Assembly: GCA_947034895.1 (NCBI GenBank)
Contig: OX344762.1
Span: 70,736,981-70,800,980, forward strand
Direction of reading: 5' to 3'
Length of the DNA stretch: 64,000 nucleotides
Source of the DNA: Rhytidiadelphus loreus
Lineage: Eukaryota > Streptophyta > Bryopsida > Hypnales > Hylocomiaceae
The notes under the pieces were generated by a model. That model was not told the DNA's origin. It worked only from the letters and a program-made list of their open reading frames with translations, and searched no databases. Shown one piece after another: positions 1-64,000 of this stretch. Within the stretch, counting starts at the first letter, position 1, and every line of letters starts with the position of its first letter. Both the position numbers and the translations under genes were made by a program.

Positions 1-160
1 TTGTTTCTGGGCACCGATTGGAATAAAAATTATATTATTGGAAAGCTCAGAAGTTTATCTATCTTATGATAAAGTTTCAAAAAAATTCAGTAAAAATTGA
101 GATCATAAGAGCCTGCTGAAATCCATTTTGTCATCCGTAGGGACAATGAGACTTTACGGG
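1..160 (+). mobile_element. 3' end of a TTAA-flanked CCCCTAAAG element (cut by window edge)
   Basis: This stretch matches the last 160 bp of the elements at 35423-36350, 40579-41502 and 42330-43254: a 'gggcaccgattgg' stretch, then 'aaagtttcaaaaaaattca', then the terminal region around 'gggacaatgagactttacggg'. It ends at TTAA (161-164), the expected target site. The end is somewhat diverged (acggg instead of agggg). The rest of the copy lies outside the window. Confidence 0.75.
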
Positions 161-450
161 TTAAGAGGCCAAGCTTGAGTGAACTTGCAGGTAAAAAATC
201 AAATAAAGTACTAGTATATGAAGCTCATAATTTTTTTTACCAAAGCTTGATATGATTTGCGTCTGCACTTACATATCATTTTCTATTTCTAGCATTGTTT
301 GCTTGAGAAAATAACAAGACATTTTATTTGAATAATGAACATGCAATCCATACTCTTTTGTAAGGTAAAACTCAATCGCACAAACTACAAGAAATATTGT
401 TGATTATTGAGAATCCGAATTTTCCATCTCAGTTCACACAATAAATAAAG
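161..450. other. AT-rich intergenic DNA
   Basis: No credible open frame, structured RNA or repeat end is seen here. Confidence 0.6.
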
Positions 451-698
451 TGAAGGATTTTGATTTCAGCAAAATAGATCACACAATGCCTAGCAGTATG
501 TAGGGAGAATTTGAAAAAAAAGCCCAGTCAATGCCCTTATCTGAAACTTGTTCAATCACAGGAGGTGAAAAAATTTAAACTCAGTAAGTCTTTGTAATCA
601 GGGAAAGTGCAAATCGTTTGTTTGATATTGTTTTGCAGGTCATTTGCAAGGCCTGCAAACACACCCTCTTTTGCAGGCTACCTCCCATTTTACAAGCA
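451..698 (+). repeat. 248-bp direct repeat, copy 1
   Basis: This segment is repeated at 2156-2403 with no indels and only about three mismatches visible (for example gtctttg versus gtccttg, gatattg versus gatgttg, ggcctgc versus ggcctac). The two copies sit 1,705 bp apart in the same orientation. After position 698 the copies diverge abruptly, so this is a bounded duplicated unit. The high identity indicates a recent event. It could be a segmental duplication or the terminal repeat of an unrecognised element. Confidence 0.85.
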
Positions 699-930
699 TG
701 CCCACCCGTCATGCAAAACGGATGACTTGTTAAGAGAGGCCTCCAAAACCGCCCCACTCGTCCTCCAAAAGGGATGACTAGCTTGGCAACTTGGCTTGCA
801 AATGACTCTTGGCTTGCAAATGGGGCCATTTTGCCTCCCGCTCCACGGCCTGCAAACAACAAAAGACAAACCGAAATCACTTTTTGTATGGTTTGCATGC
901 AAGTTATTTTTACCCGAGTGCATTGCGTTT
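600..930. repeat. Field of TTGCAGGC / TTGCAAGC motifs, copy 1
   Basis: Short words such as ttgcagg, gcctgcaaac, cttgcaaatg and ttgcaag recur every 20-40 bp on both strands, making the region more GC-rich than its surroundings. Small open frames here come from this low-complexity composition and are not credible genes. Confidence 0.55.
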
Positions 931-2155
931 CACCTCTGGCCACCCCTGGCTACCCTAGTTTACTCTTCCTATGTAACAAACTCTAAATGTTTTTTTTCGC
1001 TCTTGCAAGGGTTTTGAGTTTTGGTTTGTAGACGTAGTTTACGTTCAGCATTTTAACTTATTCAGCTTTATGGACTTACTGTGAATGATTTGAACAGAGC
1101 AGGTTGTAAATATATTCACAGATGTCCATTATCTAGTGCTAGAGATTCCAACTCAGTAAAAAAAAATTGTACGATTTATTTCTAAAAGGTTTATTTTCAC
1201 AATTTCTCAAAAGAAATCAATAACAAGGTTTAATTTACTTGCTAGAAAAATCTCACTAGTGGATTATCATGTTTTAATCCCACTTTTAGAGGTATTAATA
1301 ATTTATTTGATCTTCCAATCTTGCACCAAATTCTAAATAATTTGGTAAAGATGGAAATGAAGTTGGGTATGTTTTGAAATCTATTTTCTAGACTTTCAAC
1401 TCAATTCTTCAAAACAAAACAAAAATTTAATTCAAAGTCTATAGTCCAGTAGAAAATATACTATTTTACACGTGGAAAATGTTAAAATTGTATATATCAA
1501 TTATATAATAGGATAAATATAGAACAACTAATTGAAAAAAATTCACACAAATCTCCATTGCTACTTGTACCTCTTGAAATAATTTTAAATTAATTGGATT
1601 GTTTTTGCTATATTTACAAATGAATTTTCACTTTTAGTCACAAAAATAATAACTATGGCATTTTTTCATGAAGGAAAGTAATAATTATCAAAATGATTGA
1701 CAATTCATAGTGTTATATAAACAAAATATAATTTTGATATATGAACACAGTTTAAGAAGGGAAATTTAGCTTAGACTTGATGTTTGAGTATTTCTCAATA
1801 GATATGAACCTATCTTGGGGTTAAGGGATGCTACGGCCAAAGTTGTTTGATAAATGACTTGACTTTTCATTGTAGAAACAAAGAGTGCACCCATTGATCC
1901 AATAGTTGTAGCATTTTGGTGATTACTTTGGTTGTGGGGGTCGCATCCTTTATGAATTAACCCTGAAAGGACAAAACTGCGTTTTTTTGACAACATAGTG
2001 ATTTTAGGCAGCTCACTACAAATAGAATTTTTAGTTTTTTTCTTTGAAATTTCCACACAACATGTGCCCAAGGAGTAACTTTAAGGCCCAACAATTTTCA
2101 TAACTTTTGATCACATTGTTCAAAAGTTATTGCATGATATGTAGTTTTCAATGTT
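931..2155. other. AT-rich intergenic DNA
   Basis: Nothing beyond scattered short open frames is seen. The 101-residue minus-strand frame at 1766-2071 has no recognisable domain. Confidence 0.5.
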
Positions 2156-2403
2156 TGAAGGATTTTGATTTCAGCAAAATAGATCACACAATGCCTAGCA
2201 GTATGTAGGGAGAATTTGAAAAAAAAGCCCAGTCAATGCCCTTATCTGAAACTTGTTCAATCACAGGAGGTGAAAAAATTTAAACTCAGTAAGTCCTTGT
2301 AATCAGGGAAAGTGCAAATCGTTTGTTTGATGTTGTTTTGCAGGTCATTTGCAAGGCCTACAAACACACCCTCTTTTGCAGGCTACCTCCCATTTTACAA
2401 GCA
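2156..2403 (+). repeat. 248-bp direct repeat, copy 2
   Basis: Near-identical partner of 451-698. It is preceded by unrelated sequence and followed by a different continuation of the TTGCAAGC-rich type. Confidence 0.85.
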
Positions 2404-3030
2404 GACCGGTAAACAAGCCATCCATTGTGTTAGAGCATCACCACCTGTCTTGCATTTATGGGTGGTGATTTGGTCTGCATTTTGTAGAGCATCTACTTTG
2501 CAAGCCAGGGTGCCCCACCCATAATATGTTACCAGGCCGAGCTAAACCTCCTAAAATAAGCCTAAAGTGTTGCTTGACTTTAGTGCATGTCAACATGATG
2601 TCCCTAGATCTTCGGCTTACTGCATGCAGATTTGCAATCAAGGCGTGTCTCAATTTGAGCGCTTGCAATTAGATGTGGCTCAATCTGAGCGCTTACTGCA
2701 GAACTACAAGCATACTAAAAAACTGTGAGCATTTGGAATTTCTTGAGCATGGGCCCATATATTGTGGAATTTTGTCGTAATACAAGCCAGTTTGCAAGCT
2801 ATCTGCAGGCTGGCAAACATAACATTTTTGCAAGCCTGCTCTTGTTTGCAGGCCAACCTTTTGAACAAGTCATCCGTTTTGGCAGTCCGGTGGGGCACAT
2901 TTGCAGGCCACTACAAACAAGTCATCCAAAATGCAAGACGGGTGGGCATGCTTTTAGACTAGTGGGGCAATTTTGTAGGTTGTTTTCAACAGGTCATCTA
3001 CTATGCCAAACAGGTGGGGATTCTCAAATT
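2330..3030. repeat. Field of TTGCAGGC / TTGCAAGC motifs, copy 2
   Basis: The same short motifs as at 600-930 recur here (gtttgcaggcc, tttgcaagc, catttgcaggcc), together with repeated phrases such as 'acaagtcatcc' and 'gacgggtgggcatgc'. No coding evidence. Confidence 0.5.
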
Positions 3031-3246
3031 TAGTATTGTGTTAATTTTGAGGTTATCACGAAGGCATCTAACACAGGATCTCCCATCATAGGCTTTTGCA
3101 AATATCAATTGCCCTAGCTAGTCAGTTGCCTCCTTTGCACGTTCATTTGCCTCTGATGCCCATGTTTACACTTGCCTTTGGTGGTAATGCTCACAATTCA
3201 ACCCCTTGGTGGCACTTTGGTTCACCCCCATCCCGCCCTCGGGTCG

Positions 3247-3265
3247 TTAAAAGCACTAGAGGCAT
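3247..3265 (+). repeat. Short inverted repeat flanking the recombinase remnant, left copy
   Basis: The 19-mer TTAAAAGCACTAGAGGCAT matches the reverse complement of 6006-6024 at 17 of 19 positions. The pair brackets the tyrosine recombinase pseudogene at 3947-5874, giving a possible 2.8-kb unit. Cryptons usually lack terminal inverted repeats, so this may be a remnant of another structure or chance. Confidence 0.4.
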
Positions 3266-3946
3266 ATTCGGGCATACATTGGACCAAATTGTGCGGCAGA
3301 ATCAGCCAAGTTGTGCAAAATTGGCCATAGCTAGGCAGAATGTGCCCTTCTTGCCGATTTTGCCACAAATTTTGGTACAATATATATATAGTATATAGGG
3401 AGTACAATATGGGATATGTCGTCATTGGGAGTCAGTTACAGGAAATGGCGCTATGTACCAAAAAACGCAGAGCAAAGAAAATAATTGCACATCATTGAAC
3501 AAAAGTTGCGATGAATTATTTAGATTGTATTGAATGAAGAAATCTATACAAATTGATTCAATGTGAATCTTCTACTCTTGAATGTTGCAAAATTATTCTA
3601 AAACTAAATACTACTAAGATCTTGAAGTAGCATCCTCTTGTTGGAAGACTCTGTTAATACAATAAAATACTTCAATCAAGTATAAATTGTAATAGTAGCA
3701 CAAAACTCTAATCAATTTGCTAATCTTGCTATACAAATGTGCTAAAACAACTACCGAAATCATGTGTTAAATCTACTTTGAAGAATTATTTGGAACCGTA
3801 GAACCAGAAAGCATAGAAGTTGCGGTAGTTACATCAGGAACCGTTATCTAAATAGTGCAGTTCGTCAAATTCCCCTGAAAAATTGTACTCCCAACTGTAC
3901 GAGTATTTGTCACATTATATGTAAGTCCTGCAAGAGCTTCATGATT

Positions 3947-5874
3947 CTACATCATATTAGTATCCTCATTGAAGACATCATTATGCTCCCAAAAATCCTC
4001 ATCACTAACGTGAGATAGTTTATTACTATCCGAACGAACAACTAGAGTTTGATTGTTTGATCTTCTATCAGAATTGGTCGTTGTTGCACATAGCATCTGT
4101 GAAGGAATAGCTGTCAATAGGACGGTTAGTTCTGTTGGAGAAATTTCTTTCTTTGCAATTGTCGATGGCACAATCGCCGAATGACTATCACCAAAACTAG
4201 GAGTATTAGCTATATTGAAACCTTGGAGTTGTTTGAAGCGGTCTTATTCAAACTTCAACTTGGCCTTCCACAAAACATCTCCACCACTACCAGGCATTGC
4301 CGAAGCAACAATTTGAAGAGCTCTCATGATAATCCCATCCGAATTCATGTCATAACGCACGTAACCTTCCCAAGAAGTATGACCCGTCATTCTCATCCCT
4401 AATTCGGGAGGCACTCCTATGGCATTCAATCGGCATATCGTTGTAACCCTTGCACTCTTGTTTGAATAGTTGCTTTTGTGTGCACCAAGAAGAGAAGCAA
4501 CCATCATCTTTAACAACTTTGCGATCACCTTAACTCCTACTCTCTTCTTTGCATACCACACTCTAGGTTCCTTGAGGTTCACATGATCATTAATAGCGCA
4601 CAAAAAAAAAGATGAGGAGGTGGCTCTTTATCAATCCATTTTGGCCAATGTGACATGTATGTCTCAAATGTTTGAACAAGATCGGGGTGATTGCAATTAA
4701 CTGAGCACCTCGTCTTTTCAGGCTAGCAATGATGTAGGTCAACTTTGTGATTCTTGTCTCCCCCTCATTGAACTTGATATATCTACCATTGATATTATCT
4801 TGGCATACCGTGAAGTCACAATCCAATATGTTATAGAGTTCAGTTTGTATTCGAATACAAAAATTGTGTATAACATAATAAGCTACTCGTAAGTCGTAAC
4901 ACACAAACCCTTCGGTCAATTCTACACATAATTGGAGATGCCAATAACTGTTGTCCCATTTCATATGTGAGAGGAGTGGTGATTTTTCTTTTGCAACCTA
5001 TCCCTACTTTCACAGACCTCTTCACAACAATTAAGCAAGATACACACACTTTTTTGAAACGTAGATTATCAATAATGTAGAACTTCTCTGCTACTTTCTT
5101 ACTTTCTATAGAATCAGCCTTTAATTTCTACCTGATAATTTTGCTAATAGCACGAAGCATAGTTACAAGAGTTTCATCGGGGTATAGTTTTTTGTCCTTA
5201 CGTTGTACTTCCAGCATGAATTGCGAAAGCATCTCGACAAGCTCACCGAGGCGATAGAAAAACATATCTTCAATAGGATCCATGCAACAACAAACATTGA
5301 GCTTTCGCTAATCATCGAATTTGTTCTTCACCCAACGCTCCATGAAGACTGATTTACGTGGGCCTCCATTTTTCAATTGTTCTACCTCTTCGATATCCAA
5401 CTGCCGAAATCCTTGTCTTAGTAATTCGAATTCTTTATGTGGCTGATTGGATTCAATTGCATTTTGCATGCTATGAATCACCGATTCTTCAAGAAGAATA
5501 TTTTGAGCAGTGGCACTCAAATCATGAGTGCCGTTCGCCAACCAATCCGGCTCGTCATCAAACTCATCAAAATCAACAATGTCTTCGGTGAAAGGATCGG
5601 GATTATCGTCTGGATCAAAAACGGGACTGTCAACCTCAGCAAACATATCTCCAAAATCTATTTAATCGCAAGAAGCAATAGCTATATTAGCTTGATACAC
5701 AGCAAACGCCAAATGCACGTCATCCTCTTTTTCACCGCATTGATCTTGAGTAATCGAATCGGACGAGACCAACTCCAAATCGACATCGACAACACAAGAT
5801 TTTTTCAACAAAGTTGACGTCTTGTAAAGGAGATTGGAGATATCTCCCAAGACTGCACGAGGCGAGCTCTCCAT
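3947..5874 (-). pseudogene. Decayed tyrosine recombinase, Crypton/DUF3504-like
   Basis: Read on the minus strand, this is a degenerate gene of about 640 codons. The N-terminal part (5874-5308) is acidic and unrecognised. From 5308 downwards it matches the layout of DUF3504/Crypton tyrosine recombinases: a helical 'ELVEMLSQFMLEVQRKD...LYPDETL' core-binding region (5240-5160), then 'PLTYEM' (about 4975), 'YYVIHNFCIR' and 'NGRYIKFNEGET' (4880-4750), and 'WYAKKRVG' (about 4545). The catalytic end has 'NKSAR' (Arg at 4448-4450; Lys where the family has His), 'TGHTS' (His at 4379-4381) and 'GYVRY' (about 4355). Breaks: in-frame stops at 5662-5664, 5308-5310, about 5130 and 4244-4246, at least two frameshifts between 4964 and 4600, one of them at a run of nine A (4602-4610). 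It is not expected to make an active enzyme. The function comes from family knowledge; the motif order is read directly. Confidence 0.72.
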
Positions 5875-6005
5875 TGTGAAGCACCAAACAACTCACCGCA
5901 TCAACAATGAAAGAAGCACAAAACGACACACCGTAGCAACAATGAAAGCACGGGGAGAAGCTCAAAATGACACATAGGGAGCAAAAAGTGCGAAGAGCCT
6001 CAAAG

Positions 6006-6024
6006 ATGCCTCGAGTACTTTTAA
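6006..6024 (-). repeat. Short inverted repeat flanking the recombinase remnant, right copy
   Basis: Inverted partner of 3247-3265 (17 of 19 bases). It lies 130 bp upstream of the first Met of the recombinase remnant. Confidence 0.4.
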
Positions 6025-6031
6025 TGCTAGT

Positions 6032-6127
6032 GAAAGGGTCAAAAAGGGTTGATTCTGCCCTATACACAATCATAGGGCTCGCCCTACAACCGCTTTCAGG
6101 GTAGAATCATCCCTTTCCAACCCTTTC
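6032..6127. repeat. Imperfect 30-bp stem-loop upstream of the recombinase remnant
   Basis: Arms 6032-6061 and 6098-6127 are inverted copies with 25 of 30 bases matching, separated by a 36-bp loop. The arms carry the GAAAGGGT and TGATTCT words. The position, just outside the short inverted repeat, suggests a terminal structure of the element, but it could also be an independent fold-back. Confidence 0.6.
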
Positions 6128-7217
6128 TGTAGTATGTTCTTCATCGTCTTTGGCTGGTGTGAGTGTTTCTAACTCCACCCTTAAGTCAGAAAGTTGCACA
6201 CAAGTTCTAGCGGCATAAGTTAGCAAATTGTAAGGGTGAAATGTAAACGTAGTGTTCTTTGGCCTTCCAAGCAATGGACACTTTGTTATGTTGATTTTTA
6301 CCTAATCTAAGTACTTCAAGACACTCTAATAGTTAGGAAATAAAGGTTGTTAAGGGTTAGTTAAATGCGATTAAACTTCTAGCTAGACTAAAATTCTACC
6401 TAAACTAAATCGAAGAATACAATTTGCCCTTTCCGAAATGGTAAAGCAAGTTGGATTCTGATGTTCCTAGTGAAAGTTATGTGTGGATGAAATTCGTACC
6501 TAATTCTATCCTAAAAACTTCATCCGTCAACTAAAAATAGCAAAATAATGTGAAATAAATCTAAATTTCGGGGTTGAAAGGTTAATTAAGTTAACTAATG
6601 AAACTTTTAGAGAAAACCTAATTTTGACCTATTTTAGGATTTTTCATCCCAAATTAGGTCAAATCTTCATCCACACTTTTATCCTTCCAAATTAAAGTAA
6701 CTTTAAAAGTAAAAGGTGGATTTGAAATCTTCAAAAGATTCTCTAAAAGATTATAGTTTCAAAAGATTCCCTAGTCATGTCTTGAGAATATTCCTAATTG
6801 TTCTTTAATTAATCCTAATTCTAAGTTATTATTCTAAATTTAGTGATTTTTTAAGGTTTTAGGATTTTTATGGGTAAAATGATAAATTATCTTCCTATTA
6901 AGGTAAAAAGTAAGAATTTTGGACTTCTAGGTAAAAACTTATGGATGGATGAAAGTTCCCCATAGTTGGATGGAACTCATTCCTTTAATAAGTTTTATAT
7001 AGAATAAAGAGATGAATTAGGTTTTAATTTTCTCTAAATATTCTAATATTTTCTAGATTCCTAAATTTGACTAGATTCCCTATTTAGATTCTAAAATTCA
7101 TTCAAATAGATTTAAGTTTTTAAGGTTAATTTTAATGCTAAATTCTTAAATGTTATTCTAATTAGCAAATTAATTTTAAATTGAAAAGAAAAAAGTAAAG
7201 ACAAGAAATTAACGTAC
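6128..7217. other. AT-rich intergenic DNA
   Basis: Dense in attctaaa/cctaattt words, with no open frame of note. If the exon-like stretch at 7218-7301 belonged to a real gene, this would be its first intron, but no downstream exon was recognised. Confidence 0.4.
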
Positions 7218-7301
7218 TTCGCCGGTGAATGAGTTGATTGTACCGTCCTCGAGAATCACGAGATGGATTGTCTCGTAATAGCCAGCTCCTTCCTCGTCCA
7301 T
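7218..7301 (-). CDS. Orphan first-exon-like ORF fragment, unrecognised
   Basis: On the minus strand an ATG (7299-7301) opens 28 codons, MDEEGAGYYETIHL... ending ...INSFTGE, running directly into GTACGT (7217 downwards), a good 5' splice site. The stretch is near 50% GC inside DNA of roughly 25% GC, and reads like protein. No partner exon was found downstream. It may be a gene fragment captured by a transposon, a relict gene or chance. I do not recognise the protein. Confidence 0.35.
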
Positions 7302-7770
7302 TTTTCTAATCCATCACAATTCAAATTTAACACTTTAGTTGTTTGTTGTATTTTTTGTTCTAATTCTAATTTTCTACAAATGGTTATGGGATTTTAATTG
7401 AATTTAGAGGTATTTTGAATAATTTCCAAATCAATTCCAAATTATTTTAAATACCAAAAGACAATTAAATCCACTAAAGGTCTAAATCAAATCTAATTAG
7501 AAGCTTCTACAATCCTAATTGTTGATAATTTTCCTAATTGTTTTGGAATTATTAGTTGGCTTTTTGTTTTATCTTCTTGGCTTATTAGGCCTAATAAAAC
7601 AAAACTTAATAAAATCCAAACCACTAAATCCAAAAGAGTAATAAATAAATAAAAGACAACTTGCTTCAATAGTAAAAGGAATAAAATCAAAGAATTATGC
7701 CAAATGAATAGTAAGTGAATAGTAAGATGCTACCTTAATGATTCCGACCTTCCTTCCGAGAGTGTCTACC

Positions 7771-7800
7771 CTTCTTCTTCTTCTTCTTCTTCTTCTTCTT
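7771..7800 (+). repeat. (CTT)10 microsatellite
   Basis: Ten uninterrupted CTT units. Similar shorter runs occur at about 9003-9021 and 10267-10278, near the ends of the duplicated units. Confidence 0.95.
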
Positions 7801-8059
7801 TAGCAAATTATCATGTAGTAATTTCCAAAAAATTCAAGCACACACTTGGATTCTACATTTTGCCATGTGAAAATAAGCTTTGTACCTTTACTATGGGGAA
7901 TGATTAAAATCCCTCATAGAATGTCATTAGTCCCAAAATATTAAAGCCACTTTCAATTTTTTCTTTTTTCTTTTTTTGCACATAGTATGGATTTAATTTA
8001 ATTTTGTTGGTTTTTTAGTTACATTTATGGACTAAAAAATTACACCAGAAAAATGCCAA

Positions 8060-9040
8060 TGGTTTATACAATTAATTAAAATTCCATGGTTTCTTTTTTA
8101 TAAAGAGCCTATCTACTATGGAATTTTTCATACATGAGATTTTTTATGTCTCTTTAGTCTATGACTGAGATCATATCTAACATAGACATTGCAAATTAGA
8201 TGCATAATAAACCTGATGGTGGGAAACCACCCACCCACCCACTATGGGTGTGGTCTTAATTAACTAGCAAACCCACCTTTGTGACAGGTGGTAATTTTCA
8301 AATTACTAATTATGACCACTATGGAGCTTCTTCCCTCCAAGTTTTGTGGTATTTGTAACGGCCTCCCATCCTGTGTCTCACATCTTTGAGCTTGGACTGA
8401 GGCGACTTACCTTGGCGTGTTTTTTTTCTTGGAGTGTGCTTGGCTCTTGGGCTTCCACCTTGTGGAAAGAATGGCAAAGGTCTCTTTGCTTTATAGACTT
8501 AGTAGATTGTTTGGGGATTTTTGCTGTGATAGTGATGCAGTTTACCTTGTGACTTTGTTACTTGCTCCTGATTTGTTTTTGTTTTTGTTGGATTTGGGAC
8601 ATAGATAGCAATTGGCTGATGCTTAAGACACCTGGTGCATCCTCACTAACTTCACATTGACTTGTGTTTGTGTTTGGGACGGGCACAGGTGAGGCACAGC
8701 CTTCAAATCCAGTTTTCTACAACATGGAATTGGTGCAAGTTGTTTACTGTCAAGCATATGGAATTACTTTGATGGAGAATATATATTTTCTATCCTATGC
8801 TTGTTGTTTTTTCTTGTGAATAGACAGGGATGGGATACAACACTTTTTATGATATTTTATTATGATTTGAAATCCCTAAGTGTAGAACTTGGGATACTTG
8901 AACTTTGTGATGTATTCATTTGTAAGTTAAGTTACAGTAAAGCATTATGTGTAGTTTTGATAAAGGTGAAGCCCTGTTTCAGGGGTGTTTCAGTCTTAGT
9001 CTCTTCTTCTTCTTCTTCTTCAGCCTTTGAACAACTCTAG
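8060..9040 (+). repeat. Tandem duplicated unit, copy 1
   Basis: This unit and 9370-10290 share, in order: 'ccatggtttcttttt', 'accacccacccaccca', 'aatggcaaaggtct', 'gacatagata', 'acaggtgaggc...agccttca', a CCCTG..CAGGG palindrome, and 'cagtcttagtctcttcttcttc'. The copies are diverged and carry no shared open frame. They look like a tandem duplication of a non-coding element, possibly a non-autonomous transposon or old terminal repeats. Confidence 0.7.
8972..8984. other. Palindrome CCCTGTTTCAGGG at the end of unit 1
   Basis: A 5-bp stem with a 3-base loop. It is kept as CCCTGTTACAGGG at 10238-10250 in the second unit although much of the flanking sequence has changed. Confidence 0.5.
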
Positions 9041-9369
9041 TTCATAATTTTTTCTAAATCCATCCAATGGCTAAATTATGTGAAGTAGGCCCTTTTGACC
9101 TGATTTATTTATTTTTCCTATGTTGTATAATCCCACATGTTTGTGGAATATCAAGGAAATTTAAAAGACATCAATTTTTTGCCTTTAGTTTTTTTAAATA
9201 AAACTCCCATTTTGTTCACATTTCATTTTTCATTTCTTTCATTTTTTTAAATTCTAAATTTAAAACCCCACATGGTCTATGGTTACCAAAATAATGCTTC
9301 TATGAAACTATTTTAATTCCATGACCACACCAAGCTTTCAAAGATATTTTAGAAACCCAAATACATGGG

Positions 9370-10290
9370 TCACATATATCTAATTATGCCATAGTTTCTT
9401 TTTTTAAAAATCCATTAAAACATCTACTACTAGATGGGTTTACCTAAAATGGTATTTGGATTCTTTTTAAATTAGCTAGCCTGATTTGTGGAACAGACCA
9501 CCCACCCACCCACTAAGGGTGATTTTCTAAATGACTTAAATACCACTACATGTGGCCTAATAATTAAGTCTGGCTACCACTTTATGACCACTCCTATGAA
9601 ACTTCCCTCCCAAATTCAAATTAGTGAGTTTGCATATAGTGGCTTCTTTGCCCTTGTGTTTCATCTTTCACTGTGGCGGTTGAGTTTTGGTGGCATAGTG
9701 TTTTTGTTGTGGGCGTCTCTTCAGCTTCAAGTGTTTGTAACTCACGGGAATGGCAAAGGTCTTTGGGATTTTTATACTTGGCTTAGGATCTTGCTTTACT
9801 TACTCACCAAGTTTGCTCTTTGATTTGCAATGTTTTGCTCTTATTCATGGTTTTTGTTGACCTGCGACATAGATAACAATTGGCCTTCAGCTGCAGACAC
9901 CTGTTACAACCTCACTAACACTACATTGGTTTGTTGTGTGCATTGGGATGGGTACAGGTGAGGCTGAGCCTTCAGGTCTATAAGTACCTTTTTTGGATCA
10001 CTTGGAGCATATTCTTTTACAAGCAATGGGACATCTTGTCATCTTTTTTAGTCACATAGATATTTTTGATGCACAAACACTTGAGGAGACATGTGTAGGA
10101 TTTTACCATTGTACCAAAATTCTAAAAAGTGTCCTACCTTGACACTGTTTTGGTTTTGCTTGAGATTTTTATGGTCTATTATATATACTGTTTTGATTCG
10201 TTTTTTGGCAACAAAGTTAGGTTTTGAAAAGATGAGGCCCTGTTACAGGGATGTTCAGTCTTAGTCTCTTCTTCTTCTTAATTGTCACTT
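9370..10290 (+). repeat. Tandem duplicated unit, copy 2
   Basis: Diverged second copy of 8060-9040, in the same orientation with an offset of about 1.27 kb. It contains a 111-residue open frame (9488-9823) that is not preserved in copy 1, which argues against coding function. Confidence 0.7.
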
Positions 10291-10610
10291 CTAAGTCTCT
10301 TCAACTTCCAACTTCACTTGTCTCCTTCACTTCACTTGTCTCCTTCAAAATTTGGTTGTTGGTTTGGTAGTGTATGTCTAATCAATCAAATTAGATCAAA
10401 GTCAATTTAGTTTAGTTGTTAGATGGCTTTGAACCTTAGCATGTAACAAATCACAAGTTAGTATGCAAACATGACAAGTTATAATTTTAATTCTTCAATT
10501 CACAACTAAGCGACTTGGTAGCCTGGACTTCACCAAATTGTATCCGAGTTGACTCTCCAACCATATCCAATGACTTGATGGCCCAAATCTTTTGTCAACA
10601 CCTTCACCCA

Positions 10611-10687
10611 CCACCTTCACTCACTGCCTGGATCTTCACCACCTTCTCTCACTGCCTGGACCTTCACCACCTTCTCTCACTACCTGA
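10611..10687 (+). repeat. 28-bp minisatellite, about 2.7 units
   Basis: Tandem units of the form 'actgcctgga' + 'cttcaccaccttctctc'. The small open frame across it is compositional. Confidence 0.8.
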
Positions 10688-10804
10688 ATTATGCCTTGAA
10701 TACTGCCACATAGTACAATGTGGTTGATTAGGCTCTGGCCAATTCAAACCTCAGAGCATCAAAGCACATACTAGTTGGTCCAATTTCTGCCTAGAATTTA
10801 GTTG

Positions 10805-11040
10805 AGACCTCACCTGTATGTTCGAGAATCGAGACCTCGATCACACTTTGGGACCTCAATCACACTTTGGAACTTCGATCAAGAGTTTGGGACTTTGATC
10901 AGTTCATCTCGTCATGGTGTAATTTGGCTCCTTGTTCTGATGTGATCTGGCCCCTTGTCAATTTGATGTGATCTGTCTCCTTTGTCAATTTGATGTGATC
11001 TGGCTCCTTTTTTTGATGTGATCTGGCTACAGTTTTGATC
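10805..11040 (+). repeat. Two adjacent short tandem arrays
   Basis: First array: variants of 'gggacctcaatcacacttt' (10820-10895). Second array: about five units of 'gatgtgatctggctcctttg' with 'tcaattt' spacers (10918-11035). No coding potential. Confidence 0.75.
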
Positions 11041-11562
11041 TTTGTAATAGTTCTAAAATTCCAATAACAACACTAACTAATTAAAATGAAAGGGAGCAAC
11101 AAAGCTAATTTTGGGGATTTAATTACCTCTAAAACAAAACAACTTTTAACTAATTGTTTTTTGGATTTTGGGGGAATAATGACTAAAGTAAGCAACTCTA
11201 TGAGATCTAACTAATGAATTGAGGATTTTGGAATGTTTTTTTCTAAATCAACTAACAATCAAATTCTAACTAATGGGTTTTGGAGATAATAACTAAGGAA
11301 AACAAACTAAACTAAATGTTTTGGGTTTTTTGGGTTAATAACTAGCAAAGCAAAGTTAACTAAAACAGAGATAACTATCAAACTAAACTTTCAACAAGTG
11401 ACTTAAAAATCCATAATTGAGCAATTGAGCACAAAGAAACTTCAAGGAATTTTTTGGCAGAAAGGAAAGGAGTCACTTGTGTGTGGGGTTGGACTTAAAT
11501 AGTTCAACAAGTCAAGGACTTTTTTCCAAACTATTTCTCCTTCAAAGTAAATTTGTTTCAAA

Positions 11563-11762
11563 GTCAAAGCTCCGCCGTGCGGGAGCAACCCCAGGAATTA
11601 ACAGACAAATTTAAACTTTTAAGTATCCGTTTTCAATTTTCAAAGTCAAAGTTCCACCGTGCGGGAGCAACCCTAGGAAATAACTGACAAATTAAAGTTT
11701 CAAGTACCCGTTTCTAGGTTTCAAAGTCAAAGCTCCGCCGTGCGGGAGCAACCCCAGGAATA
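11563..11762 (+). repeat. Three tandem units of about 82 bp with a GC-rich core
   Basis: Each unit contains 'caaagtcaaag', 'ctccgccgtgcgggagcaac' and 'ccaggaa', then an AT-rich spacer. The GC-rich core can form a small hairpin (CTCC...GGAG). Unit 2 is changed to ttccacc. Confidence 0.85.
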
Positions 11763-11809
11763 ACCAATATCCAAGGACTCAAACTAGTATTTTGAGAACT
11801 TGATTCTTA

Positions 11810-11932
11810 AAAGAGGTACACATGACAGTGTTTAACCGAACATTAAAAACTAATTTCCAAAATTCCAAACAAAGTTCTAAGTTTAATCACTAAAGGAGGT
11901 ACACATGACAGTGTTTAACCGAACATTAGCAA
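11810..11932 (+). repeat. Two copies of a 38-bp word about 80 bp apart
   Basis: The phrase 'ggtacacatgacagtg' + 'tttaaccgaacatta' occurs at about 11815-11847 and 11897-11929, separated by AT-rich spacer. Probably part of the tandem structure of the L1 fragment. Confidence 0.8.
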
Positions 11933-12450
11933 TTATTCAAACCAAACACCCGTTATACAATGAGTTTTGGCACGTGGTGATGCTCAAAACCTTTTGGCAA
12001 GGTCTAGCCTTGCCGCTTTAAAGTTTTAAGTTCACAAACTATTCTCAATTCACACAAATGGTTGGTTAGTATCCAAAAGAACAATAAAATCCAAGTAGAG
12101 TTTGGGAACTACTCCCACAACTCCCAAAATATCAAAGTTTTGGGGTTTGAAGCGTCCAAATTCAAGAAATAAGTTAGTTAACATAAACAACACTAGAGTT
12201 AGGGGATTTCCTCCACCTAAACTCTTGAAAGTAAAGTTTTGGGGCTTGAAGCCTCCAAATTCAAACAAGAAAAGAAAACAAAGCTTTGAAGGGCCCTCCG
12301 GACCTTCAAAGTACAAGAGAATAGAAGAAAATAGAAGAAAATAGCCAAAATTTGGCTTAAAAAGTGCTCCGACAAGTATCGGTAGCACGACAAGAGCAAT
12401 AACAAGAATGAAACAAAGAAATGAGGGCCACGAACAACCTTGAGGAAGGG

Positions 12451-12459
12451 CCTTATATA
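12451..12459 (-). promoter_or_regulatory. TATA box of the L1 fragment
   Basis: TATATAAGG on the minus strand, in a locally GC-rich context. The equivalent positions in the sister fragments carry TATAAAAGG (31918-31926 plus, 55759-55767 minus). Confidence 0.5.
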
Positions 12460-13240
12460 CTCGCTCCTGGCCCCTCCCCGGTAAGTTGTTCGTAAAATTA
12501 TCTTTACTTTCAATCTAGAGATTTTGCTAAACTACCTAAACGTGTTTTCTAAATAATCTTTGTTTAATGGGAAGGAAGGTTCTCAAGTGAGTTCCTTCTA
12601 AGCCCTAAATGGCCTTAGAATCTTTTCCCAAATTAAATATTTGATTTTCCCAAAGATATTTTGAAAACCTACCTAATTAACAGAGATATTTTGTGTTTTA
12701 ATCTAGGGTTAGTTCTAAATTGGATTTCTTTAGTCCAAAAGATGGCTTCTTACGCAAGACAAGTATCTTGGGCAAATCCAATCTTCGATTTTACAAGAGA
12801 TATTTGCAAAATCAACCCAGATTAATCCAAAATTACCTTTTAAAAATCAAACTAAGGGCTGACACACCTCCTAATTCTGGGCTGACACACTTCCTAATTC
12901 TGGTAGTTGACACACTTCCTAATTCTGGTAGTTGGGAATGTCGGAATGTCTTCAAACTTGACAGGGCTCTTTATTGGCACACAAAACACTATTCTAATTT
13001 TTAGTGAGATTTTACCGCAACATTGGTAATTTCTAGGAATTTACGAATGCAGTTTTAAGCGGTTGACTTCCTATGGAGTCATCGTGGAGTTTTGTAAAAT
13101 CCCAAAACTTTTGGGCAATCTTCTACAAGATGTCCATCAACTAAGGGCAAAACCAAATCTCCAATAAGAATGCTATTTGTAGCAATTCTTTAATAATTTC
13201 CACCCGGGGGGAAAATTATTCTTGATACCGCGGAAATCTT

Positions 13241-14990
13241 GGATGATTGGGCTTCTATTTGACCTCCTGGCATGCTTTGACCTAGAAAAGCACCTCTCTG
13301 TATGTTCCAATCACCATTTCCTCCATCTTGGTCTGTGAATGAATGTATTTCTCAAAATTACCTGCAAACAATAACTCTAACTCTTTCGAGTTGGATTTGG
13401 ACTGACTCGGACTAGACTCTAATTTTTAACCAGTTTGTTACATGTATACTTATAGCTATTGTATTACATGAACAAGACACTAGAATTGGTTAACTCTCAA
13501 TTTCTTACATCGCTCGGAATTACTGACTTAACTACTTATTTATATTAATAAGACCTAAAATTAGTGAAAATGTAACGTCTTACGTGTTTTACGCATTTAA
13601 GGCCATTACACACCTCTTTGGTAGGGACTTCTACCAAAACCCACAATAATTGTATTTTTATATGTTTTTTTCTATTTTTCACTTAAAAATTAACTAAAAA
13701 TCGCGAAAAATAAGTTCAAAGTTCCAAGTGCCAACTTGAGGGCTCGCAGTTGGCCGGTTTCCTTCAATCTCGCCTCATGTTTTAATTTCCTCCAAATCCA
13801 ATTCTTTGTTTATCTGTTCCTTCAATCCTGCCTTCTAGCTGTTTTTTGTTCCTCCTTTCATCGCCTTTGGGTATGTAATGTCTTCGGGTGCCTTTATTCA
13901 GTAAAAACTCAACCTTGAACAGGTTTCACCCCTCAACCCTTCTATGTGGCTTCCCTGAATTGAACTTCATATCCCCTAAGTGAAGGTCAATTTCGTAAAT
14001 AAATAATCAGGGAAAATTTGGAAGAGGTCTGAATTTTCTCTTAAAAAATTGTACAATTGTTTCTGAGGACTTGAAAAAAAAATTCATTGGTACCAATTCT
14101 AAATATCTGAAAAATGTTCTTGAGAAAAAAATTAGGGGAAAAAAAGAACACATTTACACATGAATAGGGGAAGAATCTGAAGGGAAGAATCCCAAATTGG
14201 GAGAGTTGAAAAAAAAGGAGGACAAGGAAAGTAGCAAAAGTTGACATGTCCAAATTCTAAAATTAAATTGTTTGGATACCTGAATGTATTGTATAATTTT
14301 TTTATTTTATTGAAAATGCACCTAGATATTTTTTAGTAATGTATGTATGTATCCAAAATTTAACTTCATTTTTTTAATATTTAAAAATAATAAAATAAAA
14401 TTTGCTGAAGTGATTTTTTTTTTAAATCATACAATTAGTGATTTTTCTAAAATGCTTAAAACAATATGAAGTTTTTAACAAAATTAGAGATGATAGTGAT
14501 ATCATCATGGTGTAATTGGTATACTCTGAGCTCACAATAGGAAGAATTTGAAAGAAAAGTTCAAAAGTGTTGTATTTCTAGTTCTCAAGATGCTACCTTC
14601 ATAGGTGGGAAAAGGAGAAGGGAAAAAAGTAGACTTGGATCTAAACTTTCTTACTGAAGCTCTAAAACAAAAACTATGTGAAATTTAGGTTTGATCCTAA
14701 AATTAAGACCCTTAAACAAATTTGGGCTCCAAGGGTTTTGTAGACTAAGTTTTGCTTAATTGACAAACACCTAATATATTAGTATAGGGGTTCAAAATCC
14801 AAGGAATGATCAAATAGTATAACGTTTTGTGACTAAAGTCACATTTACAAATAGAAATGTCTTCAAATCTTAATTCTAATCAGAGAATAAATAAAAATTA
14901 GCCCTTTGGTTTAGGAAAGGAATTCACTTTCTTATCCTATAACTAGTTTCAATCCGACTCACATGGATGCAACAATACAAGTATGCCATC
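13241..14990. other. Intergenic DNA, no gene recognised
   Basis: Short open frames (13736-13918 plus, 14041-14253 minus) have no recognisable motif. The rest is AT-rich. Confidence 0.5.
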
Positions 14991-14994
14991 ACCA

Positions 14995-15620
14995 TTTTAT
15001 TCTAGTGTGGGTTTCAAGCAAGAAGCACGCTTAAGCGAAGGTAAACATAACACATAGCTTAAAGCTCACAATAGTATCCATTTTTGTTGCAATTGCTTAT
15101 AGCATAGGCTCACAATAATCGCTTATAGCATCTCTCATACAATCGGTACACCACATTAGTACATTTAAATGCCTATGAGTAAAATTGTCTTGATATTGCT
15201 TAGAGCGTAGTTACACTAATATGCTTTAAGCATCTTCATCATATTCAATTCAATTGGAAGCATCATCCCCGCTCCTTATTAACTTATACAATTGCTTTAA
15301 GCAGACAACTACACTAGGCTACAATAATAATATTCATTCAAACTTCCCTTATCAGTCCGCATTCAGTACCCAATCATTGGGATTTCTACATACATTCACT
15401 CAGTCTCAATTGAATCGCTCTAAGCGCACTCATAGTAGACTCAACATATAATCACTTTAAGCGTTCATCAATTATACTCAGTTTCAAGCTACTCCAGTAA
15501 ACATACAGGCCATCGTTGCCTCTCATACACACTTTACACAATTGCTTTAAGCAAACTCAACACATACAACACATACAGTCAATCAATTACAAGTGATTAC
15601 AAATATAAGCTTCAAACAAA
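14995..15620. repeat. Dispersed GCTTTAAGC / GCTTATAGC palindromic words
   Basis: Near-palindromes such as attgctttaagc, agcttaaagctc, cgcttaagcg, gcttatagc and ctttaagcgttc recur about every 40-80 bp, often followed by a-rich and c-rich text such as 'acacatacaa'. This is a degenerate, spaced repeat with no coding potential. Confidence 0.6.
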
Positions 15621-16179
15621 ATGATAATTACTCCTCTCACAAGAAATTATACACATACAAACAAAGATGCCCAATCCCTAGGTCTTACACACAATTATAT
15701 ATATATATGCTTGAAGCAAATTACACACAAAGATTGTTCACAGAAATTACACTTAAGTGTTAAATACAAAGACACACACATACAAAACGTCCACTAAAGA
15801 GAGTGAGAAATGAACATGAAATTACCTTATCACTACGTTGAAGCGTCTATATAAATCTTCACTGGTTTAACCATTAGAACTTACATTTCCTCACTTCTAA
15901 GCATTCCACGGTAATTTCTCATATCTTTTAATATATAAATTTCTAAAACAAAATGAAAAATAAACTCCATTCACACACAAAAAAGAAAAAAAAATGTTTA
16001 TTTATAATTTCTTACGCTTACAAGTTCATTTAGAGTTTGTCACATGACAAAAAATCTAGTTTCATTAATATATTATAAGATGAAATGAGACACCCAAATG
16101 TGCCTTTGAAGCCTTCCTTACTTCATCAATTGAGACCTAAAAGTCCAATATTTGAAATCCAAGGTTTAATTCCTACATT

Positions 16180-16800
16180 GTCCTTTCAAGAGACAAATGA
16201 ATTTTGATGCCAATACTTATGACCTTAATTTTAGGCATGATTTTTGAGACTTTTTTTGTAGATAGAAAAAAGTCTAGCTTTTAAAAAGTACGGTTTTAAT
16301 CAGTGGTGCATAGGAGCAAAAGTGGTTGGGCCACTCCAAAGTAAAAATTATAGCCATATTTGACCAATGAGAAAAAATCTCAAAACACTAGAAATGGCAT
16401 TTTTATAATGTAGTTAGAAATAGAATATATTTATATTTACATGGAATTTTTTTTTCCTTCCCTTTGGATTATTGATTTGACTAAAATTACAAATAGTCTT
16501 CTTTTAGGGCAATCATGGCATTTACTTGAAAAAATAACACTTAGGATTCAATTTCCCTCCCGCCAAAGGACCGTAGGGTTTGGACTACTTGATAAAAGAA
16601 TTTCATGGTTAGGATTTAGTATTTGTTCAATTCCATCTTAAGATTTTACATGAGTTATTCATTTTCTCATCCAATATCTAATTCTATTTGATAAATTTTA
16701 AATTGAAAAAAGTGTACTTTTCAAAATATTCATCATCCTTACATGAATACTTGAACATTTAGAAATTAAGCAATATTTAAGAAATCCTATAATTTTCCAC
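16180..16800 (-). mobile_element. Diverged remnant of the TTAA/CCCCTAAAG element
   Basis: Several phrases of the element recur in order ('cctttcaagagacaaatgaa', 'gagactttttttgtagatag', 'gcatttacttgaaaaaataac', 'aggattcaattt') but with many changes. It lies in the same orientation as the next copy at 16891. Ends are not preserved. Confidence 0.55.
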
Positions 16801-16890
16801 TTTTCATTTCCAATCCTTCAGTAGGAAATCAACGCACTTTCAATAGATTGACGAGATGCATGGTTGAAGATTTGTTTCAATTGTCTTTAA

Positions 16891-17806
16891 CCCCTAAAGG
16901 AGTAGTGTCCCTTCTAGGGACAAATGGAATTTTGGACAAGTACCTACGGGTTGAACTTTTGTCATGATTTTTTGAAACTATTTTTGAAGATAGAAAAAAT
17001 GATTAGCTTAATAGGAATATAACTTCTTTTTCAATTGGTGCTCATAATCAAAGGTTGTGCCCAATTAAACTCAAAACAAGGAAGAAGGGTCAACAAAAAC
17101 AATTGGATTTTTTTTTGGATTTTTTTAATCTCATAGATTATATTTTTTTTCTACATAGAAAGCTTTGATTCATTCCATTTGGATTTGTTATGGACAATCT
17201 TATTTTTTGGGCAATTAGAGCATCTTTTTGAAAAAATAACTTGTAGGATTTATTTTTGAATGCAATTTTTACAATTTTACAAAAGAAGAAGTTTCACATG
17301 ATTTAGTTTTCTTCCTAGAACAATCTCATCATTGGAATTAGTGATTTTTTAATTCTATCTTAGAGATATTAACAATTTAGATTTCCTTGTATCTCATACC
17401 TACTTCTACTTAATAGTTTTTAAAGAATAAAAATTAAGTTTTTTTGATTTTTTTCATGGACTCCCGGGATGGACTCCCAACTCAATTTCCTACAACAAAG
17501 ATTTGAAAGCTTAAAATACTATAGTGCAAATTTTTTAATTTAATTCAATTCAATTTCAAATAATCTAATCTCGTGATGTGCTGAAAAACTTATTTTTTCC
17601 ACTTTGAACACAAATATCTTGCAATCTGTGTGGTCAAAAACTTGAAATTTTTTCCACACATTTTTATACTGATTAGGTGTATACATTTTTATACTGATTA
17701 CATTTTTCTATGGTCACATGTGCAAAAGAAATAATTTTCAAAAAAATTTACTCTTTGCTATAGAAATGGCAGTTCTAAGTGTCTTTTAGCAAAAAAAAGG
17801 CCTTAT
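16891..17806 (-). mobile_element. TTAA-flanked CCCCTAAAG element, right end truncated
   Basis: Starts TTAA (16887-16890) then CCCCTAAAGGAGTAGTGTCC and continues with the element's order of phrases in reverse orientation relative to 40579-41502. It ends at 'ggcctta' (about 17806), lacking the final 'gggactttaggggttaa'. No open frame, so non-autonomous. Confidence 0.7.
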
Positions 17807-18602
17807 TCAAAACCACACTTTTGGTATGATGAATTCAATGAAACGGAGGCATAAAATATATGTTTATAATGATATAAGCAAAAAAAAATGTGCAAAAATT
17901 TAAGAAAGGATTCATAAACTAACTAAAAGAATTAAGGACATGCTACCTAGTATTGTTAGATCATACCTTGCAAATTGATTACTTACTAATACAGTGTTAA
18001 AATAATGCATGCTAAAGTATGTAAGAATCTAATCTGTGGAGATACTTTATCAAGTTCTTGTCCTATCTATTAGTTGGATTTGATGATACTAGAGTACATT
18101 TTTTTTTAAGATTACAAATGTGAAAGTATGTTAAGTGGTTAACCAAGCCAAAATTGCATTGACTCTAGTTCACAATTGGATTTGCCAAAATGAGGTAGTA
18201 GATGTAAAGAACACAAAAATCTCAAAAAATCACCATGCTCGCAGAACCTCTTTTCAAATCCATTCCAACAAATTTTACTCCAAAAATGATAATATTTTGC
18301 TTGTAATTGAATTTTGAAGGAATTTAAAAGTTTTCCTTTAAAATTCATATATAAATTATTGGTGATAGCATTGATGAATTAAACTCTATGGATGAAATCT
18401 ACAATTCAAAATCTACAACTTTCATTTGTATATTAATTCCAAAATATTCTTCCAAATAGTACTTTATGATGATTTTTCTCAAATCGTGAATTCTAGAGAA
18501 GGCTTTGGACGTTTAAGGGAGATTGTTTTTAATTCCAGATCCCCCTATTCTAGCAATGTAGACCGCTCTCTTTCCGCGTCGGAAAAGATGAACAATGATT
18601 AA

Positions 18603-20630
18603 CCTCTAAAGTCCCATTGTCCCCTCGAGGGACAATTTGGAATTCGGGCAGGTTCTTATGGGCTGAAATTTTACCCCAATTTTTTGAAACTTTTTTTGAA
18701 GATAGAAAATCTGATAAGCTTTGTGGGAATATAATTTTTAGTTCAATTGATGCCCGGAAGCAAAAGTTATACCACAAAAAGTGTAGAACTGAACTCGGCA
18801 GGCAACACAAAAAATATTGCAAAAATTCAAAATAATATTGATAATGTGAAAGTTATGAACAATCTTATTTTTTGGGCAATCTAAGCATCTTTTTGAAAAA
18901 ATAACTTATAGGATTCATATTAGAATGCAATTTTCAAATTTTTCAAATTTTTTTTTTTGAAAAGGGGAAGTTTGCACTATAAGAAACCCATGTTTTCTGT
19001 GGTGTTATAAAGAAATGCGTCATGTTTTCATTGACATCAATGTGTCACAAATTCTAAGCCTATGGGAGGCGGATTTTTGCTAATGTTGGAAAAGACATGG
19101 GGACGTTAGAGCAAAAATAGGTGGATGACACAAGGGACGTGTATGTTTTTTTGAACATCAAATAAAACATGGTGACGTTTACCAGAACATCCCAAAAAAC
19201 ATGGAAGTACCACATTGACTAGGGTTTTGGGATTTACTTGGGTAAATTTTTGTAAGTTATTGTAAGCTAATGTAAAATGCTGACCAGATGTGAAAAAAAT
19301 TGGGAAAGAGTAGTCATGTAGCATGCTTTGAAAAAAAATAAAAATTGATGGATGTATACTATGGATGAAAAAAAAATCTCTTTATACAAGTGGGGTGGTA
19401 GGAAGTAAGACAAACCATATGGGATATGTAAAGCAATTTTTTTTTTCAAAATTGAATGTCTAAATAAACATCCACATGTTTAAAACAACCTCTAGATGTC
19501 GGACATAACATGTAGATGTCAAAAAAAATGTCCTCATGTTTAAAACAACATCCACATATAATGTAGTCAAGTTCTCATTTGTGAATTATCCCATATCCTT
19601 TGTCATGAATGGGTGATGAATTTTAGTATAAAAGGGACCTCTCCACCCTTCATTCTCACTAAATGCCAATGAAATAATTACTTAACTTTGCCATTAAAAA
19701 TTCTTTTGAGTAGATAGTAAATTCTTGGTGAATTTGACAATTTTTCTTTTTCATTTTTTTGGAATTTAAAAATTATTATTATTATTTTAAATAATTATTT
19801 TGTACAATTAATGCCATTTGTATTTTTCAGTGAGGCACATCACGTGTTGTGTTATGATGATAATTTTTTTATTAATAAAAAAAGACATTGCCCAAACAAA
19901 CAAAAGATGATGTGGCTGCCATGTGGCATCTACGTGGCAAGCATTTGGAGAGTGAAAACACGAGGTATCAACAATTATTTTCATGAAACATGTAGACATT
20001 AGGGCATGTTATAGTAGATTTCAGCCGTTTGTGGAAATGCCGCCTACAACGGATTTTAGGTGACATTAGAGTTGACATACCTTTAATTGAAAAAAACATA
20101 CTTTCACGTCTTTAAAAACACCACTAAAAACATGAGTTTCTTCTAGTGTTGCTTGCTAGAACAATCTCACCATTGGGATTATTGTATTTCAATCCCATCT
20201 AAGAGCTATTAACAATTTAGTTTTTCTTTCAATCTTGGACCTACTTCTACTTGACAATTTTTTGAAGTATGAAAATCAAGTTTTTATTTTTTGAATTTTT
20301 TTTTCTAGACTCCCAACTCAATTCTTCAACACAATAAATTTTTAATTCAAATTCCATAGTGCACATTTTTTCCACGAATAGCAATCAAAGTCATCTAAAA
20401 TTGCAGTCTAGTGTTCAAAAAAACTTGCTTTTCAACTATGAATGCTCTATCTCTAAATTTGTACAATCAAACTTCATGAAATTTTTACCACATAATCTCA
20501 AACAAATAAAGTTTAAGATCCTATGGTTCAGTTCCAAGAAAAGTTTTTAAAATAATTTATGGACTGATGCAGTAGAAAATAGCAGTTTTGAGTGTTTTTT
20601 GATAGAAAAATGGCCTTGGGACTTTAGGGG
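18603..20630 (-). mobile_element. TTAA-flanked CCCCTAAAG element interrupted by a CACTA element
   Basis: The left end is TTAA (18599-18602) then CCTCTAAAGTCCCATTGTCC; the right end is GGACTTTAGGGG then TTAA (20631-20634). Without the nested CACTA insertion (18975-20148 plus a 3-bp duplication) the element is about 851 bp. The order of internal phrases is the reverse of that in 35423-36350. Terminal CCC plus a TTAA target site is the signature of piggyBac-type transposons; no transposase frame is present. Confidence 0.8.
18975..20148. mobile_element. Complete non-autonomous CACTA element, 1,174 bp
   Basis: The left end CACTATAAGAAACCCATG and the right end (reverse complement CACTAGAAGAAACTCATG) form an inverted repeat typical of En/Spm (CACTA) elements. 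The 3-bp target duplication TTG lies at 18972-18974 and 20149-20151. The uninterrupted version of the host sequence is seen at 35897-35915 (reverse strand), confirming the insertion exactly. Subterminal words such as 'acatgtgga', 'catggtgacgtt' and 'acatgtagatgtc' recur inside, as is usual for transposase binding in this family. No transposase frame is present, so movement would need an enzyme from elsewhere. Confidence 0.9.
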
Positions 20631-20634
20631 TTAA

Positions 20635-21160
20635 TTACGGTACAATTTTTGGTGTAGTTGTAGCCATCGTTTTACAAGACTCTCAATATTGCAACCTATC
20701 CATGTGAATTTTGCAACCAACCTTCGATCGAAAATAGGAAGGTTTATTTGACTAGAGTAAGAAAAATGGAATCTTCCACTCAAAAATTCATAATAATTAT
20801 TTTATGAGAAATAAATATCTGAAAAAAATTATGGAAACTTTCCAAACTCTATTTCTGCATACTAGAAAATTTCCTCATTGAAGAAATCTGCCCTACAAAT
20901 ATGTGGAGTTGCTTAATTAAGTGCTCAGGAATGGGAAATCTCCCGACATAGGGGTTAACTTAATAGTAGTAAATATGCTCAAATGTAATTAACTTCATAT
21001 TGATTACGTGTGCATTACGTCAGCAGTTCTTGCAATGCAAGTGGCTAATAAGCTTAACGTACAGCACTGATCATTATGTCAACTTGCTGTCTCAAAAGTA
21101 TCCGCAGAAATCGCTGCATGAAATACCGGGTACAGTGCTTCGCCAGAGATGCCAATCAGT
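20635..21160. other. AT-rich intergenic DNA upstream of gene A
   Basis: No gene or repeat recognised. GC content rises from about 21000 on as gene A is approached. Confidence 0.5.
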
Positions 21161-23824
21161 GCTCTGCTACAGCAAAGTATTCGCCGATTTATGAACCGAG
21201 TCAGGCGGAGGACTTGTAACGTCTTCCACGGCAGGCCTACCGCCCACCGCAAAGTTTAAAGTTTGGATTAGAATACGATTATAGCAGCACTTTTTGCTAC
21301 TGTGCCTAGTTACTATTATTAGACGGGTGAAATGCTCATTGATTGGCTTCTTGGCAAGGGAAAGCCTGAGGTTCCAACGTACTGCCCAAGGAAAACGTGA
21401 CATTGGGATACCGGATCCAAAAAGTAGGAAGGGTCAAAGTTTTTTTTTTTTTTTTTCCAATTTGTAGAGATTCCAAAATAGTTTTTCCACATACTTATAT
21501 TGATTTCGGAGAGGAGCGAGCTTAACAGGGGGTTGTCTTTTGTCTTGTCTTCAAAAAACCATCCCCAATATTCATCCAAAACTTGACGACTTTGTTATTA
21601 TCATTTCAAATTCTGAGGCAATTCCACATTGAAGCAAGTCCAAGTTTTGATCATTTTAAATGTACGTGACTATCAAATGACTTATTCAACAACTTTATTT
21701 AAGGGATAGTAATGAATACTAGTACAACAATTGTAGTCCCTAAGTTAGTTGAAATAAATAACATCAAACCCCAATTTAGTATTTTTTGACAATTTTTGAC
21801 AATCATGTGTCTTCTTAGTTGTTGATGGATGTAGAATATTCCACACCATTCCGTCCAAGGGAGGGCAATCCTTATCACTTGCTATTTGAATGTCATGAGC
21901 ACAAAGTGGGATGATGGCAGTTTGGGGGTAGCCAGTGGTGCATTCGGTGGGTCCCCACCTTTCGAATTCATGGAAATCATTTTGAATTTCACGAAATTCA
22001 CGAAATACTCCACAACGATCCGAAAAGAGGACAGGATGTGGATGAAACTCATCTTCGTGGTCGCGGAAGCTTCCAGCAGTTATCCAAAAGTTTTTGGTCG
22101 GGGATGCACCAAGTCACTCTCACCCCAGCACTGGCTCGTCTACCCCGAACTGTAGGGAATAGTAAGCGTACTTCACGTGGCCATAAGAGTCCACATGGAA
22201 AGCCAGCTCAGCTCAATTTCCTTCTTCGGCCACCTGCCTTCTCTCCCCTGGCTGCATTGTGCTGCCAAGCCTTGCCTTCTGCTCTCTTTTGCAGAGTTTT
22301 GTGGTGGTCCGCCGCCATCGCCAGCCCTCGCCGTGTTCTCCGTGCTTCTCCGTGTTGGACCTTGTCCCCATAGTGTGACTTCTTTATCATCTTCGTCATC
22401 ATCTTGTTGGTTTCTCATCCTGGTGGGGATGCTTGTGGCGGGAGGACTGGCTCACGAGTGAGTCCCGTCTTGCTTGTGCTTCTGGGTTGGTGCTCAGTCT
22501 GATCTCTCTGTTTTGGAAATGGTATTTTTCTTGGTGTAACTTTTAAGTGAATGTCGTTCTTCTTCGGTTTGTTACTGTTGAGGTTTGGTGGTGTGGAAGT
22601 CGATGAGTTTTTGGAGATTGTGAAAAAGCGATGGGGAGGATGAGATGGGCAGTGGATGTGGTGAGAGGATTTCGGAATTGATGCTCCGGGAGTCGGGGGT
22701 AGGGTGGTGAGGGAGGCTTGTGCTTGAAGTCTTTTCGTTATCGGCTGTTTAACTTGGCTGGGCACCACTCTTGATGCCAGTGCCATGGCATGACGTGCAG
22801 GGGGAACGGTTGTAATGGAGGTCTGCATTGATGTCGGCAGCATCCGAGGATAGGATTCAGCAGCAACAGCAGCTTCAACTCTCCGCATGTGAAGTGCCAT
22901 TAGTATCATCTCCTTCACCACAACAGATTCGGTCCGGTCGAGAGGAGCCGTTTTCTTGCGGGGGACTTGAGGTTACCTAGTCTACAGGGTGAGTCACGTG
23001 GGTAGGGTGAAACATACCTTGTTTGAGGTTTGCAAACGGGCTGTTTTCTATGGTTTGGGACTGAAGAGATCCTCCGAAGACGTTGACAGGACGACGGTTC
23101 CATGAGTTGCGAGGGAAGTGGGAAAGGAGGGCTTGTAGAGCTTGTGGAAGGATTGTCCTTTTGTATACTTCCCGCAGGGTGAAAGGATTTGCGCTTGTGG
23201 TTTGATTGAGGTGCGGACTGGGGCCATAGAGGAAGAACAACTTTCTGTCTCAGGTACCATTCATCCTGCCATTTGTATTTGCCTCTCTTGCAACAGTGAT
23301 TTGGAAGCGGAAATAGCCGCTGGTGGATGTTACATCCGCAGCAGAAAGTGTTACTACATTCAGGTCCTTTCGCACTTGGCGTTAGAAATGGTGCTTGCAA
23401 GGGTGTTAGAATTGAATTTAGGTTCACCTTGCTAACACCCTTGTTAATTCCATTCGTAACATAAAGTGCGGATGGGCCTTTAGGTTCTGAAACATTTCGT
23501 GGTCATACTTTCCTGTTTTCCAATTAGGACCTGCTGAAAAGTTAGTTCTTGGTGTGGCGAGCTGGACATGTCGTTACTTGTTCTTCGCACTGTCCTTTCT
23601 TCCATCTTACACTTCTGTAAAGCACCCGAGATATTGCGTGGTATCAATGTGATCAACATATGGAGTTTGATCTTGTCCACTTTTTAGGAACCGTGCAGAC
23701 TTGGCCTGGAACTGATTCTTGCGTTACAGGTGCAGAAAATGCAACCACCTGGAGTCTTGGAAAGGTAATTTGGGTGGACCCCAACTGGACCAACATCGAG
23801 GGAGGGTTTTAGGCCGTGTGAAGC
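21161..23824 (+). promoter_or_regulatory. Upstream region and 5' leader of ABI3-like gene A
   Basis: This GC-richer region precedes the first codon of gene A. It contains two G-box words (22174-22181, 22995-23001) and a leader that is partly conserved upstream of gene B: 'gggtgaaaggatttgcgctt' around 23176 matches 46946, and 'gcaagggtgttagaa' around 23397 matches 47237. The leader is probably spliced: an acceptor 'gcgttacag' ends at 23729 and the same acceptor 'gcattacag' ends at 47739 in gene B. A strong donor 'ctacag|ggtgagt' lies near 22986. The start of transcription was not identified. Long minus-strand open frames across it (22415-22921, 22915-23427) lack counterparts upstream of gene B. 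Confidence 0.5.
22174..22181 (+). promoter_or_regulatory. G-box/ABRE-like CACGTGGC
   Basis: CACGTGGC is the classic abscisic acid response element core bound by bZIP factors that work with ABI3-type proteins. It lies 1.65 kb before the start codon of gene A. A second G-box, CACGTGG, lies at 22995-23001. A single word is weak evidence of function. Confidence 0.35.
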
Positions 23825-26800
23825 ATGGAGAGCAAAGGGAAATTGTGTCTGGACAGGCATACTCTCCCCAGCAATCCCTTTACACAGCTTACTTCTGCTA
23901 TCGTGGAGAATCAAGGCAGTGGAGATTTCTCCTCTCAGGATGGATCCCTGCCATCATCTTCCTCAACCTCGTCTGAACGTAACCATACAATCGACTGTGC
24001 TGACGACGTGAGAGCTTTGCTGAAGGATGACGAAGTACGTGCCATGCTGAAGAAGGTGACAGTTAACGAAAGTCTATTGAATAAGGCGATCCTGAGCTTG
24101 GGTGGCGGGGAGAAAGGTCTGAAGAGTTTGATGGGGTATATTATGTTCTGGGTGAAGCAACAACGAGAGAGTAAATCATCTTCTCAGCAACCAGCACCTC
24201 CACCTTCCAATCCAGCGTCGCATTTCTCCACTGCAGGGGATGTGGTTCTTCAGCCGAACTTAGACGCGATTCAGATTCTCAGCAACATTCTGCAGCCCCC
24301 TTCAGCAACGCAGGTTTCTGATCAAGATGTACATCCTTTTCAGCGCTTCAAGTCTCGAAGGCTAATGATGGGGGAACCAGAGATGGATGCTGGACTTGGA
24401 GGTTTAGACACTGGGTTCTGTCCGAGCAGTTTCATCAGTACCCCGGAAGACTATAAGCCTGAGATGGCGAGTCCTGGTATTATGGCTCCATGCATCCCTC
24501 AGCTGAATTATGGAATGCAGCAGCAGCAACCAGTAATTCCCTTTACAGCTGCACACATTGCCATGGCCTCTATGCAGCCGACTCTTGCCATGACCACAAA
24601 AGCGGCACGAAGACACAGAATGGCCCGGCAGAGGCAATCCTTTCATGCACGAGCAGCCAGTCATGCTGCAACAACCCCTGTTTCTTTAGGCGGTGGATCG
24701 ACATGGAATAATGCTGCTGCACCTCCGTTAGTGAAGAATTCAGGGATGCCAGGTGGCCGGACTGCTCCACAAAATGCTCCTGTCACTGCTGCACGGAAGG
24801 TACGGTTCAGTGCTGCTCGGGAATGATCTCTAGCAAATATTGTAGACGCCAACCCAAAACTGATGACTTTGTAAAGGAGATGTACAGTACGTTTGAGAGT
24901 CTCGTTTTGTTTTTGTACTGGAGAGTTTTGAAAGACTCCCAGGGTAGCATCTCATTGACTGTGAGCGTTGAGTTCTCTGAAATGTTGAGATTTGTCAAGC
25001 GACTACTGGTTAATACCTAAGTGCTTGAAAGTAAAAATAGAAAGTCCTCTTTGGAAGCTTGTAGCCACTAATGGTAACTTCCAAAACTTCTTTCTGCTGT
25101 TCAAAAACGTAGGGGATGGTTTCTTCTTCCTCTTTGAATGTTTGTTACCGTCTTTGAAGCAGTCATTCATTTCAACTCATATAAATATAGAAGTGTCCAC
25201 TTCTGGCTATGTAGACACTTTGAGAATTCCCCCTCCAAGTAGCAAATTGCCACTTCCATATCATTTTGGAAGCTTCGAAGAGGGTAACAAAATATATCAA
25301 TAGAATGAAGAAACCATATCCACATTTCTAATCTGAGGAATATGCTTTTAAAGTTGCTATAATCGACTCTTATCTTCTAAAGTGGGCTTTCTATTTTTAG
25401 CTTAGGTGAAATGCACAGTGAATTTAAATCTGTACCCCTTACATGGTTAAAATTTCTTTGGAGTGTGCCCCCATGAGTCTCTTTAATTGTGAGGATATTC
25501 CATATTCCTTCGTTTTTTCTGACGTTTTAAAACTTTTTCAGAGGCGCAATATGGAATCTTTGACTTTACTTCTTCAAAAGGAACTTCGACCGAGTGATGT
25601 CGGTAATCTCGGGCGTATTATAATTCCCAAGGTGAGTTGACTGCCTTTTTTCCACTTGATTGTAGATACTGTTCGAGCCATTTCAATTATCATAGAATTG
25701 TGTGCAATTGGTTACCCGACATTAACTTTCTATTCACCACTCGTGACTCATTTTGTAGAAAGAAGCAGAGCAGTGCATGCCGTCTCTTGCATCACGAGGA
25801 GGTGTCTCCATACAGATGGAAGATTTTGACTCAGGTCATGCCTGGAATCTCAGATACAGGTATGCATCGGTTTGTTTAGTTCCTCATTTTTAATTCTCTT
25901 TATTTCTTATGGTAAGAAGCTTTGGGCAGTAAAAATCTAGAGCTCGTCATTAAGTCGTATATCATCTCTTCTTTTTTGTATTTGCTTTTAGTCCTTTCCC
26001 TATTAGTCGTGATTGGCACCAAGTGCTTTTTTCCATATCCTGGTGTCGTCGTGTTTTGCATGGGGTTCCTCTCGCCTTGGGATTTTTGAGCCATGCTGAT
26101 GGAAGGTGGACTTTTGGATAGTTTCCTAGACCTCGCGGAGTTTTTTTTGCATTTTTGAACTATCTAGAGGTTACGTTTAGAATAAGTTTAGTTATTTCTT
26201 GAGGCGTACGAGGAATTTTTTTCTATAAATTTCCCATCCTTGAATTGCTGTTTGTTGTTGCTTGGTGTTTCTTCCAGTGTAACACCTCCGCCTAAAGTCG
26301 GGTCTTCACCCTTAGTTACTTCGGGTTCTTCATCGTAAGTATGGATATTGTTTATTATGAAGATTTCTTATTAGCTCGCGTGTGCTTCAACTCCTAGATC
26401 CGGTGCTGGTAACAGGGGTGGGGAAACTAAAATTTAAGAGTTAACCTACGGCTGAAGAAAATGAATCCAATGTTCAATATCATCTGCATTATTCTGGGGT
26501 GGTCTGACTCCATCCAAACCGTTAAATAGATGGTCTCCATGCCCCTTGTCTTGGAAGTGCTTAACCTTTTATGGACTTGTTTTTTTTGAGTAGGTTCTGG
26601 CCAAACAACAAAAGTCGGATGTATGTATTGGAGAATACTGGTGAGTATCCTGGACTTGCAATTCATTGAGATTTGTTCATATCTTAATTTCGTTCAACAC
26701 CTCAATTAGAGTTTACGATTTCTCAACTGTTCACATCCAGTTTCTGATTACGATCAAACGACTGTCTTCATGTTTTGCAGGGGAGTTCGTGAAATTACAC

Positions 26801-27435
26801 CGCCTAGTGGAAGGCGATCTAGTCTTAATTTACAGAATTCAGCAAGGGGGTTATGTAAGTTTTTTTGTTTTATTGGGTACAACTCTGATGATTTGATGAG
26901 TAGATGAACATCTTGGAGAGCTGTTAAGTCTTCCTAGCGTAAATGACTTCATCTTGTTGGACAAGTGTCTCCGTGGACCTATGTAAGGCGGAGTATTAAG
27001 ATATCTAAAAAATAACGGGGTTAGTTTGAACTCCCTATTTTTATTGTAAATTTGATGACTGAAATCTGAGCTGTGTATTTGCAGGTTTTGCGAGGAATGA
27101 AGAAGAAAACACAAAGGCTAGACATAGAACCTGTACAGGTTAAATTTGCACACAGCTCGGCTAAAGGTTCCCTAGAGGAACCGACGTCTCTTAAGGAGAA
27201 TGGCACAACACTCGTTCAGCGGCTTTATGGAGGTGGACCTCCAGACAAGGGCGTGAAGGATGAGCCAGTGACATTCGACGACGATCCGTTTTTGAAGGAA
27301 ATGGTGCTGAGCATGGGTCCCTCTTTTGGGTCAGACAGTATTTGCCTTGAAACTTTAGAACGGTTTCCAAGTTTGAACTTGGACTTTCCCCTTGAGGAGA
27401 TCATGGCGGCGTCAAAGACAGAGCCCGAGGGTTAG
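23825..27435 (+). CDS. ABI3: ABI3/VP1-like B3 transcription factor, gene A (six coding exons)
   Basis: Exons: 23825-24799, 25542-25631, 25759-25859, 26594-26640, 26781-26854, 27085-27435; all introns are GT-AG. The product is 545 residues. Domains: B1 at about 64-116 (LNKAILSLGGGEKGLKSLM...WVKQQ), basic B2 at 258-275 (TKAARRHRMARQRQSF), and B3 at 329-437 with SDVGNLGRIIIPK, WNLRYRFWPNNKSRMY, EFVKLHRLVEGD. The tail is acidic (FDDDPF...LDFPLEEIM). In the ABI3/VP1 family, B3 binds RY elements (CATGCA) and B1/B2 work with bZIP factors in abscisic acid and desiccation or seed programmes in the nucleus. The start is chosen because stops lie just upstream and the MESKGK start aligns with MERKGD in gene B. 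The protein is shorter than angiosperm ABI3 (about 720 residues) and lacks its long N-terminal acidic region. Intron positions in B3 match the family. A cassette exon lies in the intron at 25860-26593. Confidence 0.9.
26278..26334 (+). CDS. 57-nt in-frame cassette exon inside the B3 domain of gene A
   Basis: The segment is bounded by 'tttcttccag' and 'gtaagt', both near-perfect splice sites. It is 57 nt, a multiple of three, and fits the phase of the intron it lies in (phase 2), so inclusion keeps the frame. It would change the RY-R-FW junction to RY-S and add VTPPPKVGSSPLVTSGSSS before FWPNNKS. The same exon, also 57 nt and stop-free, is present in gene B at 50518-50574. The sequence just before it ('tctataaatttcccatcctt') is also identical in both genes. 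Whether it is used in transcripts cannot be told from DNA. Confidence 0.7.
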
Positions 27436-28250
27436 ATGACCACCAAAAGGTTGGATCGAAGTCATTCTTTTGTGGTCGGGGTTCAGACAGCTCGCCAGTG
27501 AACCAGAATTCGAACATAAAAGGGTTTCAATGAGGAAAGAAGGAAGGAACTGCTCTTGCAAGCGGGGGGGATTTCAGTTTATAAAGACACAATGTGCAGT
27601 AAGCTATAATTGTTTTCCAGGTGAGTTGTGTTGCAGGACTACTCGTCTAAAAGCTTCTGGAGGCGGGCAGAGATTCTTTATTTCAGAACTTCAAAAGAAG
27701 ATAGTCCTTTGGGATCCCTTTGGTTTCGTTATCTTCAGGATGCACTTGGCACCTTTGAATTGTGGCTTAAATCACATACCCTTCATGGTCTGCGATTTAT
27801 TTGATTTTTCGTTTCAGGAGGATGGATTGGTTGATCCTTCGGTTGACTTTTCTGCTGCCGTTTCATTTGGCTCTGAGCAGATATGTATCCAAGTACAGCA
27901 ACCAACCTTGTTTTGCTTTGAGCAATGAGTTTTTTAGTGTAGCTGCTCCTCGATTTTAGTGCTAGACTCAGTGCTTGAAACTTTACCAAGTAATACCTTG
28001 CACCCGTAAGACTTTAAATATTTGTCTTTGCAGCCCCAGTTGCTGGAATCTACCGTAGATAAGTTCTAAACATTTACAGAACATGGTATTACCATGTTCT
28101 GTTTGGGTATTGGGTATACCCACCCTTTGATATGGCTTATTAGGCGTAGCATACTTTGTAACTACTGTGCTAACTACCAAAGTTACAGTATTTGTAAAAT
28201 AACTAAATTGGTGTAGGAAATATTACTGTTTGCACAAAATTAAAATTTGG
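27436..28250 (+). other. 3' region of gene A
   Basis: Sequence after the stop remains similar to that after gene B for about 400 bp (for example 'gaaagaaggaaggaac' and 'agctataat...tttccag'), which fits a shared 3' untranslated region. A 152-residue open frame (27470-27928) is not kept in gene B. A CATGGTATTACCATG palindrome lies at about 28082-28096. No clear polyadenylation site was fixed. Confidence 0.5.
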
Positions 28251-28299
28251 GTTAACCCTTAAAAAGGATTTTGGGTTAACCCTTAAAAGGATTTTATGG
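28249..28299 (+). repeat. Two tandem copies of a 24-26-bp word with TTAACCCTTAAA
   Basis: 'gggttaacccttaaa' + 'aaggatttt' occurs twice back to back just downstream of gene A. Confidence 0.8.
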
Positions 28300-30410
28300 C
28301 CACCAGGTGGCTTTTGCAACTACATTAGTAGAAAATTCGAAATATGAATTTCACTAGCAATCTGTGGAAAACAAAAAGTTCCTAGATGATTTTTTCTTTT
28401 GAATGTATTGGTGCAATTTTAAAAAATGATTGAATGGGAGGTTTTGGAGAATGGGAGAAAGAGCTTTGGGTTGCCACTTCACATCCTTGTGTCTTTTTTT
28501 TCTCATTTCAAAATGATTTGAAAGAAATTATGCATCAAAAGTATAATGATATGTATTTGTAAGGAAAAAAGTTTGAGTTTTTGGACTTGATTTTAGTGTG
28601 CATACAAAGTACTACCTAATTGAACATTTTTCATCAATTTTGTCAATTGTGGTATTTTTTGAAAAATTGTGCAATTTTGTTGGATTTTATTCCATAAGAT
28701 GTATAGAAGACTTCTTTTATTTCAACAATGGAGTTCATCAAATGAGGAATTATGGTTGTTTCAAAAGCTAGTCAAGAAAAGAAGCACTATGAAAAGAAGA
28801 CCTATACTCAAATATCCCTACATCATTAGGAGTTAGTTGAATCAACCTTTGCACTTTGTTCCTAATGCAAATACTAGAATTTATTATGTTCCAGGGTTGT
28901 TTGGATCACACCTTTAGGAATTAGGGGAACCAACCTATACACATTGTCCCAATGCAAATACTATAATTTATTATATATAAAGGTTGTTTGGATCTCATGT
29001 GTATCTTGTTATCCACATTAAATATGGTATTTATTATTTTTAGTGTATTTTCGATTATTGGATTTAAAAAAAAATTATATTGCTATTGATGTCATGGAAT
29101 AAGCCAACATCTAAAGTAACTTCATCCAACTACATCTAAATAAGCAATTAAGCATTATTATTCTTGAATTGCCTAATTTTGGTTGGATTTTCCAAATTCT
29201 CGTCATGTGCATTTTTTGGACATTGTATTACAAAACCACAAATTTTGAAAGTATTAACAATTATTGTATCTAAATAAAATCCCCAAGCTTTCATGAATGG
29301 CTTTTATAATAGAGGAAATACATTTTAGGCAAGATTCTATGGATGTTATATTTTGAAAGGGGTCACAATTGGAAGCAATTATTTTACTTAGTCACTCTAC
29401 CCAATTTATTTGGTCTATGCAATCTTCTTGCCATTGTCTCTTGAATATGTACAATATCCTTGAATTATAAAATTCATGTGGCATCTATGAAATTCATCAT
29501 ACCGTTTTCCTCAATAAACATTTACTATATTCCAATTATATTGTGAAACTTGAAATCCTCTTCCTATTGTGACTTGACATAAATGACAATTTTATCATCA
29601 ACCTACATCACCTCAAATCTATCCCATGACTAAGGTAGTTACTAAAATACTCTAATTATTAGACCAATATTGTAAACCTATCTTGTATCCAAGGTGTCAC
29701 CAAAATACTCAAATTATTGGACCAATGTTGTAGCTTCTCTAAGAGTGCAACCTTCCTCGTGGTCGTTGTGACCATCAAATTGGTCACAACAACTAGTGCA
29801 AATAGACCTTCACATTTCTTCTATTGTTTATCCACCTCCTTGGCCACCGAGAATGCTGTTACGCGAGCGCGGAGCGAGGAGTATGGATTTATGAGTGTAG
29901 ATTTGGAATATTGAAATTTTGCGTAGTAAAATGTGGACAAAATTTAGGGTTTAGGGAATGAAATTTTCAAAAGATTGGATGAAAGTAGTTGAAAAAATGA
30001 AGGAATTGGATGACCTAGATGAAAAGGGACGACGTATTGGATTAAAAAATGGATGTAAAAAAAGATGCAAACATGGATGAGACATTTGATGAAACAATTC
30101 CATGTAAAAATTGGATGAAAAAATTGGATGAAATTTATGGATGGAACAATGGAGGAAAAATTAGGAGGAAAAACAAGTGTGAGAAAAATGAATGGAAAAA
30201 GATTACAGTGGATGATGAAAATGATTGATAATAGAGTGAGAAAAACAGGTGAAGGACTATTGAAGAAAAGGAAGATAAAGGGTGTAGGGTGAAGATGGAA
30301 AAACTATAATATTCAAGTTAAAATGTTCCAATATAAAAAGGGATAGCTTATAACGAATCTACTTTTCTATGATTGTTGCTTCACAATTGGTTGGTGAGGT
30401 GATCTAAAGT
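28300..30410. other. AT-rich intergenic DNA
   Basis: No gene recognised. From 29960 to 30300 the strand is purine-rich with many 'ggatgaaa' words, a simple-sequence field. Confidence 0.5.
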
Positions 30411-30661
30411 CAATACATCCTCAATGTTTGTTCATTTAAACCCTCCATTTGGCGGTCTGGACATTTGTTCCCCCCATGTGTGCTTGAGAAGGTGAGGTCC
30501 CCGCTCGCTTGCGCAAAGGCGGACGACAACCCAAGCTCTTGCCCCCTTGCAAGTAGTGGGAGGGGGGAGAACTGTCCTCTACCCCAATTGCAATGGGGCT
30601 CAACCGCTTCAATCCCCCTTCGTGCATCGGGTCTCAATGGCCCGAGCCTTATGAGCTCCCA
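30411..30661. other. GC-rich block of unknown origin
   Basis: A 250-bp stretch of over 50% GC in very AT-rich DNA, open in several frames on both strands (for example 30410-30670 minus, 86 residues) but with no recognised motif. It ends exactly where the L2 LTR-like homology starts, so it may belong to that element or to its insertion site. Confidence 0.35.
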
Positions 30662-32411
30662 ATTCCTCACTTGGGATTTATAGTTTTTTATTTATTAGAT
30701 TATTACAATTTAAGTCATAATATAATACAAAAAGCCCCCCAAAGAGTGTAGAACCAAAATGGATATGTTACATGCCAAAATAGCATTTGGTCATGAATAG
30801 ACTTTTATCTTTAGAACAATCCCAAAATCCACTTGTAACTAGGTTAGAACCACGAAGTAGTAGAAATCAACAGGCTTGAAGGAATTTATTCAAAATAGCC
30901 TGAAATCCAGTGCATGTGACCATGCTTGGCTAAATTGGTCTAATGAGAGATAGAGAGATCCCTATATAAATATCCAAAGATAGATTTCAATTTTTCCATC
31001 CCATCAATGAAATATTAAAAAATCCAATTGTTAACATGCAAGAGTCACTTTCTCAAGACGGGCTAGTAGAAGAATCTATAGCCATTGAATAGTGCTCTAG
31101 AGTCGGATACATTCCAGGAAGTCATAAGCAAAATCCGTTCGCAAAGATTTCTTTGCATGGGAAAGATTCCTTGACTATTGGTAATTCAAGGGAGGCCGTT
31201 TTTTCCCTCCCTGCCAATGCGTATAAGACAGATACAAGAGCTTGCACACCTCTTGGAAAGTTCTATGAGAGGATCCCCAAGAAGTTTTGGAATTTTCTAA
31301 CTTGTAGAGATGCCATTTCTAGACAGTCAACCGCTTGAACCCACAAGGGAAAATTCATGGAAAATTCCCAAATTGAGGTAAAATCTCACTAAAATATAGG
31401 TTATCTTTTTTTATGTTAATAATGTGCCCTGACAAATTTCAAAGTATTTTGATAGTGGGAGGTGTCCGAATTACCAGCATTCTTCTAAATATCAAATATG
31501 ATAGGATTTACGTGGAGTTGACTGGTGTCCCGGGAGCACATGGAGTTGGAACAAAGTTAACAAGAAGTCTTTTCTTACTTTCTAGAGCCTTCCACACAAC
31601 CCTAGCTAGTCCCCCTTGTTAAAAATGGTAACCTCTGAAAGTTAGATTTTTTTACCTTTTATTGAGTCTCATTGGCACTAGTTGTCGATGAGTTTTTTGA
31701 GAGGGAAATAGGAATAAAGGGTACTTCTAGACTAAAAATGGACATTTGAAGCCAATGGAGCAATCAGTTTGTGATTTGGAGTTAAATTCCAAAATTTAGA
31801 GTTTTGGACCAGTGTAAAAAACCTAAAAGAGATGAAAATCCTAAAAGATAAGGATGAAAATCTAAAGTGATAGGATTACTTAGGTTAGAAAGAGAGGAAG
31901 TGGGTGTCCCGGGAGAGTATAAAAGGGTACTCTTCTTCCTCTCAAACAACCCCCATTCTTGTACTTGGGTCCACCTTATATTAGAGATTTTGGCTTTTTA
32001 AAGCCAAAAACCTTGAGCAGTGTTTCTAGGTTCTTTTCGAGTCATTATTGTTGTTTTTGTGGGTTGTAGCAGACCTTGGGGGGTCCTTCTACACCTTATT
32101 GTTACCTTGGCTCTAGTATCTGCACCCTTGAATGTGAGTATTGTGTTTAAGTGGTCCATTCACTTTCTTGTAGTCTTCATACTTTGTACTAACCCTAGAG
32201 CTTCTCTCCACCATACTTTGGAAATGTCGCTTTGGAGGGCCTCTAACTTCAAATTTTGATTACAAGTCTCATATTAACCACCTTGTTACTAACTTCCTTG
32301 TCACTAATCCAAGGTCCTACGTGTGTCTTGGAAATGTTTTAGTCAACTCACCTCATCTTAGTTTTGTAAGTAGCGTGTTGGTCCTCATGAAGGTGACAAA
32401 ACTCTACCTTT
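30662..32411 (+). mobile_element. LTR-like retroelement fragment with promoter, copy L2
   Basis: This block is homologous, in opposite orientation, to 55160-57024. Shared landmarks are 'aaagccccccaaagagtgta' (30730), 'gtggagttgactggtgtccc' (31511), 'agactaaaaatgga' (31728), and a TATA box with GC-rich flanks (31918-31925). It carries no gag or pol frame. The CACTA element at 32412 interrupts or abuts its right side. Confidence 0.6.
31918..31925 (+). promoter_or_regulatory. TATA box of the L2 fragment
   Basis: TATAAAAG preceded by 'gtcccgggagag' and followed about 30 bp later by a pyrimidine-rich start region. The arrangement is kept in inverted orientation at 55759-55767. Confidence 0.55.
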
Positions 32412-32657
32412 CACTACAACAAAAGCAGTGTTTTATGATTGCAAAAAACGACTGCAGTGAGTCGTAAAATCAAAAAATATGACTCGCGTAGAAATCATTG
32501 TAGACGACTCGGAATATGACTGACTATAATCATTTAGAAGCAGTCGCTTCAGACATAAGTCATATTGGCTCTCATATAAGTTCATAGTATGTTAATAAAG
32601 CCTATATTTTGACTTTCTTTGACTTTTTCTTGAGTTGCTCAGGTAAATGAAAAAATC

Positions 32658-33082
32658 CTACGTGGAATATAATTGCGGTCAGTCATATTTTTTATTACTA
32701 TGAAATATGACTGCATTGAGTCATATTTTTTGATGACGTGGAATATGACTGTGGTGAGTCATATTTTTTGTTATTATGGAATATAACTGCGGTGAGTCAT
32801 ATTTTTTGATGATGTGGAATATAATTGCGGTGAGTCATATTTTGCAATCATGTGGAATATGACTGCGGTGAGTCATATTTTGCAGTCATGTGAAATATGA
32901 CTACGATGAGTCATATTCTGCAGTCATGTAAAACATGACTACGGTGAGTCATATTTTTTGATGATTTGTAAAACAACTCTTTTCAGTCATATTTTTTGAT
33001 GATTTGTAAAACGACTCTTCTCAGTCATATTTTTTAATGATTTGTAAAACGACTCTTCTCAGTCATATTTTTTAGTCATATT
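32658..33082 (+). repeat. 38-bp minisatellite, about 11 units, rich in TGAGTCA
   Basis: Units follow 'ggaatatgactgcggtgagt' + 'catattttttgatgatgt'. The first eight keep TGAGTCATA or TCAGTCATA; the last three have a changed first half (aaaacgactcttctcagtc). It lies in the subterminal part of a CACTA element, where transposase-binding repeats are expected. Confidence 0.9.
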
Positions 33083-34044
33083 GAGAGCACCTAGTCATTT
33101 TTTGGAAATTATTATAATCATTTTGTGACTCCAAGTAGTCATTTTTTTATTGATATGTATTTTGAACTATGAATTGAACAAATCATACAACGGTTGTAGG
33201 ATACCTAAACATATTTGCAATCATACATTAAAATGATTTAACAACTGAATAAAAGATTTCATATAGTTAAAAACAAATACATATGATCTTAAAGATATAC
33301 AAAAAACAATTATATTGGAGAGGGAATATGTAAGAAGGAATGTGACTCCTTTCAATGACATTTATAATTTACTAGTCACAAATATAAAATATGTATATCA
33401 CAATGAATTATTTACACAAGTCAATAGAGACTATATTTCTTACAATAATATGAAGTGAGTTGCAAGTAGCCTCCAATGATTTTGTTCTAATTTTGTTGCT
33501 TGCATATACAATTAAAGAAATAGGAGGTTAATTTTTTATGAACATACAACAAAGCTCAATCTTCAAAAGTTTACAACAATAGAAAATATGTAATACAAAT
33601 TTAGGATAAGAAAAAAAACAATGGTGATGCAAAGAACAAGAAGAAAAAAGGCAACAAGTGCTAAAAGATAACAACAAATACAAATAAGATGCACAAGAAA
33701 CAACAAGGAACAACTACTGAGAGGTAACAAGAAACAACAAAAAAGAGTTAAGATGCAACAAAAAGAAACAAGAAAGAAAAAGAGAGAACAAAAACTAAGA
33801 AATAAGAAATAAGAAGAAGAAATAATTAAGATGCAAGAAAAAAAACAAGAAGCAAGAGTGAAGATGCAACAAAAGACAACAACTAAGAAGCAAAAGTGAA
33901 TTCAAGATGCAACAAAACACAACAATTAAGAAACAAAAATGAACTCAAAATGCAACAAAATACAACAACTAAAAAACAAGAGTGAATTCAAAGAGACAAG
34001 AGACAACAAAAGGTAAGGAAGAAAAGTCAAAAGAAGTAGTGGCT

Positions 34045-34165
34045 ATGATTTGAAAACCCTAAAAAAATGACAGCTAGGGTTTCAAAACCCTAAAAAGTGG
34101 TGGCTAGAGTTTCAAAACCCTTAAAAAGTAGTGATTAGGTTTCAAAATTTTAAACAATAGCTTGT
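34045..34165 (+). repeat. Tandem units with telobox-like AAACCCTAA words, copy 1
   Basis: Three to four units of about 34 bp of the form 'tagggtttcaaaaccctaaa' plus 'aagtgg'. Each holds inverted AGGGTTT and AAACCCTAA words. The same array occurs at 57805-57920 in the second CACTA copy. Confidence 0.8.
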
Positions 34166-34472
34166 TTGTATATTTTTTGACTGCCCATATTTTTCTTAGG
34201 TTGCCCAAAAACAAAAAAATGTTACTACCATGAAAATATGACTAATAATATAACTCAATGTTTTCAAACGAGTTCCCTATGAAATGTTTTGGTGTTCCTA
34301 ACAAACGTATAATATACGCCCGTGAAGTACTAGGCCCAAAAACGACTGGCAGTCATATTTTGCAGTCATATTTCTCCCCAAGGTATTGACCTCCAAGAAT
34401 ATGACTAAGAGTAGTCGCCAATCATCCTCAGTTATATTTTTGCAGTCATAAAACACTGCCATTGTTCTAGTG

Positions 34473-35422
34473 CATCACCCCCTAAACCGGATATGAATCT
34501 CTAGTAAGGATTTCCGATCCAAATTTTGGGGTAACTTAAACAAAACCAAAAATTCACGTTGTGACAAGGCATTAGATATTGTTGAGGTAGGTTTATTCTT
34601 TCAGTTTATCCTCACACCTCATGGCAATAGTTACCACGCATTATAGAAATTTCCAGTACATCATGGGATTATCAAACATAGCTAGTACAATCAATGGCAC
34701 ACATCCCTCTGACGTGCTATCTGAGTAATGATGCACTCTCTTATCTTGAGATTTTTTTAATTAAAAGAAAATTTATAGTATTGTTTTACAAGCAGTGTAT
34801 GATACAAATAGGATGTTTTGGAATGTTTGTATGGGCCAACTCAGAAGTGTGCATGATGCAAGTCAATTTGTTGTATTTTACTTTGCTACTCGATTAGTTA
34901 GAATAAGACAAATTTTAGTAACACTAGTCATCCGTTTGAGTAGAATGGATTTAAGGTCATATTTGATCGATAGTACAACTAACCCAAGTAGACCATATAT
35001 GCAAAAAAAATTCAAATTGGGTGATTCAACAATGGTTGATCAAATTAGGTATGTTTTTTTTTTCAAATGCTTTTAAATTAATTATGAAGTTAAATAGGCC
35101 ATAGGCCTATCAAATTCTTAAGTGTCTCTTTTCTACACTTGATGAATTTTAGTTGCCACAGGACAAGAGATAGTGAATAATACCCAGCCACCTAGGTAGG
35201 ACAACAATACCCTCATGATGTGGAATAAATGCGTTAGGCTTACCTAAGGTCTTGGCGTAGCCGATCTATCGTTGTAGGGGTTAAAGTTATAGTTTGAAGT
35301 TTAGGTCGACACCTAATAGATGACATAATAGCATTGTTTTGTAAAAGAATGCCTCTACGTTTTGTCACTTATTTTTCAATCATGAGTGGTAACTTAGAAG
35401 GGCAACTAGAAAAAACACCTAA
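34473..35422. other. Intergenic DNA
   Basis: A 93-residue open frame (34795-35076 plus) has no recognised motif. Nothing else is supported. Confidence 0.45.
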
Positions 35423-36350
35423 CCCCTAAAGTCCCAACTCCCAAGGCCATTTTTTTGTCAGAAAAAAATAAAAACTGCCATTTCTACTGCGTTTGTCCCA
35501 AAAAAAAAATACTTTTGGGGGATCTCAAGCGTAGGATCTTGAACTTTACTTGTTTGAGATCATGTGGTAAAAATTGTATGAAGTTTGATCGTATACATTG
35601 AGAGATATGAGCATTCAAAGTTGAAAAAGCAAGTTTTTTTTTAACACTAGACTGCAATTTCAGACAACTTTGATTGCTATTTCTGGAAAAAATGTGCACT
35701 ATGGAATTTGAAATTAAAATTTATTGTTTTGAAGAATTGAGTTGGGAGTGTAGGAAAAAAATTTCAAAAAATAAAAACTTGATTTTTATACTTCAAAAAA
35801 TTGTCAAGTAGAAGTAGGTCCAAGATTGAAAGAAAAACTAAATTGATAATAGCTCTTAGATGGGATTGAAATACAATAATCCCAACGGTGAGATTGTTCT
35901 AGGAAGCAAACTTCTCCTTTTAAAATAAACAAATTTGAGAAAATTTGAAAATTGCATTCTGAAATGAATCCTATAAGTTACTTTTTCAAAATGATGTTTA
36001 GATTGCCTAAAAAATAAGACTGTTCTTAACTTTCACATCACTAATCAAAATGGAATGAATCAAAGCTTCAGATGTAGACAAAAACATAATCTTTGAAAAA
36101 GAAAATTTAAAAAAAAATTATTTTGAATTTTTGCAATATTTTTTGTGCTGCCCGCGGAGTTCAATTCTAGGCTTTTTGTGGTATAACTTTTGCTTCCAGG
36201 TACCGATTGAACTAAAAATTATATTCCCACAAAGCTTACCAGATTTTCTATCTTCAAAAAAAGTTTCAAAAAATTAGGGTACAATTTCAGCCTGTAGGAA
36301 CCTGCCCGAATTCCAAGTTGTCCCTCGAGGGGACAATGGGACTTCAGGGG
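35423..36350 (+). mobile_element. TTAA-flanked CCCCTAAAG element, 928 bp
   Basis: The left end is CTAA (35419-35422, one change from TTAA) then CCCCTAAAGTCCC; the right end is GGGACTTCAGGGG then TTAA (36351-36354). A near-terminal palindrome TCCCTCGAGGGGA lies at 36321-36333. It contains the uninterrupted site matching the CACTA insertion in 18603-20630. No transposase frame. Confidence 0.85.
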
Positions 36351-36404
36351 TTAAAAAGGATAAAAACTATGATTCCTAAATTCTTCTCATTACCATTCTC
36401 AACT

Positions 36405-38227
36405 TCGATGAGAAGCATGCGGGAGCAGCGGAGACTAGCGAGCTCCGCGACTAGGCGCAGGCAGTCATGCGCGCAGGGAGGGCCTGGAGCAGCAGGAGTC
36501 ACAGAAGACACGGAATTTGGACTGTTTTCAGATTTCTTAAGTAGTGGAGTGCCTGTTGACTTATCTATACATTTCGATCATTTTCCGCGCGTGTGTCGAG
36601 TGAGTATTGAAGAGGCGTTGAGAAGGGTCTTGCTACAATTGATCGGATGGTCCATTGTGAGTGAATGACTCCATGATCCGGCAGATTCCCAGTTTTAACA
36701 ATCCATCTGTAGAATAAAAATCGCCATGAATCATCTCATGCAGATATACTATAATTTGATTTCATTTTTTTCAGCACATGAGACGAGAATTTCAGTGCCA
36801 AATTGAAGAAAGTATGTTACCGTACAACAAAGCCCACGGCAACAGTTCAATTAGTTCTTTTACCTTTTCAAGGCGCTACATGCAGTCGCTGCATGGGATA
36901 TCTCATGCAATGATATTTATTTTTTAACGTATTTCGGCAACAGGGAATCTCATGCAGAGACACTGTGTTTCTCCAGCTGAGTGAACGTTTTGTTTTTGGG
37001 TGCAAATGCGGATCAGTTGCAAATGGAGATTTGCTGCGAGCGTTTCTAGGTCAGTGGGCGGGGGAATTTGGAGCTACACTCAAAATTAGTAGGCGTCAAA
37101 CAAAAGCAGACATGAAATATTTATCGTTGATGATAATTTCCAAAATTTGAACTCATTCTTTGGTATCTAAAATCGGTATATGTGCCTCTGTTTGCACAAT
37201 CAAATTTTACATCTATCTTTGAAGAGTTGTTAAACTTCTTGTTTTGCTCATCAAATGTGAGCGTCCTATAAATAATCAATCCTCCAGTCACCACGTAGAA
37301 TGTACTAGAACAAAGGTGACTCATCTTGGATTTGAAGGGCCACTCCTTAACATGCCAAGAGCCAGTGCAAAGAAAAGATTTGGAGGTCTAAAAGCACTTA
37401 CCATCGACTTTTGGTGAATGTCCAACATTTGAGTGCAAAAGTGCAAAATAATGCTCAAAGAGTGTAGAACCACCTCAAATTGATCATTTTACTTGATGAG
37501 CATAGATAATAATAGTCCAAATCGCAATTAGGGAATATTTTTTACTTGTAGTCAAATGAAAGACAATTATATTTCTGGAGAGTCTTCAAAATTTATATGA
37601 ATTTTCAAAATCAAGACTAAATGGAACCTTAAGGTATCAAGTAGGTGAGTCTTTGAATCAACTTTACAAAGACCCCAAGTCATTCACGAAAACCTTTCTT
37701 ACTTTACAACTCTATTATGTCATATTTAAAGTTGGAGACATTATACAAAGAAGATTTATAGTCATAATTATATAGAACACTTCAATAGTCTCCTACATGA
37801 TAGAATGCAATAGCAAACATATGGAAGGAAAATATTACACTTCATCAAGAATCTTTAGCGTTTCATCTTGCATTCTTGCTAAACCAACCTCCTTGGCGGA
37901 TGAACTTAAATATATGCCCTATTTTGTGGAAGGTGAATTTTTATGTTTATCGATGTACACTATAATCTAACTTGCCTTCAAATAATTAATACCATCAGTG
38001 TCTATGTTGCTTGTTCTTATGGATTTAAAAAAAAAATTGTCGACTAATTTTTTGTGGCCAATTTGTATTTCTTAATCTCTACTATCTACCTTAGGGTCTT
38101 TGATTCCAAATATGAATTCAAATTTCAAAATTTAATCATTAGCGATAAATAATAAGCACTTCTTTTAAGGTGAAAAGTGGCAATGAGGAGGTCAATTTCT
38201 AGCTAGGCTAATGAACTTGAGCTCTAA

Positions 38228-38267
<40 letters not shown>

Positions 38268-38870
38268 GTGGAGAGAAGTTAGGGCTAATTCTTGGGCTAA
38301 TTGAATTTTTTTTAGGTAAAGATTTGTAATCTTTATTACAAACATCACATATTAACTAATCTATGTGACCTCATCAACAAACTTTTCTTAAGATTTCTTC
38401 ATTTACAATGTTTTGAAGTGAAAGGTATTAGGAAGACTTATGGTATGGAGTCAATGTTAATGATTGTATTGATTTATAAAGTTCAATACTTTTCAAAAAA
38501 TTGCAAACCTATGGGAATCTTGTATGCGGTTGTGAAGGTTGGCATTAAATTTAAAATTATAATTAACTTTAGGAGATGTTTTTAGCAAGTTCATTAAAAT
38601 AAGGAGATTCATTCTTATTAGAACAAACTTTTATTTGAAAAAAAACAAATTTTCAAAAGTTCCAACATCTATTTCAAGAAGAAAATCTTGACCTTAACCA
38701 TTGGATACTATTGGGTACCATGGAGTTTTTTTTGAAAACCAAATAAATAAACAACACGAGAACAATAGTTGTTTGTAAGCAACTCCAGTATAATAGTGAG
38801 ATAAAATAAAGTAAAAAAGAAAACAATAGATACAATTAAAATACAATAAACACAATAAATACAATAGTAT
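36405..38870 (+). repeat. Left arm of a large inverted duplication
   Basis: This arm is homologous, in reverse orientation, to 43262-46690. Landmarks in order: 'gcggagactagcg' (36428), 'gtagtggagtgcctgttgac' (36541), 'gatggtccattgtg' (36645), 'aatctcatgcagagaca' (36948), 'aacgttttgtttttgggtgc' (36986), 'gagtgtagaaccacctcaaa' (37460), 'gagataaaataaagta' (38797). The matching right arm lies directly upstream of gene B. The 116-residue frame at 36318-36668 is not preserved in the right arm, so it is not treated as a gene. Confidence 0.85.
38230..38259. repeat. (AT)15 microsatellite
   Basis: Thirty bases of uninterrupted AT in the left arm. The right arm has no such run, so it arose or expanded after the duplication. 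Confidence 0.95.
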
Positions 38871-39400
38871 TTCTCTTTTAATATTTCTTCTCTATTTTAT
38901 GAGCAACATAGTATTCAAAAGCAATATAAGCTCTTAGGTATATCTCAACTAAAGTTTTTCCCCCATTTTGTGAGTAATAAAGTTTCAACCAAAAATATTT
39001 TCATCTTATTTATATATATATTGGTATTAAAAATATCAAAAAGTTATCTTCTAATCAATTTTATGTCTTGAAATTTCAAATCTTCAATAGAGAATGTCCT
39101 AATAGACTTCTAAAATTAAAAATCTAAAAATGAATGTATTTTGAGTGGTGGGATATGACTTGTCATTGTAATCAATTGTGGGCTTCAGAGTGAATAGACA
39201 CTCATAGCTACTACACAATATTTCCCAAGTCCCAAGTCCCAACAAATTTTCAAAATTTGATCTTTAGAAGGTTTACAATTGGGAGTCAAGGATTCACACT
39301 ACATCCCAAGTCCCAAGTCTTACATCACTTTAAAACACCTACATGGCAACATTTTTCGGAAGCTTTGGCACCAAAGAAGTGGGACATGGTCACATAGGCC

Positions 39401-39617
39401 AGGGTGAATTGACCCCCTCATTGCCCCTCTAGGGCAAACCCTAGAATTTTTTATTTGCAAGGCTTAAATTTTCTTTTGAAATTCTGAATTCATATTTGCA
39501 ATCAGAGGCCCCGAATTACTAGAAGGAGATGCAAGAATTACCAGAAAATTGGCACAACATAGGGGGCTTTTTTTCAAACCTAAGTTGACCGGGGCAATGA
39601 GGGGGTCAATTCTCCCT
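39401..39617. mobile_element. 217-bp MITE with 27-bp terminal inverted repeats
   Basis: The left 27 bases (AGGGTGAATTGACCCCCTCA + TTGCCCC) match the reverse complement of 39591-39617 at 26 of 27 positions. The word GGTCACAT flanks both sides (39388-39395 and 39622-39629), perhaps a long target duplication with a few intervening bases. It has no coding capacity. Superfamily not assigned. Confidence 0.8.
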
Positions 39618-39946
39618 GCACGGTCACATGGAGGTTGAATTGGGTTTTAGTAGCCAAAACCAAACCAAACCACTCAGCCTCCAAATCCCAACCATTTTTT
39701 TGAGTAAAAAATGAGGAGAAAACCATCCTAGAAAGTACCTTACTAGATTGAAATTTTGTCTAAATCTGTCCAACTCCGATTTGATGCTAAAAGTCTCCCC
39801 TCCCTCACTATTGAATGAGTTTATATATAAGTTACATGAGACAATTTGGGACTTTGGGGTTTACTGGCACATAGTGTGCAGCGGCCGTCCTCAACGCCAA
39901 TGCGTGGCCTGCTGCACTCATCCTCCACGGCACGGTTCCTTTTTGC

Positions 39947-40252
39947 TCACTTTTGGGCACGCCCTTTCCAGGCCCCTCGGGTTCTGCGAACGCGGCAAAT
40001 CCTCGGAGCATCTTTGTCGGACTTATCCTCCTCTTGCAAAGTCAGTTGCTTCCCGATGTCTCGACTTGAAAGTGGCACGCTGAAAGCCCGTGTTGGGGTG
40101 GGGGCGAGGTGAACAAGCTGGCAAGGGCGCTTGTGCTTGCGCTTGGTCGCATGAAGGTCCAGGTCGCTCCAGCAGTCCAGCTCCTTCAATTCTTGCAACA
40201 CGTATCGTACGGCGAGCTCCGATGGAGCAAGATGGGCTGCATTCAATGTCAC
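39947..40252 (-). CDS. GC-rich exon-like fragment, unrecognised
   Basis: A 510-bp GC-rich island (39860-40370) sits in the spacer of the inverted duplication. On the minus strand it is open for about 100 codons with a protein-like reading (SELAVRYVLQELKELDCW..., then a basic HATKRKHKRP stretch, then ...EEDKSDKDAPR). A splice acceptor 'atgttgcag' precedes it on that strand, and no ATG opens the frame. Plus-strand frames across the same island are also open (39748-40083, 39846-40112), so the true strand is uncertain. It may be a captured gene fragment. Confidence 0.35.
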   Translation of the reverse strand: MTLNAAHLAPSELAVRYVLQELKELDCWSDLDLHATKRKHKRPCQLVHLAPTPTRAFSVPLSSRDIGKQLTLQEEDKSDKDAPRICRVRRTRGAWKGRAQK

Positions 40253-40578
40253 TGCAACATTGACAACATCACGGAGAGACGCGCGCGTGGCTCAGCAAGC
40301 AAAGGGTCCGAAACTCCGAATAACTTCGTTGCAGAATCCAGAAGAAGAACCCACGACGACGTCCATTGACGAGGTCAGACAATTATCATAATTTAAAGGT
40401 TCAAAAGGAGCGACTCCAATAGTATATACTTGTGGGTTCGACCATCCAGACCTAATCACCTAATCACTTAAGCAACTGTGGAACAGATGGTGAGCAGTTG
40501 AGTGTGATGAGTGTGATGGAAGTTTTTCCCGTGGAGGGAGATAGGAAATGTTGTGATTGCAAAATTTTCATAATTTAA

Positions 40579-41502
40579 CCCCTAAAGGACCAGGGCCGTT
40601 ATTCTGTCAAAAACTACTCAAAACTGCCATTTTTGCTGCATTCATCCAAAAAAACAAAAAAATACTTTTTTTAGAATCTAACCATAGGATCTTGTACTTT
40701 ACTAGTCTAGTATCATGTGGTAAAAATTTCATGGAGTTTGACAGTACAGATTGGAAGATATTAGCATTCAAAGTTGAAAAAAGAAAGTTTTTTTGAACAC
40801 TAGCCTGCAATTTCAGATGACTTTGAATGCCATTTGGGGAAAAGAATTACACCATGGACCTTGAATTAAAAAAAATTTGTGTTGAAGAATTAAGTTGAAA
40901 GTCTAGAAATTTTTAAGAAAAAAAAACATGATTGATTTTCATTTCTTTAAAAAATTGTTCAGTACAAGTAGGTCCAAGATTGAAAGAAAAACTAAATCTT
41001 TAATAGCTCTAAAATGGGATTGAAACACAATAATCTCAACAATGAGATTGTTCTAAATAGAAAAGTTAACCTTGTCAAGCAATTTTTTTTGAAAAATTGT
41101 GAAAATTGCATTCAGAATTGAATCCTATAAGTTATTTTTTCAAGAAGATGCTCAAATTGCCCGAAAAACAAGATTGTTCATAACTTTCACATTACTAATC
41201 CAAATGGAATGAATCAAAGCTTCACATGTAGACAAAAATATGATCTTTAAGAAGAAAAAAATTAAAAAATTAATTTCAAATTTTTGTAGATTTATTTTTC
41301 TGCCCGGTGACGTGTAAATTATGTTTAAGATGCCATAACTTTTTCTCTCGGGCACCAATTGAATTAAAATTTATATTCCCACGAAGCTCATAAGTTTTCC
41401 TATCTTATGGGAAAGTTTCAAAAAAATTCACTGAAAATTGAGATCATAGGAACTTGCCCGAAATCCATTTTGTCCCCCGAGGGGACAATGGTCCTTTAGG
41501 GG
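40579..41502 (+). mobile_element. TTAA-flanked CCCCTAAAG element, intact, 924 bp
   Basis: Best-kept copy. TTAA lies on both sides (40575-40578, 41503-41506). The ends CCCCTAAAGGACCA and TGGTCCTTTAGGGG form a perfect 14-bp inverted repeat. A TCCCCCGAGGGGA palindrome lies just inside the right end. No frame for a transposase. The combination of CCC termini, a short inverted repeat and TTAA duplication is that of piggyBac-type elements. Confidence 0.88.
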
Positions 41503-41506
41503 TTAA

Positions 41507-42325
41507 TTTGCAAAATCGAAATTCCTGAGAATCTCAGGAGGCAAAAAGTGTTCCGAACAAATATTTGACGTCTAGAGTTCTACAATTCCACTTGTAGTAG
41601 AAGAGACTACTTCCTGCTCAAGCCTGCAAATTTCAAAATAATACACTGCCATAACATTTGGGATTCATCAATTGTTCCTTGTAGCCTTGCAAATTGTGCA
41701 TGTTATTACAACCAATCTCCCAAATACAGTTCACAAAAAAGTTTTGCCCTAGCTAGAAATAGTGGTACCCTACAAGTTTGGGATCCATCTCTGGTTGGTA
41801 ATGGGTGGTCTGACTCTAATGTACTAGTATGCCTTGTCTTATTGCAACAACCAAAATCAAAGTAAAAAGTAATTTTCTAAATTTTCTAATTTGTAAATTT
41901 TTTATATTCAAAACTTTTATATCATAAGTCCAAATGCCATGAAACAAAGTCACTGCACTATTCCATTTGTAGAGGACTTTCCAACCGTACAAAGAACATA
42001 ACTGGAATATACATGTTTTAGGAGATTTCACTGTAACAAACAAACAAAACTAAACTAACTAACTAACTTAAGGTAAGGACTAGTGTGCCTTGTGCTATTG
42101 CCATAGTCAGAATAAAAATAAAGTTATAAGTATTTTTTTAATTTTTTAATTTATAAAAAATTCAAAATTCAATATCTTTTCTACCATGAGTCAAAGTTTG
42201 CCACGAAATAAAGCTTCGCTCCTTTCCTCATGGAGAGCATTCCAAGAGTATCAAGAACATGACTTGGGGATGTTCGGTCTAGGAGATCTCACCATAACAA
42301 ATAAATAAACTAACTTAAGGTATGT
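41507..42325. repeat. Intergenic spacer with a diverged 250-bp tandem duplication
   Basis: 41812-42068 and 42069-42318 are diverged tandem copies ('tgccttgt.ttattgc', 'cca..a.tcaaa', 'gagatttcac.gtaacaaa' then 'actaacttaagg'). No coding potential. Confidence 0.6.
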
Positions 42326-42329
42326 TTAA

Positions 42330-43254
42330 CCCCTAAAGGACCAGGGCCATTCTTCTATCAAAAACTACTCAAAACTGCCATTTCTGCTACATTCATCCAA
42401 AAAATATATACATATACTTTTTTTAGAATCCAATTGTAGGATCTTGTACTTTACTAGTCAAAGATCATGTGGTAAGAATTTCATGGAGTTTGACCGTACA
42501 GATTGGAAGATATCAGCATTCAAAGTTGAAAAAAGAAAGTTTTTTTGAACATTGACTTGCAATTCCAGATGACTTTGAATGCCATTTGTTAAATTTTTTT
42601 GCACCGTGGACCTTGAATTAAAAAAAAATTGTGTTGAAGAATTGAGTTGAAATTCTAGAAAAAAAAAATAAGAAAAAAAATGTTTGATTTTCATTCTTTA
42701 AAAAATTATAAAGTAGAAGTAGGTCCAAGATTGAAAGAAAATCTAAATTGTTAATAGCTCTAAAATGGGATTGAAACACAATAATTTGAACGGTGAGATT
42801 GTTCTAAATAGAAAACTTAACCTTGTCAAACAATTTTTTTTGAAAAATTGTGAAAAGTGCATTCAAAATTGAATCGTGTAAGTTATTTCTTCAAAAAAAA
42901 TGCTCAAATTGCCCAAAAAACAAGATTGTTCATAACTTTCACATTACTAATCCAAATGGGATGAATCAAAGCTTCACATGTAGACAAAAATATGGTCTTT
43001 AAGAAGAAAAAAATTAAAAAATTAATTTCAATTTTTTGTTGATTTCTTTTTCTGCCCGGTGACGTGAAAATTATATTTATGATGCCATAACTTTTGCTCT
43101 GGGGCACCAATTGAAATAAAATTTATATTCCCACGATGCTAATAAGTTTTCCTATCTTATGGGAAAGTTTCAAAAAGTTTCACTAAAAATTGAGATCATA
43201 GGAACCTGCCCAAAATCCATTTTGTCCCTTGAGGGGACAATGGTCCTTTAGGGG
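42330..43254 (+). mobile_element. TTAA-flanked CCCCTAAAG element, 925 bp
   Basis: Left TTAA (42326-42329) and right CTAA (43255-43258, one change). Same inverted ends as 40579-41502 (CCCCTAAAGGACCA / TGGTCCTTTAGGGG) and closely similar throughout, so the two are recent sister copies. It marks the inner edge of the right arm of the inverted duplication. Confidence 0.88.
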
Positions 43255-45056
43255 CTAAATTAAAATAGTTGTAATGTTCTGTACTATTTTTTCCAATTTT
43301 AATTGCATCTATTCTTTTCTTCCATACTTTATTTTATCCCACTATGTAGAAATTGCTCACAAATATTAACAGTTTATACCATTATATTTGAGTTTCAAAA
43401 CAAACAAACAATGGTATCCAATGGTCAAGGTCCAATGATTTTTCTTCTTGAGATAGATGGTGGAACTTTTGAAAATTTGTTTTTTTCAAATAAAAGTTGC
43501 CCTATTAAGTATGAATCTTTTTTTTTATGAACTAGCTAAAAGCATCTAAGGACAATTTCATTAAAATGGCGCCATTCCACTACTTTGACAGTTTTGACAA
43601 TTCAAACTAGGTAGTTTGAAATGTACAAATATTCTAAATGTTTGAAATCTATATCTTTTCTAAATGTCTGAAATCTACACTTGTCCTAGATGCCACTTTC
43701 ATAGTTCAGATCATGCAATCTGAAAGCTTTACCACTACTAAATTTTTTAAATCTACAAAAGTCAAAGATTTCTATAATCTATATCTTTCCTAGATGGCAC
43801 TTTACAATTCAGATTGAATGGTCTTAAAATGGCACATGGAATACTGCCATTTTAACAAAATTGCCCATATATCCTAAGATTAACCATGTATTTTAATGCT
43901 AACCTTCACCTCCGCATATAGTAATCCCATAGGTTTGCAATTTTTTTGAAAAGTACTAAAATTTAGAAATCAATAAAGTCATTGACTTTTACCATGATTC
44001 CTACTAATAACTATCACTTCAAATTGTAGAATTCATAGGGAGAGTTTGGTAGACTAGGTCATGTAGACCTAGTTAGCAAGTGCTATTTTAAATAAAGATT
44101 ATAATTCATTATCTAAAAAAAATCAATTAACCCTAAATTCTCTCCACTTCAAAATTATTTATCTCTATATAAAATAATTAGAGATCAAGTTCATTAGCCT
44201 AGCTAGAAATTGACTTCTTCACTGTCACTTTTCACCCTAAAGGAAGTGCTTATTATTTACCACCAATGATTAAATTTTAAAATTTGAATTCATATTTGGA
44301 ATCAAAGACCCTAAAGTAGATAGTAGAGGTAAAGAAATACAAAATTGTCTACAAAAAAAAAGTGGGCTATTTTTTTAATATTTTTTCAAAAGAACAACCA
44401 ACACAAACAATGATGGTATTAATTATGTGAAGGCAAGTTAGATTATAGTGTACATTGATAAACAAAAACATTCACCTATCATAAAATAGGGCATATATTT
44501 AAGTTCATCCACCAAGGAGGTTGATTTAGGAAGAATGCAAGGTGAAATACTAAAGATTATTAATAAAGTGTAATGTTTTCCTTCCATTTGTTGTTGAATT
44601 CTATCATGTAGCTAGGGGACTATTGAAGTGTTCCATATAATTATGACTATAAATTTTCCTTGTAGAATGTCTCCAACTTTGCAAATGGTGCAACATAGTT
44701 GTAAAACAACAAAGGATTTAGTGCATGATTTGGGGTCTTTGCAAAGTTGCTTCAAAGACTCACCTACTTGATATCTTAAGGTTCCATTTAGTCTTGATTT
44801 TGAAAATTCACATAAATTTTGAAGACTCTCCTGAAATATAGTTTTGTTGCATTTGACTACAAGTGAAAAATATTCCCTAATTGCAATTTGGACTATTAAT
44901 ATCTATGCTCATCAAGTAAAATAAGCAATTTGAGGTGGTTCTACACTCTTTGAGCATCTACTATATTGCACTCAAAATGTTGGACATTCACCAAAGTCAA
45001 TGGTAAGTGCTTTTGGACCTCTGAATCTTTTCTTTGCACTAGATCTTGGCATGTTA

Positions 45057-45483
45057 GAGCATCGCCACCGTGGGGCGGCCAAATCCCCACGGTAGGTTGG
45101 CTATCCAGGGTCAGGGTGGGGAGACGGCCCAGTCAATTGGTGACCCCGCACTATTGGCCGAGGAGTTGGGCCACCACCTGGACTTATAGTGCCCTCCGTC
45201 ACTAAAAAACAACATTTAAAAACGAGATTATCCTGACATTCTCCGTCCTCCTCCACTAGCAAACAAGGAACCCCTTTGGAGACAAGGAAAAGAACACTTA
45301 ATGCAGTCAACTCCAGGCTCACTCAAAAGTCCCCCGTGCTCGCCAAGCTATGTACCTTGGGCAAAATTGGGCATGCCCAGTGTTTAGAAATGTGTGCTCC
45401 ATGGTACAATGGGGACTCAAATATCTCTCGACTCCTCCCAAACCTACTCTGGCTAGGTGTAGTGAGTCGGGGTGGGGATGCTC
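45057..45483. mobile_element. PIF/Harbinger-like MITE with TTA target duplication, 427 bp
   Basis: Starts GAGCATCGCCACC and ends GGGTGGGGATGCTC, an imperfect inverted repeat, with TTA on both sides (45054-45056, 45484-45486). The left arm of the inverted duplication has the empty site (single TTA near 37351), which proves insertion after the duplication. GC-rich; its small open frames are not genes. Confidence 0.85.
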
Positions 45484-45751
45484 TTAAGGAGTGGCCCTTC
45501 AAATTCAAGATGGGTCACCTTTATCCTACATTCTACCTGGTGATTGGAAGATTGATTATTTTTAGGATACATTTGATGAACAAAGTGGAAGTTTGATGGC
45601 TCTTCAATGATAGATGTAAAATTTGATTTGTGCCAAGTTTAGCAAACAGTGGCACGGATACCAACTTTAGATTCCAAAAAATGAGTTCAGAATTTCGAAC
45701 TTATCATCAACGGTAAATATTTCATTTCTGCTTTTGTTTGGCTCCTACTAA

Positions 45752-46053
45752 GGGCCAGCTTACATGCTCACCCGGTGGGCAAACTTCCCTCTAATTCAAG
45801 CAAGAAGACAAAAGTGGCTCCACCGATGGTCTTGCCGGGGTGGGCAAGCGGGAAAGGAGGAGGTGAAGTTTCACCGATATCGGTGGACAACCTCATTGGT
45901 GGAGACTTGGTGAAGACGAGGGAATCTAATACGTGGAAACTTTTTATTGTCTCCCTCCCCACCCACCGGGTCCACATGAAAGTGCAATGTCTATTTTTCA
46001 CTGTAGCACCCGCTGTGAAAGTTCCCCTATGACCGATACATGTAAGGAGGCCC
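45752..46053. mobile_element. PIF/Harbinger-like MITE with TAA target duplication, 302 bp
   Basis: Starts GGGCCAGCTTACATG and ends CATGTAAGGAGGCCC, an imperfect inverted repeat, with TAA on both sides (45749-45751, 46054-46056). The empty site is visible in the left arm near 37087-37092 (reverse strand 'cctactaatttt'). Open frames inside it (45768-46001, 45775-46032) are not genes. Confidence 0.85.
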
Positions 46054-46690
46054 TAATTCAGAGTGGAGCTCCAAATTCCCCCGCCCACTGACCTGGAAAC
46101 GCTCGCAGGAAATCTCCACTTCCAACTGATCCGCATTTGCACCCAAAAACAAAACGTTCACTCAGTTGGAGAAATAGACTTTGTCTCTGCATGAGATTCC
46201 CTGTTGCCGAAATACGCTAAAACTAATATCTTTGCGTGAGATATCCCATGCAGCGACTGTAGCGCCTTGAAAAGGTAAAATAACTCATTTAACTGCTGTC
46301 GTGGCCTCGTGGCCTTTGTTGTCCTGCATGTCTTTATTAGGCAATGAAATTCTCTTTTTATTTGCTCCGGAAAAAAAAATCAAATAGTATCCCTGTCCGA
46401 AATTATTCAAGGCCTTCTTTATATTAATACGGATGGATGATTTGGAAGTACAACCCCTGACAATACGCAGAAATGGGAATCTGGATTATGGAAAAATTCA
46501 CGCACAATGGACCATCTGATTGTAGCAAGGCCCGCCTCACTGGCTCGACATGTGGAAAATGAATCCACATGAACGTTCTAGCTCAGTCAACAGGCACTCC
46601 ACTACTTAAGCCGAAAAGCGTCCCCAGCCACTTGCCGTCTCTGTCGTCGCCTGGTCGCGGAAATCGCTAGTCTCCGCCGCTCCAGTACGC

Positions 46691-47820
46691 TTCTGATCTT
46701 TTCTGATCTTTTTTCGCATGGTCTCCATTATGTGACTCTAGAACTCCTCATCTTGTGCTCGCCATCTCGTTGTTTCATCCCATCGTCGCAAAGTCAGTGA
46801 GTAGCCGTGACATGTGACGTGCTGGCTGCTGTCCATGGCGGACAATGGCGTCGGGACTCGCTCCCGATTTGCTGGTGGTTGATTGGGGGTAGTTTGGCCT
46901 GGCTGACTTTCAGTTTTCTGAGTGCAGGTTTTCCCTTGGCCCGCTGGATGAAAGGATCGGCGCTTGTGGTGGTTGAACGTTCGTCTCTGAGTCGCCTTTG
47001 AGGTGGATCGAACACACACCACGGCACTTGGGAGCTAGACTGCCAACGTGGGAATTACAGTTGATTGGTGTTGAGATGACATGGAGTGAGAGCTAGTTGC
47101 AAAAGAGTTTCGCTAGTTGCAAATGAGTTTCGTTGAAGCAGAAATAGGAGCAGGCCAGGTGGATATTAACACCTGCAACAGGAAGTGTTCGGTCCCTCGG
47201 CACGGTCCGTTCGCACTGGGGGTAAGGAGTGATGGTAGCAAGGGTGTTAGAAGTGAATGGATGTCGGGTACACTTTCGTAATTAACACTCTTGATAGAAC
47301 CATTCTGAACACCATGTGTGAAAAGACAGACACTTGGGATCTGAAAAACCGGGTGGTGATGCGTTCCTGTTCTGCTTCTGAATTTTTTGCAATTCGTTAA
47401 TTACGACCCGGGATTAGGACCCGCTGCACTTTTTATTCAATCCTGGTGTGGTTGAGCGAGCTGGACATGGCGTTACTTGGTTTCTATCTTCAATTTCTGT
47501 AAAGCACCCAGGATATGGAATGATCTCAGTGTGACCAGTTTGGTGTGTCATAAGAAGAAAAGGCCGTCATTCTTTCAGCCGTTTATAATTTCTACTCGTT
47601 AGGATATCGAAGTGCACTGCAGAGGATGCCCTTTGTTTGTGTCTGTTCGACTATCAAGTGGCACTTCGTGGAGGTATGTGAGGTACATTTTGAAGGAAAA
47701 GTGCTGACTTGTTCTCAGAGCTTCTTCTGTGCATTACAGGTACAGAGAGAGCAGCCGCGCAGTCGTTGGAAGGTGATTTGGGTGGACCCAAGTGGACCGA
47801 CCTCGAGGAAGGTTTTGAGG
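46691..47820 (+). promoter_or_regulatory. Proximal upstream region and 5' leader of gene B
   Basis: GC-richer sequence with parts shared with the gene A leader (around 46946 and 47237). A spliced leader is likely: the acceptor 'gcattacag' ends at 47739, as in gene A at 23729. The open frame that runs in from 47626 crosses this acceptor and has no counterpart in gene A, so it is taken as leader, not protein. No TATA box was fixed. Confidence 0.45.
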
Positions 47821-50800
47821 ATGGAGAGAAAAGGAGACCTCTGGATGGACATGCATACGTCTGCCAGCATTCGCCGGGGACGATCTCCTGCTTTTGTCTT
47901 GGAGAATCAAGGCCGTGGAGATTTCTCAACTCACGATGGATCCCTTCCATACTATTCGTCCTCCTCCTCTGAACGTCACAGTTCAACAGATCTTATCGAC
48001 AGGGCTGCCGAGGCCACTGCTATATTGGAGAATGGCGAAGTTCACACTATGCTACAGGATGCCGAAGTACGTGCTGTGCTGAGGAAGGTGACAATTAACG
48101 AAGGCGTGCTGAATAAGGCAATCCAGAGCTTGGGCGGTGGGGAGAAAGGTCTCAAGAGTCTGATGGGGTATATTCTGCTGTGGGTGAAACAACAAAGGGA
48201 CAGCAAATCATCGTCTCAGAAACCACCACCATCATCTCCCCCTTCCATTCCAGCTTGGAATTTCTCCACTGCGCAGAATGTGTTTCTTCAGCCCAGCTCT
48301 GATGCATTTCAGATTCTCAGCGGCATTCTGCAGTCTCCTCCAACAACGCAGCTTCTTGACCAAGAGATGAGGTATACTCGGCGCTTGAAGTCCCGAAAGC
48401 TAATGACTGGGGAGCCAGAGATGGTTGCTGGACTTGGAGGTTTAGACACTGGTTTTTGTCCGAGCAGTTTCATCAGGAGTCCGGAAGTCTGTAAGCTTGA
48501 GTTGACGAGTCCTGATATAATGGCTCCATGTATCCCTCAGTTGAATTATGGATTGCAGCAGCAGCAGCACCCGGTGACTCCCTTTGTGAGTGCACACATC
48601 GCCACGCCTTGTGTAGAGCCGACTCCTGCGATGACCACGAAAGCAGCTCGAAGACACCGAATGTCTCGGCAGAGGCAATCCTTTCATGCACGAGCAGTCA
48701 GTCCTGTTGCAGCAGTCCCTGTTTCTGTCGGCGTTGGATCGTTATGGAATACTAATGCTGCCAAACCTCCAGCAGTGACGAGTTTAGGGATATCCGGGGC
48801 CCAGACTACTCCCCCAATGGCCCTTGTCACTGCTGCACGTGAGGTACGGAATGACCTCCACCCCAAATTCTAGGCGTCGTCTCAGAACTGTTTATTTTGC
48901 AAAGGAGCTGTACTGTACAGTATGGTTAAGAGTCCCTCTCATTTGCAGTACTGGAGATGTTTGGGAAAGACTCTGGAGATACAGTCAAGACTGGTTCAAA
49001 GCTCTGTTCTGTTAAAAGTTGTGTGTTGAGGTTAAGAAGCATGGAACTAGTAGACATGCCATTGGGGGACCTTAAAAGTGACACTTATTAACCTCCAAGT
49101 GCGTGAGCTTCAAATAAGAAGTCCACTTTGGAAGTTTGATACCGTAAGCCTAGGTCAATTTTCACCTCTGTATGTCTAAATGTGGTTAAATTTGGAATTT
49201 AAACAGTAGGAAATGCCATTTTGTCATTTTTGAATTATTGGGAAAATTTCTAATTCAAGCGCTTCAGATTTCGCAAAGAACTAAAAATCTTCAAATTGAA
49301 TTTTCTTTGCTTTGGGGATGTTGGTCTACAAATTTGAAAAGCATTGGACATGCTTCAATTTTTGCTATTTATTTACGAAACTGACCCAGGCGTGGGTTAT
49401 AGCCAATAATGGTAACTTCCAAACCTCATTTCTCCTGTTCAAAACTGCTGGGTTATGATTTCTTCTTTGCAGTTTAATTCGTTACCTTCCTTGGAAGATT
49501 CCTATATATGATACAATCCAACTCCTTAACTTATGGAAGTGGCCAATTTGGGGTAAATAAGCTCTTATAGGTTAACGCCCAAGTCGCAAATGGTCACTTC
49601 CATACCAAATGTATTCCCTTCGGTCTTTTTCATCTATGGAAACTCCTCTAAGGTTACTATAATCGACTCTTTGCTTCTAAAGACAAAAAAGGTTGGGTGC
49701 GAATTCAACAACTGTAGCGCTAACACCCTTCGATTTACTTCGTAATGTTCGCCTGGGAGTCTTTCGACTTGTGAGGATGATCCATATTCCTTCGTATTAC
49801 CTGAAGTATACTTTTAAAGTTTTCCAGGGCCGCAGCATGGAACGTTTGACTGTGCTTCTTCAAAAAAAACTTCGACCGAGTGATGTCGGCCATCTCGGGC
49901 GTATTATACTTCCCAAGGTTGGTTGGCTGCTTCTGATCCACTAGATTGCAGATACTGGTGCAGACGTTCTAATATTCATAGTATTGTATAGAAAGGGTTT
50001 CCGGGACTTGCCTTCTATTCACCCCTCGAAACGATTTGTGCAGAAAGAAGCAGAGGAGCGCATGCCCTCTCTTGCAACAAGAGGAGGTGTCTCCATACAG
50101 ATGGAAGATTTTGACTCAGGTCATGCCTGGAATCTCAGATACAGGTATGGATCGGTTTGTGTTAGTTCCTCATTTTCAATGCTCTTTTCTCTTAAATTGG
50201 TAAGAAACTTTGGGAAGTAGTAGTTTGGAGCTCGTGAATTTGTCGTTTAGTACTTCTTCTACGTCGTTTGTGCTTGTCTATCCCCTGAATAGTTGTGAAT
50301 TGGCACCAAGTGCCTTTTCCATAGCCCGGAGTCGCTGTGTTTTGGATTGGGTTCCCTATTGCGTTGGGATGATTTGAGGTCTGGTGATGTGGAAGGGTGG
50401 ATTGTTGGATAATTTCGTAGACTCCACGAAGTTTATCTGTGATTTGTGGGATGCGATTTTTCTATAAATTTCCCATCCTTGAATTGTTGTTTGTGGTTGA
50501 TTGTTGTTTCCTTCCAGTGTAATACCTCAGCCTAAGATGGGGTCTTCCCCCCGAGTTACTTCGGGCACTTCATCGTAAGTCTGAATATTGTTTATTATGA
50601 AGGATACTTCTCGGCTAGCATGTGCTGCAACTGCTAGATCCGTTTCTAGGAATGGGGCAAGGGAAATTAAAATTTAGGCAGTTCAACTACGGCTGAAGAA
50701 AATGTCCTTAACGTTCGAAGATCATGTGCATCATTCTGGGTGTTCTGGTTCCATCCAAACCTTAAAATAGGAGGTCTCTTGCATCTGAGCAGTGCATAAA

Positions 50801-51680
50801 CTTTTATGGACATGTTTTTGTGATTAGGTTCTGGCCAAACAACAAAAGTCGGATGTATATATTGGAGAATACTGGTGAGCATCCTGGAATTGCAAGTCGT
50901 GGAAATTGGTGTCTTGTTCATGTCTTAATCTCAATCACCATCTCAAGTAGTGACAACTCATTCAAGACCAAATCGTTCGCATCCAATTGCTGATTTCGAT
51001 CTAACTATCTTCGTGTTTCGCAGCGGCGTTTGTGATGTCACACGGCCTCCTGGAAGGAGATCTACTCGTAATTTACAGAGTTCTGCAAGGGGGTTATGTA
51101 AGTATCACTTTTGGGGTATGGCTGTGATGATGTGCTGGATAGTTGAGCATCTTCGAGGGCTGTCTTGGTAACAAGAGATGCTTTATTGATGATCCCGTCT
51201 TGATCAATAACTGTCTCAGTTAACCTGTGTGAGGTTGACTATTGGAATTACTCAGGAAGGGTAGGTTCAGATTGAACTTGCTCGGTTCATCGTAGATTTG
51301 ATTCTGAAACCTTAGCCGCGTATTTGCAGGTATTGCGAGGAATGAAGAAGAAAAATGGAAGGCTAGACATAGAACCGGTACTGGTAGAATTGGCACACAG
51401 CTCGGCTAAAGGTTCCCGAGAGGGACAACCTTCTCTACACGAAAATGGCACACTCGTCCAACGGCTGTATGGAGGAAGTTCTTCAGACACATCCGTGAAG
51501 GAGGAGCCTGTGAATCTGGACGACGATCTTTTTTTGAACGAAGTGATCCTGAGCTTGGGTCCTTCGTTTGAGTCTCACAGCAGTTGCATTCAAACGTTGG
51601 AACGGTTTCCAAGTTTGACCTTGGACTTCCCCTTTGAGGAGATTATGGCGGCGACAAGGACAGAGCCCGATGGTACATGA
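47821..51680 (+). CDS. ABI3: ABI3/VP1-like B3 transcription factor, gene B (six coding exons)
   Basis: Exons: 47821-48843, 49828-49917, 50044-50144, 50828-50874, 51024-51097, 51330-51680; all introns GT-AG and at the same positions as in gene A. The product is 561 residues: B1 at about 80-129 (LNKAIQSLGGGEKGLKSLM...WVKQQ), basic B2 at 271-289 (MTTKAARRHRMSRQRQSFH), B3 at 345-453 and an acidic tail. The role is as for gene A: a nuclear DNA-binding regulator expected to recognise RY elements and act in abscisic acid-linked programmes. Differences in B3: Leu-Gln-Lys-Lys-Leu where A has LQKEL, ENTAAFVMSHGL where A has ENTGEFVKLHRL. The Gly-to-Ala change after ENT alters a usually conserved turn. 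Start chosen by alignment with gene A. Exon similarity and partly alignable introns show a moderately recent tandem duplication. Confidence 0.9.
50518..50574 (+). CDS. 57-nt in-frame cassette exon inside the B3 domain of gene B
   Basis: Bounded by 'tccttccag' and 'gtaagt', phase 2 on both sides, no stop. Inclusion would insert VIPQPKMGSSPRVTSGTSS after RY-S and before FWPNNKS. It differs from the gene A version at about ten of 57 bases, yet length, frame and both splice sites are kept, including the shared core K-x-GSSP-x-VTSG-x-SS. Confidence 0.7.
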
Positions 51681-52229
51681 ACCTTCTGGATCCAAGTCAT
51701 CCTTTTGTGGGGGTGCCCAAGATAGCTTGCGAATGAGCCAGCATTCCAACATACAAGGGTTTCCATGAGGAAAGAAGGAAGGAACCGCTCTGGCTCGCTC
51801 GCCAAAACACAATCACTTTATGACGACACAATATTTAGGAAGCTAAAGCTATAATCATTTCCCAGGTGCGTTAGGTTGCTGGATTTCTGGAGGTGGGCAG
51901 AATTGAAATGATGCCGGAGACCCTGACTTTCATCGTTGCAGGTTTCCAAACGAAATTCGACTCTGGAATCCTTTTGGTTTCGTAATCTTCAAGATGCGTG
52001 GCACCTTTGGAGTTTGAGCTTTATCTGAAACCCTATCCATGGTCTGCGACACACACTACTGGAAACGGAGCTCCTTTGCATCACTGAAGGCGTTGCGAAA
52101 TACACTAGGCAACCAAAAGATTGGGGCATTCAAAACCATATCTTTAACCCTTAAGCGTTCCGACGTCCATATTCTGGACGATGAACATAGGGCTTGTACC
52201 AAAACAGCCATGTCGTGCAATCTTTGCAC
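51681..52229 (+). other. 3' region of gene B
   Basis: Similar to the gene A 3' region for about 400 bp (for example 'gaaagaaggaaggaac' at 51771, 'agctataatcatttcccag' at 51848), after which similarity is lost. No further coding exon is supported. Confidence 0.5.
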
Positions 52230-52334
52230 AAGCCTGGGGTACCTGCGCTCAAGCCCGGGGTACCTATGCTCAAGCCCGGGGTACCTGCGCTCAAGCCCGG
52301 GGTACCTGCGCTCAAGCCCGGGGCACCTGCGCTC
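52230..52334 (+). repeat. 21-bp tandem repeat, five units
   Basis: Units of AAGCCCGGGGTACCTGCGCTC with one or two changes in units 1, 2 and 5. Because 21 is a multiple of three, all six frames show heptapeptide repeats, which accounts for several overlapping open frames here. Confidence 0.95.
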
Positions 52335-53869
52335 AAGATTTTTTGTCAAAATTTTCACTGCCCGCTCCAATTTCTCATCCGTTCACATGTCATCCAAATA
52401 ACACTGCTGGATATTGCTGCTGCGGCACCGAAGCTGAGGAGTGGAATTGTGGACTTACATAGCGCGCCTCGATTTAGAAACAATTGCCTCTTTCTTCTAG
52501 GGTTTCAATTTCGTCCCCTCGCACATATGATCGCACATACGTGTTCTAGAGATGGTTAAGGAATGTAATGCGTGAAAGGTGATGGTTGGATTGATTGTGA
52601 TAGATTACCTCAGCTTTGAGCTTGCATTTGTCGCGGCTTGCTGGAAATTTCAGAAGTGCACATCAAAGGTGAATTATTTCATTTTTGGGGGGCTTGTGTA
52701 TCTAAGATAGGATTACTCATATGTTCATGATTTTCCAACGCAAGAATTACTTTGATCTCGATAACACTACGGAATGGACAGAATTCCGTTGGGAGTTTCA
52801 TCAGTCTATGTTTCAGAATTGTTATGTCTTTTCCAATTTGTGTTTTGGACTAAAGTGAGTATCTTGTGGAACCGATTATGCTCAAACATCAACGTTATGA
52901 TATTTCGGATTTTCCTGTTAAAACATTCAATAAAATGTTTCATATTACACCATACGTTTCATATTACACTGACCACAATAAATTTGAATAGTTTCCGAGG
53001 TCTTACACAAGTGGCTGGGTCCTCAGGTTTGATCGCAACAGTAGGGACAGGAAGATCAACAGCATTGGAGCAATACTGGCGAGAGCAACCGAATTGCAGA
53101 TCACAAAGAGATGTGGAAGAGAAAATACACCTTCTCTCAATGAATGACAGGGCAAGTACCATCAGTATCGTCGACACAAAATTCAAATTTTCAAGGCTGC
53201 TGAACTAATGGCAGAATGAGAGATCAAAAGCGGTCTCTAACCTGTCGTTGTTTCGGGTGATTACAGGTCTGGCCTTTCGACAAGCTCCGCTATGACGATC
53301 AATACTTAGAACCGCAGAAGAGTACCGCAATCCAGCTCTCTGTGAATCGTACTCAGTTATAGCAAGAACAACTTGCTATGCGAAAGAAAGAGCTTTGTGG
53401 CGTCAACCTTGGATATTTTGCAAGTCACACAAGTGAGGACTACAGGATTGGGGCTGCAGATTTGTGAGCTGACTTCCATTATCATTGTCCAGGGTCTCCC
53501 AATGCTAGCCCCACAAAGTGATGTCTGTGCGCCAGTGACTTCGGCCTGGAGTTGAGAAAGAGAGTGAGAGTAAATGCCACTTTTGCTGCCAACTGAGAAT
53601 GACAACCTGAAAAGTTTACAGCAATAACTTACTAATTACTGAATCACTGAAAAGTGGATCCACAATGCTTGTCTGTTGTGACTTCTTATTAGGGGAACTT
53701 CGTAGGAAATCTTTAGACTGAATCGCTTTGCTTTTCGATTCTAGTACACCTGTATATTATGGGTTTAGCTGGACTGTCATATGAAACTCCTGTGATAACT
53801 ACTTAGCTATGTGCAGAAGATCAAGACCGTAATGCTGAAGAAACTTGAGTTGTTTGGGCTTGTTTCTCT
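52335..53869. other. Intergenic DNA with two exon-like pieces
   Basis: Apart from the exon-like pieces at 52992-53155 and 53267-53362 no gene or repeat is recognised. Confidence 0.4.
52992..53362 (+). pseudogene. Exon-like pieces of an unrecognised gene
   Basis: Piece 1 (52992-53155) reads FRGLTQVAGSSGLIATVGTG... then TALEQYWREQPNCRSQRDVE... and follows an AG; a possible donor CAA|GTACC ends it. Piece 2 (53267-53362) follows a good acceptor 'ggtgattacag' and reads VWPFDKLRYDDQYLEPQKST... to a stop at 53360-53362. Both look like protein, but the phases at the obvious splice sites do not join, so this may be a relict or lack an exon. I do not recognise the family. Confidence 0.35.
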
Positions 53870-53985
53870 AATGCAGATGCACATCATTAAGAACATAAAA
53901 ATAGCTAAATGTCAACTTAGACATCCCAAAAAATGTGTCAAAAAAAATCAAGGCTCGTCACAAAAAACATGGGTTTCTTCTAGTG
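53870..53985. mobile_element. Right-end remnant of a CACTA element
   Basis: Ends AACATGGGTTTCTTCTAGTG, the inverted end of the element at 18975-20148, and its inner text ('tagacatcccaaaaaatgtg') resembles that element's subterminal repeats. No matching left end was found upstream. Confidence 0.6.
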
Positions 53986-54829
53986 TGTCCTAGCTCCGAT
54001 TCCTATGTGTCTTATGTTTTTGGAAACCTCTCAGGGTCTATTCTAAGCCTATCTACTCAAATGCGACTTGATTTTTCTCCTATTGGTATCTAGTTCTTGG
54101 CCTAACTATGGTTTGAACCCTAGTGGGTTGGTTTTAAGGAAAGGAGGGTTAGTATCTTACTATGGCATGGAGGTCCATGATTAAGGCGGTCAAATCCCCG
54201 GTGTCTATCATTGCAATTCACGTGGGTGGCCCTACCGTTGGCCGAGCAATTTAATACCACGATTGTCGTGAACGAGATGTGGTCTCTTTCCTTTTCACGT
54301 TCTTCCTTTTCTTTCCGCTTCAATCCACAAGTCCTCCAGGGTGACACTATTCCACCAAATGTGTTAATGGGGGCCTTACGTACTATAACCTTGGCTTATG
54401 AGGCCCTTAATGCCTCCTTCCGCAAGTCTTACATTCGTCATACCAATCCTACTTCAATGGTTACCATTAAATTCTTTGGATTTCTCCTAATGCTACCTAA
54501 TCTCTATCCTAGAGAACTATTCATCTTCTCTCTCCCCCTCTTCACTATAAATTCCCTACTCCTAATCTCCCTCCGTCATTCCACCTTGTTTGGTTGTGAT
54601 GTGTGGAGGATATCGGTGGCTCCTTCTTCTCTTTTTCCGCCCCTCTACCTGAGGTATTTTTGTCTATTCTATGCTAATATGGGCTCCTTCCTTGGTTTTG
54701 TTAGAGCCTAGGGCCCAAGTAAAAACAAAACAAAATCGGTACAAAGTAGGGCTTTTGTTTTTTTTCCTTCTTCTTTTCCATTTTCTCTTCCTTCCCCTCC
54801 ATTCCCTCCCTCTCTGGTTGTTGGAGTCG
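53986..54829. other. Unassigned DNA with a 166-residue open frame
   Basis: The frame 54211-54711 (plus) has no recognised domain and a pyrimidine-rich, hydrophobic composition. It lies beside the L3 LTR-like fragment and may be part of it. Confidence 0.3.
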
Positions 54830-55115
54830 GGTTGCTGCGAGCTGGGGAGTCGGGGTTTGCTACCGGGTTAGGAGTCGGGTTGTTGCGGCTGGAGAGTCAC
54901 GTTTGCTGCCGGGCTAGGGTTGAGTTGTTACTGGGCTTGGAGAGTCGGGTTGCTACCGGGCTGGGGAGTCAGGTTTGCTACCGGGCTGGGGAGTCGGGTT
55001 TGCTACCGGGCTAAGGTCGGGTTGTTGCTGGGCTTGGGAGTCAAGGTTGTTGTGGCTGGGGAGTCGAGTTACAACCGGGCTAGAGAGTCGGGTTTCTTGA
55101 CAGGCTAAGGATTTT
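54830..55115 (+). repeat. GC-rich minisatellite, units of about 25-30 bp
   Basis: Around ten degenerate units of the form 'ctggggagtcgggtttgcta' + 'ccggg'. Open frames across it (54832-55014, 54920-55108) are repeat artefacts. Confidence 0.85.
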
Positions 55116-55159
55116 GGGCTCCCACCTGGGTCTCTAACGGAGACTACTTAGCGAAATGT

Positions 55160-57024
55160 TGCTATCGGTTGAATATTTGGAAATTAACAAAGATATCTAC
55201 GTGTGGATATTTGAAAACTAACGCAGCCTCGCCCTTGGCGGCTGTGTAAAACACGCTAAACTTTTCTAAGATCAAAGCTTCGCCGTTCTACATGGGCCTC
55301 TATAAAACATGCTAAGCTGTTATAAGGTTAAGATCAAAGCTTCGTCGTGAAGGAGGTAGGAGGCCCCCAACAATGGATAAACTTCAACTTTAGTTGACTG
55401 TGGTTTGGCTAATCCCACTAGCCACAACCGAGAAAGACTAAGGACAACACACTCTACTTCTCAAGCACTAGTGGACTTCCAAAGGGGCATCGCCAAGGTA
55501 TGGTGGGGGGTACCCCTAGGGTTAGAACGATGTCTCCATAGCCCACTCAAAAATCACTTCCAAAAACGCACAAGTATCACTACAATGGAGGTAAAAAGGC
55601 TATCTCGCAAAAGTGGGACCCAAACAAGCAAGCAAGTACCAAGAGTAACCAACAAGTATGCAAAAGAGGCCCAAAAATATAGTTCAACTACAAAATAATT
55701 TGGACCCAATAGACCCAATAACAAAATGAAGGGGGTGTTTTGGGAGGGAGAAGGGCCCCCTTTTATAGGTTCCCAAAGGCCCACTCCCCCCTTTAACTTA
55801 CTACTAGTAACCTCATCTTTCCGGATTTTCATCCTTATCTTTTGAGATTTTCACCTAATTTTGGATTTTACGTTGGTTCTAAAATCTATCTTTTGGAGTT
55901 TAACTCCGAATCGCAAACGGATTGCACCAATGGCTTCAGAAGTCCATTTTTAGTCTACAAAAATTCCATATCCCCTGTTCCCATTGCGAAAAATCCATCG
56001 GAAACTAGCGCCAACTGAAGCTAGTGAAAAGGATAAAAATCTAACTTTTGGAGTTTATCTTTTCCAACTTGGATAACTAGCGAGGGTTGTTGAAAGGATC
56101 TTAGGTAGTAAGAAAAGACCCCTTGATGACTTCGTTCCAACTTTGTGCACTCCTGGGACGCCAGTCAACTCCACGAAGATCCTATCATAATCAATAATTG
56201 GGGGAATGTTGGTGATTCAGTTGCCTCCCGCTATCGGAACACTGTGAAACTTGTCGAGGTGCGTTATTAACATAAAAAAGCTAATCTAATTTTTAGTGAG
56301 ATTTTACTGCAGCCTGGATAATTTATACAAATTTCCCGTCGTGACTTTTGGTGGTTGACCGCTCGAAAAAAGATCCTTTGGAAATAAAAAAAACTGAGAC
56401 TTTTGGAGGAACCTCTCATGGAATTTTCCAAGCCACATGCCAAGTCTTGAGTTAGCCTTGTGCACGGTTGATGGAGAGGTAAAAACTGACTTCTTTTAAA
56501 TTATCGACAGTCAGGGAATCTTTCACATGTGAAGAAATCTTGGCAAATTGATTTTGTTGTGGATTCCCTAACATGGTCTTAATCTAAGAGCACTATTAGT
56601 GGCCGTGGATTCCTCCATGTGACTTGTCTTAGTAAAGTGACACCTACATGCTAACAATTGAGATTTCTAATATTTTGTCGATGGAATGGGGAAATTAGAA
56701 CTTATCTTTGGAGATTTACGTAAGGACCTCCCTATCTCTTCTGGGACCAATTTAGCCAAGTATAGTCACATGCACTAGATTTGGGCTATTTTGATAAGTT
56801 CCTTGCAAGCCTATCGTTTTCCACTACTTTATGATTTTAACCCATATACAAGTGGGATTTGTGGGTATTCTAAAGATAAAAGGCTATTTATGACCAAAAG
56901 CTATATTTAGTATGCAACATACCTATTTTGGTTCTACACTCTTTGGGGGGCTTTTTGTATAATATTATGCCTTAAATTGCAACAAACTAAAAAAACAAAA
57001 ATTATGAGTCTCAAGTGATGAATT
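55160..57024 (-). mobile_element. LTR-like retroelement fragment with promoter, copy L3
   Basis: Reverse-oriented homologue of L2 (30662-32411), sharing the 'ccccccaaagagtgtagaac' start (about 56950), the 'agtcaactccacg' region (56163) and the TATA box (55759-55767, minus). It also shares 'gcttcgccgt' and 'tttttagtgagattttac' with L1. No gag or pol frame. The minisatellite at 54830-55115 may be its downstream part. Confidence 0.6.
55759..55767 (-). promoter_or_regulatory. TATA box of the L3 fragment
   Basis: TATAAAAGG on the minus strand followed by 'gggcccttctccctccc', the same design as at 31918-31925. Confidence 0.5.
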
Positions 57025-57240
57025 TGGGTCTTACACATATACAATTAAAGAAATGGGAGGTTAAGTTTTAGTGAATGAACAACAAAGCTCAACCTTCTAA
57101 GGTTTATATCAACACAAAATATGTAGTACAAGTTTAGAGTAGGAAGAATAAAAATGGTGATGAAGGAAATAAGAAGAAAAAAGTGGCAAGTGCTAAAAGA
57201 TAACAACAAACAAGAGTTAAGATGCAACAAGAAATAACAA

Positions 57241-57540
57241 CTAAAAGGCAATAAGAAACAAAAGTTAAGAGACAACAAAAAGAAACAATAAGTAACAACT
57301 AAAAGGCAATCAAAAACAAAAGTTAAGAGACAACAAAAAGAAACAATAAGTAACAACTAAAAGGCAATCAAAAACAAAAGTTAAGAGACAACAAAAAGAA
57401 ACAATAAGTAACAACTAAAAGGCAATCAAAAACAAAAGTTAAGAGACAACAAAAAGAAACAATAAGTAACAACTAAAAGGCAATCAAAAACAAAAGTTAA
57501 GAGACAACAAAAAGAAACAATAAGTAACAACTAAAAGGCA
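57241..57540 (+). repeat. 58-bp tandem repeat, about five units
   Basis: Near-identical units of 'aaaaggcaatcaaaaacaaa' + 'agttaagagacaacaaaaag' + 'aaacaataagtaacaact'. The first unit differs slightly. The equivalent part of the other CACTA copy (33640-34000) has the same vocabulary but is not expanded into identical units. Confidence 0.95.
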
Positions 57541-57804
57541 ATAAGAAGAAACAAAAAGGAAGAATTAAGAAGAAGAAAAGAGTTAAAATACAAGAAGAAG
57601 AAACAAGATTTATAAACTAAAAAGCAACAAAAAATAAGAGCTAAGATGCAACAAGAACTAAAATGAAACAAAAACCAACAACTAAGAAGCAAAAGACAAC
57701 AAGTAACAAGTTAGAGCTAAGAGACAACAAGAAGCAACAACTAAGAAGTAACAACATATAAGAGCTAAGAGATAACAAAAGGCAAGGAAGAAGAGCTAAG
57801 AGAA

Positions 57805-57920
57805 GTGGCAGCTAGGGTTTCAAAACCCTAAAAAAGTGACACCTAGGGTTTCAAAACTCTAAAAAAGTGGTGATTAGGTTTGAAAATCCAAAAAAAAATT
57901 GGCTAGGATTTCAAAATTTT
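57805..57920 (+). repeat. Tandem units with telobox-like AAACCCTAA words, copy 2
   Basis: Counterpart of 34045-34165, with 'gctagggtttcaaaacccta' repeated and then progressively decayed. Confidence 0.8.
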
Positions 57921-58429
57921 AAACAATGACTTGAATGTCTATATATTTTTTGGATTGCCCATAGTTTTCTTGAGCTACCCGAAAATAAAAAAATGTCACT
58001 TCCATGAGAATATGACTAGAAATATTATTCAACGTTCCCCAAATATTTTCTCTACGTTCTCTATGAAATACTTTGGTGTTCCCAATCAGCGTATAATATA
58101 CGCTTGTGAAGTACAAGGATTAAAAAAGACTAGCAGTTATATTTGTAGTCATATTTCTCCTCAAGGTGTTGGCATCCAAGAATATGACTGTGAGTAGTCG
58201 CCAACACTAGTAAAAAATCTGCGTCCAAATCAACAAGAAATAGACAAAAAAGTGTTGATTTTATTAGTTCATTTTTTGTTGATTTGGACGTGTTGATTTC
58301 GACACTATAAAATAAGAAAGTGTTGATTTTTTTGTTACTGTTTTTGTTGATTTGGTCTATTTTTTTTATTTTTTTTAAATTTAAAAAAAAAATGCCATGT
58401 GGCAAAAGAATTCCACGTAGGTGGCCACC

Positions 58430-58502
58430 ACTATGGGGGTTTGAACCTTGGACCTCATGGATGAGGTCCAAGGCTCCAAGGCTCTAACCATTGAGCCACC
58501 CC
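58430..58502 (-). mobile_element. tRNA-derived SINE-like sequence
   Basis: On the minus strand an A-box TGGCTCAATGGTTAGAGC (58498-58481) is followed about 35 bp later by a B-box GGTTCAAACCCC (58447-58436). These are RNA polymerase III promoter parts of a tRNA, but the segment between them cannot fold as a normal tRNA. The 3' side ends in T- and A-rich runs (58370-58391). This fits a plant SINE head or tRNA relic. Confidence 0.6.
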
Positions 58503-58560
58503 GAAATCTACATGTTAGTAGGAAAGTTAGATTAAATTTATATTGTTTTTCATTTTTTTT

Positions 58561-58918
58561 GTAAGAACAGCAGACTTTGGTGACTGTTTTGGCATAGTAA
58601 AACACTTTTTTTGAAGAAACTTTGAACTAAAAAAAGTTAAAAAATCAAGATAACTTTCACCTCAAAAAATCCGCTTGACATTTTAAGTCTCCAATAAAAA
58701 GTTATGGACAAAATTCAGAGCGGGTGTTAAAAGTCCATTTCAACCCTGTTCTGAATTTTGTCCATAACTTTTTATTAGAGACTTTAAATGTCAAACAGAT
58801 TTTTGGAGGTGAAAGTTAGCTTGATAATATAACATTTATTAGTTCAAAGTTTATTGAAAAAACATATTTTACTATGACAAAACGATCACCAAATCCTGCT
58901 GTTCTTACAAACAAACAA
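58561..58918. repeat. 358-bp fold-back 1
   Basis: Near-palindromic: 'gtaagaacagcag' at the left edge pairs with 'ctgctgttcttac' at the right edge, and the arms continue through 'ctttggtgac', 'agttatggacaaaattcaga' and their complements to a centre near 58738. A transcript would form a hairpin of about 165 bp per arm. Confidence 0.85.
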
Positions 58919-58985
58919 AAAAGAATGCAAAAACAATATAAATGTAATTCAAACTCTACAATAGACATCTAGTTCTTGAATTAAT

Positions 58986-59375
58986 AATTTTGTGTTTTTT
59001 GAACTCAGTAGACTTTGGGGACCGTTTTGGAATAGTAATATATTTTTTTTTCAAGAAACTTTGAACTAAGAAAAGTTATACAATGAAGCTAACTTTCACC
59101 TCCAAAAATTCATTTCACATTTGAAGTCTCCAATCAAAAGTTATAGACAAAATTCAGAGCGGGTTTGAAATGGACCTTTTTGTTGACATTTTTAAACACT
59201 CGCTCTGAATTTTGTCTATAACTTTTGACTGGAGACTTCAAATGTCAAACGGATTTTTGGAGGTGAAATTTATCTTGATTGTCTAACTTTTATTAGTTCA
59301 AAATTTCTTCAGAAAACATATTTTACTATGCCCAAACGGTCATCAAAGTCTGCTAAGTTCAAAAAACACAGAATT
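58986..59375. repeat. 390-bp fold-back 2, homologous to fold-back 1
   Basis: Second hairpin with the same design: 'tgtgttttttgaactcagta' at the left pairs with the complement at the right edge, and the 'aaagttatagacaaaattca' region lies near the centre (about 59185). Arms differ from fold-back 1 by scattered changes. Confidence 0.85.
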
Positions 59376-59836
59376 GTGAGTAATAAAGTATTAAATTCAA
59401 TTAAAATTCTAGTTAGAATTGAACCTTAGGAATTTAAAACTTTACCCCAACGACATAAACTTATTTAAAACTTTTATAAGTGTAAATAAACAAAAAAGTG
59501 TTGATTGTTTTGTTGATTTGGATGTTGACCTACCAAAAGTAACAAAGAAATTTAACCATTTTGTTACCTTGTGCCAAATCAACAAAAAATTGTGAAAATG
59601 AACAAAAAAATGTTTATAGTTTTGTTGATTTGGACGTTGTACTACCAAAATTAACAAAAAATTTAACCATTTTATTAGCTTGTGCCAAATCAACAAAAAA
59701 TTGTGAAAATGGTCGATATAGTGCCCACATTAACAAAAAAATTGATGATTTTTGTTGATCTGGACATCATTTTCTACTATTGCAATCATCCTCAGTCACA
59801 ATTATGTAGTCATAAAACACTGTTATTGTTGTAGTG

Positions 59837-60183
59837 TATGTGTCATGTTGTCAATCTACTTAAAACTTGAAACACAGTGGCTACATATTACTTCTAGTGC
59901 TTCTATAATCCAAAAGTCTAGTCTTTTACATTTCAAAAGTCTAGTCTTCATATTCCAAAAGCTAGTCCCCATCTTAAATTACAAGGAAAATTGAGTTTCA
60001 AAGATGTGAAAACAATAAATTATGTAGGTTATCAACCTCACCGACTCCAAAGGAATACATGTTTTGCCACCCTAGCAACCTAGAAATTAACTTTGCTAGA
60101 TACAGTATAAAGAGAAAACACCACTAAAATTCCAAGAAAGTGAAAAACAAGCCAAGAACATACAAGCCAACCATTCAAGGCAG
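59837..60183. other. Intergenic DNA
   Basis: Contains a short imperfect tandem 'attccaaaagtctagtcttt' (59907-59965). Nothing else is seen. Confidence 0.5.
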
Positions 60184-60456
60184 CTATTCCTCCTTTGATT
60201 CCGACATCGAAGTATCACCATCGCTGCTAGAATCTCCTAAGGTACTTGTGTTAGTGCTCAAAGAGTTGTCCATTTGATCTTTGGCAGGTGGATCAATTTT
60301 AGCGACATTGTTGCTTGGTGGACTTCATGCATGGTTGATTACTTTGTGTTGGCTTGCAGCAAGGACTTCCACAATTTTGGCCTTCAATTTTGCCCATCCA
60401 TTCATCTTCCTGTATTTCAGCTTCTCATCAGTTGGTGGGCGGTTGAAGTAGTCCAC
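60184..60456 (-). pseudogene. C-terminal exon-like piece of an unrecognised gene, internal stop
   Basis: On the minus strand an acceptor 'gctataaaag' opens VDYFNRPPTDEKLKYRKMNG... then WAKLKAKIVEVLAASQHKV..., protein-like and charged. A TGA at 60325-60327 interrupts it, yet the same frame continues for 46 codons with a Ser/Asp-rich acidic tail (LGDSSSDGDTSMSESKEE) to a stop at 60184-60186. The intact reading beyond the stop suggests a young nonsense change. The family is not recognised. Confidence 0.5.
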
Positions 60457-61355
60457 CTTTTATAGCAATTAATACATAATGAGAAAAGATTTTCAAAATC
60501 ACATAAGAAATACGAAATACTACTAACTATGGAATCATGTATTTAAAAATACCATTACAAAGACTTTTTTCATAACATATATATACTTTGAATTCCTAAA
60601 CACATAATAGATACCAAATTGACATCTTCAATGTGAAAATCTGAGATTCTATAAACTTTTAACTACCTCAAACTTAGAGAACCTCTTCTTTCTCAAATAT
60701 AGCCATCCTACCTAAATAATTACAAGTTAGAAGTACAGCACAAAGCTTGCCAAACAGCATGGATAATAAAGCCACTAACTTAAGGCTAAAGTGATGCAAA
60801 CTTTAGCTTAAATATGCTTATAGTTGAATTATGGAAAATTTATACAATCACAACAACTTCTCAATGCTTAGTTCTTTATTGCATACATTTGTCAACCTTT
60901 TTTCAAAGCAAACATACAATTGCCTTTAAACTAAAATGACTATGCACATTAATGATTCAAAACAAGGATAATAATATAATTCAAAAATATTTGGCAAACG
61001 TGATTTTAGAAACAAAAATATCATGCATTCAAATAATTTGATGAATTGATGACCATCATTTGTTAGTCACACTTGTACAAATATCAAAGACTACCATGGA
61101 ACATAATTAGAACTTGCTATGTGAGAGAATTGTAATCCAACTTAAAACATATACAACTAAGACATAACTTCATTGTATCATTCTAAAACCACCAAATGAA
61201 TGGTTCATAATACTTGACATCCTAAACAAAACAGAAATGAAACTTCTTTGTGATGAAGAAGACCAGAGTACTAAAGATAAGACAATAAGGTCACCCAAGA
61301 TACAACTGCATACAAACTGACAATACAAAAAAAAAGATTGGCAACTGTAGATTTT

Positions 61356-61715
61356 CACATGCATGGACAATAAAAGAGGTAACTTCTAAAGAGTGAAGTG
61401 CAAAGTTTAGAGTTACTCAAGAAGCAATCATGTATTCCCTTGATCCCCCGTGGCCTACAACAATGTGTTGGCCCTTGTATTTTGAATTGCTTATTTGCAA
61501 CTTCTCTACATAACTCTGTTTTTTTTTGGCTTGAGGGCGTCCTTTGTTGATTCATAGATAATTAGCCATGATCCCTTCGAGCATCTTGCCAGTCTTGAAA
61601 CTTGTCCACTTTTCGTTGCTTTTTTGAATTTATATTTCAAGCGGATCCCGCGCTCTCTAAGATTTGTTCCCACCGCCCTCAAGATGCTTTTCGGATCCCA
61701 AGGATCCAAATACAA
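61356..61715 (-). pseudogene. Decayed coding-like stretch
   Basis: Two overlapping minus-strand frames (61506-61715, basic, with GQVSRLARCSKGSWLIIY; and one reading KGRPQAKKKQSYVEKLQ and YKGQHIVVGHGGSREY around 61545-61420) look like one coding region broken by a frameshift. It lies between the pieces at 60184-60456 and 61738-62022 and may belong to the same gene. Confidence 0.3.
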
Positions 61716-61737
61716 CTTTCATAGTTTTAATGTGAAT

Positions 61738-62022
61738 CTAGCTTTCAGTTCTTGGCAGTTGGCACTGCTTATTCCAATCTAAGTGCCACAGGAATTGAAA
61801 CGGTGCTTGCTCCAATGCGTACCTTTGCATGCACTCCCAAAATTCTCCTATTGGTGCTTGTTTTGGTGCAGTGAAGAAGTTCACTTCAAAGGAAAGAATC
61901 CTATGAACTGCATCCCAATTGCTTAAGACAGGGAGTGAATCTCTTTTTTCTCTTGAATTCTTGGTTGTTGAAGAAGAAAATGTGCCAAAGGATCCATTGT
62001 TGTCTTGTTGAGAACGTCTGCC
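61738..62022 (-). pseudogene. Exon-like open frame of an unrecognised gene
   Basis: A minus-strand frame of 94 codons between stops reads SLPVLSNWDAVHRILSFEVN... then EFWECMQRYALEQAPFQFLW..., with a hydrophobic-aromatic protein-like pattern and no ATG. It follows 'atttcatgag', a usable acceptor. With 60184-60456 it may form the remains of a multi-exon gene or transposon gene. Confidence 0.4.
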
Positions 62023-63443
62023 TCATGAAATCACAAGGATTCTGGCTGCGACCAAAAATGAATTGGGAATGAAAGAAGTTGTAAGATGATAAAAACAAAT
62101 GAACTTGTCACTTGTAGATTCAAGAAGTGATTTGTTGGGTCGTTTGGAGATTGTAGTGTTTAATGTTGTAGCGTCGTAGTACTTAGTAGACTTTGATAGT
62201 GCACTCACGCTTGTTTTCTTCATTCAATTTGGTCATTCTTGTTGTTATCCCTGTCCCTCTTGCTTCTTATGAAACAAGTTGTCCTTGGTTGCACTCCTTA
62301 GCTTCCATCGTAGTTACATTGCGTCTAAGTTTTCTTGTTCACATTGTTGTCAAGCACAAGGTAGGCGTTGGCGGAACCGTAGGAGGTAGTTGTTGGCGGC
62401 AGGAAGGCAACGACGACTTAGGGTGACAAAGGAGCTATGCTTCACTTGAGGTGCATTGAGGGAGTAATGACTGCTAACTAGAACACAAGAACAGTAAAAA
62501 AAAATTTCAAGTAATTGCTTATTCTTATTTCTTCCACTTCTATAGTTTCTTATGAAGCAAACATAGTCGTAAGGTTAGTCATAAGTACTTTGAATTGCAT
62601 GGCTATAAACTATTGAAGAGAGAATTGCATGAGGTATATCTTACATGATTTTGATGGTCATTACGCATTGATTCCCAGTTGTTGGTGATAGCAATGAATA
62701 TTTCAGTGTAGAAAACAAATTTTTGGTCTTCTCTCTGTTTGTTTTGGTGATTACGGTCTGTTACAATAGCATAGATAAAGTAGATCTTAGTAAGGAAGTT
62801 TTGAACCCTACCCTAAAACCCTGAAATGCAATATAGAGTCCAAAGATATGTCTGATTAACGAGTACCTAAAATTGTAGTGAGCATCTATAGAAGTCGTAG
62901 AGTGTACGTTAATGATGGGAGGACTTTTACAAGATTAGCCCTAAATTTGAAATTTGGTTGCCATTGCAACAATGCAAGAGAACAAACTTCCAATAAAAAG
63001 AAACGCATGGATGTTGGGATCCCAGTCCTATTCCTAGCCTCACATGCTTTTGAGCGCATACTGCAGAGTTGAAGGCATTAGGGAAAATCCAAGGCAATTT
63101 GAACGTCAATTCACCAATTGAGGCCTCTAAGCCAATTGACATTGAAGAGCATCATTCTTCCCCACAAAGTGGCTTTATACTATAGCGAAGTTTGTTCACA
63201 AGAGAGGCTGCTCAAACAAACGTACAAGGCTTGGGAGTTCACATTCACATCTACATGACACCTCTCCAAGCCCCCAAAGAGCAGTGATAGACGAAAGTGT
63301 CGTTGGACCCCCTTGTGCGAGCTAGGTGAATCTTGAAATTCCCATCTAGTGCTCCCTTGGCAGAGGTTGGTGAGGATGTTACCAGGTGTTCACACAAGAG
63401 ATCTCCTATTAGTACGCCGGTGCAACTCCCAACAATAGTGTAG
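62023..63443. other. Intergenic DNA, possible 5' part of the minus-strand remnant
   Basis: Between 62190 and 62430 the minus strand is GC-richer and has an ATG (62311-62309) followed by a short frame with an early stop. No supported gene. From 62430 to 63443 only short open frames occur. Confidence 0.35.
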
Positions 63444-63950
63444 TTGCAAAATTTGAATGGGAGATATAGGGAGATGGAAGTTAATTACAAAATTGGAGGT
63501 GAAATTAACGTACACATGACTTTGCTAGAAGCACATGTCAGAATTGAAACTAGTGAGTGTGTACAAATTGTGAACAGAGGCTTGCTGGCAGAACAGGCTG
63601 GTGAGGATATTGGCCTCCAACTACATGGAGATGACAAAATGCAAGTTTCTAATTTTTTCCTTGAGACTGCCCCGGAAAACGAGCTAAATTCCACGAGGTA
63701 CAAGGTTGGACGTGCTTCTTCTACTCCACGAACAAAAAATTACTTGAGGGAGATTATTGAGCGCCTATTGTCTATGTTGCCATCTAATGAGCGGTCAACA
63801 TTCCTTGAAACACATTCCATGCCGCCAATTGTAGACTCGCTTCCCGAATTGCTAGCTGAAATTGATGTCGTGGAGTTGCCTGAGGTTGAAGTTCCTCCAA
63901 CTTTAGCAAGAGGTTGTGAAAATCATAAGGTCTATTTTCCCAAAGTGTAA
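63444..63950 (+). CDS. Hypothetical protein or exon, 168 residues
   Basis: An open frame with ATG and stop inside the window. The second half is strongly protein-like: YLREIIERLLSMLPSNERST, then DSLPELLAEIDVVELPEVEV, then PPTLARGCENHKVYFPKV. Leu/Glu-rich helices dominate and no known domain, signal peptide or membrane segment is recognised. Possible splice sites (CAG|GCTGG at 63597, GAG|GTACAAG at 63699) mean that parts could be intronic. It could be an exon of a gene running off the window or a transposon-derived frame. Confidence 0.4.
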   Translation: MQNLNGRYREMEVNYKIGGEINVHMTLLEAHVRIETSECVQIVNRGLLAEQAGEDIGLQLHGDDKMQVSNFFLETAPENELNSTRYKVGRASSTPRTKNYLREIIERLLSMLPSNERSTFLETHSMPPIVDSLPELLAEIDVVELPEVEVPPTLARGCENHKVYFPKV

Positions 63951-64000
63951 AGAGTCGTCTTGCCTTCTATTCAATTAACAAACATTTGAAAGTAGCAAGT

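What the first reader, a model, noticed from the sequence alone, without database searches (positions are those of the whole stretch)
26278..26334. Conserved 57-nt in-frame cassette exon that would split the B3 DNA-binding domain (gene A)
Seen: in the intron between the RY and FWPNNKS codons a 57-nt stop-free segment has strong AG and GTAAGT borders and fits the phase. The same segment, same length, same phase and same borders, occurs in the paralogue (50518-50574) while bases within it have drifted by about 18%. Known: ABI3/VP1 B3 domains run RYRFWPNNKS without a break, so this exon is not part of the standard fold. Inference: a two-state splicing switch that makes a normal DNA-binding form (skipped) or a form with a 19-residue Pro/Ser/Thr-rich insert in the B3 core (included), possibly unable to bind RY or acting as a competitor.
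Basis: partly seen in the sequence, partly recalled or inferred. Interest (0 to 1): 0.9.

Follow-up and report, generated by a model that had tools for sequence, protein, structure and literature searches.

The report
Optional exon splitting moss ABI3 DNA-binding domain
In mosses, a gene of the ABI3 family, which in plants links a stress hormone to drying tolerance, carries a small extra exon that would add 19 amino acids in the middle of the part that grips DNA; the exon is real and shared with other mosses, and relatives show products with it and without it, so it may work as a switch on DNA binding.

Summary
The window is moss DNA with two ABI3/VP1-type B3 genes. The 57-nt segment at 26278-26334 (paralogue 50518-50574) is a real in-frame exon: the annotated Ceratodon purpureus relative and a spliced JGI contig encode it (RY-SVTPPPK.GSSP..-FWPNNKS). 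Between gene A and Ceratodon 18 of 20 residues are identical, the best-kept segment of the protein. Pohlia nutans and another JGI contig have plain RYRFWPNN. Inclusion and skipping are thus both attested, but in different species; a switch inside one species is not shown. The paralogue argument alone is weak (47/57, no better than the intron). The own genome holds a tandem array: five copies have an open main frame (one without its usual start codon), four of these five keep the cassette, one has lost both splice sites. The insert falls inside the beta4-triad that tunes B3 affinity and splits the R66 codon. A model keeps the B3 core but ends strand beta4 in a low-confidence insert. Best reading: a conserved optional exon giving an ABI3 form with weakened or altered RY binding. 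Binding and regulation are untested.

The parts
23825..24799 (+). Gene A exon 1 (N-terminal part; holds the basic motif KAARRHRMARQRQSF, called B2 from memory)
   Evidence: open frame, donor, alignment to gene B and to moss proteins
25542..25631 (+). Gene A exon 2 (start of B3)
25759..25859 (+). Gene A exon 3 (B3 up to ..NLRY + first two bases of the R66 codon)
26217..26277 (+). Conserved intron stretch upstream of the cassette, with polypyrimidine tract and acceptor
   Evidence: 56/61 identical to gene B; acceptor score 6.4
26278..26334 (+). Gene A cassette exon, 57 nt, 19 codons; peptide between RY and FW: SVTPPPKVGSSPLVTSGSSS
   Evidence: near-identical peptide in Ceratodon P0001 and related peptide in JGI contig protein P0124
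26335..26364 (+). Conserved intron stretch downstream, starting with the donor gtaagt
   Evidence: 26/30 identical to gene B; the block ATATTGTTTATTATGA is identical in A, B, L021, L022, L023, L026, L027 and L028
26594..26640 (+). Gene A exon 5 (FWPNNKSRMYVLENTG)
   Evidence: 46/47 identical to B
26781..26854 (+). Gene A exon 6 (rest of B3)
27085..27435 (+). Gene A exon 7 (end of B3, C-terminus, stop)
47821..48843 (+). Gene B exon 1
49828..49917 (+). Gene B exon 2
50044..50144 (+). Gene B exon 3
50518..50574 (+). Gene B cassette exon, 57 nt; peptide SVIPQPKMGSSPRVTSGTSS
50828..50874 (+). Gene B exon 5 (FWPNNKS...)
51024..51097 (+). Gene B exon 6
51330..51680 (+). Gene B exon 7 with stop

Best explanation
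The segment is a genuine, evolutionarily old, optional coding exon in a branch of ABI3/VP1 genes seen here only in mosses. Skipped, the gene makes a standard B3 domain (RYRFWPNNKS). Included, it replaces the single Arg66 of strand beta4 by a 20-residue Ser/Pro/Thr-rich, probably flexible stretch. The B3 core probably still folds, but the edge of beta4 that lies along the DNA backbone is cut and one of its charged residues is gone, so the included form should bind Sph/RY sites more weakly or differently while keeping the N-terminal part that, in VP1/ABI3, pairs with bZIP factors. The ratio of the two forms would then set how far ABI3 acts by its own DNA contact or through partners. Shown here: the exon, its conservation, its presence in a spliced moss contig and in the Ceratodon gene model, and its absence from other moss sequences. 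Inferred: use of both forms in one species, regulation, and the effect on binding.
For: Included form: annotated protein KC19_4G250700 of Ceratodon purpureus (P0001) and JGI contig protein P0124, whose frame runs from the end of exon 1 through exon 6 without introns. Skipped form: Pohlia nutans P0003 and JGI contig protein P0002, same clade. Insert, A versus Ceratodon: 18/20 identical, against 196/320 in exon 1, 52/60 and 39/48 in the flanking B3 and 82/107 at the C-terminus; 18/20 or better without selection came up in 1 of 20000 runs at 30% change per site and in 0 of 20000 at each of 40, 50 and 60%. Own genome: 4 of 5 copies with an open main frame (L028 lacks the usual start codon) keep an intact cassette. 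L027 keeps the main frame with a dead cassette, so the skipped form is the one kept there. The junction lies in the beta4-triad 64/66/69. Model of P0124 with insert: block pLDDT 87-97 for residues 11-70 and 97 for 101-130, but 70 and 53 over the insert; strand beta4 ends at residue 71, inside the insert, while in the insert-free control P0125 (another protein, not the same one without insert) it runs on through the WPN part. The model still superposes on FUS3-DNA 6j9b, TM 0.90 by target length, 0.68 by query length. The Pfam B3 score falls from 56.4 to 45.0 bits (A) and from 50.5 to 41.0 (B) with the insert, still above the cut-off of 30.1.
Against: No RNA of the window's species was seen. Included and skipped forms come from different species, so an obligate exon in one branch and an obligate loss in the other is not excluded. 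L022 and L027 show that the cassette can be lost. P0124 keeps only 14/20 and B 15/20 of A's insert. The five open cassettes vary at codon positions 1/2/3 by 5/3/8, a weak sign of coding selection within this genome. The 57 nt are no more alike between A and B than the intron around them. The predicted model keeps the B3 fold, which also fits an insert that leaves binding intact. Contigs behind P0002 and P0124 were not read as DNA, only their proteins; the RNA basis of the Ceratodon model and of the Pohlia record was not inspected.
Confidence: 0.62

Rival explanations
1. The exon is not a switch: it is constitutive in the Ceratodon branch and simply skipped (a relic) in the Pohlia branch, to which the window's moss is closer.
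For: Included forms come only from P0001 and P0124, skipped only from P0002 and P0003; window A groups with Pohlia and P0002, away from Ceratodon; one copy here with an open main frame (L027) has lost the exon.
Against: Gene A, nearest to Pohlia in the tree, still keeps both sites, length, frame and 18/20 residues, hard to explain for a relic in this branch; B, L021 and L028 also keep an intact cassette.
Confidence: 0.22
2. Low-level splicing noise: a cryptic exon in an intron, conserved because introns of related duplicates are alike.
For: A-B identity of the 57 nt equals that of the intron; all sites and frame survive in 5.9% of neutral runs; weak donor; cassette rate over seven copies only slightly below the intron.
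Against: The same peptide at the same junction in Ceratodon and P0124 is not expected from neutral drift of an intron.
Confidence: 0.06
3. The insert does not weaken DNA binding but serves another role, for example a phosphorylation or partner site in a loop that leaves the B3 fold and its DNA contact intact.
For: Model with insert keeps the B3 fold; the insert is Ser/Thr/Pro-rich and its GSSP core is constant in A, B, Ceratodon and P0124; seven flowering-plant ABI3 models among 215 readable junctions carry two extra residues at the same place.
Against: R66 is lost and beta4 is cut; beta4-triad exchanges far milder than this change binding and activity, although R64K plus R66K alone had no effect in yeast.
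Confidence: 0.3

Closest known systems
Alternative splicing of ABI3/VP1 in seed plants (Arabidopsis ABI3-alpha/beta, pea PsABI3, tomato SlABI3-F/T, flax LuABI3, Medicago SF1-3, wheat and rice VP1)
   Same: Same gene family; splicing makes isoforms with altered DNA-binding or activation parts (PMC10060653, passages; PMC8398556, passages).
   Different: Those in the passages mostly remove or truncate domains, shift the frame or retain introns; none of the passages seen describes a conserved in-frame cassette inside B3.
beta4-triad variation of B3 domains (LEC2 K64/K66/S69 versus ABI3 R64/R66/P69)
   Same: Same strand and residues; changes there tune DNA affinity and in vivo activity (PMC8136769, passages).
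   Different: There by point substitutions between genes; here by an optional exon that would interrupt the strand.
Two-residue variants RY-S-[LIF]-R at the same junction in annotated ABI3 proteins of carrot, celery, faba bean, Erigeron and others
   Same: Extra residues at the same exon junction.
   Different: Two residues that keep R66, probably an alternative acceptor (inferred); seed plants; no sign of homology to the moss exon.
Microexon switches inside DNA-binding domains of other factors (e.g. Trichoderma Xlr2, seen in a search listing with the start of its abstract)
   Same: A small exon decides the state of a DNA-binding domain.
   Different: Unrelated domain and organism.

Membership tests
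ABI3/VP1 B3 transcription factors | B3 DNA-binding domain | tested here: met
   PF02362 at 56.4 and 50.5 bits without insert (cut-off 30.1); best solved relative FUS3 6j9b, E 2.1e-32
ABI3/VP1 B3 transcription factors | ABI3-type B3 signature RYRFWPNNKSRMY.LENTG (signature as seen in the listed ABI3 proteins) | tested here: met
   in the skipped form of A (RYRFWPNNKSRMYVLENTG); B reads RYRFWPNNKSRMYILENTA, one residue off
ABI3/VP1 B3 transcription factors | Groups with moss ABI3 proteins in a tree | tested here: met
   13-row moss clade (100/100), next to the 8 rows with Physcomitrium and Ceratodon 2G, Sphagnum outside (29 chosen rows, one search, midpoint root, some long branches)
ABI3/VP1 B3 transcription factors | N-terminal bZIP-pairing (COAR/B1) function and B2 basic motif | tested here: inconclusive
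   KAARRHRMARQRQSF seen in exon 1; label B2 recalled; no function test
Regulated alternative cassette exon | AG/GT borders, length a multiple of 3, phase fit, open frame | tested here: met
   A, B, L021, L023, L028; not met in L022 (stop), L025/L026 (interrupted) and L027
Regulated alternative cassette exon | Conservation across species beyond the intron background | tested here: met
   peptide in Ceratodon and P0124; DNA of those species not available
Regulated alternative cassette exon | Both isoforms in RNA of the same species | not testable with these tools
   no RNA reads available; forms seen in different species only
Regulated alternative cassette exon | Inclusion changes with condition or tissue | not testable with these tools
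   needs RNA

The most novel reading that the evidence does not exclude
Mosses outside the Physcomitrium lineage run a conserved splicing switch that takes the master regulator ABI3 on and off its RY sites by opening strand beta4 of the B3 domain with a 19-residue exon, a means of gating drying- or ABA-responsive genes that acts on RNA processing rather than on ABI3 amount; duplication then let some copies (L027) become skip-only specialists.
Probability: 0.35. Interest if true: 0.78.

Novelty: new variant of a known kind. Interest (0 to 1): 0.62.

Why it matters
ABI3 acts in drying tolerance and ABA response in seeds (PMC8398556, passages) and in the desert moss Syntrichia (PMC9141515, passages). 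An optional exon placed exactly in the residues that tune B3 affinity gives a testable way in which one gene could make a DNA-binding and a DNA-weakened form. Of the 120 proteins listed, two are named as Physcomitrium, and both fall outside this gene branch, so the usual moss model may not show the exon. The skip-only copy L027 and the intact copies A, B and L021 sit in one array and offer a ready comparison.

Tried and rejected
Poison-exon reading (inclusion leads to a stop): rejected for A and B, both included frames are open; it would fit only L022, whose main frame is broken anyway. Exon shared by all moss ABI3 genes: the RYR|FWP intron of the genome's C4 gene of the main ABI3 branch (L029, 401 nt) has no similar peptide, though it has open in-phase AG..GT stretches of other sequence. 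L030-L032 were not modelled; the peptide search gave nothing convincing there. Conservation of the 57 nt between A and B as proof: rejected. dN/dS of the insert between A and B is 0.46, slightly under the whole gene (0.54) and the two B3 halves (0.52, 0.77), but from only 10 changes, too few to weigh. Rate over seven copies: cassette 0.404 changes per site against 0.438-0.512 for intron parts outside the conserved stretch, a small difference. A search with only the region around the insert scored 12 candidates and returned 4 proteins, of which only P0001 has the insert. Whether the island occurs elsewhere in the genome did not complete, the machine being busy at each try. Papers: eight searches answered; nothing in their listings, nor in the passages read of five papers, describes this exon. 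The library holds only open-licence papers, so this is not proof of absence from print.

Full report
WHAT IS THERE. The window lies at C2:70736981-70800980 of a 407-Mb genome. It holds two ABI3/VP1-type genes on the + strand, A and B, each modelled with six exons plus the reported cassette. The proteins nearest to gene A are, where named, from mosses: Ceratodon purpureus 67%, a JGI contig 63%, Pohlia nutans 62%; a tree puts A with B and next to the Pohlia group. The source is therefore taken to be a moss; the species was not identified.

THE OBSERVATION. Every stated feature holds: 57 nt, acceptor ttccag, donor gtaagt, phase, open frame, same in both genes, 10 of 57 bases different. Of 36 candidate exons that pass a loose site score in A's intron, this is the only one that is in frame, open and conserved in B (matrix recalled, approximate). 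But conservation between A and B does not prove function: 47/57 is no better than the intron (Fisher p 0.50), and a neutral simulation keeps all features in 5.9% of runs. The surrounding 148 aligned columns are better kept than the rest of the intron between A and B (129/148; 34 of 5000 permutations, scoring chosen by me); over seven copies the difference is small.

THE DECIDING EVIDENCE. A protein search with the included form gave 172 proteins, the best 120 listed. The best, KC19_4G250700 of Ceratodon purpureus, contains the insert: RY-SVTPPPKLGSSPLVTSGTSS-FWPNNKS. A search with a three-row profile (126 proteins, best 120 listed) found P0124, on a JGI contig of 990 nt, with RY-SVTPPPKMGSSPLSKSATPS-FWPNNKS. 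Its frame runs from the end of exon 1 to exon 6, so the introns are gone and the exon is in; I take it to be RNA-derived, but the contig itself was not read. Of 243 proteins listed over three searches, 215 have a readable FW.NN junction by the pattern used; 186 count as uninterrupted there (the pattern is loose: P0113, RYRYRFW, counts among them), 2 carry this insert, and the other 27 are other inserts, read-through, unusual residues or truncations. Seven of the 27 are flowering-plant proteins with two extra residues (RY-S-[LIF]-R) at the same junction. Pohlia nutans P0003 and JGI P0002 (contig of 2804 nt), both in the same moss clade, are uninterrupted. Between gene A and Ceratodon the insert is 18/20 identical; exon 1 is 196/320, B3 before the insert 52/60, B3 after it 39/48, the C-terminus 82/107. 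P0124 is 14/20 and B 15/20 against A, so not every copy is so well kept.

THE TANDEM ARRAY. A protein search of the own genome and twelve fetched stretches, eight of them from this row, show that A and B are part of a row of related genes over about 0.48 Mb. L021 (70.86 Mb): main frame open, cassette intact. L028 (71.24 Mb): frame open but the usual start codon is missing (a Met lies a few codons on), cassette intact with a weaker-looking donor gtaact. L027 (71.23 Mb): main frame open, cassette dead (AG to CC, GT to GG, 58 nt). L022 (71.04 Mb): frameshift near the end of exon 1; cassette 57 nt with an inner TAG. L023 (71.06 Mb): exon 1 broken; cassette intact. L024: homology ends early in exon 3. 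L025 and L026, about 74 kb apart: exon-3 side and exon-5 side of what looks like one gene whose cassette is interrupted by sequence with CACTA...TAGTG ends and a repeated ATC. So 5 copies (A, B, L021, L027, L028) have an open main frame, 4 of these 5 with an intact cassette. L027 is a natural skip-only gene; L022 shares its extra C, so the frame break probably came before they split. The C4 gene of the main ABI3 branch (L029) has no similar peptide in its intron.

HOW IT MOST LIKELY WORKS. LEC2 and ABI3 B3 domains differ at 64, 66 and 69, the beta4-triad (K/K/S versus R/R/P); beta4 lies along the DNA backbone, and exchanges there change affinity and activity in yeast and plants, S69P most, while R64K plus R66K in ABI3 had no effect in yeast (PMC8136769, passages read). 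Matched to the LEC2 alignment, the triad is the R-Y-R-F-W-P of our genes (my mapping), so the intron splits the codon of R66 and the cassette puts 20 residues, with Ser at both joins, where R66 stood. An AlphaFold model of P0124 (mean pLDDT 84.1) keeps the B3 core at high confidence, gives the insert low confidence (block means 70 and 53, then 74 for the FWPNN block), and ends beta4 at residue 71; the insert-free control P0125, a different protein (mean 91.3), has an unbroken strand 58-68 that runs on into WPN. The model with insert still matches FUS3-DNA (6j9b, TM 0.90 by target length). The included protein is therefore expected to fold but to hold DNA less well or differently. Its N-terminal half is unchanged, and VP1/ABI3 N-termini work with bZIP factors (PMC8136769, passages), so a form acting through partners is plausible. 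These last steps are inference.

WHAT IS KNOWN. Splicing isoforms of ABI3 are well known in seed plants (PMC10060653 and PMC8398556, passages read): mostly truncations, frame shifts, retained introns, loss of activation or B3 parts. [quoted passage not shown] No passage or listing seen mentions an in-frame exon in B3 of a moss ABI3 (searches). The mechanism type is known; the place, the moss conservation and the natural skip-only copy are what appears new.

LIMITS. No RNA of this species; the two forms come from different species; the RNA basis of the Ceratodon model and of the Pohlia record was not checked; DNA of the other mosses was not available; the genome-wide search for further copies of the cassette did not complete. 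The claim that Ceratodon and this moss are far enough apart for neutral intron sequence to be lost rests on recalled moss divergence times and rates.

Noticed in passing
G000 C2 about 70.76-71.24 Mb (window, L021-L028): Tandem array of ABI3-type genes: A and B in the window plus L021, L022, L023, L024, L025/L026, L027 and L028, several of them broken.
   Followed up: yes
L025 near 4312 and L026 near 3770: What looks like one gene copy is split inside the cassette exon by about 74 kb of sequence whose ends read CACTAGAAGAAACCC... and ...GGGTTTCTTCTAGTG with ATC on both sides, as of a CACTA-type transposon with a 3-bp target duplication.
   Followed up: partly
P0004 (Logan contig protein, relative of gene B): Its frame at the same junction reads RYKYGSVLAKQQK, as if a donor 10 nt downstream of the usual one were used, giving a frameshift: a possible third splicing outcome at this junction.
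   Followed up: partly
P0067, P0072, P0076, P0078, P0081, P0089, P0094: Flowering-plant ABI3 models with two extra residues (RY-S-L/I/F-R-F/Y-W) at the same B3 junction, probably an alternative acceptor 6 nt upstream.
   Followed up: no
window 30658-31971 and 55712-57027: Inverted duplicate (about 74% identical) lying outside genes A and B; the duplication around them is wider than the ABI3 genes or includes repeats.
   Followed up: no
window 40574-41516 and 42325-43266: Two direct copies, 90% identical, about 1.75 kb apart, with further partial copies at 35441-36354 and (inverted) 16886-17658: probably repeat or transposon sequence between the genes.
   Followed up: no
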